Assembly: GCF_014775655.1 (NCBI RefSeq)
Contig: NZ_CP061274.1
Span: 1,302,001 to 1,366,000, forward strand
Direction of reading: 5' to 3'
DNA from: Clavibacter zhangzhiyongii
GTDB lineage: Bacteria; Actinomycetota; Actinomycetes; Actinomycetales; Microbacteriaceae
Length of the DNA: 64,000 nucleotides
Each line of letters begins with the position of its first letter. The stretch's first letter is position 1. The notes under the pieces are model-generated. The model saw nothing but the letters and a program-made list of their open reading frames with translations, was not told where the DNA came from and did no database searches. Position numbers and translations under genes: made by a program. Of this stretch, positions 1-64,000 are shown piece after piece.

Positions 1-2712
1 ATGCGCGTCGCCGATGGCGTGGACGACCGACTCGGACACGCCCGTGGTCTCGGGCTCGCCGTGGCCGTCGTCCTGCTGCGAGTCGGGGCGCTCGAGGTCG
101 GAGACCGCTCCCGCGTCGTCGGTCTGGATGGGGATGGAGGAGGTCTGCGCGGCGTGCGTCTCCGCGAAGGCGCGCTCCAGGCGGTCCTGGAAGTCCTTCT
201 GCGCGCCGTCGTACTCCTCCTGCGTGATGTCGCCGCGTCCGACGAGCGCCTCCGTGTACAGCTTCCGCACCGAGCGCTTGGCCTCGATGAGGTTGTACAT
301 GAGGGGCTGCGTCATCGACGGGTCGTCGCCCTCGTTGTGGCCGCGACGGCGGTAGCAGACGAGGTCGATGACGACGTCCTTCTTGAACTCCTGGCGGAAC
401 TCGAACGCGAGGTGCGCGACGCGGGCCACGGCCTCGGGGTCGTCGCCGTTCACGTGGAAGATCGGCGCCTGGATGCTCTTCGCGACGTCGGTGGAGTACA
501 CCGAGGAGCGGGACTCCGACGGCGGCGTCGTGAAGCCGACCTGGTTGTTGATGACGATGTGCACCGTGCCGCCCGTGCGGTACGCGCGCAGCTGCGAGAG
601 CTGGAGCGTCTCGAAGACCACGCCCTGGCCGGCCATCGACGCGTCGCCGTGCACGAGGATCGGCAGGACCGAGAACGAGCCGATGGGCTTGCGGTCCTGC
701 TTGGCGCGGACGATGCCCTCGAGCACGCCGTTGACGGCCTCGAGGTGCGACGGGTTCGCCGCGAGGTAGACCGGCATCTCCTCGCCGTGGACGCCCCGGA
801 AGGTGCCCTCGGTGCCGAGGTGGTACTTGACGTCGCCGGACCCCTGCACGGTGCGCGGGTCCTGCGTGCCCTCGAACTCGCGGAAGATCTGGCCGTAGCT
901 CTTGCCGGCGATGTTCGTGAGGACGTTGAGGCGTCCGCGGTGGGCCATGCCGATCGCGACCTCGTCGAGGCCGTGGTCGGCCGCGCCCTGGAGCAGCGTG
1001 TCGAGCAGCGAGATGGTGGACTCGCCGCCCTCGAGGCTGAAGCGCTTCTGCCCGACGTACTTGGTCTGCAGGAACGTCTCGAACGCCTCCGACTCGTTGA
1101 GCTTGGAGAGGATGCGCATCTGCTCGTCGTGCGTGGGCTTCGCGTAGGGCTGCTCGACCTTGCCCTGGATCCAGCGACGCTCGTCCGGCTGCTGGATGTG
1201 CATGTACTCGATGCCGATCGTGCGGCAGTACGAGTCGCGGAGGATCCCGAGCACGTCGCGCAGGAGCGCCTGGCGCCGCCCGCCGAAGCCGTCGGTGACG
1301 AACTCGCGGTCGAGGTCCCAGAACGTGAGCCCGTGGTTCGTGATCTCGAGGTCGGGGTGCGTGCGCTGCTGGTACTCGAGCGGGTCGATGTCGGCCATGA
1401 GGTGTCCGCGGACCCGGTACGCGTTGATGAGCTCCTGCACGCGGCTGGTCTTGGAGACCCGCTCGGAGAGGTCGACGTTGATGTCGGTGGCCCACTGGAT
1501 GGGGTCGTACGGGATGCGGAGCGCCGCGAAGATGTCCTCGTAGAAGCCGTGCTGGCCGATGAGGCGCTCGTGCACGATCTTGAGGAACTCGCCGGAGCCG
1601 GCGCCCTGGATCACGCGGTGGTCGTACGTGCTCGTGAGCGTGATGGTCTTGCCGATGCCGAGCTCCACCAGCGTCTTGGGGGAGGAGCCCTGGAACTCGG
1701 CCGGGTACTCGAGGGCGCCGGCGCCGATGATGGCGCCCTGGCCCTTCATGAGGCGCGGCACGGAGTGCACGGTGCCGATGCCGCCCGGGTTCGTGAGCGA
1801 GATCGTGGTGCCGGCGAAGTCGCCCGCCGCGAGCTTGTTGGAGCGCGCCTTCTTCACCAGGTCCTCGTACGCGGAGAGGAACTCGCCGAAGGTCATGCCC
1901 TCGGCCTCCTTGATGCTCGGCACCAGGAGGGCGCGCGTGCCGTCCGGCTTCGGCATGTCGATCGCGATGCCGAGGTTGATGTGCGCGGGGGAGACGACGC
2001 TCGGCTTGCCGTCGACCTCGTCGTAGTGCACGTTCTGGCTCGGGAACTCCTTGAGCGCCTGGATGAGCGCCCAGCCGATGAGGTGGGTGAAGGAGACCTT
2101 GCCGCCGCGGGCGCGCTTGAGGTGGTTGTTGATGACGATGCGGTTGTCGATCATCAGCTTCGCCGGGATCGTCCGCACGCTCGTCGCGGTGGGGATGGAG
2201 AGCGAGGCGTCCATGTTGGTCGCGAGGCTCTTGGCCATGCCGCGGAGCGGGGAGACCTCGTCCTCGCCGACCGGCGTGGGCTCGGCGCCCTTCTTGGCCG
2301 GCGCCTTCGCCGGGGCCTGCGCGGGGATGGGCTGCTGCTTCGGCGCGATGCTCGTGGTGCGCGCCGCGGGCTGCGCCCCGGACGCGGGCTGCTGCGCCTG
2401 CGCGTCGGGCTGGCCGGGGGCGGCGGGGGACGGCGTCGCGGCCGGGCTCCCCGTGTTGGTCGCGGCGGGGGCGGACGTCTCGTCCGACTCCGGGATCTGC
2501 GGCTCGGCGGTGCGGTCGCCCGTGGCGGGCGTCGACTCGCGGCCCTCGATCACGGTCGCGTGGTAGTTCTCGAGGATCGGCCACCAGCTGCGGTCGACCG
2601 CGTCCTTGTCGACCACGTACCTCTCGTACATCTCGTCGACGAGCCACTCGTTGGCTCCGAAGTCGCCCGTGGAACCGTCATCGGTCCCCGTACCAGTCAC
2701 CTGGCTCGACAC
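1..2712 (-). CDS. kgd: Multifunctional 2-oxoglutarate decarboxylase/dehydrogenase E1-E2 (3' end outside window)
   Basis: This is the actinobacterial SucA/Kgd enzyme of the TCA cycle. It decarboxylates 2-oxoglutarate with ThDP and carries a fused E2-like acyltransferase domain. The 904 visible codons show, in order: a short N-terminal segment typical of E1o ([15 protein letters not shown]), a Pro/Ala/Gln-rich linker (about residues 55-150), the acyltransferase domain with [16 protein letters not shown] near residue 365, and the E1 domain with GMAHRGRLN (about 590) and the ThDP region [12 protein letters not shown] (about 686). The family is about 1,250 residues long, so roughly the last quarter lies beyond base 1. 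The start used is GTG at 2712 (VSSQVTG), which has no convincing Shine-Dalgarno. An in-frame GTG at 2781 lies 8 nt below a TAGGCT -10 and is a good leaderless alternative that adds 23 residues. Identity is secure; the start is not. Confidence 0.95.
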
Positions 2713-2789
2713 AGTTGATCGCCCGCTCTCTTGCTGTTGGTCGTCTGCCTCGCGCGGCCCGTTCGCGTTCCGCGCGTCCACGATCCCCC

Positions 2790-2795
2790 AGCCTA
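2790..2795 (-). promoter_or_regulatory. -10 hexamer TAGGCT upstream of kgd
   Basis: TAGGCT on the minus strand fits the actinobacterial TANNNT -10. An in-frame GTG begins 8 nt below it. No -35 consensus is recognisable. Confidence 0.5.
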
Positions 2796-2823
2796 AACCT
2801 TCCCCCGGTCGGGCTGGCGGGAG

Positions 2824-2844
2824 CGGCGCGTCGATGACGCGCCG
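2824..2844. repeat. Perfect 9-bp inverted repeat between kgd and guaB1
   Basis: CGGCGCGTC and GACGCGCCG face each other across a GAT spacer in the divergent kgd/guaB1 region. It lies upstream of both -10 candidates, so it is more likely an operator or chance GC palindrome than a terminator. Confidence 0.4.
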
Positions 2845-2907
2845 GGCGCGGCGGCACGCGCGATGCGCGCGGGGGCGGCGGCCTGGCGCGCGCCGGGACG
2901 GCGGGGC

Positions 2908-2913
2908 TACCGT
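2908..2913 (+). promoter_or_regulatory. -10 hexamer TACCGT, leaderless start of guaB1
   Basis: TACCGT ends 6 nt before the guaB1 ATG, so transcription should begin at or next to the start codon. Confidence 0.6.
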
Positions 2914-2919
2914 CGGGGC

Positions 2920-4359
2920 ATGAGGTTCACCGGAGAGGCTCCCGCCCACGACCTGACCTACTCGGACGTGTTCCTGAGCCCCGGGAGGTCCGACGTCGCC
3001 AGCCGGATGGACGTCGACCTGGCGCCGGGCGACGGCACGCCCTGCACCATCCCGGTAGTGGCGAGCAACATGGGCTCGGTCACCGGACCCCGGCTCGCGG
3101 CCGTGCTCGCGCGGCGGGGCGGGATCGGGATCCTCCCGCAGGACCTCCGCCCGCAGGAGCTCGACGCCGCGATCCACCGGGTCAAGGACCAGCCCGTCGC
3201 CTACGACTCGCCGCTCGAGCTGTCGCCGGACGCCACGGCAGGCGAGGCGCGCGAGCTGCTCCCGCCGATCGCCGGGCACGGCATCGTGCTGCGCGACGCG
3301 GACGGGGAGATGGTCGGCTGCCTCGAGGGCACCCAGCTCGCCGGCGTCCCCGACGGCACCCGGCTCGGGGACCTGCCGCACGGCGCGCTGGCCTCGCTCG
3401 ACGCCGACGACGTGCCCACGGGCCGCGCGGCCTTCGAGCTGATGCACGCGGCGGGCATCGACTTCGCGCCCGTCCTCGCGCACGGCCGGCTCGTCGGCAC
3501 CCTCAGCCGCCGCAGCGCCCTGCGCTCCACCGTCTACGCGCCCGCCGCCGACGCGCACGGCCGGCTGGCGGTCGGCGCGGCGGTCGGCGTCAACGGGGAT
3601 CCGGTCGGACGGGCCCGCGCGCTGCTCGCCGCGGGCGTCGACGTGCTCGTGCTCGACACGGCGCACGGGCACCAGGAGGCGATGCTCCGGGCCATCCGCG
3701 ACGTCCGGGCGCTCGACCCGCGCGTGCCGCTGGTGGCGGGCAACGTCGTGACCGCGGAGGGCGCGCGTGACCTCGTCGAGGCGGGCGCCGACATCGTCAA
3801 GGTCGGCGTGGGACCCGGCGCCATGTGCACCACGCGCATGATGACCGCCGTCGGCCGCCCGCAGTTCTCCGCCGTGCTCGACACGGCCGCCGCCGCGCGG
3901 GAGGCGGGCGCGCTCGTCTGGGCCGACGGGGGAGTGCGGTACCCGCGCGACGTGGCGCTCGCGCTGGCCGCGGGGGCGGCGAGCGTGATGATCGGCTCGT
4001 GGTTCGCGGGCACGGTCGAGTCGCCCGGCCGGCTGCTCGTCGACGACGACGGCGGCATGGCGAAGGAGAGCTGGGGCATGGCGTCCACGCGCGCCGTGCA
4101 GGAGCGCTTCGGGCGGCGCGAGGCGTTCGAGCTGGCCCGGCGCACGCTCTTCGCGGAGGGGATATCGACCAGCCGCATCCGCATCGACCCGCTGCGCCCC
4201 GGCCTCGAGGACCTGCTCGACACCATCACGTCCGGCGTCCGCAGCGCGTTCACCTACGCGGGGGCGCGCACGCGGGCCGAGTTCGCGGACCGGGCGGCGG
4301 TCGGGATCCAGTCCGCCGCGGGCTACGAGGAGGGCAAGCCCCTGCCGGTCGGCTGGTGA
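2920..4359 (+). CDS. guaB1: GuaB1 family IMP dehydrogenase-related protein (probable GMP reductase)
   Basis: This 479-residue protein has the IMPDH/GMPR (beta/alpha)8 barrel. The catalytic loop [17 protein letters not shown] places the cysteine at residue 303. A CBS-type insert spans roughly residues 95-205, and the N-terminus reads [15 protein letters not shown]. The GuaB1 paralogue of mycobacteria has been characterised as a CBS-regulated GMP reductase converting GMP to IMP, so I infer purine salvage here rather than de novo GMP synthesis. The ATG at 2920 was chosen because it keeps the normal N-terminus and sits 6 nt below a TACCGT -10. GuaB1 is divergent from kgd, and the leader ORF of the CNNM operon follows 22 bp downstream. 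Confidence 0.92.
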
Positions 4360-4366
4360 GCCCCGG

Positions 4367-4372
4367 TATGCT
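4367..4372 (+). promoter_or_regulatory. -10 hexamer TATGCT before the CNNM operon
   Basis: TATGCT lies just after the guaB1 stop, 9 nt before the ATG of a short proline-rich ORF and about 100 nt before the first transporter gene. No clear -35 is visible. Confidence 0.5.
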
Positions 4373-4381
4373 CGACGGACG

Positions 4382-4480
4382 ATGGACGACCCCCCTCCTG
4401 CTCATAGACCCCCGCCCCGCGCCGCCCTCGACCTGAAGCCGGCCGTGCGCCCGGCGCCCGGGAGCCGCTCCGGTGAGTGA
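4382..4480 (+). CDS. Proline-rich leader peptide ORF (32 aa) upstream of the CNNM/CorC operon
   Basis: The ORF starts at ATG, 9 nt below a TATGCT -10, and encodes 32 residues beginning [13 protein letters not shown]. Nine of the 32 are proline, including two PPP runs directly after an acidic Asp-Asp pair. Its TGA (4478-4480) lies inside the first codons of the transporter gene, whose GTG is at 4473, so the two overlap by 8 nt in different frames. No homologue is known to me. Proline-rich, acidic-start leader peptides are established as Mg2+- and proline-responsive switches upstream of enterobacterial Mg2+ transporter genes (mgtL of mgtA). Here I infer a comparable role only from composition and position. 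It could also be a fortuitous ORF. Confidence 0.45.
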
Positions 4481-5903
4481 ATGGCTCCTCCTCGCCGTCG
4501 GCCTCCTCCTGACCCTCGGCACCGGCCTCTTCGTGGCCAGCGAGTTCGCGCTCGTCAACCTCGACCGCTCCGACCTCGAGAAGCGCCAGGAGCGCGGCGA
4601 GAAGCGGCTCGGCCCCTCCATCCGCGCCCTGCGCATCACCTCGACCCACCTCTCGAGCGCCCAGCTCGGGATCACGCTGACGACCCTGCTCACCGGATAC
4701 ACGATGGAGCCGGCGCTCAGCCGCCTCCTCGCCGGGCCCCTCACCTCCGCCGGACTCGCGGAGTCGCTCGTCTCCCCGGTCGCGACCGTGGTGGCGCTCG
4801 TCGTCGCGACGCTCCTGTCGATGATCATCGGCGAGCTCGTGCCGAAGAACTTCGCGCTGGCCCTGCCGCGCGAGACGGCGAAGCTCGTGATCCCGTTCCA
4901 GTCGCTGTTCACGACCGTGTTCAAGCCCGCTGTGCTGCTGCTCAACAACAGCGCGAACGGCATCCTCCGCCTCGTCGGCATCGAGCCGAAGGAGGAGCTG
5001 TCGGGTGCCCGCAGCGCCGAGGAGCTGTCCTCGCTCGTGCGGCGGTCCGCCCTCGCGGGCCTCCTCGAGGACGACACGGCGATGCTCCTCAGCCGCACGC
5101 TGCGCTTCGCCGACCTCACGGCGTCCGACGTCATGACCCCGAGGCTCCGCGTGAAGTCCGTGGAGCGCACCGACAGCGCGCAGACCGTGATCGAGCTCGC
5201 CATGACCACGGGCTACTCCCGCTTCCCGGTCACGGACGACGGCGTCGACGACGTCATCGGCCTGGTGCACGTGAAGCAGGCCGTCGCCGTGCCGCGCGAG
5301 AAGCGCGCGCAGGTGCCGGTCACCGCCCTGCAGTCGGAGGCGATCCGCGTCCCCGAGACGATGAAGCTCGACGACCTGCTCGGCGAGCTGCGCGGCCGCG
5401 GCTTCCAGATGGCCGTCGTGGTCGACGAGTACGGCGGCACCGCCGGCGTCGCGACCCTCGAGGACCTGGTCGAGGAGCTGGTCGGCGAGCTCGCCGACGA
5501 GCACGACCGCACGCGCGCGGGCGTCGTCCGCTCGCGCGACTCCCTCACCTTCCCCGGGATGCTGCGGCCCGACGAGCTCCTCGAGCGCACGGGTCTCCGC
5601 ATCCCCGAGGAGGGCCCCTACGAGACGGCAGCCGGCTTCGTCATGAGCGAGCTCGGCCGCCTGCCCGTCGTGGGCGACGAGCTGGAGCTCGAGACGGGGA
5701 CGCTGCGGGTCGAGCGGCTGGACGGCCGGCGCATCGACCGGATCCGCTTCACCCCCGTCCCCGAGCCCGTCGCCACCGCGGTGGGCACCACGCGCGCCGA
5801 GCGCCAGGCCGAGCGCCAGGCCGACCGCGAGGCCGGGCGCCAGGCCGGACGCCAGGCGGACGCGGAACGCGCCGCGAGCAGGAAGGAGCCGTCCCATGGG
5901 TGA
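4473..5903 (+). CDS. CNNM/CorC (HCC) family cation transporter with DUF21, CBS pair and CorC-HlyC domain
   Basis: This 476-residue membrane protein belongs to the CNNM/CorB-CorC family, implicated in Mg2+/Co2+ efflux or homeostasis. The N-terminal DUF21 domain (residues 1 to about 190) has hydrophobic helices and the ASEFALVNLDRSDLE and IIGELVPKNFAL motifs. A CBS pair follows (about 215-335, SDVMTPRLRV and MAVVVDEYGGTAGVATLEDL). A CorC_HlyC domain spans about 350-425. The C-terminus is a low-complexity Arg-Gln-Ala tail. The start is GTG within the 3' end of a leader ORF. The family sometimes appears under the older name 'hemolysin', but transport or regulation fits better. The next gene overlaps by 8 nt and encodes a paralogue, so the pair probably forms one complex. 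Confidence 0.88.
   Translation: MSEWLLLAVGLLLTLGTGLFVASEFALVNLDRSDLEKRQERGEKRLGPSIRALRITSTHLSSAQLGITLTTLLTGYTMEPALSRLLAGPLTSAGLAESLVSPVATVVALVVATLLSMIIGELVPKNFALALPRETAKLVIPFQSLFTTVFKPAVLLLNNSANGILRLVGIEPKEELSGARSAEELSSLVRRSALAGLLEDDTAMLLSRTLRFADLTASDVMTPRLRVKSVERTDSAQTVIELAMTTGYSRFPVTDDGVDDVIGLVHVKQAVAVPREKRAQVPVTALQSEAIRVPETMKLDDLLGELRGRGFQMAVVVDEYGGTAGVATLEDLVEELVGELADEHDRTRAGVVRSRDSLTFPGMLRPDELLERTGLRIPEEGPYETAAGFVMSELGRLPVVGDELELETGTLRVERLDGRRIDRIRFTPVPEPVATAVGTTRAERQAERQADREAGRQAGRQADAERAASRKEPSHG
5799..5858 (+). repeat. Five tandem 12-bp units encoding a (E/D/G)RQA tail
   Basis: Five consecutive 12-bp units of the form GAG-CGC-CAG-GCC, with drift in the first codon, encode ERQA-ERQA-DREA-GRQA-GRQA at the C-terminus of the first CNNM protein. 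The in-frame period suggests expansion by slippage or unequal exchange. Confidence 0.85.
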
Positions 5904-6939
5904 GTACGCCGGGGGGATCATCGCGCTCGTCGTGCTGCTCGCCGTCAACGCCTTCTTCGTCGGCGCCGAGTTCGCGGTCATCTCCGCGAAGCGGTCGCAG
6001 ATCGAGCCGCGCGCCGAGGAGGGCAGCCGCGCCGCGCGCGTCACGCTCTACGCCATGGAGCACGCCACGCTCATGCTCGCGACCACGCAGCTCGGCATCA
6101 CCGTGTGCTCGCTGCTGATCCTCAACGTGTCCGAGCCGGCGATCCACCACCTGCTGGAGATCCCGCTCGCCGGGACCGGGCTGCCGGAGGAGGCGATCTC
6201 CACCATCGCCTTCGTCATCGCGCTGCTCATCGTCTCGTTCCTGCACGTGGTGCTCGGCGAGATGGTGCCGAAGAACATCTCGTTCTCGGTGCCGGACCGG
6301 GCGGCGCTGCTGCTCGCGCCGCCGCTCGTGGGCATCGCCCGCCTGGTCAAGCCGCTCATCGTGGCGCTCAACGCCGTCTCGAACGCCGTGCTGCGCGCGT
6401 TCAAGGTGGAGCCGAAGGACGAGGCCGCGAGCGCGTTCACGCTCGACGAGGTGCAGGGCATCGTCGACCAGTCCACCCGCGAGGGGGTGCTGGAGGACCG
6501 GACGGGCGCGCTCACCGCGGCGTTCGAGTTCACGGGCAAGAAGGTGCAGGACATCGCGATCCCCCTGGGCGCGCTGGTCAGCCTCCCCGAGACCGCGTCG
6601 CCGTCGGAGGTCGAGCGCGCCGTCGCCCGCCACGGCTTCTCGCGCTACGTGATCGTCGACGAGCAGGGCGAGCCGTCGGGCTACCTCCACCTCAAGGACG
6701 TCATCGACCTCGACGAGGCCGACGAGTTCGTGCGCCCCGTGCCGGCCAAGCGGATCCGGCAGCTCGTCTCGGTGTTCGAGGGCACCGAGCTCGAGGACGC
6801 GCTCGCCATGATGCGCCGCTCGGGCGCCCACCTCGCCCGCGCCTTCCGCGAGGACGGGGAGACGACGGGCGTGCTCTTCCTCGAGGACATCATCGAGGAG
6901 CTCGTCGGCGAGGTGCAGGACGCCACCCGGCGGATCTGA
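5896..6939 (+). CDS. CNNM/CorC family cation transporter, second paralogue without C-terminal CorC domain
   Basis: This 347-residue paralogue of the preceding protein has an N-terminal DUF21 membrane domain (EFAVISAKRSQIEP, VVLGEMVPKNISFS) and a CBS pair (about 215-340, FSRYVIVDEQGEPSGYLHL and GVLFLEDIIEELVGEV). It stops right after the CBS pair and lacks the CorC_HlyC domain. The ATG overlaps the upstream gene by 8 nt, so translation is probably coupled. Two dissimilar-length paralogues in tandem are common in this family and suggest a heteromer. The gene ends shortly before a strong bidirectional hairpin. Confidence 0.88.
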   Translation: MGEYAGGIIALVVLLAVNAFFVGAEFAVISAKRSQIEPRAEEGSRAARVTLYAMEHATLMLATTQLGITVCSLLILNVSEPAIHHLLEIPLAGTGLPEEAISTIAFVIALLIVSFLHVVLGEMVPKNISFSVPDRAALLLAPPLVGIARLVKPLIVALNAVSNAVLRAFKVEPKDEAASAFTLDEVQGIVDQSTREGVLEDRTGALTAAFEFTGKKVQDIAIPLGALVSLPETASPSEVERAVARHGFSRYVIVDEQGEPSGYLHLKDVIDLDEADEFVRPVPAKRIRQLVSVFEGTELEDALAMMRRSGAHLARAFREDGETTGVLFLEDIIEELVGEVQDATRRI

Positions 6940-6946
6940 CCCGCGT

Positions 6947-6995
6947 GCACGACGACGGCCCGGCTCCCCGAGGGGATGCCGGGCCGTCGTCGTGC
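6947..6995. terminator. 18-bp perfect hairpin between convergent genes
   Basis: GCACGACGACGGCCCGGC (6947-6964) pairs perfectly with 6978-6995 across a 13-nt loop. It lies 8 bp from both convergent stop codons and has no T-tract, as is usual for actinobacterial terminators. It can serve both strands. Confidence 0.85.
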
Positions 6996-7003
6996 GGGGC
7001 GGG

Positions 7004-8083
7004 TCAGGCCGCCCAGCGCGCCCGGTCGTACTGCTTGGGCCAGTAGTCGATCTCGACGCCCAGCTCGTGCGCGGCGCGGAGCGCGAAGTGCGGGTCGCGC
7101 AGCATCTCGCGGCCGAGCATCACGGCGTCCGCGCGGCCCTCGGCGACGACCGCCTCGGCCTGCGCGGGCTCGGTGATGAGGCCCACGGCGTTGAGCGCCA
7201 CCTTCGCGTGCTCCTTCACGTACTCGGCGAAGGGCACCTGGTATCCGGGGGCGACGGGGATCGTGACGCCCGTCGTGTTGCCGCCCGTGGAGATGTCGAA
7301 GAAGTCGGCGCCGTGCTCGGCGGCCCAGCCGGCGACGGTCGCGGTCTGCGCCTCGTCCCAGCCGGCGTCGCCCGCCCAGTCGGTCGCGGAGAAGCGCACG
7401 AGGAGCGGCACGTCGGGGACCTCGGCGCGCACGGCGTCGATCACCTGGAGCAGCAGGCGCGCCCGGTTCTCGAGGCTGCCGCCGAACTCGTCGTGGCGGT
7501 GGTTGCTCAGGGGCGAGAGGAACTGGTGGAGGAGGTAGCCGTGCGCCGCGTGGAGCTCGAGCACGTCGAAGCCCGCGTCGACCGAGCGCCGGGCGGCGGC
7601 GGCGAAGTCGTCAACGACCTTCCGGATCCCGTCGGCGTCGAGCGCGAGCGGCGTGCCGTAGCCGGGGAACGGCTCGGCGGACGGCGCGACCGTCTCCCAG
7701 CCGCCCTCCGCGGCGGGCACGGTGCCACGGCCGGAGAACGAGTACGTGGACGCCTTGCGGCCGGCGTGCGCGAGCTGGATCGCGGCGACCGCGCCCATCT
7801 CGTGGATGAAGTCGACGATCGGCTTCCACGCGTCGCGCTGCGCGTCGTCCCAGATGCCGGTGTCCTCGGGCGTGATGCGCGCCTCGGGGCTGACGCCCGT
7901 GGCCTCCGCCATGACGAGGCCCGCGCCGCCTCGGGCGAACGAGCCGAGGTGCGCGAGGTGCCAGGCGCCCGGCACGCCGTCGCGTGCGTCGATGCTGTAC
8001 TGGCACATCGGGGCGACCCAGATGCGGTTGCGGGCGGTGACGCCGCGGACGGTGATCGGCTCGAAGAGCGGGGACGTAGTCAT
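7004..8083 (-). CDS. NADH:flavin oxidoreductase, Old Yellow Enzyme family (YqjM-like)
   Basis: This is a 359-residue FMN-dependent ene-reductase reducing activated C=C bonds with NAD(P)H, with a TIM-barrel fold. Family motifs are visible in order: FEPITVRGVTARNRIWVAPM at the N-terminus, MCQYS, HLAHLGSFARGGAGLVM, QLAHAGRKAS, a substrate-site region ending in the HAAHGYLLHQFLSPLSNHR block, and GREMLRDPHFALRAA at the C-terminus. Length and the HAAHGYLLHQF motif match the YqjM class rather than the yeast OYE class. The ATG at 8083 has a good SD (GGAAGGATCC). It is divergent from nnrD. The physiological substrate cannot be read from sequence. Confidence 0.92.
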   Translation of the reverse strand: MTTSPLFEPITVRGVTARNRIWVAPMCQYSIDARDGVPGAWHLAHLGSFARGGAGLVMAEATGVSPEARITPEDTGIWDDAQRDAWKPIVDFIHEMGAVAAIQLAHAGRKASTYSFSGRGTVPAAEGGWETVAPSAEPFPGYGTPLALDADGIRKVVDDFAAAARRSVDAGFDVLELHAAHGYLLHQFLSPLSNHRHDEFGGSLENRARLLLQVIDAVRAEVPDVPLLVRFSATDWAGDAGWDEAQTATVAGWAAEHGADFFDISTGGNTTGVTIPVAPGYQVPFAEYVKEHAKVALNAVGLITEPAQAEAVVAEGRADAVMLGREMLRDPHFALRAAHELGVEIDYWPKQYDRARWAA

Positions 8084-8208
8084 GGGGATCCTTCCAGGCG
8101 GGCGGCGGCGCGGATCCTCGAGGGAGGCGCGGCGCGCGGGGACGGGCGGAGGGCGACGGCGGCCTCATGGTCCCAAGGCCCGGCGCGGTCGCCGCATTCC
8201 CGCGCGCC

Positions 8209-8214
8209 TATCGT
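8209..8214 (+). promoter_or_regulatory. -10 hexamer TATCGT, leaderless start of nnrD
   Basis: TATCGT ends 6 nt before the ATG of the NAD(P)HX dehydratase gene. Confidence 0.55.
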
Positions 8215-8220
8215 GAGGGC

Positions 8221-9099
8221 ATGAGCGACGCGCGCGACGACCAGGTGCCCGACGGCTGGATCCGGCAGGACGAGGAGCGGACGCGGGCGGCCGTCCGGCT
8301 CCCGCGGGACGACGACGACAAGTACACGCGCGGCGTGCTCGGGGTCCGCACGGGCTCGGACCGCTACCCGGGGGCGGCCGTGCTCGGCGTGGAGGCCGCG
8401 GCGCGCACGGGCGTCGGCATGATCCGCTACCTCGGTCCCGCGGGCGCCTCCGCGTCGGTGCTCGCCCGGCGCCCCGAGGTCGTGACGGCCGACGGCCGCG
8501 TGCAGGCGTGGCTGGTGGGATCCGGCATGGACGCCGCGCACCGCGACGCCGCCACGACGGACGCCGTCGCCGACGCGCTCGGGCAGGGCCTCCCGTCGGT
8601 CGTCGACGCGGGCGCGCTCGACCTCGTGGGCCGGGCGACCGGCCCCGTCGTCGTCACGCCGCACTTCCGGGAGCTGTCGCGGCTGCTCGCCGGCGTCGGC
8701 GTGGACGCGTCGGCGGAGGACATCGCGGCGGACGCCCCGGGCTGGGCGGAGCGCGCGGCGGGGGAGCTCGGCGCGTGCGTGCTGCTGAAGGGCGCGACCA
8801 CCTACGTCGTCGGCGGGTCGGCGCGCATCGCGGTGCGGGCCGGGACGCCGTGGCTCGCGACCGCGGGCTCCGGGGACGTGCTGGGCGGCGTGCTCGGCGC
8901 GCTGCTGGCGGGGGCGTCCGTGCGCATCGCCGACGCGCGGGATCCGCTGGCCGAGGTCGCCGCCGTGGCCGCGGCCGCCGCGTGGCTGCACGGCCGGGCG
9001 GGGGACCGCGCGTCCGGCGGCGGACCGATCACGGCCCTCGACGTCGCCGAGGCGATGCCGAGGGCCGTCCGGGACCTCGTGGCGGGATCCGCTTCCTAG
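8221..9099 (+). CDS. nnrD: ADP-dependent NAD(P)H-hydrate dehydratase
   Basis: This 292-residue member of the ribokinase-like carbohydrate kinase (YjeF C-terminal) family repairs hydrated NAD(P)H by ADP-dependent dehydration. Visible motifs are KYTRGVLGVRTGSDRYPGAA near the N-terminus, VVTPHFRELSRLL, VLLKGATTYVV, and the nucleotide and catalytic loop LATAGSGDVLGGVLGALLA. It is a single-domain protein: the NnrE epimerase domain found in fused versions is absent. The ATG start lies 6 nt below a TATCGT hexamer. Its TAG stop shares the palindrome CTAG with the stop of the convergent yceI-like gene. Confidence 0.92.
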   Translation: MSDARDDQVPDGWIRQDEERTRAAVRLPRDDDDKYTRGVLGVRTGSDRYPGAAVLGVEAAARTGVGMIRYLGPAGASASVLARRPEVVTADGRVQAWLVGSGMDAAHRDAATTDAVADALGQGLPSVVDAGALDLVGRATGPVVVTPHFRELSRLLAGVGVDASAEDIAADAPGWAERAAGELGACVLLKGATTYVVGGSARIAVRAGTPWLATAGSGDVLGGVLGALLAGASVRIADARDPLAEVAAVAAAAAWLHGRAGDRASGGGPITALDVAEAMPRAVRDLVAGSAS

Positions 9100-9782
9100 G
9101 CCTTCGGCGCGACGTCGAGCGAGAACTCGACGGAGCCGTGGTCCTCGACCGTGACGAAGCCGAGGCTCGGGGCCTCGACCCCGAAGTCCTGGAAGGTGAT
9201 CGGGATCGAGCCCACGATCTGCCCCGCGCCCGGCGTGAAGGAGGCCTGCATCTGCGCGGTCACGCTCTTCGTGACGCCGTGCAGCGTGAGGTCGCCGGTC
9301 ACGTCGTAGGTCGCCGGCACGCCCGCCTCGACGCCGTCCGTGCGGATCGGCTGCGTGAGGGTGAAGGTGGCGGTGGGGAACCGCTCGGTCTCCATCGCCT
9401 CGCCCTGGAAGTACGCGTCGCGCGGCGGCTGGTCGGTCGCCATCTTCGTCACGTCGACGGTCATGCTGCCGGCGGTCACCTGCGAGCCGTCCACCGTGAT
9501 GTCGCCCGTGACGGCGTCGGTGCGGCCGTTCACGGTGACGGGCGTGCCGTTCAGCACCTCGTCGACGCGGTAGCCGGCGTAGGAGGATCCGCCGACGGCC
9601 CACGCGCCCGACAGGTCGCCGAGCGCGCCCGGGGCGGCCGGGGCGGCGGCCGCGAGGGACGGCGCCGCGTCGGGCGTGCCCGCGAGCTGCTTGTAGAGCG
9701 GACCGCCGAACGCCGCGAAGGCGCCCACGAGCACGATGACGCCGCCCGCCGCCCCGATGATGATCTTCGTCTTCTTGTCCAT
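9096..9782 (-). CDS. YceI family protein with N-terminal membrane anchor
   Basis: This 228-residue protein has a single N-terminal hydrophobic segment (KIIIGAAGGVIVLVGAFAAF, about residues 5-25), then an Ala/Pro linker, then a YceI lipocalin-like beta-barrel (from about residue 58, DLSGAWAVGGSSYAGYRVDE, to the end). YceI proteins bind polyisoprenoids or other hydrophobic ligands, and many are stress-induced. The extracytoplasmic location is inferred from the anchor. The ATG at 9782 has a strong SD (GGAGGAG). The upstream region contains an AT-rich palindrome that may be a repressor site. The stop overlaps the convergent nnrD stop by 4 nt. Confidence 0.88.
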   Translation of the reverse strand: MDKKTKIIIGAAGGVIVLVGAFAAFGGPLYKQLAGTPDAAPSLAAAAPAAPGALGDLSGAWAVGGSSYAGYRVDEVLNGTPVTVNGRTDAVTGDITVDGSQVTAGSMTVDVTKMATDQPPRDAYFQGEAMETERFPTATFTLTQPIRTDGVEAGVPATYDVTGDLTLHGVTKSVTAQMQASFTPGAGQIVGSIPITFQDFGVEAPSLGFVTVEDHGSVEFSLDVAPKA

Positions 9783-9835
9783 GGCCGTGCTCCTCCGGTG
9801 CGATGCGGGCCGGCGCTGTCGGGCCGGCCCGTCCT

Positions 9836-9847
9836 TTGAACTTTCAA
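9836..9847. promoter_or_regulatory. AT-rich palindrome TTGAA-N2-TTCAA upstream of the YceI gene
   Basis: TTGAACTTTCAA is a 12-bp inverted repeat inside an AT-rich island (about 9834-9850) in otherwise GC-rich DNA, about 55 bp upstream of the YceI start codon. The layout resembles operators of MarR-type regulators. That link is inference, and no marR gene is adjacent. Confidence 0.4.
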
Positions 9848-9918
9848 GTACCGGACGAGGATCGCGGGACGGGCGTCCGGCCGTCGCCGGGCGTCCACAG
9901 GGGAGGGCGCGCGGTCGG

Positions 9919-9924
9919 TAGCCT
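9919..9924 (+). promoter_or_regulatory. -10 hexamer TAGCCT before the thiamine-binding protein gene
   Basis: TAGCCT lies 68 nt upstream of the ATG at 9993. The intervening leader is extremely GC-rich (GGCCGCCGGCCGGGCG) and should fold stably. No TPP riboswitch core (CUGAGA) is present. Confidence 0.35.
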
Positions 9925-9992
9925 GGGCGCACAGCCGGCCGCCGGCCGGGCGCCCGCCCGGATCCCGCCGCCCGTCGAACCCGGGGGTCCCC

Positions 9993-10310
9993 ATGCTCGT
10001 CGCCTTCTCCGTCGCACCCAGCGGGGGCGACGCGCCCGACGCCTCCGTGCACGACGCCGTGGCCGCCGCGGTCGAGGTCGTCCGCGCCTCCGGGCTGCCG
10101 AACCGCACGGACGCCATGTTCACCACGATCGAGGGCGACTGGGACGCGTGCTTCGACGTCGTCCGCCGCGCGACGGAGGCGGTCGCGCCGTTCGGCACGC
10201 GCGTGTCGCTCGTGCTCAAGGCCGACATCCGCCCCGGCTACGAGGGCGAGCTGACGGGGAAGCTGGAGCGGCTCGAGCAGGCGCTGGAGGCCCGCGGCAC
10301 CGACGCCTGA
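9993..10310 (+). CDS. Thiamine-binding / MTH1187-YkoF family protein
   Basis: This 105-residue protein matches the MTH1187/YkoF-like thiamine-binding superfamily (formerly DUF77), a ferredoxin-like fold: MLVAFSVAPSGGD at the N-terminus, FTTIEGDWDACFDVVRRATE in the middle, and RVSLVLKADIRPGYEG towards the end. Members bind thiamine or related pyrimidines, and YkoF is linked to thiamine-precursor transport. No transport genes are adjacent here, so the ligand and role remain inferred. The MFS gene follows after 50 bp with its own -10. Confidence 0.8.
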   Translation: MLVAFSVAPSGGDAPDASVHDAVAAAVEVVRASGLPNRTDAMFTTIEGDWDACFDVVRRATEAVAPFGTRVSLVLKADIRPGYEGELTGKLERLEQALEARGTDA

Positions 10311-10348
10311 CCCGGGGAGCGATGCCCGGACGGCCTCGGCGCCGCCGT

Positions 10349-10354
10349 TAGGCT
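10349..10354 (+). promoter_or_regulatory. -10 hexamer TAGGCT, leaderless start of the MFS gene
   Basis: TAGGCT ends 6 nt before the GTG start at 10361. Confidence 0.6.
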
Positions 10355-10360
10355 CGACGG

Positions 10361-11641
10361 GTGATTCCCCCCTCCTCCGAGCGGGCGACCCTGTCGCCGG
10401 CCCGCGTCCGCGTCGCCCTGCTCGCCCTCGCGATGGGCGGGTTCGCCATCGGCACCACCGAGTTCGTCGCGATGGGCCTGCTGCCGCAGCTCGCCGCCGA
10501 CCTGCTCCCCGAGGTGGCCGCGCGCTCCACGGAGGCGGCGAACGCGCAGGCCGGCACGCTCATCAGCGCGTACGCCCTCGGCGTCGTGGTCGGCGCCCCG
10601 ACCATCGCGGCGGCGTCCGCCCGGGCGCCTCGCCGCAAGCTCCTGCTGTGGCTGCTGCTGGCCTTCACCCTCGGCACCGTGCTCAGCGCGATCCTCCCGA
10701 GCTTCGGCCTCGTCGTGTTCGCGCGCTTCCTCGCGGGCCTGCCGCACGGCGCGTACTTCGGCATCGCATCGCTCGTCGCCGCGCAGCTGATGGGGGAGGG
10801 CAAGCGCGCCCGCGGCGTCGCGTTCGTGCTCGCGGGGCTCACCATCGCCAACGTGATCGGCGTCCCGATCGTCACCTGGATCGGCCAGAACGCCGGCTGG
10901 CGCGTCGCGTACCTCGTGGTCGCCGCGATCTTCGCCGCCACCTTCCTCGCCGTCTTCCTCGCCGTCCCCGCCCAGGCGGGCAACCCCGAGGCCACGCTCC
11001 GCCGGGAGCTGCGCGCCTTCACGCGCCTCCAGGTGTGGCTCGCGCTGCTCATCGGGGCGATCGGCTTCGGCGGGTTCTTCGCGGTGTACACCTACGTCGC
11101 CCCCATGGTCACCGACGTGACCGGGCTGCCCGAGTGGTCGGTGCCCCTCGCGCTCGTGGTGGTAGGCCTCGGCATGACGACGGGCAACCTCGTCGGCGGC
11201 TGGTGGGCGGACCGCGACGTGCGCACCTCGCTGCTGTCGCTGTTCGGCCTGCTGATCGTGTCGCTCGTGGGCCTCGTGCTCACGGCCGCGAACCCGGTGG
11301 GGCTCTTCGCGTTCCTCTTCCTCATCGGCGGGTCGGCCGCGGCGCTGTCGCCGGGGATCCAGATCCGCCTCATGGACGTCGCGCACGACTCGCAGTCCAT
11401 CGCCGCGGCGCTCAACCACTCGGCGCTCAACACGGGCAACGCGGTGGGGGCGGCGCTCGGCGGCGTGACCGTCGCGGCGGGCCTCGGCTACACGTCGCCG
11501 GCGCTCGTGGGCGTGGGGCTCAGCATCGCGGGCCTGGTGATCGCGCTCGCGAGCTTCGGCCTCGACCGGCACCGCCGCGCATCCCGCCGGGCGGTGGACG
11601 GCGCCCGGCCCACCACCCAGCCCATCGGCATCGGCGGCTGA
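10361..11641 (+). CDS. MFS transporter, AraJ/DHA1-type drug or sugar exporter
   Basis: This 426-residue integral membrane protein has about 12 hydrophobic helices. The first helix carries the AraJ/SotB/CmlA signature MGGFAIGTTEFVAMGLLPQL. An A-loop region with ARAPRRKLLL follows TM2, and GLPHGAYFGIASLVA lies in TM4. Family members export sugars, arabinose-like compounds, nucleosides or drugs such as chloramphenicol, and the substrate cannot be assigned. The GTG start lies 6 nt below TAGGCT, and no SD is seen, consistent with a leaderless mRNA. It is convergent with the response-regulator gene. Confidence 0.9.
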   Translation: MIPPSSERATLSPARVRVALLALAMGGFAIGTTEFVAMGLLPQLAADLLPEVAARSTEAANAQAGTLISAYALGVVVGAPTIAAASARAPRRKLLLWLLLAFTLGTVLSAILPSFGLVVFARFLAGLPHGAYFGIASLVAAQLMGEGKRARGVAFVLAGLTIANVIGVPIVTWIGQNAGWRVAYLVVAAIFAATFLAVFLAVPAQAGNPEATLRRELRAFTRLQVWLALLIGAIGFGGFFAVYTYVAPMVTDVTGLPEWSVPLALVVVGLGMTTGNLVGGWWADRDVRTSLLSLFGLLIVSLVGLVLTAANPVGLFAFLFLIGGSAAALSPGIQIRLMDVAHDSQSIAAALNHSALNTGNAVGAALGGVTVAAGLGYTSPALVGVGLSIAGLVIALASFGLDRHRRASRRAVDGARPTTQPIGIGG

Positions 11642-11648
11642 GCCGGGT

Positions 11649-11666
11649 CGGCGGCTCGGGCCGCCG
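11649..11666. terminator. 7-bp GC hairpin between MFS gene and response regulator
   Basis: CGGCGGC and GCCGCCG flank a TCGG tetraloop just after the MFS stop. It is short but stable and lies between convergent genes. Confidence 0.45.
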
Positions 11667-11683
11667 GACCTCGGGCGGCCGGG

Positions 11684-12358
11684 CTACTCGCCCTGGAGCA
11701 GGATGCCGTCCTGGATCGCGCGCTTCCGCAGCGCCACCTTCGTGCCCACGTCGAAGCCCGCGACGCGGTACTTCTCGCGGATCCGCTTGAGGTACGACTT
11801 CGCCGTCTCCTCGGAGATGCCGAGGCTGTATGCCACCGACTTCACGGGCTCGCCGCCGCCGTACAGCGCCATCACGCGGCGCTCCTGCGCGCTGAGCTTC
11901 GGCACCCCGCCGACGTCCGTGCTGTTGATGGCGAGGTCGAGCTCGCTGGAGATGTACGACTGGCCGTCGGCCGCGAGGCGGATGGCGTCGACGATCATGC
12001 TGGCGTCCTCGCTCTTCACGAGGTAGCCGAGCGCGCCGGAGGCGAGGGCCTCGCGCACGACGTTGGGCTCCGAGTACGTGCTCATCAGGACCGTCTTGAC
12101 GCCCGTGGTCTTCAGCGTCGCGAGCTTGAGCGAGATCGGCAGGTTGTCCTTCAGGTCGAGGTCGAGCAGGACGACGTCGACGGGGAAGCGCGGGTGCGTC
12201 AGCAGGTCCGGCCACGTGGACACGGCGGCGACCATCTCGATGTCGGACGCGGCGTTGCGGATCCACTCGGTCAGGGCCCCGAGCAGCATCTTGTGGTCGT
12301 CCACGATGGCGAGGGTGATCGGTCGGTTCTCAGCTGACACGTGCTCTCCGGTTCTCAT
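11684..12358 (-). CDS. NarL/FixJ-type response regulator (first of two)
   Basis: This 224-residue two-component regulator has a receiver domain (acidic pair in AIVDDHKML, phospho-acceptor Asp in VVLLDLDLKD, Ser in VLMSTYSEP, Lys in LVKSEDA) and a C-terminal LuxR-type HTH (about 155-205, LSAQERRVMALYGGG and ISEETAKSYLKRIREKY). All phosphorylation residues are present. It lies 8 bp downstream of the kinase-like membrane protein and is presumably transcribed with it and the histidine kinase. The ATG at 12358 (MRTGEHVSAEN) has GAGG 7 nt upstream. A GTG at 12340 (VSAENRPIT), with GGAG 5 nt upstream, is an equally reasonable start. Confidence 0.88.
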   Translation of the reverse strand: MRTGEHVSAENRPITLAIVDDHKMLLGALTEWIRNAASDIEMVAAVSTWPDLLTHPRFPVDVVLLDLDLKDNLPISLKLATLKTTGVKTVLMSTYSEPNVVREALASGALGYLVKSEDASMIVDAIRLAADGQSYISSELDLAINSTDVGGVPKLSAQERRVMALYGGGEPVKSVAYSLGISEETAKSYLKRIREKYRVAGFDVGTKVALRKRAIQDGILLQGE

Positions 12359-12366
12359 GCGGGCCC

Positions 12367-13596
12367 TCACCGGTCGGCGGGGTTGTCCACGACGCAGTCG
12401 ATCGTGATCAGGAGGCTCGCACCGCGGGTGCTCTCGGTGTGCGCGCCGACCTTGTCGATAGCATCCCACGTCGAGGGATCCAGTCGGGTGCGGGGCAGGC
12501 CCGTCGTCGTGATGGCGATGGGCACGATCACCCGGCGGAGCGGCACGGGCTGGTCGCCCGCCGGCCGTCCCCGCTGGGGTCCGAGGGTGAGCTGCACCGA
12601 GACGCCGGGCGCGCCGTTGCGCCGCTCGGTCGAGGTCAGCAGGAGCCACACGGCGGAGAGCAGGCCGTCGCGCTGGCGGCGGTCCAGCAGGCCCGCGAGC
12701 GCGTTCGGGTCGCTGAGCGTCACGTCGGGGCCGAGGAACTCCGACTCCGTCACGGCGTGGTGCAGCCAGGTCTCGCGGCGGCCCTCGATGAGGTGCAGCC
12801 GCAGCTCGGTCGCGAGCGACGCCGCGGTCGACGCGGCCGCGGGCGACAGGGGCAGCGGTTCCCGCCCGTTCGCGACGTCGTCGAGCAGCTGCTCGGCCGC
12901 GAGGTCGAGCCGCGCGAGCTCCTCGGACGCGAGCATCCCCACGGCGTAGCGCGGCGCGGAGACGGTGCTCTGCACGAGGACGCGGTCGAGCTCCATCTCG
13001 GTCACGCGACGGAACCCGCGCACGACGGCGACGCCGAAGGCGGCGGGCACGACGGCGCGGGCGATGGCGGAGATCTCCGGGGCGAGGTCCCCGGGGCGCA
13101 CGGGATCCGCGAAGAGGAACACGGCGAGGAGCACCGCGCCGAGCGCCGCGTCGACCGCGAGCACCTCCCGGGCGGGGCGGTACGTGACGGTGGTGAGGAG
13201 GGCGGCGCCCGCGGCGACCCCGGCGGTGGCGTGCTGCATCGCGTCGCCGAGGGGCCAGACCGCCACGAGGTCGAGGGCCACGACGATGCCGAGGCCGCCG
13301 ACGAAGACCGCCATGAGCGGCCCGGGCATGCGGTCGCGGAGGGCGCGGACGGCCACCACGGCGGTCACGAGGAGGGCGACGAGCAGGATCCAGGCGGTCG
13401 CGGTGAGCCCGGGCGACGGCATGATGCGGTAGTCGAGGGCGAAGCGGACGAGGCCGTATCCCATGGCGATGGCGCACACGACGGCGGATCCCGCGCCGAG
13501 GTAGCCGAGGCCGATGGAGGTCGGCTGCGCGGGCGTCCCCGCGGGCAGGCGGATGCGGCGGCTGGTGCGCGGCGGGGCGACCTCGGGGCGGCTCAC
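12367..13596 (-). CDS. Membrane protein with degenerate histidine-kinase-like cytoplasmic region
   Basis: This 409-residue protein has about 8 hydrophobic segments in residues 25-215, beginning at GLGYLGAGSAVVCAIAMGYG, then a cytoplasmic C-terminal half. In two-component operons of related bacteria such a C-terminal half resembles a HATPase-like domain. Here I find no H-box histidine motif, no N-box (NxxxHA) and no DxGxG, although the neighbouring kinase has all three. The gene starts at GTG 13596, overlapping the kinase stop by 4 nt (GTGA), so the two should be made together. I infer a pseudo-kinase or sensory partner. An unrelated membrane protein is possible. Confidence 0.7.
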   Translation of the reverse strand: MSRPEVAPPRTSRRIRLPAGTPAQPTSIGLGYLGAGSAVVCAIAMGYGLVRFALDYRIMPSPGLTATAWILLVALLVTAVVAVRALRDRMPGPLMAVFVGGLGIVVALDLVAVWPLGDAMQHATAGVAAGAALLTTVTYRPAREVLAVDAALGAVLLAVFLFADPVRPGDLAPEISAIARAVVPAAFGVAVVRGFRRVTEMELDRVLVQSTVSAPRYAVGMLASEELARLDLAAEQLLDDVANGREPLPLSPAAASTAASLATELRLHLIEGRRETWLHHAVTESEFLGPDVTLSDPNALAGLLDRRQRDGLLSAVWLLLTSTERRNGAPGVSVQLTLGPQRGRPAGDQPVPLRRVIVPIAITTTGLPRTRLDPSTWDAIDKVGAHTESTRGASLLITIDCVVDNPADR

Positions 13597-14747
13597 TTCG
13601 GCACCTCGAGCACGACGGTGGTGCCCGACCCGGGCGAGGAGAACAGGCGCGCGTTGCCGCCGACGTCCGCGAGGCGCGCGACGACCGACTCCTTGAAGCC
13701 GAGCTTGGCCTGGTCGACATGCGCGAGGTCGAAGCCGACGCCCGCGTCGGTGACCATCGCGCGCACCGTCGTGTCGTCGTCGGTGATGGTGACGTGCGCC
13801 TCGGTCACGCCCGCGTGTCGGCGCACGTTCTCCAGGCACTCGGCGAGGGAGAGGAGGAACGCGTCGAGGATGTCGCTCGGCAGCAGCACCTGGCCCGTGC
13901 CGTGCCAGCTGACCTCGAGGCCCATCCGGCCGAACCGCTGCTTGACCGACTCGAGCGTGTTGCCGAGGACCGACTGCTCCACGGGCTCCAGCGTGTAGCC
14001 GCCGGACGCCTGGGGCGTCGGGTTGGCGCCGAGCCGCAGCTGGCGGAGGAGGCGGGCGTCGTCGCCCGCCTGCTGGCGCATGGCCTGCGGGGTGACGCCG
14101 ACCCCGGAGTGGGCGAGGAGGGTGAGGGTGGCGAGCACGGTGTCGTGCAGGAGGCGCGCGCCCTGCCGGCGCTGGGCCTCGAGCTCGCTCGCCATGCGCT
14201 CGGCGCGATGGGCGCGGCCGATGTCGGTGATGCGGCGGCCGACCCGCCGCACCGCCACGCTGAGCCAGGTGCCGAGGATCACGGCCAGCAGCCAGCCGAA
14301 CACGTGCACGAGGACGACGTAGGGGAAGGCCGGGGTGCCCCACGACGCGCCGACGGCGACGACGCTCGTGAGCGCGAACGCGGCCGCGACGATCCGGACC
14401 CGGTGCGGCCGGACCGTCTCCAGCAGCGAGAGGGAGCCGACGGCCCCGGCGGAGACGTGGGTGAGCGCGGTGAGCGACGACGCGCTGCGGCCGCCCAGCT
14501 GCGGCACGACCATGGCGGCGAGGCCCGCGACGAGCACCACGAGCATCCAGGGCACGCGCGCCTCCGTCCCGAGGCGCCACTGCGCGACCGCGACCACGGC
14601 CAGCAGCGCGACGGTGGACGCCGCGAACGGCAGCGGGATCTCGCCGGGCAGCACGACGCAGGCTGCGGCGACCGCGGTGAAGCTCAGGCCGTAGACGCGG
14701 GCCGTCCGCTGCAGCAGGCGCTCGCGCTCGCGCTTCATGCGATCCAT
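13593..14747 (-). CDS. Membrane sensor histidine kinase (HisKA_3/NarX-like)
   Basis: This 384-residue kinase has about 6 N-terminal hydrophobic segments (residues 18-160), then a dimerisation and phospho-acceptor helix with RLLHDTVLATLTLL, matching the HisKA_3 LHD motif with its His. A HATPase domain follows, with N-box ECLENVRRHAGV, G1 box VTDAGVGFD and G2 region FSSPGSGTTVVLEV. It probably phosphorylates one or both NarL-type regulators flanking it. The ATG at 14747 was chosen because longer in-frame starts extend into the upstream promoter (TAGGAT at 14803-14808). The first hydrophobic helix begins shortly after. Confidence 0.9.
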   Translation of the reverse strand: MDRMKRERERLLQRTARVYGLSFTAVAAACVVLPGEIPLPFAASTVALLAVVAVAQWRLGTEARVPWMLVVLVAGLAAMVVPQLGGRSASSLTALTHVSAGAVGSLSLLETVRPHRVRIVAAAFALTSVVAVGASWGTPAFPYVVLVHVFGWLLAVILGTWLSVAVRRVGRRITDIGRAHRAERMASELEAQRRQGARLLHDTVLATLTLLAHSGVGVTPQAMRQQAGDDARLLRQLRLGANPTPQASGGYTLEPVEQSVLGNTLESVKQRFGRMGLEVSWHGTGQVLLPSDILDAFLLSLAECLENVRRHAGVTEAHVTITDDDTTVRAMVTDAGVGFDLAHVDQAKLGFKESVVARLADVGGNARLFSSPGSGTTVVLEVPK

Positions 14748-14802
14748 CGGGTCCCCGCTCGGAGTGCGCCGACGCCGGTGGCGAGCGCTGGGTGTGCCTC
14801 CG

Positions 14803-14808
14803 ATCCTA
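14803..14808 (-). promoter_or_regulatory. -10 hexamer TAGGAT of the kinase operon
   Basis: TAGGAT on the minus strand is about 55 nt upstream of the kinase ATG and would drive kinase, kinase-like protein and first regulator as one unit. No -35 consensus is visible. Confidence 0.4.
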
Positions 14809-14903
14809 GGCGGGTCGTTCCCGCGCGATGCACGTCGAGGCGTCGGCACGGGCGGATTCTCCACATGCCATAGGATCCGGCCGCGCGGCGTCGACCGGGC
14901 CCG

Positions 14904-15584
14904 CTACTCGGGGGCGATCCAGCCGTGGCGGATCGCGTGACGGCGCAGGAGCAGCTTCGTCCCGAGATCGGTCCCCGCGTGCAGGTACTTGCGGCGGCCG
15001 CGCTTGATGTAGGACTTCACGGTCTCCTCGGTCGTGCTCATCGCCTCGGCCACGTCGCGGATCGACCGGCCGCCGGCGTACAGCACGAGGGCGCGCTGCT
15101 CCTGCTGGCCGAGCCGCGGGTCCTCCTCGGCCTGGAAGTCCTGCATGGCCTGCTGCACGAGCGCGGTCTGCCGGGGCGTGCCGTCGGCCGCCGCGTGGAT
15201 GGTCGCGATCAGCTCCTCCGACGACTCGGCCTTGGGCACCACGGCGGAGGCGCCCGCGCGCATGGCGCCGTGGATGGTCGACGGGTCCGCGTGGGTGCTC
15301 AGCAGCACCGACGTGAGGCCGGCGCCCGCGAGGGTCCGGATCTTCTGCGCCACGGGCACGTCGTCCCGGAGCGCGAGGTCGAGCACCACGACGTCGAACG
15401 CGTCGGGGAAGCGGTCGTCGCGGATCAGCCCGTTCCAGGTCGGCGAGGTCGCCACGACCTCGACTCCCGTGCGCGGGCGGGACAGCCGGGCGCTCAGTCC
15501 GTCGAGCAGGAGGACGTGGTCGTCGACGAGGGCGACCCGGACCCGATGGCCCTGACCCATCGCATGCGGCGGCCTGCGGCTCAT
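14904..15584 (-). CDS. NarL/FixJ-type response regulator (second of two)
   Basis: This 226-residue regulator is paralogous to the one at 11684-12358. The receiver has ALVDDHVLL, phospho-acceptor Asp in FDVVVLDLALRD, Ser in VLLSTHADP and Lys in VVPKAESSEE. The LuxR-type HTH reads MSTTEETVKSYIKRGRRKY. The C-terminal extensions of both regulators match (GTKLLLRRHAIRHGW here, GTKVALRKRAIQDGI there), which supports recent common origin. The ATG at 15584 (MSRRPPHAMGQ) has a strong SD (GAGGGGAG). It is separated from the kinase by 156 bp and probably transcribed from its own promoter, so it may be a second output of the same kinase. Confidence 0.88.
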   Translation of the reverse strand: MSRRPPHAMGQGHRVRVALVDDHVLLLDGLSARLSRPRTGVEVVATSPTWNGLIRDDRFPDAFDVVVLDLALRDDVPVAQKIRTLAGAGLTSVLLSTHADPSTIHGAMRAGASAVVPKAESSEELIATIHAAADGTPRQTALVQQAMQDFQAEEDPRLGQQEQRALVLYAGGRSIRDVAEAMSTTEETVKSYIKRGRRKYLHAGTDLGTKLLLRRHAIRHGWIAPE

Positions 15585-15637
15585 CGGTGCTCCCCTCGTA
15601 CGCCGGTGCCCGGAGGCGGCGGCGTGCTCCCAGGGGA

Positions 15638-15643
15638 AGCATA
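15638..15643 (-). promoter_or_regulatory. -10 hexamer TATGCT of the second response regulator
   Basis: TATGCT lies about 53 nt upstream of the ATG at 15584, leaving a leader that contains the GAGGGGAG ribosome-binding site. Confidence 0.45.
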
Positions 15644-15707
15644 GGAACGCATGATGACGCGGGGCGATGCCGCACGCCGAACTCACCCCCGGACTGGGGC
15701 GCTCCTC

Positions 15708-16919
15708 CTACGCGTCGACGTCGAGCAGCCGGGCGAGCTCGCGGCCCATGGCCTCGCCCTCGATGAGGAACCCGTCGTGCCCGTAGTCGGAGGAGATGAC
15801 GACGACCTCGCCGCCGTCGATCGAGCCCGGGACGTGCTGCGCGATGAGCCGCTGGTCGGCGACGGGGAACAGCCGGTCGCTGTCGATGCCGACCACGAGG
15901 GTGGCCGCCCGCACCCGGCCGAGCGCCGCCTCGACGCCGCCGCGGTCGCGACCCACGTCGTGGGAGCTCATGGAGTCGATGAGCCGGATGTAGCTCGTCG
16001 CGTCGAAGCGCCGGGTGAACTTGTTGCCGTGGAAGTCGAGGTAGGACTCCACCGCGTACCTGCCCTCGTCGCCCATCGGGCTGATGCCGCTCTGCCACGC
16101 GCGCGCGAAGCGCTGGTTGAGCTCGTCGGGGCTGCGGTAGTTGAGGAGCGCCATGCGGCGCGCGAGCGCGAGGCCGCGGTGGGGGCCGTCGCCGTCGGCC
16201 GCGTCGAAGTAGTCGCCGTCGCGGTACGCCGGGTCCATGCGGATGGCTTCGGCCTGCACGGAGTTGAGGGCGATCTGGTCCGCGCTGGAGATGGCGGGCG
16301 CGGCGAGGACGGCGAGCCGGCGCATCCGGTCGGGGTGGCCGACGCCCCACTCGAGCGCCTGCATGCCGCCCATCGACCCGCCGACGACGGCCGCCCACTC
16401 GTCGATGCCGAGCGCGTCGGCGAGGGCGACCTGCACGGCGACCTGGTCGCGGATGGTGATGTACGGGAAGCGAGCCGCCCACTCGGCGCCGTCGGGCGCG
16501 AGCGACGCGGGGCCGGTGGTGCCCTGGCAGCCGCCGAGCATGTTCGGGGCCACCACGTACCAGCGGTCGGTGTCGATCGCGAGGCCGGGGCCGACGATGC
16601 CCGACCACCAGCCGCCCGTGGGCTGGCCGGGGCCTGCGGGGCCGCGCAGGTGGCTGTCGCCGGTGAGCGCGTGCAGCACGAGCACGACGTTGCGGCCGTC
16701 CGCGTCGCGCTCGCCGAAGGTCTCGTAGGCCACCCGCACCGACGGGATGCGCCCGCCCGCCTCGAGGTCGATCCCGCCCACCGACGCGAAGAGCCGGTCG
16801 GCGACGGGGTCGCCCTCGCGCCACGCGCCGGACGCGGGCGGGCGGCCGATCAGGGAGCGGATCTGCGCGTCCGTCACGAGGCTCGACGGGACGGTGTCCT
16901 CGGGTGTCTGCCAGTCCAT
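15708..16919 (-). CDS. metX: Homoserine O-acetyltransferase
   Basis: This 403-residue alpha/beta-hydrolase-fold enzyme transfers acetyl from acetyl-CoA to homoserine, the first committed step of methionine synthesis in actinobacteria. Visible features are the oxyanion region LVLHALTGDSH, GCQGTTGPAS, the nucleophile elbow VVGGSMGGMQALEW (Ser about residue 182), the Asp loop VVGIDSDRLFP and the His loop SDYGHDGFLIEG. It lies 41 bp downstream of metY on the same strand and should share its promoter, so acetylhomoserine synthesis and sulfhydrylation are co-expressed. Confidence 0.95.
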   Translation of the reverse strand: MDWQTPEDTVPSSLVTDAQIRSLIGRPPASGAWREGDPVADRLFASVGGIDLEAGGRIPSVRVAYETFGERDADGRNVVLVLHALTGDSHLRGPAGPGQPTGGWWSGIVGPGLAIDTDRWYVVAPNMLGGCQGTTGPASLAPDGAEWAARFPYITIRDQVAVQVALADALGIDEWAAVVGGSMGGMQALEWGVGHPDRMRRLAVLAAPAISSADQIALNSVQAEAIRMDPAYRDGDYFDAADGDGPHRGLALARRMALLNYRSPDELNQRFARAWQSGISPMGDEGRYAVESYLDFHGNKFTRRFDATSYIRLIDSMSSHDVGRDRGGVEAALGRVRAATLVVGIDSDRLFPVADQRLIAQHVPGSIDGGEVVVISSDYGHDGFLIEGEAMGRELARLLDVDA

Positions 16920-16960
16920 CCCGCTCAGTGAAGCACCCGCGACGGACGCGCGTCCGAGTG

Positions 16961-18331
16961 TTACGCCCCGAGCGGCCCGACGCCCTGCAGCGACGAGTCG
17001 TCCGCGGCGTCCTTGACCGCGCGCGCGGCCCGCAGGCCCGCGGAGAGGTCCTCGATGATGTCGTCGATGCTCTCGAGGCCCACCGACAGGCGCACGAGCC
17101 CGGGCGTGACGCCCGCCGTGAGCTGCTGCTCCGGCGTGAGCTGCGCGTGCGTGGTCGACGCCGGGTGGATCACGAGGCTCCGCACGTCGCCGATGTTGGC
17201 CAGGTGGCTGAACAGCTGCAGCGAGTCGACGAGCGCGCGCCCGGCGTCCACCCCGCCCTTCAGCTCGAAGGAGAGCACGGCGCCGACGCCGCGCGGCGCG
17301 TAGCGGTTCGCCGCCGCGTACCAGGGGCTCGACGGCAGGCCCGCGTAGTAGACGTTCGCGATGTCGTCGTGGGAGTCGAGCCACTCGGCGACAGCCTGCG
17401 CGTTCTGCACGTGCCGCTCGATGCGGAGGCTCAGCGTCTCGATGCCCTGGATGAGCTGCCAGGCGCTCGCCGGCGCGATGGACGCCCCCAGGTCGCGCAG
17501 CAGCTGCACGCGCGCCTTGATGACGTACGCGATCCCGTCGCCCAGCGCCTCCGTGTAGGTGACGCCGTGGTACGACGCGTCGGGCGTCGTGAGCCCGGGG
17601 AACCGCTCCGCGTGCTCCGACCACGGGAAGCGGCCGCCGTCGACGACCAGGCCGCCGATCACCGTGCCGTGGCCGCCGAGGAACTTGGTGGCGGAGTGCA
17701 CCACGATGTCGGCGCCGTGCTCGAACGGGCGGATGAGGTACGGCGTCGCGATCGTGTTGTCGACGATGAGCGGGACCCCGGCCGCGTGGGCCTTGTCGGC
17801 GACGGCGCGGATGTCGAGGATGTTGATCCGCGGGTTGCCGATGGTCTCCGCGAAGAAGAGCTTGGTGTTCGGCCGGACCGCGCGGGCCCAGGCCTCGGGG
17901 TCGTCCTGGTCCTCGACGAACGTCGTCTCGATGCCGAGCTTCGCGAGCGTGTACTTGAAGAGGTTGTAGGTGCCGCCGTAGATCGACGAGCTCGAGACGA
18001 TGTGGTCGCCCGCCTGCGCGATGTTGAGCACCGCGAACGTCGACGCCGACTGACCGGACGCCACGAGGAGCGCCGCCGTGCCGCCCTCGAGGGCCGCGAC
18101 CCGCTCCTCCACCACCGCCTGCGTGGGGTTCTGGATGCGCGTGTAGATGTTGCCGAACTCCGCCAGCGCGAAGAGGTCCTGCGCGTGCGCCGAGTCCTTG
18201 AAGACGTAGGAGGTGGTCTGGTAGATCGGCGTCGCGCGCGCGTTCGTGACGGGATCCGGCGCGGCTCCCGCGTGGATCTGCTGCGTCTCGAAGCGCCAGC
18301 CGGCTGCCCGGTCCTCGTCGTGGTCGCTCAT
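16961..18331 (-). CDS. metY: O-acetylhomoserine aminocarboxypropyltransferase/sulfhydrylase
   Basis: This 456-residue PLP enzyme of the Cys/Met metabolism family makes homocysteine from O-acetylhomoserine and sulfide. The N-terminus reads WRFETQQIHAGAAPDPVT. The cofactor region includes SGQSASTFAVLNIAQAGDH, the Asp of VDNTIATPYL and the Schiff-base Lys in HSATKFLGGHGT (about residue 216). Length (about 450) and the PRINILDIRAVADKAH segment fit MetY rather than MetB/MetC. The ATG at 18331 has a strong SD (GGAGGGACG). A TTGACC-N18-TACTGT promoter lies about 50 nt upstream, and a short ORF occupies the leader. Confidence 0.95.
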   Translation of the reverse strand: MSDHDEDRAAGWRFETQQIHAGAAPDPVTNARATPIYQTTSYVFKDSAHAQDLFALAEFGNIYTRIQNPTQAVVEERVAALEGGTAALLVASGQSASTFAVLNIAQAGDHIVSSSSIYGGTYNLFKYTLAKLGIETTFVEDQDDPEAWARAVRPNTKLFFAETIGNPRINILDIRAVADKAHAAGVPLIVDNTIATPYLIRPFEHGADIVVHSATKFLGGHGTVIGGLVVDGGRFPWSEHAERFPGLTTPDASYHGVTYTEALGDGIAYVIKARVQLLRDLGASIAPASAWQLIQGIETLSLRIERHVQNAQAVAEWLDSHDDIANVYYAGLPSSPWYAAANRYAPRGVGAVLSFELKGGVDAGRALVDSLQLFSHLANIGDVRSLVIHPASTTHAQLTPEQQLTAGVTPGLVRLSVGLESIDDIIEDLSAGLRAARAVKDAADDSSLQGVGPLGA

Positions 18332-18375
18332 CGTCGTCCCTCCCTCGTGCGTCGGTGCCGCCCGTCCGGGCGCAT
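18328..18375 (-). CDS. Possible 15-aa leader ORF coupled to metY
   Basis: ATG begins 4 nt below the metY -10 hexamer and encodes an Arg-rich 15-residue peptide (MRPDGRHRRTREGRR). Its TGA overlaps the metY ATG as ATGA. It contains no methionine beyond the initiator, so it does not look like a classical attenuator peptide. The 4-nt gap is short for a leaderless start, so expression is uncertain. Confidence 0.3.
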   Translation of the reverse strand: MRPDGRHRRTREGRR

Positions 18376-18379
18376 CTCG

Positions 18380-18409
18380 ACAGTAGGAAGCGCCGCCTCC
18401 ACCGGTCAA
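18380..18409 (-). promoter_or_regulatory. metY-metX promoter, TTGACC-N18-TACTGT
   Basis: On the minus strand, -35 TTGACC (18404-18409) and -10 TACTGT (18380-18385) are separated by 18 bp. This is the closest match to a full sigma-A consensus in the first 20 kb. The remaining leader of about 45 nt is too short for a SAM riboswitch. Confidence 0.65.
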
Positions 18410-18498
18410 CGCGGCCCGACGCGGGACGTAACCGGGCCGCATCGAGGGCGTGCGACGGACCGGGGCCGCGCGAGGCGGCCACCTGCTCGCGCGTTCCC

Positions 18499-18504
18499 TA
18501 CGCT
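18499..18504 (+). promoter_or_regulatory. -10 hexamer TACGCT, leaderless start of the SDR gene
   Basis: TACGCT ends 6 nt before the SDR ATG. Confidence 0.55.
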
Positions 18505-18510
18505 GGGGTC

Positions 18511-19308
18511 ATGTCCACAGCGAAGAGGGTCGTCGTCACGGGTGCGAGCTCGGGGATCGGGGCCGCCACCGTCCGCATGTTCCGGAGCCGGGGGTGGGAC
18601 GTCGTCGGCGTCGCCCGCCGGGAGGACCGCCTGCGGGCGCTCGCCGAGGAGACCGGCGCGTCCTACGCCGTCGCCGACCTCACGGTGCAGGCCGACGTCG
18701 ACGCCCTCCGCGACCACCTCCGGGAGACCGGCGACGTGCACGCGCTCGTCAACAACGCCGGGGGAGCGGTCGGCACCGACTCCGTCGAGGGCGGGTCCGC
18801 CGCCGACTGGGCCTGGATGTACGAGATCAACGTGCTCGCCGTGCAGCGCGTGACGAGCGCCCTGCTGCCCCTGCTGCGCGCCGGCGTGCCCGCGGGCGGT
18901 AGCGCCGACGTCGTGACCGTCAGCTCCATCGCCGCGCATGTGCCCTACGAGGGCGGCGGCGGGTACAACGCGGCGAAGGCCGCCGTCCACGCGATGCTCG
19001 GCGTGCTGCGCCTGGAGCTCGCGGGGGAGCCGATCCGCGTGATCGAGATCGCGCCGGGCCAGGTGCGCACCGAGGAGTTCTCGCTCGTGCGCTTCGGCGG
19101 CGACCGGGCCAAGGCGGACGCGGTCTACGAGGGCGTGCCGGGACCCCTCACCGCGGAGGACGTGGCCGAGGCGATCGTGCACGCGGTGGAGCTGCCGCCG
19201 CACGTGAACGTCGACCTGCTGAGCCTCAAGCCCGTGGCGCAGGCCGCGCCGCACAAGCTGGTGCGTCGGCCGCTCGCGGTGCGCGAGGAGCTCACCGACC
19301 GCGGATGA
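18511..19308 (+). CDS. Short-chain dehydrogenase/reductase (classical SDR)
   Basis: This 265-residue Rossmann-fold oxidoreductase shows the classical SDR pattern: cofactor motif TGASSGIG (residues 10-17), NNAGG, catalytic Ser in TVSSIAAHVPYE, and catalytic Tyr/Lys in GYNAAKAAVHA. ARRE after the second strand suggests NADP(H) preference. The substrate is unknown. The resemblance is to YdfG-like serine or 3-hydroxy acid dehydrogenases, but that is not decisive. It is divergent from metY and convergent with the TetR gene. A TACGCT hexamer 6 nt upstream of the ATG suggests leaderless expression. Confidence 0.88.
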   Translation: MSTAKRVVVTGASSGIGAATVRMFRSRGWDVVGVARREDRLRALAEETGASYAVADLTVQADVDALRDHLRETGDVHALVNNAGGAVGTDSVEGGSAADWAWMYEINVLAVQRVTSALLPLLRAGVPAGGSADVVTVSSIAAHVPYEGGGGYNAAKAAVHAMLGVLRLELAGEPIRVIEIAPGQVRTEEFSLVRFGGDRAKADAVYEGVPGPLTAEDVAEAIVHAVELPPHVNVDLLSLKPVAQAAPHKLVRRPLAVREELTDRG

Positions 19309-19356
19309 GCGCCCCCGCGGGCGTCGGGTGCCCGTTGCCGCGCCCGGCGGACCGCG

Positions 19357-20031
19357 TCAGGCGGCGGGGGCGGCCGGGACGGCGGGGATCTCCGGCAGCG
19401 GCCCCGTGAGGAAGCCCTGCACGACCGGGCCGTGCAGCGCGACGACCGTCTCGCGCGACATGCTCGCGATGGGCTCCATCCGCCAGATGTAGCGCGTGAT
19501 GGCGATGCCGCCGAGGGCCGCGCCGACGAGCGAGTTGCGGATGTCGGCCTCCGCGGCGGGGGTGCCCTCCGGCAGCGCGCCCATCCAGTGCTGCGGGGCC
19601 GCCTCGGCGAAGCGCTTGTAGGCGGTGCTGTCGTGGTCCGAGGTGACGGTGACCCAGCGCATGATCGTCGAGCCCACCGGGTGCTCCCACGTGTGCAGGG
19701 CCGCGTCGACCAGCGCGGCGCCGCGCTCCTCCACGGGCAGCTCGCGCATGCGGACGTAGGGGGCGAGGAGGTCCTCGGAGGGCCGGAGCGCCTCCTCGAG
19801 CAGGGCCTCGAGGGAGCCGAAGTAGTAGCGGACGAGGCTCGGGTCGACGCTGGCGGCCGCGGCGATGCGTCGGGCGCTCACGCGGTCGGCGCCCGACTCG
19901 ATGAACAGCATCCGGGCCGCGTCGATGATGCTGGCGCGGGCGTCGCCCGTGGTGCGGGGGCCGCGGCGGCGGGGTCCGGGGTCGTCCCCTCCACGGGTGG
20001 ATGCATCGAGCTCGTGCGCCAGTACGGCCAT
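19357..20031 (-). CDS. TetR family transcriptional regulator
   Basis: This 224-residue repressor-type protein has an N-terminal TetR HTH (about residues 32-80: IIDAARMLFIESGADRVSAR, then IAAAASVDPSLVRYYFGSLE), which is the canonical recognition-helix pattern ending in YYF. The C-terminal ligand domain is not attributable to a ligand class. The ATG at 20031 is preferred because GAGAGGGA lies upstream at good spacing. An in-frame ATG at 20052 would add seven residues. Its likely targets are its own promoter or the divergent terC operon, as suggested by position only. Confidence 0.86.
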   Translation of the reverse strand: MAVLAHELDASTRGGDDPGPRRRGPRTTGDARASIIDAARMLFIESGADRVSARRIAAAASVDPSLVRYYFGSLEALLEEALRPSEDLLAPYVRMRELPVEERGAALVDAALHTWEHPVGSTIMRWVTVTSDHDSTAYKRFAEAAPQHWMGALPEGTPAAEADIRNSLVGAALGGIAITRYIWRMEPIASMSRETVVALHGPVVQGFLTGPLPEIPAVPAAPAA

Positions 20032-20181
20032 GGGGCGTCCCTCTCGTGTCATGAGCGACCACCGTAACCGCGGGCCGTCGGCCGGATGCCCCGGATGGGG
20101 GAATTGTGAACAACCCGTCGGCCGCCATGTAGTTTCGTCGAGGCATGTCCGTGCCGCTCCCGTGCTGCAGAAAGCCTCCGC

Positions 20182-21219
20182 GTGCCCCTGGTCCTCCCTC
20201 TCCCGTTCGAGATCGTCTCCCTGACGGTGCTCGTCCTCGTCCTCGTCGCCGACCTGCTGATCGTCTACCGCCGTCCGCACGTCCCCTCCACGAAGGAGTC
20301 CGCCCTCTGGGTCGCGTTCTACGTGGGGCTCGCGCTGGTGTTCGCGGTCATCATGCTCGTCGTCGCGGGGCCCGAGCACGCGGGCCAGTTCGTGGCCGGC
20401 TGGCTCACCGAGTACAGCCTCAGCATCGACAACCTGTTCGTCTTCGTGATCATCATGAGCCGGTTCAGCGTGCCCCGGAAGTACCAGCAGGAGGTGCTCA
20501 TGGTGGGCATCATCATCGCGCTCGTGCTCCGCGGCGTGTTCATCCTGCTGGGCGCCGAGCTCATCGAGAGCTACAGCTGGATCTTCTACATCTTCGGCGC
20601 GTTCCTGCTCTACACGGCCATCAAGCAGGCCCTGGGGGACGAGGACGAGGAGAGCGAGGACTCGCTCTTCATCCGGTTCCTGCGCCGCCGGCTGAAGATC
20701 GCGCCGGACTTCGACGGCTCGAAGGTGCGCACGGTGATCGACGGCCGCAAGGTGCTGACGCCCATGGTCATCGTGTTCGTCTCGATCGGCACCACGGACC
20801 TGATCTTCGCCCTCGACTCGATCCCGGCCATCTTCGGCATCACCGAGTCGCCGTTCATCGTCTTCACCGCGAACATCTTCGCCCTCATGGGCCTCCGCCA
20901 GCTCTACTTCCTGCTCGGCGGCCTGCTCGACCGGCTCGTGTACCTCAAGTACGGGATCGCGTTCATCCTCTTCTTCATCGGCGTGAAGCTCGTGCTGCAC
21001 GCGATGCACGAGAACACGCTGCCGTTCGTCAACGGCGGCGAGGGCATCGAGTGGGCGCCCGAGATCCCGACGGTCGTGAGCCTCGTGGTGATCCTCGCGT
21101 CGATGATCGTCGCGACCGTCGCGAGCCTCATCAAGATGAAGGTCGACGGCGTCCCGATCACGGGCCCCGACGCCGCGCCCGCCCCGGTCGAGAGTGACGA
21201 CGACCGGGCCGGACGGTGA
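20182..21219 (+). CDS. terC: TerC family integral membrane protein
   Basis: This 345-residue polytopic protein has about 8-9 hydrophobic helices and the TerC signatures TEYSLSIDNLFVFVIIMSRF and GTTDLIFALDSIPAIFGIT, which carry conserved acidic residues in membrane helices. TerC/Alx proteins are linked to tellurite resistance and, more recently, to Mn2+ export that protects exported metalloproteins. Metal-ion export is therefore a reasonable inference. The start is GTG at 20182 with AGAAAG upstream. No upstream in-frame start is available. A PP2C phosphatase gene overlaps its stop by 4 nt. Confidence 0.9.
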   Translation: MPLVLPLPFEIVSLTVLVLVLVADLLIVYRRPHVPSTKESALWVAFYVGLALVFAVIMLVVAGPEHAGQFVAGWLTEYSLSIDNLFVFVIIMSRFSVPRKYQQEVLMVGIIIALVLRGVFILLGAELIESYSWIFYIFGAFLLYTAIKQALGDEDEESEDSLFIRFLRRRLKIAPDFDGSKVRTVIDGRKVLTPMVIVFVSIGTTDLIFALDSIPAIFGITESPFIVFTANIFALMGLRQLYFLLGGLLDRLVYLKYGIAFILFFIGVKLVLHAMHENTLPFVNGGEGIEWAPEIPTVVSLVVILASMIVATVASLIKMKVDGVPITGPDAAPAPVESDDDRAGR

Positions 21220-22049
21220 CCGAGGCGCGCACGATCTCGCTCGGCGGACGCCGCATCGACGTCTCCTGGGCCGCCCGCACCGACGTGGGCAGCGTGCGCG
21301 CCGTCAACGAGGACGGGCTCCTCGCGGATCCGCCCGTCTGGCTCGTCGCGGACGGCATGGGCGGCCATGCCTTCGGCGACCGCGCGAGCGCGACGCTCGT
21401 GGAGACGTTCGGCGGGCTGTCGGGCGACGCGCCCGTCACGCGCGACCTGATCGTCGAGGCCGTGGACGCGTCCAACGACGCCATCGGCGACCTCATCTCC
21501 GGCGACGACCCGCCCGGCACGGTCGCCGGGACGACGCTCGCGGGCGTCGCGCTCGTGCGCGCCGACGACGGCGCACCGCTCTGGATGGTCTTCAACGTGG
21601 GCGACTCGCGCGTCTACGCCTGGACCGACGGACGCCTCCAGCAGGTGACCGTCGACCACTCGGCCGTTCAGGAGCTCGTCGACCAGGGCCGCATGACGCG
21701 CGCGGAGGCCGAGCGGAGCCCCGTGCGGAACCTCATCACCCGCGCGGTCGGCTCCCACGACGAGGTCGAGGCGGACGAGTGGCTGCTCCCGATCGCCGAC
21801 CACCAGGTGTTCCTGCTGTGCTCGGACGGGCTCACCAAGGAGCTCGACGACTCCGCCATCTCCGCCGTCCTGCAGCTGGCGCACGTCGACGGCGGGGGCG
21901 TGGACCGCGCCGCGGACGCGCTGGTCGCGCAGGCGCTGGCCTCCGGCGGACGCGACAACGTGACCGTCGTGGTCATCGAGGCGACGGCGGCGGACGCGGC
22001 TCATGACGAGCCGATGGACGACGGGTCCGCGGGCGCGCCCATCGCCTGA
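21216..22049 (+). CDS. PP2C-family serine/threonine protein phosphatase
   Basis: This 277-residue PPM phosphatase has all major motifs: DVGSVRAVNEDGLL, VADGMGGHAFGDRAS (metal-binding Asp), GTTLAGVALV, FNVGDSRVYAW, FLLCSDGLTKEL and GGRDNVTVVVIE. It lacks a membrane anchor, unlike PstP, and so is a soluble, stand-alone enzyme dephosphorylating Ser/Thr targets of PknA/B-type kinases. The GTG start overlaps the terC stop (GTGA), indicating translational coupling. No kinase gene is nearby, so the substrate is unknown. Confidence 0.92.
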   Translation: MTEARTISLGGRRIDVSWAARTDVGSVRAVNEDGLLADPPVWLVADGMGGHAFGDRASATLVETFGGLSGDAPVTRDLIVEAVDASNDAIGDLISGDDPPGTVAGTTLAGVALVRADDGAPLWMVFNVGDSRVYAWTDGRLQQVTVDHSAVQELVDQGRMTRAEAERSPVRNLITRAVGSHDEVEADEWLLPIADHQVFLLCSDGLTKELDDSAISAVLQLAHVDGGGVDRAADALVAQALASGGRDNVTVVVIEATAADAAHDEPMDDGSAGAPIA

Positions 22050-22073
22050 GGAATAGCCGCGGGCACCCGGCGT

Positions 22074-22079
22074 TAGACT
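22074..22079 (+). promoter_or_regulatory. -10 hexamer TAGACT of the leuCD operon
   Basis: TAGACT ends 6 nt before the second of two in-frame ATGs of a short leader ORF and about 49 nt before the leuC GTG. Confidence 0.5.
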
Positions 22080-22082
22080 CCC

Positions 22083-22118
22083 ATGATGCGCGAGGGCACC
22101 CTCGCGCCCCTGCCATGA
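22083..22118 (+). CDS. Possible leuC leader peptide ([11 protein letters not shown])
   Basis: Two adjacent ATGs (22083 and 22086) begin an 11- or 10-codon ORF ending TGA at 22116-22118. The second ATG lies 6 nt below TAGACT, the leaderless spacing. The peptide has two Leu codons (CTC, CTG), and most of the ORF coincides with a perfect 8-bp hairpin arm pair. Its stop codon runs into the leuC ribosome-binding site (TGAGGAGAG). The layout suggests translation-dependent control of leuC. Leucine sensing is inference. Confidence 0.4.
22089..22106 (+). promoter_or_regulatory. Leader hairpin upstream of leuC
   Basis: CGCGAGGG and CCCTCGCG form a perfect 8-bp inverted repeat with a 2-nt centre, so about 7 bp with a 4-nt loop in RNA. 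It is embedded in the leader ORF, where a translating ribosome would disrupt it. Confidence 0.45.
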
Positions 22119-22128
22119 GGAGAGCCGC

Positions 22129-23598
22129 GTGCGGACTGCGAAGACCCTGGCCGAGAAGGTGTGGGCCGACCACCTGGTCGCCGAGGGGGAGGACGGGACC
22201 CCCGACCTCCTCTACATCGACCTCCACCTCGTCCACGAGGTGACCAGCCCGCAGGCGTTCGACGGCCTCCGGCTCGCCGGCCGTCCCGTGCGGCGCCCCG
22301 ACCTCACCATCGCCACCGAGGACCACAACACGCCGACCATCGGCATCGACCGGCCCATCGCCGACCTGACGAGCCGGACGCAGATCCACACGCTGCGCAA
22401 GAACGCCGAGGAGTTCGGGATCCGGCTGCACTCGCTCGGCGACATCGAGCAGGGCATCGTCCACGTCGTGGGTCCGCAGCTCGGCCTCACGATGCCGGGC
22501 ATCACGGTCGTCTGCGGCGACTCGCACACCTCCACGCACGGCGCGTTCGGCGCCATGGCCTTCGGCATCGGCACGAGCGAGGTCGAGCACGTGATGGCCA
22601 CGCAGACCCTGCCGCTCCAGCCGTTCAAGACCATGGCGGTCACGGTCGAGGGCACGCTGCGTCCGGGCGTCACGGCGAAGGACATCATCCTCGCGGTCAT
22701 CGCGCAGATCGGCACGGGCGGCGGGCAGGGCTACGTGCTCGAGTACCGCGGCAGCGCCATCCGCTCGCTCTCCATGGAGGGCCGCATGACCATCTGCAAC
22801 ATGTCGATCGAGGCGGGCGCCCGCGCCGGCATGGTCGCCCCCGACCAGACCACGTACGACTACCTCAAGGGCCGCCCGCACGCGCCGACCGGCGCCGACT
22901 GGGACGAGGCCGTCGCGTACTGGGAGACCCTCGCCACCGACGACGACGCGGTCTTCGACGCCGAGGTCTTCCTCGACGCCGACACCCTGGAGCCCTTCGT
23001 CACGTGGGGCACCAACCCCGGCCAGGGCGTCTCGCTGAGCGAGCCCGTGCCGGATCCCGCCGCCGTCGCCGACCCGAATGAGCGCGCCGCCGCCGAGCGC
23101 GCCCTCGCCTACATGGACCTCGCCCCGGGCACGCCCATGAAGGAGATCGCGGTCGACACCGTGTTCATCGGCTCCTGCACGAACAGCCGCGTGGAGGACC
23201 TGCGCGCCGCCGCCGAGATCGTGCGCGGCCGCACCAAGGCCGAGGGCGTCCGCGTCATGGTCGTCCCGGGCAGCGCCCGCGTGCGGCTCGAGGCGGAGGC
23301 GGAGGGCATCGACAAGGTCTTCACCGACTTCGGCGCCGAGTGGCGCTTCGCCGGCTGCTCCATGTGCCTCGGCATGAACCCCGACCAGCTCGCGCCGGGG
23401 GAGCGCTGCGCCTCCACCAGCAACCGCAACTTCGAAGGCCGGCAGGGCAAGGGCGGGCGCACGCACCTCGTGTCGCCGCTCGTCGCCGCGGCCACGGCCA
23501 TCCGCGGGACGCTCTCGAGCCCGTGGGACCTGCAGGAGCAGGGCGTGGTCGACGCCGCGTCGATCCGCCAGGCCGCCGCCGTCGGACAGGGGGTCTGA
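22129..23598 (+). CDS. leuC: 3-isopropylmalate dehydratase large subunit
   Basis: This 489-residue aconitase-family subunit interconverts 2- and 3-isopropylmalate in leucine synthesis. The 4Fe-4S ligands are visible: Cys of FIGSCTNSR (about residue 350) and the [10 protein letters not shown] pair (about 410 and 413). The substrate region includes [20 protein letters not shown] and [11 protein letters not shown]. The GTG at 22129 has a strong SD (TGAGGAGAG). It is followed after 3 bp by leuD, and the two form the active heterodimer. Confidence 0.96.
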
Positions 23599-23601
23599 GC
23601 C

Positions 23602-24216
23602 GTGGAGCCCATCAGCCGCGTGACCGGCACCGCCGTGCCCCTCCGGCAGTCGAACGTCGACACCGACCAGATCATCCCCGCGCAGTTCCTCAAGCGCGTC
23701 ACCAAGACCGGGTTCGAGGACGCGCTGTTCTTCCAGTGGCGCCAGGACCCCGACTTCTTCATCAACCAGCCGGTCTACGAGGGCGCGACCGTGCTCGTGG
23801 CCGGCCCGGACTTCGGCACGGGCTCGTCCCGCGAGCACGCCGTGTGGGCGTTGCGCGACTACGGCTTCCGGGCCGTGCTCAGCCCGAGGTTCGGCGACAT
23901 CTTCCGCGGCAACTCGGGGAAGCAGGGCCTCCTCACGGGACTCGTGAGCGAGGACGACGTCGAGAGGCTGTGGGCCGCGATGGACGCGGAGCCCGGACTC
24001 GACCTCACCGTCGACCTCGTCGAGCGGGTCGCCACGGCACCCGGCCTGACGGTCCCCTTCGAGATCGACGAATACACTCGGTGGCGGCTCCTCGAGGGGC
24101 TCGACGACATCGCCCTCACCCTCCGGGATGAGGAAGCCATCACCACCTTCGAACACGATCGGGCCTCATGGCGCCCGCGCACCTTGCCGGCCCGGCCGGC
24201 AGCTCTGGAGAACTGA
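23602..24216 (+). CDS. leuD: 3-isopropylmalate dehydratase small subunit
   Basis: This is a 204-residue swivel-domain subunit with [20 protein letters not shown], the substrate loop [15 protein letters not shown] and [11 protein letters not shown]. It completes isopropylmalate isomerase with LeuC. The start is GTG, 3 bp after the leuC stop. Its stop is directly abutted by the murA ATG, so leucine synthesis and peptidoglycan precursor synthesis share a transcript. Confidence 0.96.
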
Positions 24217-25587
24217 ATGAACTCACTAGTCAGCGACGCCAAGAAGGCGGGAGAGCGGGTGGGTCTCCTGTCCGACTCCATCGTCATCAACGGCGGCATC
24301 CCGCTGCGCGGCCGCATCGAGGTCCGCGGGGCCAAGAACCTGGCCACCAAGGCCATGGTCGCGTCCCTCCTCGGCGAGACGCCCAGCCTCCTGCGCTCGG
24401 TGCCCGACATCAGCGACGTGCGCGTCGTCTCCGGTCTCCTCGAGGTGCACGGCGTCACGCTCCGCAAGGGCGAGCAGGAGGGCGACCTCATCCTCGACCC
24501 GAAGGACGTCGAGAGCGCCCACATGGCGGACATCGACGCCCACGCGGGCAGCTCGCGCATCCCGATCCTCTTCTGCGGCCCGCTGCTGCACCGGCTGGGC
24601 GAGGCGTTCATCCCCGACCTCGGCGGCTGCCGCATCGGCGACCGCCCCATCGACTTCCACCTCGATGCGCTGCGCGCGTTCGGCGCCGTCGTCGAGAAGC
24701 TCCCGAGCGGCATCCGCCTGACTGCGCCGAACGGCCTGAAGGGCGCGAACGTCGAGCTGCCCTACCCGAGCGTCGGCGCGACCGAGCAGGTGCTGCTCAC
24801 GGGCGTCCGCGCGAAGGGCATCACGGAGCTCAAGAACGCGGCCATCGAGCCCGAGATCATGGACCTCATCGCGATCCTGCAGAAGATGGGCGCGATCATC
24901 TCCGTCGAGCCCAACCGCGTGATCCTCATCGAGGGCGTCGACCGCCTCGAGGGCTACACGCACCGCGCGCTCTTCGACCGCAACGAGGCCGCGAGCTGGG
25001 CCTCCGCCGCGCTCGCGACCGGCGGCGACATCTTCGTCGGCGGCGTGCGCCAGGCCGAGATGATGACCTTCCTCAACGTGTTCCGGAAGGTCGGCGGCGC
25101 GTTCGACATCGAGGAGGACGGCATCCGGTTCTACCACCCGGGCGGCGACCTCAAGCCCGTGGTCATCGAGACCGACGTGCACCCCGGCTTCATGACGGAC
25201 TGGCAGCAGCCGCTCGTGGTGGCGCTGACGCAGGCGCCCGGCGTCTCGATCATCCACGAGACCGTGTACGAGAACCGCTTCGGCTTCACGGACGCGCTCA
25301 ACGAGATGGGCGCCGACATCGTCGTGCACAAGGAGGGCCTCGAGGGCCACGAGCGCCGCGTGGCGCGTCGCGACTTCGAGCAGGCCGCGGTCATCACCGG
25401 GCCGACGCACCTGCACGGCGCGGACATCACCGTGCCCGACCTCCGCGGCGGGTTCAGCCACCTCATCGCCGCGCTCACGGCCGAGGGCCGGTCCACCGTC
25501 AGCAACGTCGGGATCATCTCCCGCGGCTACGAGGACTTCATCGGGAAGCTGCGCCAGCTCGGCGCGGACTTCTCCTACGAGGGATAG
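24217..25587 (+). CDS. murA: UDP-N-acetylglucosamine 1-carboxyvinyltransferase
   Basis: This 456-residue enzyme adds enolpyruvate from PEP to UDP-GlcNAc, the first committed step of peptidoglycan synthesis. Visible features are INGGIPLRGRIEVRGAKNLA (substrate Lys/Asn), the flexible loop DLGGCRIGDRPID containing the fosfomycin-reactive Cys (about residue 138), and TDWQQPLVVALTQAPG. The Cys is retained, so intrinsic fosfomycin resistance by Cys-to-Asp change is not expected. The N-terminus carries about 22 extra residues before the first strand. The ATG follows the leuD stop directly, with GGAG as SD. A perfect hairpin follows the gene. Confidence 0.96.
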   Translation: MNSLVSDAKKAGERVGLLSDSIVINGGIPLRGRIEVRGAKNLATKAMVASLLGETPSLLRSVPDISDVRVVSGLLEVHGVTLRKGEQEGDLILDPKDVESAHMADIDAHAGSSRIPILFCGPLLHRLGEAFIPDLGGCRIGDRPIDFHLDALRAFGAVVEKLPSGIRLTAPNGLKGANVELPYPSVGATEQVLLTGVRAKGITELKNAAIEPEIMDLIAILQKMGAIISVEPNRVILIEGVDRLEGYTHRALFDRNEAASWASAALATGGDIFVGGVRQAEMMTFLNVFRKVGGAFDIEEDGIRFYHPGGDLKPVVIETDVHPGFMTDWQQPLVVALTQAPGVSIIHETVYENRFGFTDALNEMGADIVVHKEGLEGHERRVARRDFEQAAVITGPTHLHGADITVPDLRGGFSHLIAALTAEGRSTVSNVGIISRGYEDFIGKLRQLGADFSYEG

Positions 25588-25621
25588 CCTCGCCGGCGGC
25601 GCCCGCGCCGCCTGAGCCGAT

Positions 25622-25647
25622 CGGGCGCGTCCACGAGGACGCGCCCG
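25622..25647. terminator. 11-bp hairpin after murA
   Basis: CGGGCGCGTCC and GGACGCGCCCG flank an ACGA loop, 35 bp after the murA stop. No T-run follows. Confidence 0.65.
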
Positions 25648-25708
25648 GTCCTCCGCCGGGCGGATCCGGCGGGCGACCGACGACGACCGCGACCCGACCG
25701 GAGGATCC

Positions 25709-26446
25709 ATGGCGAACGAGAAGGCCCGACCGTCGATCTTCTGGGTGCTGGCCGCGCTCGTGCTGCCGGTGCTGAACACGGCCGTCCGGTTCGAGATCCG
25801 CTACCCGGAGCGCCTGCCCCGCACCGGCTCCTACGTGCTCGCCCCCAACCACCACAGCGAGATCGACCCCGTCGTCATGGGCGCGGTGGCCTGGAAGCTG
25901 GGGCGGCTGCCCCGCTTCCTCGCGAAGGCCTCGCTCTTCGACGTGCCCGTGGTGGGCTGGTTCCTCCGCCGCTCCGGGCAGATCCCCGTGCAGCGCGACG
26001 GCGGCGTCCGCGGCGGGGAGGCGCTCACCGCGGCGTCCGACCTCGCGCGCGACGGCCGCATCGTCGTCGTCTACCCCGAGGGCACGCTCACGCGCGACCC
26101 CGACCTCTGGCCCATGCGCGGGAAGACCGGCGCCGTGCGGCTCGCCCTGCAGGCCGGCATCCCCGTGATCCCCGCCGCGCACTGGGGCACCCAGAAGCTG
26201 ATGGGCCGCTACTCGAAGCGCGTGCGCCTGTTCCCGCGGACCACCATCCACGTGGCCGTCGGGGAGCCCGTCGACCTCTCCCGCTTCCGCGACCGGAGCC
26301 TCGACTCCGCGACCCTCACCGAGGCGACCGCCGTCGTCATGGCCGCCATCACGGAGCTCGTGGAGGAGCTGCGCGGCGAGACCGCCCCGACCGAGCGCTG
26401 GGATCCCCGCTCGAAGAACCAGAAGGAGACCGGCCGATTTGAGTGA
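25709..26446 (+). CDS. plsC: 1-acyl-sn-glycerol-3-phosphate acyltransferase (PlsC-like)
   Basis: This 245-residue membrane-associated acyltransferase makes phosphatidic acid from lysophosphatidate. The catalytic HX4D motif is in APNHHSEIDPVVM, the substrate motif in VYPEGTLTRDPDLWPM, and an N-terminal hydrophobic stretch FWVLAALVLPVLNTAV anchors it. The ATG has a strong SD (GGAGGATCC). GpsA, which makes glycerol-3-phosphate, overlaps by 8 nt, so the operon joins two steps of phospholipid synthesis. Other members of the superfamily use different acyl acceptors, so specificity is inferred. Confidence 0.9.
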   Translation: MANEKARPSIFWVLAALVLPVLNTAVRFEIRYPERLPRTGSYVLAPNHHSEIDPVVMGAVAWKLGRLPRFLAKASLFDVPVVGWFLRRSGQIPVQRDGGVRGGEALTAASDLARDGRIVVVYPEGTLTRDPDLWPMRGKTGAVRLALQAGIPVIPAAHWGTQKLMGRYSKRVRLFPRTTIHVAVGEPVDLSRFRDRSLDSATLTEATAVVMAAITELVEELRGETAPTERWDPRSKNQKETGRFE

Positions 26447-27512
26447 CGCGACCGCGAGCCCCGCATCCGACCCCCGCCCCGCGATTACCGGCGACGCCGA
26501 CACCGGGGAGCGGCGCCGCATCGTCGTCCTCGGCGCGGGCAGCTGGGGCACCACCTTCGCCAAGGTCATGGCCGACGGCGGCAACGACGTCGTCATGTGG
26601 GCCAGGCGACCCGAGCTCGCCCGGGAGATCATCGAGGCCAAGCGCAACAGCGACTACCTGCCGGGCGTGAACCTGCCCCGGCGGCTGACCGCCGACCCGT
26701 CGCTCGAGCGCGTGCTCGCGGGCGCCACCGACGTGTTCGTCGGCGTGCCCAGCCAGACGCTCCGGGCGAACCTCGAGGCCGCCCGCGACCTCATCCCGTC
26801 CGACGCCGTGGTGGTGAGCCTCATGAAGGGCGTGGAGAAGGGCACGGGCCTGCGGATGAGCGAGGTGATCCAGGAGGTACTCGGCATCGCCCCGGAGCGC
26901 ATCGCCGTCGCGTCGGGGCCGAACCTCGCGCTCGAGATCGCCCGCGAGCAGCCGACCGCCGTCGTCGTCTCGTCGTCCGACCAGGCCACCGCCGAGCGCG
27001 TGGCGAAGATCGCCCGCAGCCCGTACTTCCGCTCGTTCGTGAACACCGACGTCATCGGCACCGAGTTCGGCGGCGTGCTCAAGAACCTCATCGCCGTCGC
27101 GGTCGGGATCGTCGACGGCGTCGGGTACGGCGAGAACACGAAGGCGTCGATCATCACCCGCGGCCTCGCCGAGATGACGGCGTTCTCCGTCGCGTACGGC
27201 GCTCGCGCCGAGACGCTCGCGGGCCTGGCGGGCCTCGGCGACCTCATCGCCACGTGCGAGTCGTCGCTGTCCCGCAACAACACGGCCGGGCGCCTGCTCG
27301 GCCAGGGCTACAGCTTCACCGACGTGGTCACGAGCATGCAGCAGACCGCCGAGGGGCTCTCCTCGGTGGCGCCCGTGCTCGAGCTCGCCCGCCAGCGCGG
27401 CGTGCTGATGCCCATCGTGGAGCAGGTGTCGCAGGTGCTCGCGGGCACGCTGTCACCGCGGGACATCGCCCCGCACCTCACGACCGACGACGACACTCCG
27501 CAGGGGGAATGA
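26439..27512 (+). CDS. gpsA: NAD(P)-dependent glycerol-3-phosphate dehydrogenase
   Basis: This 357-residue enzyme reduces dihydroxyacetone phosphate to sn-glycerol-3-phosphate for phospholipids. The Rossmann motif is VVLGAGSWGTTFAKVMADGG, the catalytic Lys lies in GTEFGGVLKNLIAVAVG, and GLAGLGDLIATCESSLSRN is the C-terminal family signature. The start is a TTG at 26439 inside the plsC 3' end, with AAGGAG upstream. About 20 Ala/Pro-rich residues precede the Rossmann fold. The ddl gene follows directly. Confidence 0.95.
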   Translation: MSDATASPASDPRPAITGDADTGERRRIVVLGAGSWGTTFAKVMADGGNDVVMWARRPELAREIIEAKRNSDYLPGVNLPRRLTADPSLERVLAGATDVFVGVPSQTLRANLEAARDLIPSDAVVVSLMKGVEKGTGLRMSEVIQEVLGIAPERIAVASGPNLALEIAREQPTAVVVSSSDQATAERVAKIARSPYFRSFVNTDVIGTEFGGVLKNLIAVAVGIVDGVGYGENTKASIITRGLAEMTAFSVAYGARAETLAGLAGLGDLIATCESSLSRNNTAGRLLGQGYSFTDVVTSMQQTAEGLSSVAPVLELARQRGVLMPIVEQVSQVLAGTLSPRDIAPHLTTDDDTPQGE

Positions 27513-27514
27513 CC

Positions 27515-28624
<1,110 letters not shown>

Positions 28625-28695
28625 CGGCGGACGCGTGCCGCGCGGCGGCGATCCGGTCGGCAGCCCCGCCGCCGGTCGTCGTGCGGTGATGCGCC

Positions 28696-28701
28696 TAGGC
28701 T
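28696..28701 (+). promoter_or_regulatory. -10 hexamer TAGGCT, leaderless start of the glycosyltransferase gene
   Basis: TAGGCT ends 7 nt before the ATG at 28709. Confidence 0.55.
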
Positions 28702-28708
28702 CGGACGC

Positions 28709-29668
28709 ATGCTCGTAGGACGCTCCGTCGCCCGACCGCGCGTCCACCCCGACGCCCGACCCGGCGGGCTCCTCCTCCCGGGAGGACGTGCGCGTGGCGG
28801 CGTCGCGACGGGCGCCCGGCTGACCCCGCGCGACCGCCCCACGGTGTCCGTCGTGATCCCCGTCCGCGACGACGCCGGGCACCTCGACGCCTGCCTGCGC
28901 GCCCTGGCACGGCAGACCGTGGCGCCCGACGAGGTGCTCGTGGTCGACAACGCGTCGTCCGACGCCAGCGCCGACGTCGCGCGGGCGGCGGGCGCGCGCG
29001 TGATCCACGAGCCCGTCGTCGGGATCCCCGCGGCCGCGTCCGCCGGGTACGACGCCGCGCGCTCCGAGGTCATCGCCCGCCTCGACGCCGACTGCGTGCC
29101 GCCCGCCGACTGGATCGAGCGGCTCGGCGACGTGCTCGCGGCCCGCCCCGACGTCGCCGCCGTGACGGGCGCCGCGCGCTTCCTCGACGGACCCCGCGCG
29201 CTCCGCGGGGTCGCCGCGGTGGCGTACCTCGGCGCCTACTTCGCCTCGGTCACGCTCGCGCTCGGGCACCCGCCGCTGTTCGGGTCGAACTTCGCCCTCC
29301 GCCGCACGGCGTGGCAGGACGTGCGGTCGGAGGTGCACCGCGAGGGCACCCACCTGCACGACGACATCGACCTCTCGGTGCACCTCGGGCCCGAGCGGCG
29401 CATCGTGATCGACCCGCGCCTCGGCATGGGCATCAGCATGCGGCCGCTGACCCGGCCCTCGACGCTGCCGCTGCGGATGAGCCGCGGCATCACGTCGCTG
29501 ACGCTGCACTGGCCGCGCGAGACGCCGTGGCGGCGCTGGTCGCGGACGGCGCAGCGGGCGATCGACGCGCGCCGCGCATCGCGGGCGACGCCGGCCGGTC
29601 GGGACGCGGACGCCGCGCGGGCGCTCAGCTCCCGGGAGGCGGCGCGTCGCCCAGGTCCTGCGCGCTGA
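28709..29668 (+). CDS. Family 2 glycosyltransferase
   Basis: This 319-residue GT-A fold glycosyltransferase has the GT2 pattern: VSVVIPVRDDAGHLDACLRA, EVLVVDNASSDAS (nucleotide-binding Asp), the DXD-like VIARLDADCVPPADW, and an acceptor region with HDDIDLSVHLG. A 45-residue Arg/Gly-rich N-terminal extension precedes the domain. There are no clear membrane helices apart from one hydrophobic stretch (VAAVAYLGAYFASVTLALG). The sugar and acceptor are unknown. The last 44 nt overlap, in antisense, the 3' end of the convergent lipoprotein gene. Confidence 0.86.
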   Translation: MLVGRSVARPRVHPDARPGGLLLPGGRARGGVATGARLTPRDRPTVSVVIPVRDDAGHLDACLRALARQTVAPDEVLVVDNASSDASADVARAAGARVIHEPVVGIPAAASAGYDAARSEVIARLDADCVPPADWIERLGDVLAARPDVAAVTGAARFLDGPRALRGVAAVAYLGAYFASVTLALGHPPLFGSNFALRRTAWQDVRSEVHREGTHLHDDIDLSVHLGPERRIVIDPRLGMGISMRPLTRPSTLPLRMSRGITSLTLHWPRETPWRRWSRTAQRAIDARRASRATPAGRDADAARALSSREAARRPGPAR

Positions 29669-30134
29669 CGCACTCCGCGGTCTGCGGGATCACGGACACC
29701 ACGCCGCTGAGGTCGGTGAGCGCGGTGTAGCTCGCCTGGGTCGAGTCGATGACGACCTCGACGGCGGGCGTGCGGCCATAGGTCGTGTAGCGGATGTCGG
29801 GCGCGCGCGAGTCGTCCTCCACCCAGTCGACGTCGTCGTAGCTGATGCACGCGTCGGTCGTGGGCCCGGGGGTCGCCACGCCGCAGCGGAGGATGACGGT
29901 GCTCTGCGGGTCGCCCCACGCGCCCGTCCCCTGGGCGTCGGTCTCGCGCAGCGGCGCGGTGCCGAGCTGGGCGGGGAGGTGGACGACCACGTCGGCGCAC
30001 AGCGGATCCGTCGCGGCCGGGGCGGCCTCGAGCGAGACCGTGGGCGCGCAGCCGGCGAGGACGAGGGCGATGCCGCACGCGGCGGCTGCGGCGGCGGCGG
30101 TGCGCAGGGCGCGGGCGGGGCGGCGGGGAGTCAT
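29625..30134 (-). CDS. DUF3515 family lipoprotein
   Basis: This is a 169-residue exported lipoprotein. The signal peptide ends in the lipobox LVLAGC, with the lipidated Cys at about residue 28. The mature part has the DUF3515 pattern with four further Cys residues (PLCADVVVHLP, VILRCGVATPGPTTDACISY, TAECVSAQDLG), consistent with two disulfides outside the membrane. The family is actinobacterial and typically lies near ddl and thiL, as here. No function is established. A TAGCCT hexamer 7 nt upstream of the ATG suggests leaderless expression, overlapping the divergent thiL promoter. Confidence 0.85.
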   Translation of the reverse strand: MTPRRPARALRTAAAAAAACGIALVLAGCAPTVSLEAAPAATDPLCADVVVHLPAQLGTAPLRETDAQGTGAWGDPQSTVILRCGVATPGPTTDACISYDDVDWVEDDSRAPDIRYTTYGRTPAVEVVIDSTQASYTALTDLSGVVSVIPQTAECVSAQDLGDAPPPGS

Positions 30135-30141
30135 CGCGGTC

Positions 30142-30151
30142 AGGCTACCGT
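30142..30151. promoter_or_regulatory. Overlapping divergent -10 elements of the DUF3515 gene and thiL
   Basis: Minus-strand TAGCCT (30142-30147) and plus-strand TACCGT (30146-30151) share the TA at 30146-30147. Each ends 7 nt before its own start codon (ATG at 30134, GTG at 30159). Both genes are thus predicted to be leaderless from one 10-bp element, so RNA polymerase should not occupy both at once. Confidence 0.55.
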
Positions 30152-30158
30152 GGCAGAC

Positions 30159-31265
30159 GTGACGACTCCTGGGATGCCCTCGGCCGCGGATCCGACCGAC
30201 GGGGGCGCCGACGACGCCACGCTCGGCAGCGCGGGGGAGCTCGCGACGCTCGCGCGGATCCTGCCGCACCTGCCGTCCGCCGACGGCGCCGACGTGGGAC
30301 CCGGCGACGACTGCGCGGTCGTGCGGGCGCCCGACGGCCGGTTCGTCATCACCACCGACATGATGATCGAGGGGCCCGACTTCCGCCTCGCCTGGTCGAC
30401 CCCGCACGACCTGGGGCGCCGCGCGGCGACCTCCAACCTCGCCGACGTGGCGGCGATGGGCGCGCGGCCCACCGCCCTCCTCGTGGCCATCGCGGCACCC
30501 GCGGGCACGCGCGTCGCCGACCTGGAGGCCCTCGCGGACGGGCTGCGCGAGGGCTGCGCCCTGCAGGCGCCCGGGTGCGGCGTCGTGGGCGGCGACCTGT
30601 CCGTCTCCGACGCGCTGGCGATCACCGTCACGGCGACGGGGGACCTCGAGGGCCGCGATCCGGTCCTCCGCTCCGGCGCCCGGCCCGGCGACGTGATCGC
30701 GGTGGCCGGCACCCTCGGGATGGCCGCGGCGGGCGTGCGGCTCCTCTTCGACCACGCGCGGAGCGCCGCGGCGGGCGGGGAGCCCATGCCCGACGCCGCC
30801 CGCGCGCGCGTCCTGCGCGCCGCCCACCCCGCCGCGGTCGAGGCGCAGCTGTCGCCCGTCGCACCGCTCACCGCCGGCGTGGCCGCGGCCCGCGCGGGCG
30901 CCACGGCGATGCTCGACGTGTCCGACGGCCTGCTGCTCGACCTCGGCCGCATGGCGCGGGCGAGCGGCGCGGCGATCGACCTGCGCTCCGCCGCCCTGGC
31001 CGACGACGCGCGCCGGGTGGCCGGTGCGCACCCGTCGCTGCCGCCGGCCGCCCTCGACCTCGTGCTCACCGGGGGCGAGGACCACGCGCTCGTCGCCGCG
31101 TTCCCCGCCGGGACGGACCTGCCGGCGCCGTTCCGCACGATCGGCGTCGTCGGGGGAGCGGGCCCAGGCGGTCCGGCCGTCACCGTGGACGGCGCGCCGT
31201 ACGCCGGGCCGCGCACGCCGCTCGGCGGCTGGGACCCGTACGCCGACTGGGACGGCGCGCGCTAG
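30159..31265 (+). CDS. thiL: Thiamine-monophosphate kinase
   Basis: This 368-residue kinase makes thiamine diphosphate from thiamine monophosphate. The ThiL/PurM fold motifs are GPGDDCAVVRAPDGRFVITT, DMMIEGPDFRLAWSTPHDLG, VGGDLSVSDALAITVTATGD and LDVSDGLLLDLGRMARASG. The GTG at 30159 lies 7 nt below TACCGT. An in-frame ATG at 30174 is an alternative, but the leaderless spacing favours GTG. Its stop shares CTAG with the rsmD stop. Product TPP is the Kgd cofactor. Confidence 0.94.
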   Translation: MTTPGMPSAADPTDGGADDATLGSAGELATLARILPHLPSADGADVGPGDDCAVVRAPDGRFVITTDMMIEGPDFRLAWSTPHDLGRRAATSNLADVAAMGARPTALLVAIAAPAGTRVADLEALADGLREGCALQAPGCGVVGGDLSVSDALAITVTATGDLEGRDPVLRSGARPGDVIAVAGTLGMAAAGVRLLFDHARSAAAGGEPMPDAARARVLRAAHPAAVEAQLSPVAPLTAGVAAARAGATAMLDVSDGLLLDLGRMARASGAAIDLRSAALADDARRVAGAHPSLPPAALDLVLTGGEDHALVAAFPAGTDLPAPFRTIGVVGGAGPGGPAVTVDGAPYAGPRTPLGGWDPYADWDGAR

Positions 31266-31888
31266 GCGTCGGAGCGCTCGGCGTCGTCGTCCGCGTCGGC
31301 CGGGGCCTCGTCGGCCGAGGCCTCCTCGGCGACCGCCCACCACACGACGGTGTCGCCGTACGCCTTCCGCCGGTCGGGAGCGAGCCCCGCGGGCCAGGAG
31401 GGCTCCGCGGATCGCGCGCTGCGCTCGACCATCACGACGGCGCCGTCGACGAGGCGCGGCGCGAGCAGGGCCAGCTCGTCCGCGAGCTCCGCGTCGCCCA
31501 CCTCGTAGGGCGGGTCGAGGAAGGCGACGTCGTAGGAGCCGCGGTCGCCCGCGAGGAAGGCGTGCACGCTCTGGGCGGCCACGCGGATCCGCGGTGCGCG
31601 TCCCCGCGGGGCCGCCCGCTCCACGATCTGCGCGTTCGAGCGGCAGACGGCGGCGGCCGGCGCCGCGCGCTCCACGAGCACGACCTCGCCCGCGCCGCGG
31701 CTGGCGGCCTCGAGGCCGAGGGCGCCGGATCCCGCGTACAGGTCGAGCACGCGCGCCCCGTCGAGCGCGTCCCGGGCCTCGAGCCCGGAGAAGAGCGCCT
31801 CGCGCACGCGGTCGCTCGTGGGGCGGGTTCCCGTCTTCGGCACACGGAGGACGAGGGAGCCGGCGAAGCCCGCGACGATGCGGGTCAC
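31262..31888 (-). CDS. rsmD: 16S rRNA (guanine(966)-N(2))-methyltransferase
   Basis: This 208-residue SAM-dependent Rossmann methyltransferase methylates G966 (E. coli numbering) of 16S rRNA. Key features are TRIVAGFAGSLVLRVPKTG with PTSDRVREALFSGLEA, SAM motif VLDLYAGSGALGLEAASRG, and catalytic motif VAFLDPPYEVGD. The C-terminus has an acidic Ala/Asp tail that is not part of the domain. The GTG at 31888 has a good SD (GAGGAG). A short ORF upstream ends in the GTGA overlap with this start. Confidence 0.93.
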   Translation of the reverse strand: MTRIVAGFAGSLVLRVPKTGTRPTSDRVREALFSGLEARDALDGARVLDLYAGSGALGLEAASRGAGEVVLVERAAPAAAVCRSNAQIVERAAPRGRAPRIRVAAQSVHAFLAGDRGSYDVAFLDPPYEVGDAELADELALLAPRLVDGAVVMVERSARSAEPSWPAGLAPDRRKAYGDTVVWWAVAEEASADEAPADADDDAERSDA

Positions 31889-31938
31889 GACCGGCTCCTC
31901 GCGGGTCGCGGGCCGGCGGCGTACGGGGCGGGGTGCAC
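31885..31938 (-). CDS. Possible 17-aa leader ORF coupled to rsmD
   Basis: GTG at 31938 lies 8 nt below a TAGCGT -10 and begins a 17-codon ORF (MHPAPYAAGPRPARSRS). Its TGA overlaps the rsmD start as GTGA, so any ribosome translating it would end at the rsmD start codon. No homologue is recognised. Confidence 0.38.
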   Translation of the reverse strand: MHPAPYAAGPRPARSRS

Positions 31939-31946
31939 GGGCGACC

Positions 31947-31952
31947 ACGCTA
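31947..31952 (-). promoter_or_regulatory. -10 hexamer TAGCGT upstream of rsmD
   Basis: TAGCGT on the minus strand lies about 58 nt before the rsmD GTG and 8 nt before the GTG of the short leader ORF. Confidence 0.45.
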
Positions 31953-32003
31953 CCCGCCCTGTCCGCCGCCGACCGCGTGCCGGACGCCCTCGGATCCCTG
32001 ACG

Positions 32004-32009
32004 TATGCT
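32004..32009 (+). promoter_or_regulatory. -10 hexamer TATGCT of the moxR operon
   Basis: TATGCT precedes the moxR GTG by 31 nt, leaving a short leader that contains the GGAGGA ribosome-binding site. Confidence 0.5.
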
Positions 32010-32040
32010 CCAGACACGCCCACGACGCTGGAGGATCTGC

Positions 32041-33117
32041 GTGACGAGCCCCGAGTCCGAGTCCGTTCCCCTGCACGCCGGATCGGGCCCGCACCCCGCC
32101 CGGATCCGCGCCGCCGCGCGCCCGGCGTCGCACGCCCCCGGGATGCCGCTCGAGGAGGTGCGCCGGCTCGCCGACCTCATCCTCGGCAACATCGACGCGG
32201 TCATGTCCGGCAAGCAGGACGCCACGCGCATGGCGCTCACCGTCTTCCTCTCCGGCGGGCACCTCCTCATCGAGGACGTGCCGGGCGTCGGGAAGACCAT
32301 GCTCGCGAAGGCGCTCGCCCGCAGCGTCGACTGCACGGTCAACCGGATCCAGTTCACGCCCGACCTCCTGCCCTCCGACGTCACGGGCGTCTCCGTCTAC
32401 AGCCAGGCCGACCACCGCTTCGAGTTCCAGCCGGGCGCCGTGTTCGCGAACATCGTCATCGGCGACGAGATCAACCGCGCGAGCCCGAAGACGCAGTCGG
32501 CGCTCCTGGAGTGCATGGAGGAGGGGCAGGTCACGGTCGACGGCGTCACCCACGGGCTCCAGCAGCCGTTCACGGTGGTCGCCACGCAGAACCCGGTCGA
32601 GATGGAGGGCACCTACGCGCTCCCCGAGGCCCAGCGCGACCGCTTCATGGCGCGGATCTCCATGGGCTACCCCGACGCCTCCGCCGAGCTCGCGATGCTG
32701 CGCTCCCGCGACACCGTCAGCCCGCTCGACGAGCTGCGGCCCGTGGTCGACGCCGACGAGCTCGACGCGATGATGCACGCGGCCCGCGGCGTGTACGTGT
32801 CCGACCCCGTCGCGCGCTACACCGTGGCGATCGTGCAGGCCACGCGCGGCCACGAGGACATCCGGCTCGGCGCGAGCCCGCGCGCCACCCTCCAGCTCAT
32901 CCGCGCCGCGAAGACGCGCGCGGCGCTCGAGGGGCGCGACTTCGTGCTCCCCGACGACGTCGACGCCCTCGCGGCCCCCGTGCTCGCGCACCGGCTCGTG
33001 GCCACCGGCCGCGCCCTCGGCCAGCGCGGCCGCGGGCAGGCGGCGGTCGTCGAGATCCTCGAGCGCATCGTCGCCTCCACCGCCGTGCCGCTGAGCGCTG
33101 CGGGGCGGACGCGCTGA
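32041..33117 (+). CDS. moxR: MoxR-family AAA+ ATPase
   Basis: This 358-residue AAA+ chaperone-type ATPase has Walker A EDVPGVGKTMLAKALARS, Walker B IVIGDEINRASPKTQSALL, sensor 1 in VVATQNPVEMEGTYALPEAQ with the MoxR signature DRFMARISMGYP, and a C-terminal lid. MoxR ATPases work with DUF58 and VWA-type partners in maturation or stress complexes. The next two genes encode a DUF58 protein and a transglutaminase-like membrane protein, the usual trio. The GTG at 32041 has a strong SD (GGAGGATCTGC). Confidence 0.93.
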   Translation: MTSPESESVPLHAGSGPHPARIRAAARPASHAPGMPLEEVRRLADLILGNIDAVMSGKQDATRMALTVFLSGGHLLIEDVPGVGKTMLAKALARSVDCTVNRIQFTPDLLPSDVTGVSVYSQADHRFEFQPGAVFANIVIGDEINRASPKTQSALLECMEEGQVTVDGVTHGLQQPFTVVATQNPVEMEGTYALPEAQRDRFMARISMGYPDASAELAMLRSRDTVSPLDELRPVVDADELDAMMHAARGVYVSDPVARYTVAIVQATRGHEDIRLGASPRATLQLIRAAKTRAALEGRDFVLPDDVDALAAPVLAHRLVATGRALGQRGRGQAAVVEILERIVASTAVPLSAAGRTR

Positions 33118-33121
33118 ACCC

Positions 33122-34450
33122 GTGCCGCCCCTCGCGCGCCTGATGCGCCGGATCGGCATCGAGGCCGTCCCGCATCCGACCCTCCGCGGCATCGCCCTGC
33201 TCGCCGCCGGCGTCGCCGCCTTCGCGGGCGCGTTCATCGCGGGACGGCGCGAGTTCGTCCTCATCGGCGTCGCGCTCCTCGCGCTGCCGCTGCTGGCGGC
33301 CGCGTGGCTCGTCATCGCGCGGGTGCGCCTGCACGTCGAGCGGACGTTCACGTCGGCCGTCGTCGAGTCCGGCACGCCCACCACGGTCACCGTGTCGGTC
33401 GCGAACGCGGGCGGCATGCCGACCCCGCGCTCCTGGGTGCTCGACCTGGTGCCGGGCGCCGACGGCGTGACGCCGCCCGCCGAGCTGCCGCCGCTCCGGG
33501 GCACGGCGCGCGGAAGCCGCCGTCCGGGCGCCCGGCCCGTGCTCCGCTACGACCTCACGCCCGAGCGGCGCGGCATCCACGAGGTGGGGCCCCTGGCCGT
33601 CGAGGAGCACGACCCCTTCCGCCTGATGGGGCTGCGCCACGTCGCGGGCGCCACCTCGCGCCTCGTCGTCACCCCGCGGATCGCCGACCTCGAGGCGGAG
33701 CCCGGCGGCCAGGTGTCGTCGGAGGGCGAGTCCGAGCGCGTGCAGCGCCGCGCCGACGGCGGCGAGGACGACCTCGGCACGCGCGAGTACCGGGCCGGCG
33801 ATCCGCTGCGCCGCGTGCACTGGCGCGCGACCGCCCGGCACGGCGAGCTGATGGTGCGGCAGGAGGAGCAGCGGTCGAGCCCGCGGTCGATCGTGCTCCT
33901 CGACACGCGCAGCGCCGGCTTCCCGCTGCACGCGGACGACGACGGCGACGGCGACCGCGCCTTCGAGCGCGCGGTGGCCTTCGCGGCCTCGGTCGGCGTG
34001 CACCTGCAGCGCGGCGGATACGCGGTGCAGCTCGTGGAGACCACCGGCGGATCCGCCCCGGGCGCCTCCTCATCGGCCCGCGCGGGCGACGCCGGCGCGG
34101 AGGACGAGCTGCTGCGGCACCTCGCCGAGGTGCGCCCCGCCGCCGTCGACCCCGAGCGCGACGGCGTGCAGGAGGCCCTCGCCGACCTCCGCCGCAGCCG
34201 CCGCGCCGTCCCGATCCACGCCGTCCTCGGCCACCTCGACGAGCCCGAGGCGCACCGGCTCGCGGGCTTCGGCGCCGCCTGCCGTCCCGCCGTCGCGTTC
34301 CTCGCCCACGCCGGGCGGGTGGACGGGCACGACGACCGCGAGGCCGTCCGGATCCTCCGCGAGGCCGGCTGGCGCACCGTCGTCCTCGACGAGGGCACCC
34401 GCCCCGCCGACGCCTGGCGCGCGGCCCGCACCGAGGAGATGGCGCGATGA
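33122..34450 (+). CDS. DUF58 domain-containing membrane protein
   Basis: This 442-residue protein has two N-terminal membrane helices (GIALLAAGVAAFAGAFIAG and EFVLIGVALLALPLLAAAWL, about residues 22-67), a beta-rich middle, and the DUF58 motif DDLGTREYRAGDPLRRVHWR (about residues 218-237), which begins a VWA-like region. DUF58 proteins are encoded next to MoxR and transglutaminase-like genes and probably form a complex with the ATPase. The biochemical role is unknown. The GTG start follows the moxR stop by 4 bp, and the ATGA at its 3' end couples it to the next gene. Confidence 0.88.
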   Translation: MPPLARLMRRIGIEAVPHPTLRGIALLAAGVAAFAGAFIAGRREFVLIGVALLALPLLAAAWLVIARVRLHVERTFTSAVVESGTPTTVTVSVANAGGMPTPRSWVLDLVPGADGVTPPAELPPLRGTARGSRRPGARPVLRYDLTPERRGIHEVGPLAVEEHDPFRLMGLRHVAGATSRLVVTPRIADLEAEPGGQVSSEGESERVQRRADGGEDDLGTREYRAGDPLRRVHWRATARHGELMVRQEEQRSSPRSIVLLDTRSAGFPLHADDDGDGDRAFERAVAFAASVGVHLQRGGYAVQLVETTGGSAPGASSSARAGDAGAEDELLRHLAEVRPAAVDPERDGVQEALADLRRSRRAVPIHAVLGHLDEPEAHRLAGFGAACRPAVAFLAHAGRVDGHDDREAVRILREAGWRTVVLDEGTRPADAWRAARTEEMAR

Positions 34451-36987
34451 CCGACCTCGACGCCGTGGGACTCGGCGGCCGCGAGCACTGGACCGTCGAG
34501 CCGCGCCCGCTCCCGGGCGAGCGCGCGGGACGCCCCGCGAGCCCCGGCACCGGCACCGGCACCGGCACCGGCACCGGAGGCGACGGGCGCGGACGCCCCC
34601 GTCGCGCCCTCGGCGCCGGACGCGCCGCCGCCCGCTGGCCCGTCACCGCCGCCCTCGGGGTCGCGCTCCTGGCGGGCGCCGCGAGCCTCCACCTCCTCAT
34701 CGAGCCCGGCGCCTGGTTCGTCCTCTGCGTCGTGGTCGTCGCGGCCGTGCTCGGCTCCGCGGCGCTCCTCCGCGCGGCCGGCGTGCCGCGCATCCTGGCC
34801 TCCGCCGGCGGGCTCGTCGTGCTCGTGCTCCTCGTGACGCTCGTCTTCGCGGGGCGCACCGCGCTGCTCGGCCTGATCCCCACGCCCGAGACCGTGCGCA
34901 CCCTGCTCGCGGTGGGGCAGCAGGCGGGGGAGGAGATCTACCGCCGGTCGGCGCCCGTGCCGCCGCTCGCGTCCATCGTCTTCGTCGTCGTCGCGTCCGT
35001 CGGCGCCCTCGCGGTCGTGCTCGACGTGCTCGCGCACGCCCTCCGCATGCCCGCCGTCACCGGGCTGCCGCTGCTGATCCTCGTCTCCGTGCCGGGCGCC
35101 GTGCTCGTGGGCGAGTTCTCGGTCGCGTCCTTCGCCGTCACGGCGCTCGCGTGGTTCGCCGTGCTCGCGGCCGACGCCCGGGAGACCGACCGCGACGGCG
35201 GCTGGAGCGCATCGGGCCTGCTCGGCGGCGCGCCGCGGGTGCCCGGGCGATCCGCGCCCGCGCGCCCCGCCGGATCCGCCCGCACAGCGCTCGCGTCCGC
35301 GGGTGCCCTCGCGGGCGGCGCGGTCGTGCTCAGCCTGGTCGTGCCGGCGATCGTCCCGGGGCTCACGGAGGCCACCTTCCCGGAGGCGTCCGGCTCCGGA
35401 TCGGGCGGATCACGCGTCGTCAACCCGATCCTCGACCTCGGCGACGACCTGCGCCGCCCCGTCGACGTCGAGGCGCTCCGCTACAGCACGGCCTCGCTCG
35501 AGCCCCTCTACTTCAAGGTCACGACCCTCTCCCGCTTCGAGGGGGACGAGTGGGCGCCCTCGCCGCTGCTCCCGCCGGACGGGAACACGGTCGACGCCAT
35601 CGGGCCCGACCTCGCTGCCGGGTCCGACGTGCCCGTCGACGAGGTCGACACCCGCGTGCAGGTCGAGGGCTCCTCCAGCGCCTGGCTCCCCGTGCCCTAC
35701 GCGCCCCGCAGCGTCGACGGGCTCGAGGGCGCGTGGCGCTGGTCGGAGCAGGGCCTCGCGATCCGCTCCTCCGACTCCGACAGCCGCGACCAGAGCTACA
35801 CCGTGCGCTCCGAGCTGCCGCGCCCCACCCGCGAGCAGCTCGAGGCCGTGGCGCCCGCGCGCGACGACGACCTCGAGCCGTTCCTGCAGGTGCCCGCCGG
35901 CACGCCCGCGATCGTCGGCACCACCACCGCCGAGGTGCTCGCGGGCATCGACTCCCCGTACGAGCGGGCCCTCGCGCTCCAGCGGTACTTCACGGACGGC
36001 GCCTTCCGCTACTCCGAGGACGCACCCGTGCAGCAGGGCTACGACGGCAGCGGCGTCGACGTCGTGGGGGAGTTCCTCCGGGTGCGCTCGGGCTATTGCG
36101 TGCACTTCGCGTCGGCGATGGCGATCATGGCGCGCGAGGCGGGCATCCCGTCCCGCGTCGCCGTGGGGTACCTGCCGGGCGACCAGGTGGGGCGCGACGG
36201 CGACCTCGTCGAGTACCGGGTCGGATCCCACGACCTGCACTCCTGGCCCGAGCTGCACTTCGCGGGCATCGGCTGGATCGCGTTCGAGCCCACCCCGGGC
36301 CGCGGCCAGGCCGCGCCCTACGCGCAGCCGTCCGCCGCGCCGACGGCCGCGCCGACCCCGTCCGCCGCGCCCACGCCATCCGCCGCGCCGACCCCGTCGT
36401 CGACGCCCGCGCCCACGACCTCGGCGGCGCCCGGGGCGAGCGGCGCGTCCGGCGCGCGGATCCCGTGGGCCGCGCTCGGCACCGCCGCCCTCGTCCTCCT
36501 CGTGCTCGCCCTCCTCGCGATCCCCGCGCTCGTCCGCCGCATCCGGCGCACGGGCCGGCTGCGCGCCCTCGAGGCGGGCGACGCCCCGGTGGGGACCGCC
36601 TGGCGCGAGGCGGAGGACCAGGCGGTCGACCTGGGCATCCCCGTCCCCGACACCGAGTCCCCGCGCGAGCTCGGCCGGCGCCTCACCGGCGACGACGACG
36701 CGCTCGCCGACCCGGTGGCGCTGCTGGTCGGCGCGCGGGAGCGGGAGCGGTTCTCCCGCGGCGATGCGCCGGTCGACGAGGCGGCCGGGGCCGCGCAGGC
36801 GGTCGCCCTCGTGGCGCTGGGCGACGCGCTCCGGGCGCGCGCGGGCCGGGCCGACCGGATCCTCGCGACCGTCGCGCCGCGCTCGCTCGTCCGCCGCCGC
36901 CCCCGGGACGACGACGCGTCGGGCGAGCCGCGCGGACCGGGCGCCGGGCAGGCCGCGTCGGACGCGCCTCGTACACTCGGAGGATGA
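34447..36987 (+). CDS. Transglutaminase-like membrane protein (DUF3488/TGase/DUF4129 architecture)
   Basis: This 846-residue protein has an N-terminal membrane region with about six helices (residues 58-240), one more helix near 290, and an extracytoplasmic transglutaminase-like core with catalytic Cys in RSGYCVHFASAMAIMAREAG, His in HDLHSWPELHF and Asp/Glu region in WIAFEPTPGRG. A Pro/Ala/Ser/Thr repeat linker (about 630-665) leads to a helix (about 680-700) and a cytoplasmic DUF4129-like tail. The Cys-His pair suggests an active peptidase or crosslinking enzyme of the cell surface. The start ATG overlaps the DUF58 stop, and its stop overlaps recG. Confidence 0.88.
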   Translation: MTDLDAVGLGGREHWTVEPRPLPGERAGRPASPGTGTGTGTGTGGDGRGRPRRALGAGRAAARWPVTAALGVALLAGAASLHLLIEPGAWFVLCVVVVAAVLGSAALLRAAGVPRILASAGGLVVLVLLVTLVFAGRTALLGLIPTPETVRTLLAVGQQAGEEIYRRSAPVPPLASIVFVVVASVGALAVVLDVLAHALRMPAVTGLPLLILVSVPGAVLVGEFSVASFAVTALAWFAVLAADARETDRDGGWSASGLLGGAPRVPGRSAPARPAGSARTALASAGALAGGAVVLSLVVPAIVPGLTEATFPEASGSGSGGSRVVNPILDLGDDLRRPVDVEALRYSTASLEPLYFKVTTLSRFEGDEWAPSPLLPPDGNTVDAIGPDLAAGSDVPVDEVDTRVQVEGSSSAWLPVPYAPRSVDGLEGAWRWSEQGLAIRSSDSDSRDQSYTVRSELPRPTREQLEAVAPARDDDLEPFLQVPAGTPAIVGTTTAEVLAGIDSPYERALALQRYFTDGAFRYSEDAPVQQGYDGSGVDVVGEFLRVRSGYCVHFASAMAIMAREAGIPSRVAVGYLPGDQVGRDGDLVEYRVGSHDLHSWPELHFAGIGWIAFEPTPGRGQAAPYAQPSAAPTAAPTPSAAPTPSAAPTPSSTPAPTTSAAPGASGASGARIPWAALGTAALVLLVLALLAIPALVRRIRRTGRLRALEAGDAPVGTAWREAEDQAVDLGIPVPDTESPRELGRRLTGDDDALADPVALLVGARERERFSRGDAPVDEAAGAAQAVALVALGDALRARAGRADRILATVAPRSLVRRRPRDDDASGEPRGPGAGQAASDAPRTLGG
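34546..34575 (+). repeat. (GGCACC)5 hexanucleotide repeat
   Basis: Five perfect GGCACC units encode alternating Gly-Thr near residue 35 of the transglutaminase-like protein. The 6-bp period preserves frame, so copy-number change would only alter linker length. Confidence 0.9.
36331..36399 (+). repeat. Imperfect repeats encoding a PSAAPT linker
   Basis: Imperfect copies of TCCGCCGCGCCGACCCCG encode PSAAPT-type repeats between the transglutaminase core and the last membrane helix. This is the kind of flexible wall-spanning linker seen in exported actinobacterial proteins. Confidence 0.7.
36972..36977 (+). promoter_or_regulatory. -10 hexamer TACACT, internal leaderless promoter for recG
   Basis: TACACT lies inside the 3' end of the transglutaminase-like gene and ends 6 nt before the recG ATG. 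A GGAGG also abuts the ATG too closely to work as a normal SD. Confidence 0.55.
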
Positions 36988-39167
36988 CGGGATCCGACGC
37001 CGCGCTCGCGGGCGTCGTGGGCGGCCGCACCGCCGGCGTGCTGCAGAAGGCCTTCGGCCTGCGCACCGTCGCCGACCTCCTCGAGCACCTGCCGCGCCGG
37101 TACGCGCGCCGCGGCGAGCTCACCGCCCTCGCCGAGCTCCCGGTGGACCAGCAGGCCACCATCGTCGCCGAGGTGCGCGAGGTCCGGGAGCGCCCCATGC
37201 GGGCGCGGCGGGGCAGCATCCTCGAGGTGCGGATCACCGACGGCCGCGGCTTCCTCACCCTCACCTTCTTCAACCAGGCGTGGCGCGCCAAGGACCTCGT
37301 GCCGGGCGTCCGCGGCATCTTCGCGGGCAAGGTCAGCGACTACCGCGGCGCCCTCCAGCTCGCCCACCCCGACTACGAGCTCTTCGACGCGCACGAGGGC
37401 CCCGAGCTCTCGGGCGGCGAGCCCGACGCCGCCGCGCGCCGCTGGGCCGAGATGCCCATCCCCATCTACCCCGCGACCGCGTCGATGGCGAGCTGGCAGG
37501 TCGCGAAGTCCGTGGCCCTCGCGCTCGACGCGGTCGACGACCTCGAGGATCCCGTCCCCGCCGACGTCCGCGCCGAGCGCGGCCTCCTCCCGTACCGCGA
37601 GGCGCTCGAGGGCGTGCACCGGCCCGAGAAGGACGTGGACTGGCGGCGCGGCCGCGACGCCCTCCGCTTCCAGGAGGCGTTCGTGCTGCAGACCGCGCTG
37701 CTGCAGCGGCGGCAGGCGGCGCGCGCCCTGCCGGCCACCCCGCGGATCCCGACCCCCGGCGGCCACCTCGACCGCCTCGACGCGCAGCTGCCCTTCGAGC
37801 TGACGGGCGACCAGCGGCTCGTCGGCGAGGAGATCGCGACCGACATGGCGCGCACCTGGCCCATGAACCGGCTCGTGCAGGGCGAGGTCGGCTCGGGCAA
37901 GACGCTCGTCGCGCTCCGGGCGATGCTCGCGGTCGCCGACACCGGCGGCCAGTCGGCGCTCCTCGCACCCACCGAGGTGCTCGCGAGCCAGCACCTCCGG
38001 TCGCTCACCGCGTCCCTCGGGCCGGACCTCGCGGCGGAGCTCATGCCCACGCTCCTCACCGGCCAGCTGTCGACCGCCGAGCGGAAGCGCGCGCTGCTGC
38101 GCATCGTGAGCGGCCAGGCGCGCATCGTCGTCGGCACGCACGCGCTCCTCGGCGACCGCGTCGAGTTCCTCGACCTCGGCCTCGTCGTCGTCGACGAGCA
38201 GCACCGGTTCGGGGTCGACCAGCGCGAGGCGCTGCGGCGGAAGGGCGGCACCCCGCCGCACGTCCTCGTGCTCACGGCCACGCCCATCCCACGCACGGTC
38301 GCGATGACGGTGTTCGGCGACCTCGACGTGTCGACCATCGCCGAGCTCCCGAGCGGGCGCCAGCCCATCGAGTCCTTCGTCGTCCCGCTGCACGAGCACC
38401 CGGGCTGGATCGAGCGGGTCTGGGAGCGGACGGCCGAGGAGATCCAGAAGGGGCGGCAGGCGTTCGTGGTGTGCCCGGCCATCGACCCGCAGGATCCGGA
38501 CGCGGAGGACGAGGACGCCGCCGAGGGCGCCGACGACGCGCCGTCCCGCCCGGCGCTCGCGACCGTCACCGAGGTCGACGCGCTGCTCGCCGCCCACCCG
38601 CGCCTCGGATCCGTCCGCCGCGCCGTGCTGCACGGCCGCATGACGGGCGAGGAGAAGGACCGCGTGATGCGCGCGTTCTCCGCGGGCGACATCGACCTCA
38701 TCGTCGCCACCACCGTCATCGAGGTCGGCGTCGACGTGCCGAACGCCTCGACCATGGTGATCCTCGACGCCGACCGCTTCGGCGTCTCCCAGCTGCACCA
38801 GCTCCGCGGTCGCGTCGGTCGCGGCGGCGTGCCCGGCCTCTGCCTCATGGTCACGCACGCCGAGCCCGAGACGGTCGCCCGCGAGCGCGTCGACGCGGTC
38901 GCCGCGACCCTCGACGGGTTCGAGCTGGCCCGGGTCGACCTCGAGCTCCGCCGCGAGGGGAACGTGCTCGGCACGAACCAGTCCGGGGGGCGCTCCTCGC
39001 TCCGGCTGCTGCGGGTGGCGCAGGACGGCGACCTCATCGAGTCCGCGCGGGAGCACGCCCACGACGTGCTCGAGGCGTCGCCCGAGCTCGAGGGGCACCC
39101 CGCGCTCGCCCGCGCGCTCGCCCGCCGGCTCGACGACGAGGAGCGCGCCTTCCTCGACAAGAACTGA
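36984..39167 (+). CDS. recG: ATP-dependent DNA helicase RecG
   Basis: This 727-residue superfamily 2 helicase regresses stalled forks and processes branched DNA. It has an N-terminal OB-type wedge domain (about 55-155, EVRITDGRGFLTLTFFNQAW), Walker A VQGEVGSGKTLVALRA (about 300), the DEQH motif VVVDEQHRFGVDQREAL, LTATPIPRTVAMTVFGDLDV, and motif VI LHQLRGRVGRGG. The ATG overlaps the previous stop (ATGA), so it can be coupled to the upstream operon or expressed from its own -10. Confidence 0.96.
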   Translation: MTGSDAALAGVVGGRTAGVLQKAFGLRTVADLLEHLPRRYARRGELTALAELPVDQQATIVAEVREVRERPMRARRGSILEVRITDGRGFLTLTFFNQAWRAKDLVPGVRGIFAGKVSDYRGALQLAHPDYELFDAHEGPELSGGEPDAAARRWAEMPIPIYPATASMASWQVAKSVALALDAVDDLEDPVPADVRAERGLLPYREALEGVHRPEKDVDWRRGRDALRFQEAFVLQTALLQRRQAARALPATPRIPTPGGHLDRLDAQLPFELTGDQRLVGEEIATDMARTWPMNRLVQGEVGSGKTLVALRAMLAVADTGGQSALLAPTEVLASQHLRSLTASLGPDLAAELMPTLLTGQLSTAERKRALLRIVSGQARIVVGTHALLGDRVEFLDLGLVVVDEQHRFGVDQREALRRKGGTPPHVLVLTATPIPRTVAMTVFGDLDVSTIAELPSGRQPIESFVVPLHEHPGWIERVWERTAEEIQKGRQAFVVCPAIDPQDPDAEDEDAAEGADDAPSRPALATVTEVDALLAAHPRLGSVRRAVLHGRMTGEEKDRVMRAFSAGDIDLIVATTVIEVGVDVPNASTMVILDADRFGVSQLHQLRGRVGRGGVPGLCLMVTHAEPETVARERVDAVAATLDGFELARVDLELRREGNVLGTNQSGGRSSLRLLRVAQDGDLIESAREHAHDVLEASPELEGHPALARALARRLDDEERAFLDKN

Positions 39168-39181
39168 GGCGGCGCCCGCCG

Positions 39182-39187
39182 TAGGCT
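39182..39187 (+). promoter_or_regulatory. -10 hexamer TAGGCT, leaderless start of coaD
   Basis: TAGGCT ends 6 nt before the coaD ATG. Confidence 0.6.
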
Positions 39188-39193
39188 GGCCGG

Positions 39194-39685
39194 ATGCAGC
39201 GGATCGCCGTCGTCCCCGGATCGTTCGACCCCGTCACGCTCGGCCACCTCGACGTGATCCGCCGGGCCGCCCGGCTGTACGACGAGCTCGTCGTCCTGGT
39301 CGTGCACAACCCCGGCAAGACCCCCATGCTCCCGCTCGAGGAGCGCGTCGCCCTCATCGAGCGCGTCATCCGCGACGCCGGGCTCCCCGCGTCGGTGCGC
39401 GTCGACTCCTGGGGCGCGGGCCTGCTCGTCGACTACTGCCGGCAGGCGGGCGCGTCCGTGCTCGTCAAGGGCGTGCGATCCCAGCTCGACGTCGCGTACG
39501 AGACGCCCATGGCGCTCGTGAACCGCGACCTCGCCGACGTCGAGACCGTGATGCTGCTGCCGGATCCGGCGCACGCGCACGTCTCCAGCTCGCTGGTCCG
39601 CCAGGTCGAGGCGCTCGGCGGCGACGTCGCGCCCTACGTGCCTCCCGCCGTGGCTGAGGCGCTGGCCGTCCGGCGGGCCCGCTGA
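39194..39685 (+). CDS. coaD: Phosphopantetheine adenylyltransferase
   Basis: This 163-residue nucleotidyltransferase joins ATP and 4'-phosphopantetheine to dephospho-CoA, the penultimate CoA step. It shows the T/HxGH region [40 protein letters not shown] and the C-terminal [17 protein letters not shown]. The size matches the family (about 160). The ATG lies 6 nt below TAGGCT with no SD, so leaderless expression is predicted. The YceD-rpmF genes follow from their own promoter. Confidence 0.96.
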
Positions 39686-39692
39686 CGACCTG

Positions 39693-39698
39693 TACCGT
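39693..39698 (+). promoter_or_regulatory. -10 hexamer TACCGT, leaderless start of the yceD-rpmF operon
   Basis: TACCGT ends 6 nt before the GTG at 39705. Confidence 0.6.
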
Positions 39699-39704
39699 GT
39701 ACGG

Positions 39705-40277
39705 GTGTCCCGGTTCCAGAAGACCCCATTCACGGTCAACGTCCACGACATCGTGCACCGCCCCGGCGAGATGCGCGAGCTCGACCTGACCATCACCCTC
39801 CCGGAGCGCATGGGCGAGGGCCTCATCAGCGTCCCCGAGGGCCGCGAGATGCTCGTGAGCGTCCGGCTGGAGTCCCTGCACGATGGGATCCTGGTCACCG
39901 GCGACGTCGACACGGTGGCCGACGGGCAGTCCGCGCGCACCCTCGCCGACATGCAGCAGCGTGTCCAGGTCGATTTCGCGGAGATGTTCGCGTACTCTCT
40001 TGATGAAGCTTTCGACTACCAGGTCCAGGACGAGCACGTGGACCTGGAGCCGGTCATCCGGGATGCGGTGGTCCTTTCACTTCCGTTCCAGCCCGAACTG
40101 CCGGGCGAGGACCTCGATCTCGATCTGGGTCCCGGCATCAGCCTGGTCCTGGCGGACTCCGATCCGGAGCCCGTGATCGATCAGCGCTGGGCGGCCCTGT
40201 CCGGCTTCCGAGCTTCCGAAGACAGCGGTGCGGCGCGTGAAGACGCCGACACCGAAACGCAGAGAGATGAGAGTTAG
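39705..40277 (+). CDS. yceD: YceD/DUF177 family protein
   Basis: This is a 190-residue DUF177 protein encoded, as in most bacteria, immediately before rpmF. Bacterial and plastid homologues are linked to 23S rRNA accumulation. Conserved features here are the N-terminal [20 protein letters not shown] and [20 protein letters not shown]. The usual CxRCL cysteine motifs are absent, as in other actinobacterial versions. Acidic residues are concentrated towards the C-terminus. The GTG start is 6 nt below TACCGT. The gene ends 2 bp before rpmF. Confidence 0.9.
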
Positions 40278-40279
40278 CC

Positions 40280-40483
40280 ATGGCTGTACCCAAGAGGAAG
40301 ATGTCCCGATCCAACACGCGTGCGCGTCGCTCGCAGTGGAAGGCCGAGGCTCCCACGCTCGTCAAGACCATCGAGAACGGCAAGGTCGTCTACTCCATGC
40401 CCCACCGCGCGCGCGTGGTCGAGGACGCCGCCGGCACGCCCCTGTACATGGAGTACAAGGGCCGCAAGGTCGCCGACGTCTAG
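40280..40483 (+). CDS. rpmF: 50S ribosomal protein L32 (zinc-free form)
   Basis: This is a 67-residue basic ribosomal protein starting [20 protein letters not shown], the L32 signature. It has no cysteine, so it is the zinc-independent C-minus form. The C-terminal [12 protein letters not shown] is typical of actinobacterial L32. SD-like GAGAG lies upstream of the ATG, overlapping the end of yceD. It probably shares a transcript with yceD, rnc and mutM. Confidence 0.97.
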
Positions 40484-40508
40484 TCGCGACCCGCACGGTA
40501 CGTCGGAC

Positions 40509-41225
40509 ATGACCGACACCCCGGGATCCCGCGTCCACGGCGACCGCGACGCGCTCCGGCGCCTCCTCGCCGTGGACGTGAGCCCCGAGCTCCTCGAGCT
40601 CGCGCTCACCCACCGCTCGTACGCGTACGAGCACGGCGGCCTCCCGCACAACGAGCGCCTCGAGTTCCTCGGCGACTCCATCCTCGGACAGGCCGTCACG
40701 GTCATGCTCTACCTCGAGAACCCCGACCTCGACGAGGGCGAGCTCGCCAAGCGGCGCGCCAGCCTCGTCTCGAGCGTCGCCCTCGCGGAGGTCGCCACGC
40801 GCATCGGCCTGGGCGAGCACCTGCTGCTCGGCCGCGGCGAGGAGCTCACGGGCGGCCGCGCCAAGTCGTCCATCCTCGCGGACACGGTCGAGGCCATCAT
40901 CGGCGCCTGCTACCTGGACGCCGGGGGAGAGGCCGCCACCGGCCTCGTGCTCCGCCTCATCGCGCCGCTCCTCGAGGACCCCGCGCGCTTCGGCGCCGCC
41001 ATGGACCCGAAGACCGCGCTCCAGGAGAGCGCCGCGCGCCAGGGTCTGCCCGCGCCCGTCTACGTCGTGAGCGACAGCGGCCCCGACCACAGCAAGCGCT
41101 TCCACGCAGTCGTCACGGTGGGCGACGCCGTGCGCACCACGGGCGAGGGATCCAGCAAGAAGCAGGCCGAGATGACGGCCGCGCTCGAGGCGTGGACCCG
41201 CCTCGAGGCGCGCACCACGGCCTGA
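40509..41225 (+). CDS. rnc: Ribonuclease III
   Basis: This 238-residue enzyme cleaves double-stranded RNA for rRNA maturation and mRNA control. The catalytic domain has the signature HNERLEFLGDSILGQAVTVM, SSILADTVEAIIGACYLDAG with the metal ligands, and ALTHRSYAYEHGG. The C-terminal dsRNA-binding domain (about 165-235) ends GEGSSKKQAEMTAALEAW. The ATG follows rpmF by 25 bp. MutM follows by 6 bp, the usual rnc-mutM-smc order. Confidence 0.96.
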   Translation: MTDTPGSRVHGDRDALRRLLAVDVSPELLELALTHRSYAYEHGGLPHNERLEFLGDSILGQAVTVMLYLENPDLDEGELAKRRASLVSSVALAEVATRIGLGEHLLLGRGEELTGGRAKSSILADTVEAIIGACYLDAGGEAATGLVLRLIAPLLEDPARFGAAMDPKTALQESAARQGLPAPVYVVSDSGPDHSKRFHAVVTVGDAVRTTGEGSSKKQAEMTAALEAWTRLEARTTA

Positions 41226-41231
41226 CCCGCG

Positions 41232-42167
41232 GTGCCCGAGCTCCCCGAGGTCGAGGTCGTCCGTGCCGGGCTGGAGCCGGCCGTGACCGGCGCCCGGATC
41301 ACCGGCGTCGAGATCCTCGACCAGCGCTCGCTCAAGCGGCACGACCCGCTCGAGGGTGCGTTCGTGGACCTGCTGGTCGGCCGCGTGATCACCTCCGCCG
41401 TCCGCCGCGGCAAGTTCCTGTGGCTGCCGCTCGCGCCGGACGCGGGCCGCGACGCCACCGGGCCGCGCGCCCTCGTCACGCACCTCGGCATGAGCGGGCA
41501 GGTGCTCCTCCGCGAGCCCGGCTCCGACCCGGACGGGCTGCTGCGGATCCGCATGGGCATCGAGCACCCCGCGCACGGCGAGCTCGTGGTCGCCTTCGTC
41601 GACCAGCGGATCTTCGGGTCGATGGCCGTCGACCGCCTCGTCGCCACGCCCGACGGGCACGCGGCGGGTCGCGGATCCGACGCGGCCCTCGTGCCGACGC
41701 AGGTGGCCCACATCGCGCGCGACCCGCTCGACCCGGCCTTCGACGACGAGCTGCTCCTCGACCGCCTCGCGAGGCGTCGCACGGGCGTCAAGCGCGCCCT
41801 GCTCGACCAGACCCTCGTGAGCGGCATCGGCAACATCTACGCGGACGAGGCGCTGTGGGCCGCGCGCATCCACTACGCGCACCCCACGGATGGGCTCGGC
41901 CGGGGACGCGCGCTGCGGCTCCTCGCCGAGGTGCGGCACGTGCTCGCCCGCGCGCTGGCCGAGGGCGGCACGAGCTTCGACGCGCAGTACGTGAACGTCA
42001 ACGGCGCCTCCGGCTACTTCTCGCACTCGCTGAACGCCTACGGCCGGCAGGGGAAGCCGTGCCCGCGCTGCGGGAACGCGATCGTGCGCGAGGCCTTCAT
42101 GAACCGGTCGAGCCACTACTGCCCGCACTGCCAGGTGCTGCCGGATCCGGACGCGGCCGCCGCCTGA
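41232..42167 (+). CDS. mutM: Formamidopyrimidine-DNA glycosylase
   Basis: This 311-residue bifunctional glycosylase/AP lyase removes 8-oxoguanine and formamidopyrimidines. After the GTG start, the N-terminus is PELPEVEVVRAGLEP, with catalytic Pro2 and Glu3. It also has HLGMSGQVLL, the H2TH region LDQTLVSGIGNIYADEALWA, and a C-terminal zinc finger of four Cys (PCPRCGNAIVRE and HYCPHCQ). All catalytic and zinc residues are present. Confidence 0.96.
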   Translation: MPELPEVEVVRAGLEPAVTGARITGVEILDQRSLKRHDPLEGAFVDLLVGRVITSAVRRGKFLWLPLAPDAGRDATGPRALVTHLGMSGQVLLREPGSDPDGLLRIRMGIEHPAHGELVVAFVDQRIFGSMAVDRLVATPDGHAAGRGSDAALVPTQVAHIARDPLDPAFDDELLLDRLARRRTGVKRALLDQTLVSGIGNIYADEALWAARIHYAHPTDGLGRGRALRLLAEVRHVLARALAEGGTSFDAQYVNVNGASGYFSHSLNAYGRQGKPCPRCGNAIVREAFMNRSSHYCPHCQVLPDPDAAAA

Positions 42168-42212
42168 CCGGCACCGTCGCGCGCGGCTCCCGGGCGGGCG
42201 CGCGCCGTCCGG

Positions 42213-42218
42213 TACCGT
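42213..42218 (+). promoter_or_regulatory. -10 hexamer TACCGT upstream of smc
   Basis: TACCGT lies 33 nt before the smc GTG and 10 nt before the ATG of a 10-codon ORF that overlaps the smc start. Confidence 0.45.
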
Positions 42219-42228
42219 GATCCAGACC

Positions 42229-42261
42229 ATGAGGCGAGGAGGGCGGCGGGCGTGCACCTGA
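42229..42261 (+). CDS. Possible 10-aa leader ORF overlapping the smc start
   Basis: ATG at 42229 encodes MRRGGRRACT and stops at 42259-42261, inside smc codons 3-4 in another frame. The smc SD (GAGGAGG) lies within it. The 10-nt distance from the -10 leaves a very short leader. It may be a chance ORF. Confidence 0.25.
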   Translation: MRRGGRRACT

Positions 42262-45200
42262 AGAGCCTGACCCTCAAGGGGTTCAAGTCGTTCGCGCAGC
42301 CCACCACGTTCCAGTTCGAGACGGGCGTCACCTGCGTCGTCGGGCCGAACGGATCCGGCAAGTCCAACGTCGTCGACGCCCTCGCCTGGGTCATGGGCGA
42401 GCAGGGCGCCAAGACCCTCCGCGGCGGGAAGATGGAGGACGTCATCTTCGCCGGCACCTCCACCCGCGGGCCGCTCGGCCGCGCGGAGGTCACGCTCACG
42501 ATCGACAACGCCGACGGCGCGCTGCCCATCGACTACACCGAGGTGGCGATCCGCCGCACGCTGTTCCGCAACGGCGGCAGCGAGTACGCGATCAACGGCA
42601 CGTCCTGCCGGCTGCTCGACGTGCAGGAGCTCCTCAGCGACTCCGGGCTCGGGCGGGAGATGCACGTCATCGTCGGCCAGGGCCGGCTCGACAACGTGCT
42701 GCGCGCGACCCCCGAGGAGCGGCGCGGCTTCATCGAGGAGGCCGCGGGGATCCTCAAGCACCGCCGCCGCAAGGAGCGCACCCTCCGCAAGCTCGAGGGC
42801 ATGCAGGCGAACCTCACGCGGCTGAACGACCTGGCGGGGGAGATCCGCCGCCAGCTGAAGCCGCTCGGGCGGCAGGCGGAGGTCGCGCGGCAGGCGCAGA
42901 CGGTGGCCGCGGTCGTGCGCGACGCCCGCGCGCGGCTCGTGGCCGACGAGGTCGTGACCCTCCGGCGCGCGCTCGCGGAGCACACGCGCACCGAGGAGGA
43001 GCGCACGACCGAGCGGATGGTGCTGCAGGAGAAGCTCGACCGCGCCGTGCTCCGGTCGGAGCGGATCGTCGAGGAGCAGGAAGGCGACGAGGTCGACGGC
43101 GCGCGCCGCACGGCGTTCGCCCTCGAGCAGGTGCAGGAGCGCCTGCGCAACCTGCTCTCGCTCGCGCAGCAGCGGCTCGCGCTCCTCGGATCCGCGGACG
43201 ACGCCCCCGAGGTCGCCGGCGGCACGACGCCGGCGCAGGTGCAGGAGTCCCGCGACGAGGCCGAGCGCCTGGTCGGGCTGATCGGCGAGGCCGAGGCCGG
43301 TTGGGCATCCGCCCGCCAGGCGACCGCCGCGGCCCGGCAGGCGCTCGACGCGCTCGACGAGGAGATCCAGGCGCAGAGCGCGCTCGTCTCGCGGCACGAC
43401 CTGGAGATCGCGGGGCTCACCGGTCGCGCGGAGACGGCGGGCTCCCGGCTCGCGGCCGTGCGCGGCGAGGTCCTCCGGCAGCAGAACGCGCTCGACGCGG
43501 CGCGCGCCCGGCTGACCGCCGCGGAGGCGGAGCGGGAGCGCGGCGAGGCGGAGGGCGAGGCCGACGAGCAGGGCGGATCCGAGCTGACGCGCGCCTACGA
43601 GGACGCCCAGGCCGACGTCGCATCGGAGGAGTCCGCGATCGAGGCCGTGCGCGAGGAGCTGCACGCGAAGGAGCGGGAGCGCGACGCGCTGGCCGCGCGC
43701 GAGCAGGCCCTCGCGAGCGCGCTCGACCAGCGCGACGGATCCAGCGACCTCGTCGCCGCCGGCCTCCCCGGCATCCGGGGCCTCCTCGCCGAGCACGTGC
43801 ACGTGCGGGCGGGCTTCGAGGCGGCCGTCGCCGCGGCCCTGGGCACGCTCGCCGACGCGGTGCTCGCCGACACCCACGAGGACGCCGTGGCGGCGCTCCG
43901 CCGCGCGGTCGACGACGACCTCGGCCGCGTCGAGGTCGTCGTGGCGGGATCCGGCGGGACGGCGGACGCTCCGCCCGCCGCCGCCACCGACGACGCGGTC
44001 CCGGCCGCCTCCGTGGTCGACGCGCCCGACGGCGTGCGGCGGATCCTCGCCGGCGTCGTCATCGTCGACGACCTCGCGCAGGCGGTCGCGCTCCTCGACG
44101 GGCCGGACGCGCCGGCCACCGCCATCACGCGCGCGGGCGAGGTCGTCCAGGCGCACGTGCTGCGCGGCGGATCCGGCGCCACCCGCTCCAAGCTCGAGCT
44201 CGTCGCCGCGCGCGAGGCCGCCGCCGCGACGCTCACGGGCGTGCGTGCCCGCATCGACGACCTCCGGGTGGACCTCGCCGCGGGCCGCGAGCGCCTCCGC
44301 GCCGCCCGGGAGCGCGCGTCCGCCGCCCTCGGCGGCCTGCGCGAGGCCGATGCGCGGCTCGCCGCCCACGCCGAGCGTCTCAGCCGCTCGCGCGCGCAGG
44401 CCGAGTCCGCCGCGGCCGAGCTCGCCCGCGTGCAGCGCGGCCTCGACCTCGCGAGCGCCTCCGTCGAGGAGGCCGTCGCCGCCTCCGATGACGCGCGCCG
44501 CGCGCTCGACGAGGCGCGCTCCCGCCCGCGGCCCGTCCTCGACGCGAGCGGCCGCAACGCCCTCGTCGCCGAGTGGGAGGCCGCGCGCGAGGCCGAGATC
44601 GAGGCGCGCCTGCAGGTCGAGACCGCGCGGGAGCGGGTGCGGGCGGAGCAGGAGCGCACGGTCGCGCTCGAGCGCCGCCTCGCCGCGCAGCGCGCCGCCG
44701 CGGAGGAGGCCGCGCGCCGCCAGGTGATCCGCCGCCGGCAGATCGCGCGCGCCGCGTCCGTCGCCGACGCGCTGCCGGCCGTGGTCCGCGCCGCCGACCG
44801 CAGCACCGCCGAGGCCCGCCTGGTGCTCGCGCGCGCGGAGGAGTCCCGCGCCGGCCGCAACGCCGAGCTCGCCGCCCTCCGCCGCGAGGAGGCCGACCTG
44901 CGCCAGCGCCTGCACGGGATCACGGAGGACGTCCACGGCCTCGAGCTCCAGATCTACGAGAAGCGCCTGCAGGTCTCGCAGCTGCTCGAGCGCGCCGCGA
45001 GCGAGCTGGGCCTGGGGGAGGAGGTGCTCGTCGCCGAGTACGGCCCCGACGTGCCCGTGCCGGAGGAGGCGCCGCTCCCGCCGCGGCAGCGCGCGCGGCC
45101 GGCGCAGGATCCCGATGCCGACGACACCGATGACGTTCCTGGCGGTTCGACCGTCGGCGCCGAGGACACCGCGACGACCGACGACGACGACGAGGACGAC

Positions 45201-45974
45201 GACCCCGCGGACGCCGCCCCCACCCGCCCCTTCGACCGCGAGGAGCAGCGCGCCCGCCTGCAGTCCGCCGAGCGGAAGCTCGCGCAGCTCGGCAGGGTCA
45301 ACCCGCTCGCGCTCGAGGAGTTCGCCGCGCTCGAGCAGCGGCACCTCTTCCTCACCGAGCAGCTCGCCGACCTCACCGCGACGCGCGCCGACCTCCTCAC
45401 GATCATCGACGACATCGACCGCACCATGCAGGGCGTGTTCGCCGCCGCGTTCGAGGACACCCGGGCGGCCTTCGACCGCGTCTTCCCGATCCTCTTCCCG
45501 GGCGGCACGGGAAGCATCCACCTCACGGATCCCGAGCAGCTGCTCACCACGGGCATCGAGGTGAGCGTGCGGCCCGCCGGCAAGCGGATCGAGCGCCTCT
45601 CGCTGCTCTCGGGCGGCGAGCGCTCGCTCGCGGCCGTCGCCCTGCTCATCGCGATCTTCACCGCCCGGCCGAGCCCGTTCTACATCATGGACGAGGTGGA
45701 GGCGGCCCTCGACGACGCCAACCTCGGGCGCCTGCTCACGATCCTCGAGCAGCTCCGCGACACCTCGCAGCTCATCGTGATCACCCACCAGAAGCGCACC
45801 ATGGAGATCGCCGACGCGCTCTACGGCGTCTCGATGCGGCAGGACGGCGTGAGCGCGGTGGTCGGCCAGCGCGTGAGCCGCGAGCCGCGCGCGGCGTCCC
45901 CCGCCCCCGGCGCGGCCGACGCCACGGCCGACGCCGCCCCGGCCGCCGATCCGGAGGAGCGGGCCGCCTCCTGA
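42252..45974 (+). CDS. smc: Chromosome segregation protein SMC
   Basis: This 1,240-residue SMC ATPase is the core of the bacterial condensin that compacts and segregates the chromosome. It shows Walker A VVGPNGSGKSNVVDALAWVM (residues about 30-49), Q-loop region and SDSGLGREMHVIVGQG, coiled coils (about 165-500 and 680-1010), a hinge (about 510-660, LPGIRGLLAEHVHVRAGFE), C-signature LSGGERSLAAVALLIAIF and Walker B PFYIMDEVEAALDDANL. An acidic Asp-rich insert (about 960-990) and a low-complexity Ala/Pro tail are unusual but peripheral. The GTG at 42252 has SD GAGGAGG about 10 nt upstream. Confidence 0.97.
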   Translation: MHLKSLTLKGFKSFAQPTTFQFETGVTCVVGPNGSGKSNVVDALAWVMGEQGAKTLRGGKMEDVIFAGTSTRGPLGRAEVTLTIDNADGALPIDYTEVAIRRTLFRNGGSEYAINGTSCRLLDVQELLSDSGLGREMHVIVGQGRLDNVLRATPEERRGFIEEAAGILKHRRRKERTLRKLEGMQANLTRLNDLAGEIRRQLKPLGRQAEVARQAQTVAAVVRDARARLVADEVVTLRRALAEHTRTEEERTTERMVLQEKLDRAVLRSERIVEEQEGDEVDGARRTAFALEQVQERLRNLLSLAQQRLALLGSADDAPEVAGGTTPAQVQESRDEAERLVGLIGEAEAGWASARQATAAARQALDALDEEIQAQSALVSRHDLEIAGLTGRAETAGSRLAAVRGEVLRQQNALDAARARLTAAEAERERGEAEGEADEQGGSELTRAYEDAQADVASEESAIEAVREELHAKERERDALAAREQALASALDQRDGSSDLVAAGLPGIRGLLAEHVHVRAGFEAAVAAALGTLADAVLADTHEDAVAALRRAVDDDLGRVEVVVAGSGGTADAPPAAATDDAVPAASVVDAPDGVRRILAGVVIVDDLAQAVALLDGPDAPATAITRAGEVVQAHVLRGGSGATRSKLELVAAREAAAATLTGVRARIDDLRVDLAAGRERLRAARERASAALGGLREADARLAAHAERLSRSRAQAESAAAELARVQRGLDLASASVEEAVAASDDARRALDEARSRPRPVLDASGRNALVAEWEAAREAEIEARLQVETARERVRAEQERTVALERRLAAQRAAAEEAARRQVIRRRQIARAASVADALPAVVRAADRSTAEARLVLARAEESRAGRNAELAALRREEADLRQRLHGITEDVHGLELQIYEKRLQVSQLLERAASELGLGEEVLVAEYGPDVPVPEEAPLPPRQRARPAQDPDADDTDDVPGGSTVGAEDTATTDDDDEDDDPADAAPTRPFDREEQRARLQSAERKLAQLGRVNPLALEEFAALEQRHLFLTEQLADLTATRADLLTIIDDIDRTMQGVFAAAFEDTRAAFDRVFPILFPGGTGSIHLTDPEQLLTTGIEVSVRPAGKRIERLSLLSGGERSLAAVALLIAIFTARPSPFYIMDEVEAALDDANLGRLLTILEQLRDTSQLIVITHQKRTMEIADALYGVSMRQDGVSAVVGQRVSREPRAASPAPGAADATADAAPAADPEERAAS

Positions 45975-45982
45975 CGCGCGGC

Positions 45983-45988
45983 TACGCT
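45983..45988 (+). promoter_or_regulatory. -10 hexamer TACGCT, leaderless start of ftsY
   Basis: TACGCT ends 6 nt before the ftsY ATG. Confidence 0.6.
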
Positions 45989-45994
45989 GGGCAC

Positions 45995-46867
45995 ATGGCA
46001 CGCACCCCCTGGTCCCTCTCCGGCGCGCTGCGCGGCATGTTCGCGAAGCCCACGATCGACGAGACCACGTGGGACGACCTCGAGACCGCCCTCATCACCG
46101 CGGACTTCGGGCCCGACGTCACCGAGGCGACCATCGACGACCTCCGCGAGAAGGTCGACCGCTACCGCACGACCGACCCCCGCGACCTCCAGCGCATGCT
46201 CCGAGAGAGCATCGAGGAGCGCCTCGCCAAGCACGACCCCACGCTCAAGCTCAGCGCCCGCCCCGCGGTGATCCTCGTGGTCGGCGTCAACGGCGTCGGC
46301 AAGACCACCACCATCGGCAAGTTCGCGAAGTTCCTCCGCAACTACGGCCGCACCGTCGTCGTCGGCGCGGCCGACACCTTCCGCGCCGCCGCCGTCGACC
46401 AGCTCGCCACCTGGGCCGACCGCGCGGGCGCCGACATCGTCCGCCCGCAGCAGCCCGGCCAGGACCCCGCGAGCGTCGCCTTCCAGACCGTCGAGCACGC
46501 GATGCGCACCGGCACCGAGATGGTGATCATCGACACGGCCGGCCGCCTGCACACCAAGGGCGGGCTCATGGACGAGCTGTCGAAGATCCGCCGCGTGGTC
46601 GAGAAGCAGTCGCCCATCGCCGAGGTCCTGCTCGTGCTCGACGCGACGACCGGCCAGAACGGCCTCGCGCAGGCGCAGGCGTTCATCGAGCACGGCGGCG
46701 TCACGGGCCTCGTCATCACGAAGCTCGACGGATCCGCCAAGGGCGGCTTCATCCTCAACGTGCAGGAGCGCACGGGCATCCCCATCAAGCTCATCGGCCA
46801 GGGCGAGGGCATCGGCGACCTCACGGGCTTCACGCCCCACGTCTTCGCGCAGAACCTGGTCGGCTGA
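45995..46867 (+). CDS. ftsY: Signal recognition particle receptor FtsY
   Basis: This 290-residue SRP-family GTPase docks ribosome-SRP complexes at the membrane. It contains only the N and G domains: P-loop VVGVNGVGKTTTIGKFAKFL (about residues 92-111), GAADTFRAAAVDQL, IIDTAGRLHTKGGLM and TKLDGSAKGGF. The long acidic A domain of E. coli FtsY is missing, as in other short actinobacterial receptors. The ATG is 6 nt below TACGCT. The last 33 nt and the bases just past the stop are repeated, slightly diverged, 66 bp further on. Confidence 0.96.
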   Translation: MARTPWSLSGALRGMFAKPTIDETTWDDLETALITADFGPDVTEATIDDLREKVDRYRTTDPRDLQRMLRESIEERLAKHDPTLKLSARPAVILVVGVNGVGKTTTIGKFAKFLRNYGRTVVVGAADTFRAAAVDQLATWADRAGADIVRPQQPGQDPASVAFQTVEHAMRTGTEMVIIDTAGRLHTKGGLMDELSKIRRVVEKQSPIAEVLLVLDATTGQNGLAQAQAFIEHGGVTGLVITKLDGSAKGGFILNVQERTGIPIKLIGQGEGIGDLTGFTPHVFAQNLVG

Positions 46868-46937
46868 CCCGGATCCCCCCGGGCGCTGGGTCCCCTCGGG
46901 CCCCACGTGTTCGCGCGGGACCTGGTCGGCTGACCCG
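46834..46937 (+). repeat. Diverged direct duplication of the ftsY 3' end
   Basis: Bases 46834-46871 (the last codons of ftsY, its TGA and four more bases) recur at 46900-46937 with 3 differences in 38. The offset is 66 bp, so the second copy is in the same frame. It would encode PHVFARDLVG plus stop against PHVFAQNLVG in FtsY. It lies downstream of the stop and is presumably untranslated. Confidence 0.9.
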
Positions 46938-46979
46938 CCCCGCAGGCGTCCCCTGGCCTGACCCCGCCCCGACGCCGGT

Positions 46980-46985
46980 TAAGCT
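46980..46985 (+). promoter_or_regulatory. -10 hexamer TAAGCT upstream of ffh
   Basis: TAAGCT ends 9 nt before the ffh ATG, leaving at most a few leader nucleotides. Confidence 0.5.
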
Positions 46986-46994
46986 GGACCCACC

Positions 46995-48566
46995 ATGGCT
47001 ACCTTCGGAACACTCTCGGACCGCCTCGCCGAGACCTTCAAGAACCTGCGCGGCAAGGGCAAGCTCAGCGCCGCGGACGTCGACGGCACCGTCCGCGAGA
47101 TCCGCCGCGCGCTGCTCGAGGCCGACGTCGCGCTCGAGGTCGTCAAGGCCTTCACCGCGTCCGTCCGCGAGCGCGCCCTCGGCGGCGAGGTCAGCCAGGC
47201 GCTGAACCCCGCCCAGCAGGTCGTGCAGATCGTCAACGAGGAGCTCGTCGCGATCCTCGGCGGCGAGCAGCGCCGCATCCAGTTCGCCAAGCGCCCGCCG
47301 ACCGTCATCATGCTCGCCGGCCTCCAGGGCGCGGGCAAGACGACCCTCGCGGGCAAGCTCGGCAAGTGGCTCGCCAAGGACGGCCACACGCCCATGCTCG
47401 TCGCGGCCGACCTCCAGCGCCCCAACGCCGTGCAGCAGCTGCAGGTCGTCGGCGAGCAGGCGGGCGTCCCCGTGTTCGCGCCCGAGCCCGGCAACGGCCG
47501 CGGCAACCCGGTGCGCGTCGCCAAGGACGCGATGAAGCACGCGACCGACAAGCAGTACAGCGTCGTCATCATCGACACCGCGGGACGCCTCGGCGTCGAT
47601 CAGGAGCTGATGAAGCAGGCCGCGGACATCCGCAAGGCCACCGACCCCGACGAGGTCCTCTTCGTCATCGACGCCATGATCGGCCAGGACGCGGTCGCGA
47701 CCGCCAAGGCCTTCCAGGACGGCGTCGACTTCACGGGCGTCGTGCTCTCCAAGCTCGACGGCGACGCGCGGGGAGGAGCGGCCCTCTCGGTCGCCTCCGT
47801 CACCGGTCGCCCCATCATGTTCGCCTCCACGGGCGAGGGCCTCGACGACTTCGAGCCCTTCCACCCCGACCGCATGGCGAGCCGCATCCTCGACCTCGGC
47901 GACATCCTCACCCTCATCGAGCAGGCCCAGCAGGCCTTCGACGAGGAGGAGGCGATGGAGGTCGCGCAGAAGCTCGCGAGCGACAGCTTCACGCTCGACG
48001 ACTTCCTCAAGCAGATGCAGCAGCTGCGCGGCAAGGGCTCCCTCAAGAAGATGATGGGCATGCTCCCCGGCATGGGCGCCATGAAGGAGCAGCTCGAGAA
48101 CTTCGACGAGAAGGAGATCGTCCGCACCGAGGCGATCATCCAGTCGATGACCAAGGCCGAGCGCCAGAACCCGAAGCTCCTCAACGGCTCGCGCCGCCTC
48201 CGCATCGCGCGCGGATCGGGCATGACCGTCACCGACGTCAACGGCCTCGTCCAGCGCTTCGAGCAGGCGTCGAAGATGATGCGCACGGTCGCCCGCGGCG
48301 GCATGCCGCAGATCCCCGGCATGGGCCCGATGCCCGGCGCCCACTCGAGCCGCAAGCCCGTGCAGCAGAAGAAGAAGGGCTCGAAGTCGGGCAACCCGGC
48401 CAAGCGCGCCCAGGAGAACGCGGCCCTCGCGTCCGGCCAGCGCATCGGCGGCCCCGCGGCTCCCGCGGGCTCCGGCTTCGGCCTCGCCGGCACGGCCGCG
48501 GGCGGTGCGAACGGCGCCCCGAGCGAGGAGGAGCTCGCCTCGCTGCAGAAGTTCCTCGGGCGCTGA
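46995..48566 (+). CDS. ffh: Signal recognition particle protein Ffh (SRP54)
   Basis: This 523-residue GTPase binds 4.5S RNA and signal sequences and partners FtsY. NG-domain motifs are MLAGLQGAGKTTLAGKLGKW (about residues 103-122), VAADLQRPNAVQQL, IIDTAGRLGVDQELM and SKLDGDARGGAALS. The M domain (about 325-440) is Met-rich with LKKMMGMLPGMGAMKEQL and the RNA-binding IARGSGMTVTDVNGLVQRF. A Lys/Gly/Ala-rich tail follows. It is adjacent to its receptor gene but has its own -10, and a strong hairpin follows. Confidence 0.97.
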   Translation: MATFGTLSDRLAETFKNLRGKGKLSAADVDGTVREIRRALLEADVALEVVKAFTASVRERALGGEVSQALNPAQQVVQIVNEELVAILGGEQRRIQFAKRPPTVIMLAGLQGAGKTTLAGKLGKWLAKDGHTPMLVAADLQRPNAVQQLQVVGEQAGVPVFAPEPGNGRGNPVRVAKDAMKHATDKQYSVVIIDTAGRLGVDQELMKQAADIRKATDPDEVLFVIDAMIGQDAVATAKAFQDGVDFTGVVLSKLDGDARGGAALSVASVTGRPIMFASTGEGLDDFEPFHPDRMASRILDLGDILTLIEQAQQAFDEEEAMEVAQKLASDSFTLDDFLKQMQQLRGKGSLKKMMGMLPGMGAMKEQLENFDEKEIVRTEAIIQSMTKAERQNPKLLNGSRRLRIARGSGMTVTDVNGLVQRFEQASKMMRTVARGGMPQIPGMGPMPGAHSSRKPVQQKKKGSKSGNPAKRAQENAALASGQRIGGPAAPAGSGFGLAGTAAGGANGAPSEEELASLQKFLGR

Positions 48567-48588
48567 CCGGTCCGGCCCGCACGTGCCG

Positions 48589-48622
48589 CGACGGCGTCCT
48601 CCCCCTCGGGAGGGCGCCGTCG
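48589..48622 (+). terminator. 15-bp hairpin after ffh
   Basis: CGACGGCGTCCTCCC (48589-48603) pairs with GGGAGGGCGCCGTCG (48608-48622), including one G-T pair, across a CCTC loop, 22 bp after the ffh stop. A T-tract is absent. Confidence 0.8.
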
Positions 48623-48710
48623 TCGCATCCCTCGACGTGCGCGCCGCGGCGTGCCAGCGTGGGGGCAGCATCGCGGCGCCCGTCGCGGTCCCGCGCGTCA
48701 GGAGCTCCCC

Positions 48711-49091
48711 GTGTTCGCACCCGTCACCGCCTTCAGCGGATTCAGCGTGGACGACGTCCCCGCCGCCCTCGCCTTCTACCGCGGCACGCTCGGCCTCGAG
48801 GTCGAGGAGGTGCCGGAGATGGGCATGCTCCGGCTCGTGCTGCCCGGATCCGGCGCGCGCGTCCTCGTCTACCCGAAGCCGGACCACGTGCCGGCGGCCC
48901 ACACCGTGCTCAACTTCGCGGTGGACGACGTGGAGGCCGCGGTCGTCGAGCTGGGCAGCCGGGGCGTCGCGATGGCGGTCTTCGAGGGGATGCCCGCGGA
49001 CGCGCGCGGCATCATGCGCGGGCACGGACCGGACATCGCGTGGTTCCGTGACCCCGCGGGCAACGTGCTCTCGGTCCTCGCCGCGGACTGA
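48711..49091 (+). CDS. VOC (glyoxalase/bleomycin-resistance) family protein
   Basis: This 126-residue vicinal-oxygen-chelate protein has two beta-alpha-beta-beta-beta modules: [20 protein letters not shown] at the N-terminus, [18 protein letters not shown] in the middle and [13 protein letters not shown] at the C-terminus. Members include glyoxalases, dioxygenases and resistance proteins that act as dimers. The metal-ligand pattern is not clear enough to assign activity. The GTG at 48711 has SD AGGAG. It follows the ffh terminator and is convergent with marP. Confidence 0.85.
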
Positions 49092-49118
49092 GCCGCCGAG
49101 CGGCACCGCGCCCGCCGG

Positions 49119-50312
49119 TCAGACTGCGCAGCGCCCCGAGTCGACGGGCGCGCTCGCCCCGGCCTGCTGCAGGACGGGGGCGATCTCGTCGAGCGTCATG
49201 GCGTATCCCGTCTGGGAGTCGACGGTCGAGGTGGCGAACACGAGGCCGACCACGCGCCCCTGCGGGTCGAACAGCGCGCCGCCCGAGTCGCCGGGCCGCA
49301 CGGTGCCGCGCACGGAGTAGACCTCGCGCGTGACGGGCTGCTCGTGCTGGATGTCGGTGCCGAGCGCCTCGACCACCTCGCGGATCCGCGCGCCCGTCGC
49401 CTGGTAGGGCCCGCCGCCCGGGTACCCGGCGACGACGGCCTGGTCGGCCGCGGCCAGCTCGTCGCCGAGCGGGAGCGGCGCGGCCGTGAGCCCCGGGACG
49501 GCCAGGATCGCGACGTCACGGGCGGGGTCGAACACGACGAGGTCCGCGCGGAGCAGCTCGCCCGTGCCGCCCTGCTGCACGTAGACCTCGTCGGATCCCG
49601 TCACGACGTGCGCGTTGGTGACGACGCGGTCGCCCTGCACGACCCAGCCGCTGCCGGACGACGACGTGCCGCACGCGGGCGCGGACGAGAGCACCTTGAC
49701 GACGCTGGCCGCGGACCGCCGCACGGCCTCGGGCACGTCGGCGTCCGGCGCGGCCGTGTCGGCGATCGCCTCCTCGCCGTTGGCGAAGACGCGCGGGTAG
49801 CCCACGTCGTGCAGGGCGTCGTCGAGCGCCGAGAGCGCGGTGCCGCTGGAGATCGGGCTGACCCGGTCGAGCGTCTCGAGGATGCGGGACGAGGACGCGA
49901 GCTGCACCGCCGGGATCACGCCGCTGGAGCCGAGGAAGCCGCCGATGAACCAGACCGAGACGGCCCACGCCGCGAGGCCGGCCACGGCGCCGACGCCGCG
50001 GTCGAGGCCGCGCGCCGCGCCGCGCGGCCGCAGCAGCCGCGTGAGGACGCTCGCGACCTGCGCGAACACGCCACTCACGAGCGAGGTCGTGACGAGCATG
50101 AGCACGGCCGCCGCGACGGTCCGCATGATCCCGGTGGCCACGCCGAAGCTGTCGAGCAGCGCCAGGAAGGCCGGTGTGATCCAGAGGGCGAGCAGCACCC
50201 CGAGGACGATGCCGGCGAGCCCGGCCACCGTGACGATGGCCCCGCGGCGCCATCCGGCGAGGGCTGCGACGACGGCGACGACGAGGATGACGATGTCGAC
50301 GGCGGGGTTCAC
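49119..50312 (-). CDS. marP: MarP-type membrane serine protease (CvpA plus trypsin-like domain)
   Basis: This 397-residue protein has four N-terminal membrane helices of CvpA type (residues 1 to about 165, WRRGAIVTVAGLAGIVLGVL) and an extracytoplasmic trypsin-like protease domain (about 205-390). The catalytic His is in RVVTNAHVVTGSDE, Asp in FDPARDVAILAV and Ser in RPGDSGGALFDPQG. Cys in PACGTSS and near the C-terminus (SGRCAV) may form the stabilising disulfide known in mycobacterial MarP. MarP supports acid and oxidative stress survival there. The start is GTG with GAGGAG abutting it. The YbdK-like gene lies 19 bp upstream on the same strand. Confidence 0.9.
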   Translation of the reverse strand: MNPAVDIVILVVAVVAALAGWRRGAIVTVAGLAGIVLGVLLALWITPAFLALLDSFGVATGIMRTVAAAVLMLVTTSLVSGVFAQVASVLTRLLRPRGAARGLDRGVGAVAGLAAWAVSVWFIGGFLGSSGVIPAVQLASSSRILETLDRVSPISSGTALSALDDALHDVGYPRVFANGEEAIADTAAPDADVPEAVRRSAASVVKVLSSAPACGTSSSGSGWVVQGDRVVTNAHVVTGSDEVYVQQGGTGELLRADLVVFDPARDVAILAVPGLTAAPLPLGDELAAADQAVVAGYPGGGPYQATGARIREVVEALGTDIQHEQPVTREVYSVRGTVRPGDSGGALFDPQGRVVGLVFATSTVDSQTGYAMTLDEIAPVLQQAGASAPVDSGRCAV

Positions 50313-50331
50313 CTCCTCATCCTGCCCCGCG

Positions 50332-51465
50332 TCACCGGCCCAATCCTGAGCGCAGCTCCTCCACGAGGTGCGTGACGACCGGCGCGAGCGCCCCGTCGTT
50401 CTCCTCCGCGACCCGCAGCTGCCGCTGGTAGCTCGCGCCGCCGTCGACGATGTCGAGGATCCCCCGCAGCTCGGCCTCGCAGCCGAGCGCGTCGGCCGTG
50501 GGGGAGAGGCGCTCGACGAGCGCGCGCGTGTCGTCGCCCACGAGCGCCTCGTCGCCGGCGGCGTCCCGGATGATGATCGCGTCCATGCCGTAGCGGGCCG
50601 CGCGCCACTTGTTCTCCCGCACGAACCACGGCTGCATCCGCGGCAGCTCCTCGCCGCGGTCGAGCGCGGCCGACATGTCGTGCACGAGGCACTGCACGAG
50701 GGCGGCCAGCGACGCGATCTCGCGGAGGGTCGAGACGCCGTCGAACACGCGCGTCTCGAGCGTGCCCCACTTCGGCGCCGGCCGGATGTCCCAGCGCAGC
50801 TCGCTGTGGTGGTCGATGACGCCGACGTGCGTCATGTCGCCGACGAGCCGCTCGTAGTCGGCCCACGTCGTGAGGTCGGGCGGCAGCCCCGCGGTCGGCA
50901 GCTGCTGGAACATGAGCGCGCGGTTCGACGCGTACCCCGTCTCCTGCCCGGACCAGTACGGGCTCGACGCGCTGAGCGCCTGGAAGCGGGGGAGGTGCAC
51001 GAGGAGCCCGTTGAGGATCGGGAGCGCCTTGGCGTCGTCGTCGATGCCCACGTGCACGTGCACGCCCCAGATCATCATCTGCCGACCCCACCACCTGGTG
51101 CGGTCGAGCAGCGTCGCGTACCGCTCGTTGTCGGGCGTCACGTCCTGGTCGGGCCAGGAGCTGAAGGGGTGCGTGCCGGCGCACATCAGGTCGATCCCGA
51201 GGGGATCCGCCACGTCGACCACCCGCTCGATCAGGCCGGCGAGGTCGTCGACGGCGTGGCCCACGCGCGCGTGCGGCGCGCTCACCACCTCGACCGTGTT
51301 CGTGAGGAACTCCCCGGTCACGTGCGGGTGCGCGTCGTCGTGCGGGAACGAGCGGAGGATCTCGGGGGCCGCGCCCGCGAGCTCCCCGGTGCCGCGGTCG
51401 ACGCACGCGAGCTCCCACTCGATCCCGACGCGGGAGGGCGGCTGCCGGGCGAAGTCGATCTGCAT
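50332..51465 (-). CDS. Carboxylate-amine ligase / glutamate-cysteine ligase type 2 (YbdK family)
   Basis: This 377-residue ATP-dependent ligase resembles gamma-glutamyl ligases: SRVGIEWELACVDRGTG near the N-terminus, TVEVVSAPHARV, WGVHVHVGIDDD, TLETRVFDGVSTL and PWFVRENKWRAARYGMDA. YbdK has weak glutamate-cysteine ligase activity, and the true substrate of the family is unclear. The ATG at 51465 has AGGA 8 nt upstream and gives a normal N-terminus. An ATG at 51522 would add 19 residues. It is likely cotranscribed with marP. A bidirectional CATAAT/CATTAT element lies about 140 bp upstream, shared with rpsP. Confidence 0.88.
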   Translation of the reverse strand: MQIDFARQPPSRVGIEWELACVDRGTGELAGAAPEILRSFPHDDAHPHVTGEFLTNTVEVVSAPHARVGHAVDDLAGLIERVVDVADPLGIDLMCAGTHPFSSWPDQDVTPDNERYATLLDRTRWWGRQMMIWGVHVHVGIDDDAKALPILNGLLVHLPRFQALSASSPYWSGQETGYASNRALMFQQLPTAGLPPDLTTWADYERLVGDMTHVGVIDHHSELRWDIRPAPKWGTLETRVFDGVSTLREIASLAALVQCLVHDMSAALDRGEELPRMQPWFVRENKWRAARYGMDAIIIRDAAGDEALVGDDTRALVERLSPTADALGCEAELRGILDIVDGGASYQRQLRVAEENDGALAPVVTHLVEELRSGLGR

Positions 51466-51604
51466 GCGGGTCCTGCCGTCCACGGGGTCTCGGGGCGCAT
51501 GCGCCGGGTGTCGTCCGATCATGCCACGCAGGCCGTCGCGCGGGCCGGGTGCGACGCCGTGCGGCGCGCCGGGGCGAGGGGTCCCGGCGCCGCCCGGCGT
51601 CTGC

Positions 51605-51611
51605 CATAATG
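51605..51611. promoter_or_regulatory. Bidirectional -10 (CATAAT / CATTAT) between ybdK-like gene and rpsP
   Basis: CATAAT on the plus strand (51605-51610) and CATTAT on the minus strand (51606-51611) overlap almost completely, in an AT-rich spot. The plus-strand leader to rpsP is about 120 nt and the minus-strand leader about 135 nt. No -35 is clear. Confidence 0.45.
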
Positions 51612-51737
51612 ATCTGTCGAGTCCGCGATCGTCCGACCCTCTAATCAGGCGCCGCGAGACCCCATCGAACCTATGCCGAGTGTGCCCCCACGCTCACGGC
51701 CGTCAGTTCACCCCACACAAAGAAATTCAGGAGAATT

Positions 51738-52151
51738 GTGGCTGTCAAGATCCGTCTGAAGCGCCTGGGCAAGATCCGCGCGCCGTACTACCGCATCGTC
51801 GTCGCCGACTCGCGCACCAAGCGCGACGGCCGCGTAATCGAGGAGATCGGCAAGTACCACCCCACCGAGGAGCCCTCGTTCATCGAGGTCCAGTCGGACC
51901 GGGCGCAGTACTGGCTCTCCGTGGGCGCCCAGCCCACCGAGCAGGTCGAGGCCCTCCTCAAGCTCACGGGCGACTGGGGTCGCTTCAAGGGCGACAAGGA
52001 CGCCGTCTCCACCGTCCGCACCCGCGAGGCGAAGCCCGCCTACGTCGCGGACGAGAAGAAGAAGCCGGTCCTGAAGCCCAAGACCGAGAAGGCCGCCCCC
52101 GCGCCCGAGGCCGCCGAGGCCCCGGCCGAGGCGACCGAGGAGCAGGCCTAG
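51738..52151 (+). CDS. rpsP: 30S ribosomal protein S16
   Basis: This is a 137-residue S16 with the family core [39 protein letters not shown] and [17 protein letters not shown] (residues 2-95). A Lys/Ala/Glu/Pro-rich extension follows (about 100-137), common in actinobacteria. The GTG has a strong SD (AGGAGAATT). It heads the rpsP-khpA-rimM-trmD group joining ribosome assembly and tRNA modification. Confidence 0.97.
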
Positions 52152-52154
52152 CCC

Positions 52155-52391
52155 ATGCTCGCTCCCGCGCTCGCGCACCTGGTCAAGGGCATCGTCGAGC
52201 ACCCGGATGATGTCTCCGTGACGAGCAAGGGATCCCCCCGCGGCGAGGTCCTCGAGGTGCGCGTGCACCCCGAGGACCTCGGTCGGGTCATCGGCCGCGC
52301 GGGTCGCACCGCGAAGGCCCTCCGGACGCTCGTCTCGGCTCTCGCCGACGGCCAGCGTGTCCGCGTCGATGTGGTGGACACCGATTCCTGA
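52155..52391 (+). CDS. khpA: KH-domain RNA-binding protein KhpA
   Basis: This is a 78-residue single KH-domain protein with the GXXG loop in LGRVIGRAGRTAKALRTLVS. KhpA, usually with KhpB/Jag, binds many RNAs and affects cell size and elongation in Firmicutes. The position between rpsP and rimM is conserved. The ATG is 3 bp after the rpsP stop. The 3' end overlaps the presumed rimM start. Confidence 0.93.
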   Translation: MLAPALAHLVKGIVEHPDDVSVTSKGSPRGEVLEVRVHPEDLGRVIGRAGRTAKALRTLVSALADGQRVRVDVVDTDS

Positions 52392-53025
52392 GGACGAGGC
52401 CAGGGACCCCGCGGCCTTCCGCGTGGGCCGGCTGACCAAGGCGCACGGGCTCAAGGGAGCCGTCAAGCTCGAGCTGTTCACGGACGACCCCGACCGGCGG
52501 TTCGTCCCCGGCGCCGAGTTCTCGCTGCAGGTCCCCGAGTCGTCCCCCTGGCACGGCCGCACCCTCACGCTCACCGAGCTCCGCTGGTACAACAGCCACC
52601 CCGTCGGCTTCTTCGAGGGGGTCGCCGACCGCACGGCCGCCGAGTCGCTCGCGAAGGCCATCCTCTGGATGACGCCGCCGGCCGACGAGCCCGCCGAGCC
52701 CGACGCCTGGTACGACCACCAGCTGGTGGGACTGAAGGTCCTCCGCGACGGCGTCGAGGTCGGCACCGTCGCGCTCGTCGACCACTTCCCGGCGCAGGAC
52801 CTGCTGCACGTCGACACCCCGAGCGGCACGGTGCTCGTGCCCTTCGTGCAGGCCATCGTCCCGTCGGTCGACGTGGAGGCGGGCACCCTCGTGGTCACGC
52901 CGCCGTACGGCCTCTTCGAGGAGATCCCGGACGACCGGCCCGAGACCCACCAGCGTCCCGAGGCTCCCGAGGCACCTGCCTCCGCCGACGACGGTCCCGC
53001 CCCCGAGGGCGACGACGCCCGCTGA
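52369..53025 (+). CDS. rimM: Ribosome maturation factor RimM
   Basis: This 218-residue 30S assembly factor binds S19. The N-terminal RimM barrel starts at [20 protein letters not shown]. The PRC-barrel domain (about 110-185) has [14 protein letters not shown] and [16 protein letters not shown]. The Pro/Glu/Ala-rich tail is non-conserved. The start is uncertain: ATG 52369 overlaps khpA by 23 nt, GTGs at 52357 and 52372 are possible, and GTG 52423 would begin right at the conserved fold. No start has a clear SD. TrmD follows after 1 bp. Confidence 0.9.
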
Positions 53026-53026
53026 C

Positions 53027-53713
53027 ATGCGGATCGACATCGTCTCGATCTTCCCCGAGTTCTTCGGGGTGCTCGACATCTCACTCCTCGGCCGTGCGCG
53101 CCAGTCCGGGCTCATCGACCTCCGCGTGCACGACCTGCGGTCCTACGCGCACGACCGGCACCGCACCGTGGACGACACGCCCTACGGCGGCGGCGCCGGC
53201 ATGGTGATGAAGCCCGAGCCGTGGGGCGAGGCCATGGACGAGGTGCTGGCCGACGACACGGATCCGGTCGTCATCTTCCCGTCGCCCGCCGGCGACGTCT
53301 TCACGCAGGCCATGGCGCAGGAGCTCTCCGCGGAGCCCCACCTCGCGTTCGGCTGCGGCCGCTACGAGGGCATCGACCAGCGCGTCGTCGACCACACGGC
53401 CGCTCGCGCGCGGGTCCGGCTCGTCAGCCTCGGCGACTACGTGCTGAACGGCGGCGAGGTCGCCGTGATGGCCTTGATCGAGGCCATCGGGCGGCTGGTG
53501 CCCGGCGTCGTCGGCAACCCCGCGAGCCTGGTGGAGGAGAGCCACTCCGACGGGCTCCTCGAGCACCCCAGCTACACGAAGCCCCCGGAGTGGCGCGGCC
53601 TCGCCGTGCCCGACGTGCTGCGGAGCGGCAACCACGGCGCCATCGCCGCATGGCGGCGCGAGCAGCAGCTCGAGCGCACGCGGCGCGTCCGTCCCGACCT
53701 GTTCCCCGACTAG
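53027..53713 (+). CDS. trmD: tRNA (guanine(37)-N(1))-methyltransferase
   Basis: This 228-residue SPOUT methyltransferase modifies G37 of tRNAs reading CNN codons and prevents +1 frameshifting. Signatures are [54 protein letters not shown] and the knot [20 protein letters not shown]. It lies 1 bp after rimM. Here rplS does not follow directly, being separated by map and a membrane protein gene. Confidence 0.97.
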
Positions 53714-53740
53714 GGGCGCGGAGCCGGGTGGCGTCCGGGG

Positions 53741-54505
53741 TCAGGAGCGCGCGGTGAGGATCAGCGGTCCGGACTCCGTGATGGCGACGGTGTGCTCCAT
53801 GTGCGCCCCGCGCGAGCCGTCGGCGCTGCGCAGCGTCCAGCCGTCCTTGTCGGTGTAGATCTCGTCGGTGCTCTGCAGGAACCACGGCTCGATCGCGATG
53901 ACGAGGCCCGGTCGCAGCGGCACGCCGCGGTTCGGGCGGCCCTGGTTCGCGATGTGGGGGTCGCCGTGCATGGTGCGGCCGACGCCGTGGCCGCCGAAGT
54001 CCGTGTTGACCGAGTAGCCGGCCTCCGTGGCGACGGCGCCGATGGCGGCCGAGATGTCACCCGTGCGCCCGCCGGGCTGCGCCGCGCGGATGCCCGCCTC
54101 GAGCGCCGCGGTCGTGACCTCGATGAGGCGCACGTCCTCCGCGCGGGGCGTGCCGACGATGACGCTCACCGCCGAGTCGCTGACCCAGCCGTCGACGGAC
54201 GCCGCGAAGTCGAGGCTCAGGAGGTCGCCGTCCTGCAGTCGGTAGTCGTGGGGGAGGCCGTGCAGCACGCCGTCGTTCACGGAGGTGCAGAGGACCTTGC
54301 CGAACGGCATCGCGCCGAAGGAGGGGTGGTAGTCGATGTAGCAGGACTCGGCGCCGCGCTCGCGGATCAGCCGGTGGGCCGTGCGGTCGAGCTCCAGCAG
54401 GTTGACGCCGACGTCGGCCTGCGCGGCCAGGGTGGTCAGCACGTGGGCCACGAACTCCCCGGCGGGTCGCATCTGGTCCATCTCGGCGGGCGTTCGCAGT
54501 TCCAT
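53741..54505 (-). CDS. map: Methionine aminopeptidase, type I
   Basis: This 254-residue dimetal peptidase removes initiator Met. Ligands are the Asp residues in LLSLDFAASVDGWVSDSAVS, His in FGGHGVGRTMHGDP, and Glu in IAIEPWFLQ and HMEHTVAI. No N-terminal SH3/zinc extension is present. The ATG at 54505 is 10 nt below TAGGAT, and an in-frame GTG at 54508 is only 7 nt below it, so a leaderless GTG start with one extra residue is possible. Confidence 0.95.
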   Translation of the reverse strand: MELRTPAEMDQMRPAGEFVAHVLTTLAAQADVGVNLLELDRTAHRLIRERGAESCYIDYHPSFGAMPFGKVLCTSVNDGVLHGLPHDYRLQDGDLLSLDFAASVDGWVSDSAVSVIVGTPRAEDVRLIEVTTAALEAGIRAAQPGGRTGDISAAIGAVATEAGYSVNTDFGGHGVGRTMHGDPHIANQGRPNRGVPLRPGLVIAIEPWFLQSTDEIYTDKDGWTLRSADGSRGAHMEHTVAITESGPLILTARS

Positions 54506-54515
54506 CACCCGATGG

Positions 54516-54521
54516 ATCCTA
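54516..54521 (-). promoter_or_regulatory. -10 hexamer TAGGAT of map
   Basis: Minus-strand TAGGAT ends 7 nt before GTG 54508 and 10 nt before ATG 54505 of map. Confidence 0.55.
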
Positions 54522-54566
54522 CGCGAGGGGCGTCCGGCCGCCTCGGCGCCGCCCAGGATCCGCTCG

Positions 54567-54572
54567 TAGCAT
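54567..54572 (+). promoter_or_regulatory. -10 hexamer TAGCAT, leaderless start of the membrane protein gene
   Basis: TAGCAT ends 6 nt before the ATG at 54579. Confidence 0.55.
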
Positions 54573-54578
54573 GGGCCC

Positions 54579-55070
54579 ATGCAGCAGTCCCCGGCCCTCG
54601 GCCTCCGCCGCGCGCTCTACCGCTGGCACTTCGCCGCGGTCGTCGTGCTCCCCGCCTGGCTCCTCGTGGGATGGGCCGCCTTCGGCTCCGGGGGGTGGGA
54701 GCTCCTCCTCGTGATGCTCGCCGCGGGCGCGCTCGGTCTCGCGCTGCTCGTCGCGCTGGGCGTCGTCGTCGCCCGCCGGTCCGTCCGCACCACCCGCGCC
54801 GTGTCGCCGACCGACGCGGTCGTCCTGGGCGTCCTGACCCTCGCGGTCGTCGGCGCGGGCACCTACTCGGTCGTCAGCACCTGGTGCGCGGTCGTGGCGG
54901 CCCTCGCGGCCGTGGCTCTCGTCGCGCTGGCCGTGCGCCAGCTCCTCGCGGAGACCCGGCAGCGCATGCAGGAGGTCATCTCCGTCATCGAGCGCGACGC
55001 CCAGCCGCGTCCGCCCGAGTGGAAGGCCGCGGAGGGCCCGGACGCCGGGCGCACCATCCGCCTGGAGTGA
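54579..55070 (+). CDS. Small membrane protein of unknown function (four predicted helices)
   Basis: This is a 163-residue protein I do not recognise. It has four hydrophobic helices (about residues 17-37, 40-65, 78-98 and 102-122) followed by a cytoplasmic helical tail LAETRQRMQEVISVIERDAQ and a charged C-terminus. Short loops and an even helix number suggest both ends are on the same side. It is divergent from map and upstream of the rplS promoter. The ATG is 6 nt below TAGCAT. Confidence 0.75.
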   Translation: MQQSPALGLRRALYRWHFAAVVVLPAWLLVGWAAFGSGGWELLLVMLAAGALGLALLVALGVVVARRSVRTTRAVSPTDAVVLGVLTLAVVGAGTYSVVSTWCAVVAALAAVALVALAVRQLLAETRQRMQEVISVIERDAQPRPPEWKAAEGPDAGRTIRLE

Positions 55071-55097
55071 TCCGCGGGGCACGTGCCCGCCCGTGCT

Positions 55098-55127
55098 TTG
55101 CGCTCGACGCGCCCGAGGTGACAGAAT
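55098..55127 (+). promoter_or_regulatory. rplS promoter, TTGCGC-N18-CAGAAT
   Basis: -35-like TTGCGC (55098-55103) and -10 CAGAAT (55122-55127) are separated by 18 bp. A leader of about 110 nt follows and contains a short ORF. Confidence 0.5.
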
Positions 55128-55135
55128 GGGCGATC

Positions 55136-55204
55136 GTGCCTGCCGCCGACCCTGCCACGGGGGAGTCGGCCACCATCGCGGGCCGTTCCCCTTCCAGAAA
55201 TTGA
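55136..55204 (+). CDS. Possible 22-aa leader ORF upstream of rplS
   Basis: GTG at 55136, 8 nt below CAGAAT, begins a 22-codon ORF ([22 protein letters not shown]) ending TGA at 55204, 40 nt before the rplS ATG. The leaderless-type position is the main support. No homologue or obvious sensing residues are seen. Confidence 0.35.
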
Positions 55205-55244
55205 TGCGCAGTCGACCCGTGGCGGTTGCAGAGAGCGGTACACC

Positions 55245-55589
55245 ATGCACATCCTCGATTCCGTCGACCAGGCGTCGCTGCGGTCGGACATCCCCGACTT
55301 CCGCGCCGGCGACACCGTCAAGGTCCACGTCAACATCGTCGAGGGCAGCCGCTCGCGCATCCAGGTGTTCCAGGGCATCGTCATCGGCCGTCAGGGCGAG
55401 GGCGTCCGCGAGACGTTCTGCGTCCGCAAGGTCAGCTTCCAGGTCGGCGTCGAGCGCACCTTCCCGGTCCACTCCCCGGTCATCGACCACATCGAGGTCG
55501 TGACGCGCGGCGACGTGCGCCGCGCCAAGCTCTACTTCCTGCGCGACCTGCGCGGCAAGAAGGCGAAGATCAAGGAGAAGCGCTCCTAG
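55245..55589 (+). CDS. rplS: 50S ribosomal protein L19
   Basis: This is a 114-residue L19 with [60 protein letters not shown] and a basic C-terminus [12 protein letters not shown]. The length matches the family. The ATG has only a weak GAGAG SD, about 8 nt upstream. The roughly 110-nt leader is longer than most here, in keeping with regulated ribosomal protein genes. A perfect hairpin follows 24 bp after the stop. Confidence 0.97.
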
Positions 55590-55613
55590 CGCATCCCCAC
55601 CTGTCATCCCACC

Positions 55614-55645
55614 GAGCTCCCGGCATCTACACTTGCCGGGAGCTC
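55614..55645 (+). terminator. 12-bp hairpin after rplS with the lepB -10 in its loop
   Basis: GAGCTCCCGGCA (55614-55625) and TGCCGGGAGCTC (55634-55645) pair perfectly. The 8-nt loop TCTACACT contains TACACT (55628-55633), a good -10 located 22 nt before the lepB ATG. The element thus looks like the rplS terminator and the lepB promoter at once. Confidence 0.65.
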
Positions 55646-55655
55646 AGGCGGTTAA

Positions 55656-56408
55656 ATGACAGACAGCACGGCGCCCGCGGACACCAGGTCCTCGGGCAGG
55701 CACAGCGGCAGCGGGTCGCGCGGATGGAAGACGTTCCTCCGGGACGTCCTCGTCATCTTCGTGGTGGCCCTCCTCGTATCGGTCCTGATCAAGGCGTTCC
55801 TGATCCGGTCGTTCTTCATCCCCTCCGCCTCCATGGAGGACACGCTGCAGATCGACGACCGCATCGTGGTGAACCAGCTGACGCCGCGGTTCGTGCCCCT
55901 GCAGCACGGGGACGTCGTCGTGTTCCGCGATCCGGGCGGCTGGCTCACGCCGTCACCCGAGGTCGCGAAGCCGCCGATCCCGGCGGCGGTCGACTGGGCG
56001 CTCACCACCGTCGGCCTGTCCGCGTCGGACAGCAACGACCACCTCATCAAACGCCTCATCGGGCTGCCGGGCGACCACGTCGTCTGCTGCAACTCCCTCG
56101 GCCAGATGAGCGTCAACGACGTGCCGCTCGACGAGCCGTACATCAAGCTCGTGCCCGGAGACGCGCGCGCGTCGGACGTCGACTTCGACGTCACGGTGCC
56201 CGCGGACTCGCTCTGGGTCATGGGCGACAACCGCGGCAACTCCGCCGACTCCCGCTACAACCAGGACGGCCCCACCAGGGGCTTCGTGCCGATCGACCAC
56301 GTCGTCGGCCGCGCCTTCGTGATCACCTGGCCCATCGACCGCTGGTCGATCCTCAGCGACCACCCCGAGACGTTCGGCGACGTGCCGGACGCGGTCCCCG
56401 CCGGCTGA
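55656..56408 (+). CDS. lepB: Signal peptidase I
   Basis: This 250-residue membrane protease cleaves Sec and Tat signal peptides. It has one N-terminal transmembrane helix (about residues 29-50, LVIFVVALLVSVLIKAFLI), the catalytic Ser in FFIPSASMEDTLQ (about 59), and the general-base Lys in HLIKRLIGLPGDHV (about 131). Box E is WVMGDNRGNSADSRYNQDGP. All catalytic elements are present. A Ser/Gly-rich cytoplasmic leader precedes the helix. RnhB follows with a 1-nt overlap. Confidence 0.95.
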   Translation: MTDSTAPADTRSSGRHSGSGSRGWKTFLRDVLVIFVVALLVSVLIKAFLIRSFFIPSASMEDTLQIDDRIVVNQLTPRFVPLQHGDVVVFRDPGGWLTPSPEVAKPPIPAAVDWALTTVGLSASDSNDHLIKRLIGLPGDHVVCCNSLGQMSVNDVPLDEPYIKLVPGDARASDVDFDVTVPADSLWVMGDNRGNSADSRYNQDGPTRGFVPIDHVVGRAFVITWPIDRWSILSDHPETFGDVPDAVPAG

Positions 56409-57067
56409 TGCCGGTCGCCGATCCGACCCTCGACCTCGAGCGCGAGCTGCTGAGCGCCGGCGCGGCCTTCGTCATCGGCTGCGACGAGGTCGGCCGGGGG
56501 GCGCTGGCCGGGCCCGTGGCCGTCGGGATGGCGGCGCTCGGAGTCGGCCACGTCGAGTTCCCCGCGGGCCTCCGCGACTCGAAGATGCTCAGCGAGAAGC
56601 GACGGGAGGCCCTGCATCCGGCCGTCGCGGGCTGGGTCCCGCACTCGGCCGTCGGCATGGCCTCGGCCGAGGAGGTGGACTCCCTCGGGATCACGGCGTG
56701 CCTCGGCCTCGCAGGGCGGCGCGCGCTCGTCGAACTGCACCACCGGGGGGTGCCGCTCCTCGAGAGCGTCGTCCTGCTCGACGGGTCCCACGACTGGCTG
56801 ACCCCCGCCCTGGCGCATCCCGTCCCCATCCGCACGCGCGTCAAGGCCGACCGCGACTGCGCCTCCGTGGCCGCGGCGTCCGTGCTCGCGAAGGTGCACC
56901 GCGATCGCCTCATGGCGGCATGGCACGACGAGTCGCCCGAGTACGGCTGGGCCGGCAACAAGGGCTACGGCAGCCCGGCGCACCTGGAGGCGATCCGCGC
57001 GCGCGGCGCCTCGGCGATCCACCGGCGGACGTGGCTCACGGGCGTCCTGGCGGCGCCGGGCGCCTGA
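56408..57067 (+). CDS. rnhB: Ribonuclease HII
   Basis: This 219-residue enzyme cleaves RNA in RNA-DNA hybrids and single ribonucleotides in DNA. Catalytic residues are Asp and Glu of GCDEVGRGALAGPVAVG, Asp of VVLLDGSHDWLTP and Asp of KADRDCASVAAASVLAKVHR. GNKGYGSPAHLEAI is the C-terminal family motif. The ATG overlaps the lepB stop by 1 nt, so the two are cotranscribed. Confidence 0.95.
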   Translation: MPVADPTLDLERELLSAGAAFVIGCDEVGRGALAGPVAVGMAALGVGHVEFPAGLRDSKMLSEKRREALHPAVAGWVPHSAVGMASAEEVDSLGITACLGLAGRRALVELHHRGVPLLESVVLLDGSHDWLTPALAHPVPIRTRVKADRDCASVAAASVLAKVHRDRLMAAWHDESPEYGWAGNKGYGSPAHLEAIRARGASAIHRRTWLTGVLAAPGA

Positions 57068-57166
57068 GGACCTGCCCCTGCCGTCGTCGCGGCGTCCAGC
57101 TCGCGTCGTCCCGGGGACGCGCGCCCGGCGGCCGCCCGGCCGGACGGCGGCGGCCTCGAGGGCGGA

Positions 57167-57172
57167 TAGGAT
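57167..57172 (+). promoter_or_regulatory. -10 hexamer TAGGAT upstream of the DUF2469 gene
   Basis: TAGGAT ends 9 nt before the ATG at 57182. Confidence 0.5.
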
Positions 57173-57181
57173 CGACGGACC

Positions 57182-57505
57182 ATGGATGACGACGAGTTCG
57201 AGGACTACGACCGCGAGGTGGAGCTCGCGCTCTACCGCGAGTACCGGGACATCGTGTCCCAGTTCAAGTACGTGGTCGAGACCGAGCGGCGCTTCTACCT
57301 CGCCAACGAGGTCGAGCTGGTGCGGCGCGACACGGAGCACGACTTCTACTTCGAGCTGAGCATGACCGACGTGTGGGTGTGGGACGTCTACCGCTCCGAC
57401 CGCTTCGTGAAGTCCGTGCGCGTGCTCACCTTCAAGGACGTGAACGTCGAGGAGCTGTCGGCCAAGGAGTTCGAGCTCCCCAAGGAGCTCGCGATCGACG
57501 AGTAG
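57182..57505 (+). CDS. DUF2469 family protein
   Basis: This is a 107-residue acidic protein found almost only in actinobacteria and nearly always between rnhB and yraN, as here. The sequence is rich in aromatic and acidic residues ([59 protein letters not shown]). There is no signal peptide or membrane helix. Function is unknown. The conserved context hints at nucleic-acid metabolism. A TAGGAT hexamer 9 nt upstream suggests a nearly leaderless mRNA. Confidence 0.9.
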
Positions 57506-57596
57506 GGCCCCCGCGGGAGTCCTCCCCAGGCGGCTGCGTCCGGTTCAGCGCACCAGCTGGTCGTCGGCGCGAGCCGCTGGCTCGGGTCGCACGCAT

Positions 57597-57610
57597 CCTC
57601 CTCGTGGAGG
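57597..57610 (+). promoter_or_regulatory. Hairpin enclosing the yraN Shine-Dalgarno
   Basis: CCTCC (57597-57601) pairs with GGAGG (57606-57610) across TCGT. The GGAGG is the SD of the yraN ATG at 57616, so folding would hide it. Confidence 0.4.
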
Positions 57611-57615
57611 TGCGC

Positions 57616-57972
57616 ATGACACGCGGACAGGATCTGGGACGACGCGGCGAGGAGCTCGCCGCACGGCATCTGATGGCACGGGGCTACGCCCTCGTCGAGC
57701 GCAACTGGCGGTGCCGCGAAGGCGAGATCGACCTCGTCATGCGCGAGGCGGGCACGACCGTGCTCGTCGAGGTGAAGACGCGGGCGGGCCTCGGCTACGG
57801 ACATCCGCTCGAGGCGGTGACGAGGGCCAAGGCGGCCCGGTTGCGCGTGCTCGCCGGGCTGTGGTGCCAGGAGCACCCGGACCACCGAGGACCCGTGCGC
57901 ATCGACGTCGTGGGCGTCGTCTGGCCGCGCGACGCGCAGCCGACCGTCGACGTGATCCGGAGCGCGTGCTGA
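57616..57972 (+). CDS. yraN: YraN/UPF0102 family endonuclease-like protein
   Basis: This is a 118-residue protein with the restriction-endonuclease-like core of UPF0102: [40 protein letters not shown] with the D-ExK catalytic pattern, and [16 protein letters not shown]. The function is unproven, but its constant linkage to rnhB, yifB and dprA suggests DNA processing. The ATG at 57616 has GGAGG 5 nt upstream. The stop overlaps yifB by 1 nt. Confidence 0.9.
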
Positions 57973-59519
57973 TGGCCGTCGGACGCACGCTCGCCGTCGC
58001 CCTCTCCGGCCTCGACGGGTCCCTGGTCGACGTCGAGGCCGACATCACGAGCCAGCTCCCCGGCTTCGTGCTCATCGGCCTCCCCGATGCCGCCCTCAGC
58101 CAGGCGCGGGAGCGCGTGCGAGCCGCCACCGGCAACGCGGGCTGCGAGTTCCCGGTCCGGCGGGTCACCGTCAACCTGTCGCCCGCCGTCCTGCCCAAGC
58201 ACGGCTCGGGGTTCGACCTCGCCATCGCGCTGGCCGTGCTCGCGGCGGGCGGCTCGGTGTCGGCCGAGTCCGTCGCCGGCACGGTGCACCTCGGCGAGCT
58301 CGGCCTCGACGGGCGGCTGCGGCCGACCCACGGGATCCTGCCCTCCGTCCTCGCCGCGCGTCGAGCCGGGGTCCGGCGCGTGATGGTGCCGCGCTGCCAC
58401 GCCGACGAGGCGTCGCTCGTGCCGGACATGCGCGTGATCGCGGTGTCGGGGCTCCGGGAGGCGGCCATCCACCACGGAGCCGAGCTCGAGCCGGAGCCCG
58501 ACGAGCACGAGGGCGCGCGGGCACCGGGAGGGGATCCGGCGCCGGCCACGTCGTCGGCGGATCCCGAGCCGTGCCTCGGAGACGTGGTCGGCAACGAGGA
58601 GGCCGTCGAGGCGCTCGTCGTGGCCGCCGCCGGCGGGCACCACATGTTCCTGCTGGGGCCGCCGGGAGCGGGCAAGACCATGCTCGCGCAACGGCTCCCC
58701 GGCCTCCTGCCCGACCTCGACGAGGAGTCGGCGCTGGAGGTCGGCTGCATCCGGTCGCTGTGCGGAGAGCGGCTGGGGCCCGACCTGCCGGTCCGGCCGC
58801 CGCTCGAGGCGCCGCATCACACGGCCAGCGCGGCGGGCATCGTCGGGGGCGGCAGCGGCCGCATCCGCCCCGGCGCCGCCGTGCGGGCGAGCGGTGGCGT
58901 GCTCTTCCTCGACGAGGCCCCGGAGTTCGCCGGAGCCGTGCTCGACTGCCTGCGGCAGCCGCTCGAGTCCGGCGTCGTCAGCATCCATCGCGCCAACGGA
59001 GTCGCGCACTTCCCCGGGAAGTTCCAGCTCATCATGGCGGCCAACCCATGCCCGTGCGGCGCCTTCGGGGTGCCCGGTCCGGACTGCAGCTGCCCGCCCC
59101 AGGCTCGTCGCCGCTACCTGGCGCGCTTGTCGGGTCCGCTGATGGACCGGATGGACATCCGCCTCAGCGTCCGCCGCGTCACGACGGCGGTGCATCGGGG
59201 TGCGGAGGACACGCCCCGCGCGACCACCGCGATGGCCCGGGCACGGGTCGCCGCCGCACGCGCTGCCGCCGCCGACCGGTGGGCCGCGACGCCGTGGCGG
59301 ACCAACGCTCACGTCTCCGGCGCGTGGCTCCGGCGGGAGGCCCGGGTCGCCCGCGGTGCCACGGCCGCGCTCGATCGCGCGCTCGACCGGGGGCTGCTCA
59401 CCATGCGCGGCTACGACCGGGTCCTGCGGATCGGATGGACGCTCGCCGACCTGGAGGGCGCGCCGAGCCCCGACGCCGACCACCTCGGGCGCGCGCTGCT
59501 CCTGCGGGGCGCCGCGTGA
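57972..59519 (+). CDS. yifB: YifB family Mg-chelatase-like AAA+ ATPase (ComM-like)
   Basis: This 515-residue hexameric AAA+ protein is related to ComM, a branch-migration helicase promoting homologous integration of incoming DNA. The N-terminal ChlI-like domain (about 1-170) has VEADITSQLPGFVLIGLPDA. The AAA domain has Walker A LLGPPGAGKTMLAQRLPGLL, Walker B GVLFLDEAPEF and MAANPCPCGAFG with a Cys cluster continuing in CSCPP. The C-terminal Mg-chelatase domain closes the protein. It overlaps yraN by 1 nt and dprA by 4 nt, consistent with a natural-transformation-like DNA uptake module. Confidence 0.94.
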   Translation: MAVGRTLAVALSGLDGSLVDVEADITSQLPGFVLIGLPDAALSQARERVRAATGNAGCEFPVRRVTVNLSPAVLPKHGSGFDLAIALAVLAAGGSVSAESVAGTVHLGELGLDGRLRPTHGILPSVLAARRAGVRRVMVPRCHADEASLVPDMRVIAVSGLREAAIHHGAELEPEPDEHEGARAPGGDPAPATSSADPEPCLGDVVGNEEAVEALVVAAAGGHHMFLLGPPGAGKTMLAQRLPGLLPDLDEESALEVGCIRSLCGERLGPDLPVRPPLEAPHHTASAAGIVGGGSGRIRPGAAVRASGGVLFLDEAPEFAGAVLDCLRQPLESGVVSIHRANGVAHFPGKFQLIMAANPCPCGAFGVPGPDCSCPPQARRRYLARLSGPLMDRMDIRLSVRRVTTAVHRGAEDTPRATTAMARARVAAARAAAADRWAATPWRTNAHVSGAWLRREARVARGATAALDRALDRGLLTMRGYDRVLRIGWTLADLEGAPSPDADHLGRALLLRGAA

Positions 59520-60970
59520 TCGCGTCGGCGCCGGCGGGCGCCGGGATCGGTCCGGGGGATGAGACGGATGCACCGCCGCCGAGCTCGCGCGGGAGGCACG
59601 CGCACCCGGGGGAGCGGGCCCTTGCGGCTCCCGACTCCGCGCGCGCCCGTTCGGTGTCCCGCCTCGGGCTCCCCGCGGAGGAGCTGCGCGAGATCGTGGC
59701 CGCGCTCCATCCCTCCTCCGGCGCGGGGCGCGAGCCCGAGCGCCCGCGGGAGGTCGACCTCGACGCCGACGTCGACGAGCTGCTGGCGCGGTGCACCTGG
59801 TCGGGCATCGCGGAGCCGGGCGATCGCGTCGCCGGAGCCGTCCTCGACGTCCTCGGAGCGTGCGCGGCCCTCACCGCGGTGGTCGACGACCGCGCCGCGG
59901 ATGCCGTGGTCGGGGCGATGGTCGACGCCGGCCTGGACCTCGGGTCGGACGGACGCGACGCCCTCGTCCGCGAGGTCGCTGCGGCGCTGGAGCGGTGGCG
60001 TCCGCGCGTCATCCGTGCGGAGGCGGCGGCGCGACTCCGCGCAGCGCGCGCGGTGGGCGCGCGGGTGCTCGTGCCCGGGGATCCGCTCTGGCCGTCGGGT
60101 GTCGACGACCTGGGCCCGCACGCACCGCTCGTCCTCTGGTGGACGGGAGCCGAGGGCGCCCTCCCGGCTCTCGCCCGGTCGGTGGCCGTCGTCGGAGCCC
60201 GGGCCGCGACCGGCTACGGGGAGCACGTGACGGCCGAGCTCGCGGCGGGACTCGTCGAGCGCGACGTCGCCGTGGTCTCCGGAGGTGCCTACGGCGTCGA
60301 CGGGGCGGCCCATCGGTCGGCGGTGGGATCCGCGGGGCGCACGGTCGCCTTCCTCGCCGGCGGCGTGGATCGGCTCTACCCGTCGGGTCACACGGAGCTG
60401 TTCCGTCGCATGCGGGTCGACGGCGCCGTCCTCTCCGAGCTGCCGTGCGGCGCATCTCCCACCCGATGGAGGTTCCTGCTCCGGAACAGGCTCATCGCGG
60501 CGGTCAGCACGGCCACGGTGGTCGTGGAGGCCGGCGCACGCAGCGGATCGCTCAACACGGCGAACCACGCCATCGCGCTCGAGCGCCCCCTCGGGGCGGT
60601 CCCCGGTCCCGTCACGAGTCCCTCGTCGTCCGGCTGTCATCGTCTCCTGCGGGAGTCGGGGGCCGCGTGCATCACCTCGGCCGACGACGTCATGGAGCTG
60701 GTGCCGGGGCGGGCCGGCATCGCGCCGGCCACGGCCCCGGAGCCGTCGTCGAGGGCCGCCGACCCGTCCGGCGGTCGGACCGCGGGCGATCCCCGGGTCA
60801 CCCGGGTGCTCGACGCCCTGGCCGTGCGACGCGGGCGGGACACCGCGGACGTGGCCGCGCGCGCCGGGCTCGGGGTCGCCGAGGCCTCCTCCGTGCTCGG
60901 GCTGCTGGAGCTCGAAGGTGCCGTCGCCCGGCCGGACGGGGGCTGGGTGCGCCGTCCGTCGAGCCGGTGA
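59516..60970 (+). CDS. dprA: DNA-processing protein DprA (Smf)
   Basis: This 484-residue protein loads RecA on incoming single-stranded DNA. The extended Rossmann domain (about 215-400) has SVAVVGARAATGYGEHVTAE, VVSGGAYGVDGAAHRSAVGS, FLAGGVDRLYPSGHTELFRR, FLLRNRLIAAVS and VVEAGARSGSLNTANHA. A C-terminal winged-helix-like domain (about 420-480) follows. The N-terminus is about 85 residues longer than usual, with a low-complexity segment (residues 1-45). The GTG start overlaps the yifB stop (GTGA), so this start is favoured by coupling. Confidence 0.93.
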   Translation: MIASAPAGAGIGPGDETDAPPPSSRGRHAHPGERALAAPDSARARSVSRLGLPAEELREIVAALHPSSGAGREPERPREVDLDADVDELLARCTWSGIAEPGDRVAGAVLDVLGACAALTAVVDDRAADAVVGAMVDAGLDLGSDGRDALVREVAAALERWRPRVIRAEAAARLRAARAVGARVLVPGDPLWPSGVDDLGPHAPLVLWWTGAEGALPALARSVAVVGARAATGYGEHVTAELAAGLVERDVAVVSGGAYGVDGAAHRSAVGSAGRTVAFLAGGVDRLYPSGHTELFRRMRVDGAVLSELPCGASPTRWRFLLRNRLIAAVSTATVVVEAGARSGSLNTANHAIALERPLGAVPGPVTSPSSSGCHRLLRESGAACITSADDVMELVPGRAGIAPATAPEPSSRAADPSGGRTAGDPRVTRVLDALAVRRGRDTADVAARAGLGVAEASSVLGLLELEGAVARPDGGWVRRPSSR

Positions 60971-61074
60971 CCGCGGGCGGCCGGGGTCGGACGGGTCCGC
61001 TCGTCGCCCCGGCGTGGGCACGCGGCGCACGAGGCCGCGCCATCGGGTCTGCGACAGGCGGTGCGCCGGGGCCG

Positions 61075-61080
61075 TAGCCT
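61075..61080 (+). promoter_or_regulatory. -10 hexamer TAGCCT, leaderless start of xerC
   Basis: TAGCCT ends 6 nt before the xerC ATG. Confidence 0.6.
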
Positions 61081-61086
61081 GCCGGG

Positions 61087-62073
61087 ATGGACATGGCAGC
61101 GACGTCCCCGGACCCGGCGGCGGCCCGCCTCCGGCCCGGGGGCACCGAGGGCGCGCGGACCCGCGCCCCCGGGCTGGAGTCGGACATCGCCGACTTCGCC
61201 GCGTCGATGGGACTCGAGCGGGGGAGCGCGGCGCACACCCTGCGCGCCTACTCGTCCGACCTGCGGGACCTCGCGGCTCACGCCGCACGTCGGGGGATCA
61301 CCACCTCCACCGGGCTGGACCTCGAGGTGCTGCGGGACTGGATGTGGCGCGGATCGCAGGCGCGGCTCGCGCCCGCCACGCTCGCGCGACGATCCGCCGC
61401 CGCCCGGGGCTTCGGCGCGTGGCTGGCCCGCACGGGCCGTGTGGACGCGGATCCGGCCGCCCGCCTCAAGGCCCCGCGCGCCGGCGCGCACCTGCCCCGG
61501 GTCCTCGCGCGCGAGCAGATGTCGACGCTCCTCAGCGGCCTGGCGGCACGCGCCGCGGAGGACGACCCCTCCGCGCTCCGCGACCTCGCCGTCGTGGAGC
61601 TGCTCTACGCGTCCGCCCTGCGGGTCTCCGAGCTCACGGGGTTGGACGTCGGCGACGTGGACGCGTCCCGGCTGACCGTGCGCGTCATCGGCAAGGGCGA
61701 CCGCGAGCGGGTCGTCCCCTTCGGCGTCCCCGCCGCGGAGGCGCTGGAGGCGTACGCGTCCCGCGGTCGTCCGCGCCTGGTGTCGCCGAGGACCGGCACG
61801 GCGCTCCTCCTCGGCGCGCGGGGCGGACGGATGGGGTCGCGCCAGGTGTACGGCCTCGTCGCGAGGCTCCTCGCGGACATCCCCGGCTCCGGGCCGCAGG
61901 GCCCGCACGCGCTCCGGCACACGGCCGCCACGCACCTGCTCGACGGCGGCGCGGACCTCCGGACGGTGCAGGAGATGCTCGGCCACGCGAGCCTCGGCAC
62001 GACGCAGATCTACACCCACGTCTCCGTCGACCGACTGCGGCGCAGCTACGAGGGCGCGCACCCCCGGGCCTGA
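61087..62073 (+). CDS. xerC: Tyrosine recombinase XerC
   Basis: This 328-residue site-specific recombinase resolves chromosome dimers at dif. It has an N-terminal SAM-like domain (about 30-120) and a catalytic domain with Arg179 (YASALRVSELTGL), Lys in VIGKGDRERVVPFG (about 204), His274/Arg277 in HALRHTAATHLLDGG, His300 in MLGHASLGTTQ and nucleophile Tyr309. The active site is complete. The position after dprA is the usual one for actinobacterial XerC, not for a phage integrase. An unusual 30-residue Pro/Ala/Arg N-terminal extension is present. Confidence 0.93.
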   Translation: MDMAATSPDPAAARLRPGGTEGARTRAPGLESDIADFAASMGLERGSAAHTLRAYSSDLRDLAAHAARRGITTSTGLDLEVLRDWMWRGSQARLAPATLARRSAAARGFGAWLARTGRVDADPAARLKAPRAGAHLPRVLAREQMSTLLSGLAARAAEDDPSALRDLAVVELLYASALRVSELTGLDVGDVDASRLTVRVIGKGDRERVVPFGVPAAEALEAYASRGRPRLVSPRTGTALLLGARGGRMGSRQVYGLVARLLADIPGSGPQGPHALRHTAATHLLDGGADLRTVQEMLGHASLGTTQIYTHVSVDRLRRSYEGAHPRA

Positions 62074-62114
62074 CGCCAGCCGCCGGGGACCGCGTGCCCG
62101 ACGGGAGCGCATCC

Positions 62115-62128
62115 GCCGCGAGAGCGGC
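62115..62128. terminator. Short hairpin between xerC and the M23 gene
   Basis: GCCGC and GCGGC flank a GAGA tetraloop between the two convergent genes. It is short, so terminator function is tentative. Confidence 0.35.
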
Positions 62129-62130
62129 CG

Positions 62131-62790
62131 TCACGGATCGAGGGGCAGCAGCACAGCGTGCCGCAGGGCCGCGAGCAGCGGGGCCGGATCCACGTACTCA
62201 CCGTGCAGCCGCGCCCCGAGGTGGACGCCGCCGGACGGCTCGTGCCGCGGCTCCGCGGCGACGGTCCCGATGACCTGCCCGGCGCGGACGACGTCACCCG
62301 CGGAGACCGAGGGCACGACCGGCTCGACGGACGACACGAACCCGCCCGCATGCTGCAGGCTCACCACCGGACGATCGACCACCACCCCTGCGAAGGAGAC
62401 GGTGCCGTCCGCGACCGCGCGCACGTCGGCGCCCGGATCCGCCGCGACGTCGATGCCGCGATGGCCGGGACCGTAGGCGGTCGTCGGCGCCTCGAAGTGC
62501 CGGGTGACGACGTGGGGCGGGTCGACGGGCCAGGACCAGCGGGGCGTCGCGGTGACGACGCCCCGCCCGGGGACCGGCCGCACGACCTCCGCGGCCGGGC
62601 CCTCCGCGACCCGGCCCTCCGAGACCCGGCCCGCCTGGACCTGACCCGCCGCGACCGGTCCCACCGCAGCGGGGGAGCGCGGGATCCCGATCGCGCCGAT
62701 CGCGCCCGTCGCGCCCGGCCCGCACCCCGCGGCGAGCCCGACCGCCACCACCGCGGCGCACCCCCGCCGCGTCCACCGACCGCCCGCCAT
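62131..62790 (-). CDS. M23 family metallopeptidase-like exported protein (variant active site)
   Basis: This is a 219-residue exported protein. It has a signal sequence (MAGGRWTRRGCAAVVAVGL), possibly lipidated at AAGC although the lipobox is weak, then a Gly/Pro/Val linker, and a LytM/M23 domain (about 90-219). Zinc ligands His and Asp of HRGIDVAADPGADVRAVADG are present. In the usual HLHFE motif the sequence is GVHLGARL: the zinc-binding second His is kept, but the first, catalytic His is Gly. It may bind wall without full hydrolysis or use a variant mechanism. The ATG at 62790 has a strong SD (GGGAGGCGAGG). Confidence 0.85.
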   Translation of the reverse strand: MAGGRWTRRGCAAVVAVGLAAGCGPGATGAIGAIGIPRSPAAVGPVAAGQVQAGRVSEGRVAEGPAAEVVRPVPGRGVVTATPRWSWPVDPPHVVTRHFEAPTTAYGPGHRGIDVAADPGADVRAVADGTVSFAGVVVDRPVVSLQHAGGFVSSVEPVVPSVSAGDVVRAGQVIGTVAAEPRHEPSGGVHLGARLHGEYVDPAPLLAALRHAVLLPLDP

Positions 62791-62873
62791 CCTCGCCTCC
62801 CCCTCCCGGAGCGGCACACGCGTGCCCTCCCGTTTGGCGCATGATGCACCCGCGGGGAAGGGCAGCCGGACCG

Positions 62874-62903
62874 TCGACCGGAGCCGCGCGGAAGTGGCAG
62901 AGT
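62874..62903 (+). promoter_or_regulatory. Promoter of the sugar porter, TCGACC-N18-CAGAGT
   Basis: -35-like TCGACC (62874-62879) and -10 CAGAGT (62898-62903) with 18-bp spacing precede the GTG at 62912 by 8 nt, again a leaderless-type distance. Confidence 0.45.
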
Positions 62904-62911
62904 GGACCGTT

Positions 62912-64000
62912 GTGAACGAGACGACGACCCCCCGGGATGACAAGAAGCTCCAGCGACGCGCGATCGGGTTGGCGGTCTCGGCCGCGGTGGGGGGCTTCCT
63001 CTTCGGGTTCGACTCCTCCGTCATCAACGGCGCCGTCTCCGCCATCCAGGGCCGCTTCGAGCTGAGCGAGACGCTCATCGGCTTTGCCGTCGCCTCCGCC
63101 CTCCTCGGCTGTGCGCTCGGCGCCTACCTGGCCGGCCGCATCGCCGACCGCTTCGGCCGTCGATGGACGATGATCGCCGGCGCCTTCTTCTTCTTCATCA
63201 GCGCCTTCGGATCCGGCTTCGCGTTCAGCGTCTGGGACCTCACCATCTGGCGCGTGGTCGGCGGCCTCGGCATCGGCATCGCCTCCGTCGTGGCACCGGC
63301 GTACATCGCGGAGATCTCGCCCAAGCTGCTCCGCGGCCGGCTGGCGTCGCTGCAGCAGCTCGCCATCACGCTCGGCATCTTCACCGCCCTGCTCTCGGAC
63401 GCCGTCTTCGCCGGTGCCGCCGGCGGCGCGTCCGAGGGCTTCTGGTTCGGCCTCGAGGCGTGGCGCTGGATGCTCCTCGTCTGCGCGATCCCCGCGGTCG
63501 TCTACGGCTTCCTCGCGTACCGCCTGCCCGAGTCGCCCCGCTTCCTCGTCGAGAAGGGCCGCAAGGACGAGGCGCAGGAGATCCTCGCGAGCGTCTGGAA
63601 GCAGGAGGACATCGACCGCGCCAGCCGCGACCTCGAGCGCCAGATCGAGGAGGATCGCGTCGCCAAGCGCACCGGCACCCTCCGCGGGAACAAGCTGGGC
63701 CTCCAGGGGATCGTCTGGATCGGCATCATCCTGTCGGTGTTCCAGCAGTTCGTCGGCATCAACGTGATCTTCTACTACTCCACGACCCTCTGGCAGGCGG
63801 TCGGCTTCGACGAGTCGCAGTCGCTCACCACCTCGGTCATCACGGCCGTCACGAACGTGGCCGTCACCTTCATCGCCATCGCGCTCGTCGACCGCATCGG
63901 CCGCCGCCCGATCCTCCTGTCCGGCTCGCTCGCCATGGCCGTGTCCCTCGCGGTGATGGCCGTCTGCTTCAGCCAGTCGTCCACCGTCGACGGCGAGGTC
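62912..64000 (+). CDS. Sugar porter family MFS transporter (3' end outside window)
   Basis: The 363 visible codons encode a sugar/H+ symporter. TM1 has GGFLFGFDSSVINGAVSAI, and the sugar-porter signatures are RIADRFGRRWTMI, LGIGIASVVAPAYIAEISP with RGRLASLQQLAITLGI, YRLPESPRFLVEKGRKDEA before the central loop, FQQFVGINVIFYYSTTLWQA (TM7) and LVDRIGRRPILLSGS. These fit XylE/GalP/GlcP-type hexose or pentose transporters, with the exact sugar unknown. The GTG at 62912 gives a short cytoplasmic N-terminus. The reading frame is open to the window end, so about the last quarter is missing. Confidence 0.93.
   Translation, partial: MNETTTPRDDKKLQRRAIGLAVSAAVGGFLFGFDSSVINGAVSAIQGRFELSETLIGFAVASALLGCALGAYLAGRIADRFGRRWTMIAGAFFFFISAFGSGFAFSVWDLTIWRVVGGLGIGIASVVAPAYIAEISPKLLRGRLASLQQLAITLGIFTALLSDAVFAGAAGGASEGFWFGLEAWRWMLLVCAIPAVVYGFLAYRLPESPRFLVEKGRKDEAQEILASVWKQEDIDRASRDLERQIEEDRVAKRTGTLRGNKLGLQGIVWIGIILSVFQQFVGINVIFYYSTTLWQAVGFDESQSLTTSVITAVTNVAVTFIAIALVDRIGRRPILLSGSLAMAVSLAVMAVCFSQSSTVDGEV

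Follow-up and report, generated by a model that had tools for sequence, protein, structure and literature searches.

A near-leaderless acidic and proline-rich upstream ORF overlapping actinobacterial CNNM/CorC genes: a candidate ribosome-stability gauge for a cation exporter

The CNNM/CorC genes of Clavibacter zhangzhiyongii are preceded by a near-leaderless upstream open reading frame (uORF) whose second to fifth codons are constrained as peptide, whose early proline codons are biased towards CCU/CCC and whose stop overlaps the start of the first transporter gene. We propose that it acts as a cation sensor working through ribosome stability and coupled to an exporter, ON at high Mg2+ and OFF at low Mg2+, a reading that we rate slightly above even. 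In its wider form the proposal is of a switch used across an actinobacterial order: a near-leaderless acidic-Pro minigene (8-10 codons in one family, with convergent acidic residues and CCU/CCC codons) would gauge ribosome stability (Mg2+, perhaps polyamines) and license a cation exporter only when completed, with a sign opposite to that of MgtL; to this generalisation we give an even chance. The features of the locus in the window, i.e., the whole 64,000-nt stretch analysed, are as follows.

2863..4359, + strand: GuaB1-type GMP reductase (NCBIfam NF052358, 758.2 bits, cut-off 675), the upstream neighbour, outside the proposed switch
4367..4372, + strand: -10-like box TATGCT, predicted promoter of the uORF and the CNNM genes, read in the sequence
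4382..4480, + strand: near-leaderless uORF, 32 codons plus TGA, 32 aa, read in the sequence and present in 78/80 relatives
4385..4399, + strand: proposed sensor codons 2-6, GAC GAC CCC CCT CCT (Asp-Asp-Pro-Pro-Pro), from codon-position variability and CCY-biased Pro codons
4403..4411, + strand: second, dispensable motif CAT AGA CCC (His-Arg-Pro), missing from the shortest uORFs (e.g., L086, L095, L097)
4460..4464, + strand: Shine-Dalgarno (SD)-like GGGAG for CNNM1, within the uORF, read in the sequence
4473..4480, + strand: 8-nt overlap of the uORF end (TGA 4478-4480) with the CNNM1 start (GTG 4473), read in the sequence
4473..5903, + strand: CNNM1, 476 aa, with CNNM, CBS pair and CorC_HlyC transporter domains (Pfam PF01595, PF00571 and PF03471, over the cut-off)
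5896..6939, + strand: CNNM2, 347 aa, with CNNM and CBS domains and an 8-nt overlap with CNNM1 (5896-5903)

The box and the ORF are as the earlier note described them: TATGCT at 4367-4372 is followed after 9 nt by the ATG at 4382, which opens 32 codons, nine of them for Pro, and the stop lies 8 nt into the first transporter gene (overlap 4473-4480, GTG at 4473). Given the usual spacing between a -10 box and its transcript start, transcription is predicted to begin about 3 nt ahead of the uORF ATG. The same near-leaderless arrangement recurs in relatives: 75 of the 77 parsed loci have a TANNNT box (TATACT in 34, TATAGT in 16) ending 9-10 nt ahead of the first uORF codon. L039 is left out of the Pro-codon and SD counts below. 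The pattern ATGGAYGANCCNCC occurs twice in the C. zhangzhiyongii genome, at the uORF and inside a longer coding frame that we presume from its reading to be ATP synthase beta. The uORF peptide itself has no family match in Pfam or NCBIfam.

Conservation was read from protein-anchored loci, since a DNA search with a 131-nt block over 299 family genomes was too noisy for counts. The family set comprises the best 80 of at least 432 relatives, nearly all Microbacteriaceae (family f1), and all counts given here are of related genomes, not of independent events. A uORF lies ahead of the CNNM/CorC gene in 78 of these 80 best-matching relatives (79 were parsed for an acidic-Pro start, with 77 positive, and L108 was read separately); no uORF was found in two Herbiconiux loci (L116, L118). 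The first five residues are MDDPP in 67 of the 77 parsed uORFs, or in 68/80 with L108, so that the early Asp-Pro composition looked for at the suggestion of the earlier note is present. The rarer starts are MDEPP and MEPPS (two each) and MDHPP, VDDPP, MDDPH, MGDPL and MDDPS (once each), and a single MDDPL belongs to the frameshifted L039. A conserved ORF length, suggested in the same place, was not found, the uORFs ranging from 11 to 63 aa with 25 aa in 30/77. The features kept among relatives are the first five codons, the reading frame and the place of the stop; neither the length nor the Pro content further on is conserved.

The stop position was measured against the acidic codon at the CNNM start: it lies at -1 in 62 of 77 loci, at -5 in six and at -8 in five, with one locus each at -7, -11, +4 and -45. 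With the CNNM starts of relatives inferred from sequence and not annotated, the stop falls on or one base from the inferred start in 77/78 loci (one base before it in L077), which bears out the expected overlap with the transporter gene; the lone exception is the frameshifted -45 locus. The third base ahead of the CNNM acidic codon is T in 66/77 loci, compared with 6.0% T at the third positions of the gene; since any stop at -1 necessarily includes this T, the count over all parsed loci is the fairer test. Many Microbacteriaceae uORFs (L046, L047, L085 and others) also carry a second motif, H[RK]P(S/P/M)PV, encoded CAT-ARA-CCC, codons that we take to be unusual for high-GC genomes.

Within the genus, the locus was found in 18/18 genomes, that of C. 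zhangzhiyongii included. Frameshifts in close relatives, which the earlier note had counted against the ORF, do occur: the frame is broken in L024 (on a contig of the same length as that of L039), where one base of a C run is missing, and displaced in L023, where a 7-nt duplication puts an out-of-frame ATG first, and it is intact in the other 16. With L024 left out and L023 read from its second ATG (17 genomes), codons 2-6 show variation at a single third position. In codons 7-13 the first, second and third positions vary at 1, 3 and 3 of 7 sites, respectively, and in codons 14-30 at 8, 9 and 5 of 17 sites. The variation of codons 14-30 at positions 1 and 2 indicates that the C-terminus of the uORF is without peptide constraint in the genus.

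For the wider comparison, 74 loci were chosen by a match to [MV]D[DEH]P (leaving out L108, L116, L118 and three MEPPS/MGDPL loci). In codons 2-5, positions 1 and 2 carry 0-0.21 bits of variability versus 0.67-1.56 at position 3; from codon 6 on, every codon position varies. Choosing loci by this pattern holds positions 1 and 2 of codons 2-4 partly constant, but constrains neither codon 5 nor the drift at third positions. This drift at third positions under fixed amino acids argues for selection on Asp-Asp-Pro-Pro and not on DNA alone, and the synonymous-biased substitution that the earlier note proposed to look for is thus found in codons 2-5. A nucleotide-level bias lies on top of it, the fourth codon being CCT (55) or CCC (19) in all 74 loci.

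The bias extends to the other early prolines. Counted over codons 1-6 of 76 f1 uORFs, Pro is encoded by CCT 102, CCC 50, CCG 9 and CCA 2 times, a CCU/CCC share of 152/163 versus 648/1562 in the CNNM genes (CCG 863, CCC 599, CCA 51, CCT 49); later in the uORFs the counts are CCC 166, CCG 59, CCT 23 and CCA 14. For Pro after D/E in the uORFs of family f10 we count CCT 11 and CCC 5, against CCC 313, CCG 266, CCT 32 and CCA 27 in the f10 CNNM genes. The corresponding f14 codons are CCC 9, CCT 3 and CCG 1, a weak CCY bias in a family where CCC is already common.

Across the order, 119 genomes were searched and 117 matched; the loci of 90 of these were read and 89 were scored (L173, which has no upstream sequence, was dropped). 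By the rule applied, a uORF had to open with an ATG that follows a TANNNT box at a distance of 6-10 nt, to run for 8 codons or more and to stop no further than 14 nt from where CNNM starts. A leaderless overlapping uORF is present in 59/89 loci versus 0.6 expected from dinucleotide shuffles, and 36/89 (versus 0.1 in shuffles) have two D/E or more among residues 2-12; this control addresses sequence composition only. Outside the Microbacteriaceae, the leaderless uORF occurs in 51/81 loci and the acidic start in 28/81. Acidic starts elsewhere include MDDPPSHMPWPL and MDSPSR (f6), MDDHPSS (f2), MDDSRYTG (f9), MMQPETDPPDEPH and MTTVPDQLPDDPDDEPH (f5), MSSDARVDSDPPST (f14) and SDSP...PDDDPHP (f7). 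Two acidic residues in residues 2-12 are lacking in 23 of the 59 leaderless uORFs (e.g., MPSRP, MSRPRPS, MSSSPGP); no uORF found in f12, f15 or f16 passes the acidic test, and some in f14, f7 and others fail it too.

By the same mechanical rule, none of the 17 loci of f8, f11, f17, f18 and f19 has a uORF. With the frame broken in 2/18 genus members and the uORF missing in 2/80 relatives and in these 17 loci, the uORF is dispensable. A TANNNT box stands 9 nt before the CNNM ATG in 7/8 f17 loci (L181, L187, L204, L210, L216, L218, L219), so that CNNM itself looks leaderless there. The f17 and Herbiconiux loci may be natural versions without the switch, as if it had been left out. In the Herbiconiux loci L116 and L118, a TACACT lies shortly before a GTG, and CNNM itself may be leaderless.

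Two families were read in depth. In f10 (41 genomes searched, 38 matched, 30 loci read), all 30 loci have a leaderless uORF, of 8-10 codons in 27 and of 13, 21 and 21 codons in the others, and the whole leader measures about 25-35 nt. Half of these uORFs (15/30), some of 8-9 codons among them, start with MDPDS. Two acidic residues occur in residues 2-10 in 23 of 30 rows and three in one, the L272 row being in the wrong frame (its actual 8-codon uORF reads MHGERRTA). The stop lies on the CNNM start in 29/30 and 22 nt upstream in L286. In f14 (12 genomes searched, 11 matched, 10 loci with upstream sequence), a D-x-D-P-(P/H)-S motif (DSDPPS-like) is found at codons 8-13 in 5/10 loci, and the remaining loci comprise one MDSSEGP, one AETGPPSSDPPS and three non-acidic MSS(S/P)PGP.

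On the transporter side, the CNNM pair is likely an Mg2+ exporter, an activity carried over from homologues. The genome of C. zhangzhiyongii gives no match to MgtE, and a simple scan of its three CorA loci found none with a similar overlapping acidic uORF. It encodes a protein above the cut-off of the EttA/ChvD model TIGR03719 (903.6 bits, cut-off 806.75), a model that we equate with EttA. One of the best CNNM matches is to PaeA of NCBIfam, a model for polyamine export, below its cut-off (155.6 of 500 bits), and polyamines are for this reason considered a possible alternative signal and substrate. An SD-like site (loose pattern) precedes CNNM1 in 65/76 loci, so that CNNM1 need not depend on coupling; the second 8-nt overlap, between CNNM1 and CNNM2, means that the operon may be coupled throughout.

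The proposed mechanism draws on published work. Early acidic residues of MgtL (EPDP, Glu2 and Asp4) cause drop-off at low Mg2+ in E. coli, which EttA counters (PMC11282234), and high Mg2+ suppresses intrinsic ribosome destabilisation (PMC9718836). The mgtL Pro codons, CC[C/U], need m1G37, made by the Mg2+-dependent TrmD (PMC6335274), and leaderless mRNAs initiate mostly by direct 70S binding (PMC9031893). Salmonella CorC and MgpA are described as protecting from excess Mg2+, most probably by efflux, and as induced by high Mg2+ (PMC12421838), and MpfA and MpfB of S. aureus are reported Mg2+ exporters (PMC6711546).

On a transcript starting at the predicted position, about 3 nt before the uORF, the ribosome would initiate at the ATG and at once polymerise Asp-Asp-Pro-Pro on CCU/CCC codons, while its exit tunnel is still nearly empty of nascent chain. 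At high free Mg2+, or with other cations that stabilise the 70S ribosome, it would get through to the TGA and re-initiate at CNNM1, and CNNM2 would be translated next through the like overlap. At low Mg2+, drop-off, stalling or frameshifting in the first codons would leave few ribosomes at the CNNM1 start and the exporter off; RNA left untranslated may in addition be removed through Rho. A leaderless start by direct 70S binding would add to the dependence on 70S stability. Taken together, the drop-off known from MgtL, the role of CorC/MgpA and the stop/start overlap lead us to suggest that completion of the uORF at high Mg2+ licenses the exporter; the exporter-type target and the direct coupling are why we expect a sign opposite to that of mgtL.

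The earlier note had taken the ORF for a possible mgtL-like switch that could act by translational coupling rather than transcription attenuation. The likeness holds for the peptide: as with MgtL of Salmonella/E. coli mgtA, a leader ORF of an Mg2+ transport-type gene carries early acidic and Pro residues (PMC11282234), its Pro codons are CC[C/U] as in mgtL (PMC6335274), and the f10 uORFs start MDPD, comparable to EPDP. It does not extend to the RNA attenuator. There is no conserved RNA structure over 29 equal-length loci (RNAalifold -1.2 kcal/mol), the leader in the window folds no better than shuffles (z = +1.02), and the 8-10 codon f10 uORFs, like other uORFs of 8-15 codons, leave hardly any room for a hairpin. 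The RNA structure for attenuation downstream of the ORF that belongs to MgtL-type leaders is thus not found; the CNNM uORF should for this reason not be filed as MgtL, and the note's preference for coupling over transcription attenuation is supported as far as a conserved RNA attenuator is concerned. An Rfam scan of 4100-4800 with E up to 10 returned one sub-threshold match only, to mir-46 (4315-4410, minus strand, 22.5 bits, gathering threshold 44.7), an animal microRNA family, which we take as chance.

Published work has MgtL controlling an importer gene by way of RNA conformation and Rho, with low Mg2+ as the ON condition (PMC11282234). Unlike it, the CNNM uORF is near-leaderless, overlaps the start of its target, precedes an exporter-type gene and is predicted to be OFF at low Mg2+. 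MgtL is SD-led and is not known to overlap mgtA. The sensor part may be of the MgtL type by analogy, with a different start, output stage and target. MgtQ, an 8-aa ORF between mgtC and mgtB, is comparable in its tiny size and in its early Asp/Glu, at which translation aborts with an effect on how an Mg2+ transporter is translated, but it is SD-led and lies in a 219-nt intergenic region where alternative stem-loops free the mgtB RBS, and abortion raises mgtB (PMC8092293). Two enterobacterial cases are cited in PMC12421838: YoaL, an overlapping leader ORF of mgpA/yoaE whose start-to-stop change lowers the CorC-domain protein MgpA, and CorC/YbeX, where a destabilising N-terminus, within the gene itself, is proposed to limit CorC until Mg2+ is high, the same sign as predicted here. 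Among actinobacteria, M. tuberculosis Rv1805A is a uORF in an Mg2+-regulated leader (the Mbox upstream of pe20), but there the riboswitch senses, the uORF is SD-led and the gene behind it is not a CNNM gene (PMC12810186). Small leaderless regulatory ORFs (PMC9031893) and the actinobacterial ilvB-II uORF of Corynebacterium, rich in branched-chain amino acids and with attenuation proposed (PMC10272879), are uORFs, partly leaderless, that control a downstream gene, though not a cation gene. No description of this uORF was found in the open-access literature searched, nor did 'MDDPP' occur in the papers scanned for it, which is a weak test and not proof of absence.

The codon bias leaves room for a sensor of proline decoding, in which the signal would be prolyl-tRNA charge or m1G37 (TrmD, Mg2+-dependent) at CCU/CCC instead of destabilisation by an acidic chain, possibly acting jointly with the latter. 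The excess of CCT/CCC in early f1 Pro codons and in f10 Pro after D/E relative to CNNM speaks for this reading, as do the m1G37-dependent CC[C/U] codons of mgtL (PMC6335274); it leaves the near-invariant Asp-Asp unexplained, however, several uORFs have no early Pro (MDSDS, MDDSR), and the f14 bias is small, and we regard it as possible but doubtful. Unlikely, in our judgement, is a device for coupling only, in which the leaderless minigene delivers ribosomes to the CNNM start constitutively and the acidic-Pro start is no sensor, fixing the throughput at most. Overlap and frame are indeed the most general feature, kept with a non-acidic N-terminus in 23/59 uORFs, and the C-terminal residues are unconstrained in the genus, but MDDPP persists in 68/80 with synonymous drift, acidic-Pro residues are kept at other positions elsewhere (f14, 5/10 at codons 8-13; f10, MDPDS in 15/30), and slow or risky start residues would be odd in a plain delivery device.

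Ribosome stability could also be read with the opposite sign, so that ribosomes dropping off or stalling at DDPP would leave the CNNM start free and low Mg2+ would be ON, as in MgtL/MgtQ. The acidic leader ORFs of mgtA and mgtB do act in this way (PMC11282234, PMC8092293), but they work by way of alternative RNA structures, of which none is conserved here (-1.2 kcal/mol, z = +1.02), the stop/start overlap favours positive coupling, and CorC/MpfA-type proteins have been linked to Mg2+ export in the organisms described, which makes this version rather improbable to us. Least credible is a DNA or RNA element, with the conserved block serving as initially transcribed region, as enhancer of leaderless initiation or as an anti-SD (CCUCC) masking the CNNM SD: its location at the predicted transcript start and the CCT or CCC of codon 4 in all 74 loci would suit such an element, but it is third positions that change, the two MEPPS loci are shorter by one codon and stay in frame, and the f14 acidic-Pro motif lies about seven codons in from the start. 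Pairing of CCUCC with the SD shows no association either, a strong SD being present in 21/61 loci with CCTCC versus 5/15 without.

If the ribosome-stability gauge with high Mg2+ as its ON condition is correct, risky early translation would have been put to use as an Mg2+ gauge for a second time, apparently independently, wired in reverse and stripped to 8-10 codons, and ribosome stability would be shown to be able to serve as a general cation read-out. EttA, EF-P or TrmD would gain a defined target in actinobacteria, and the uORF, of which well over a hundred natural variants exist, would make a compact reporter with which to learn which N-termini destabilise ribosomes.

At the level of the class, 88 genomes were searched and 46 matched, adding 25 new loci (L241-L265). 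As a raw count, 19/25 of them have an ORF that opens with ATG, comprises 8 or more codons and ends no more than 14 nt from where CNNM starts, few of these ORFs having a leaderless-type box; examples are MGEPPSTRH (f33) and MSTPPDDPPSRR (f40). In f32 (L243, L244, L247, L248, L251, L253), a different conserved uORF of 25 aa (e.g., MKDSDDAGCSSGRPTRAEAPAGVDR) ends on the CNNM start and is preceded by GGAAGGGATC.
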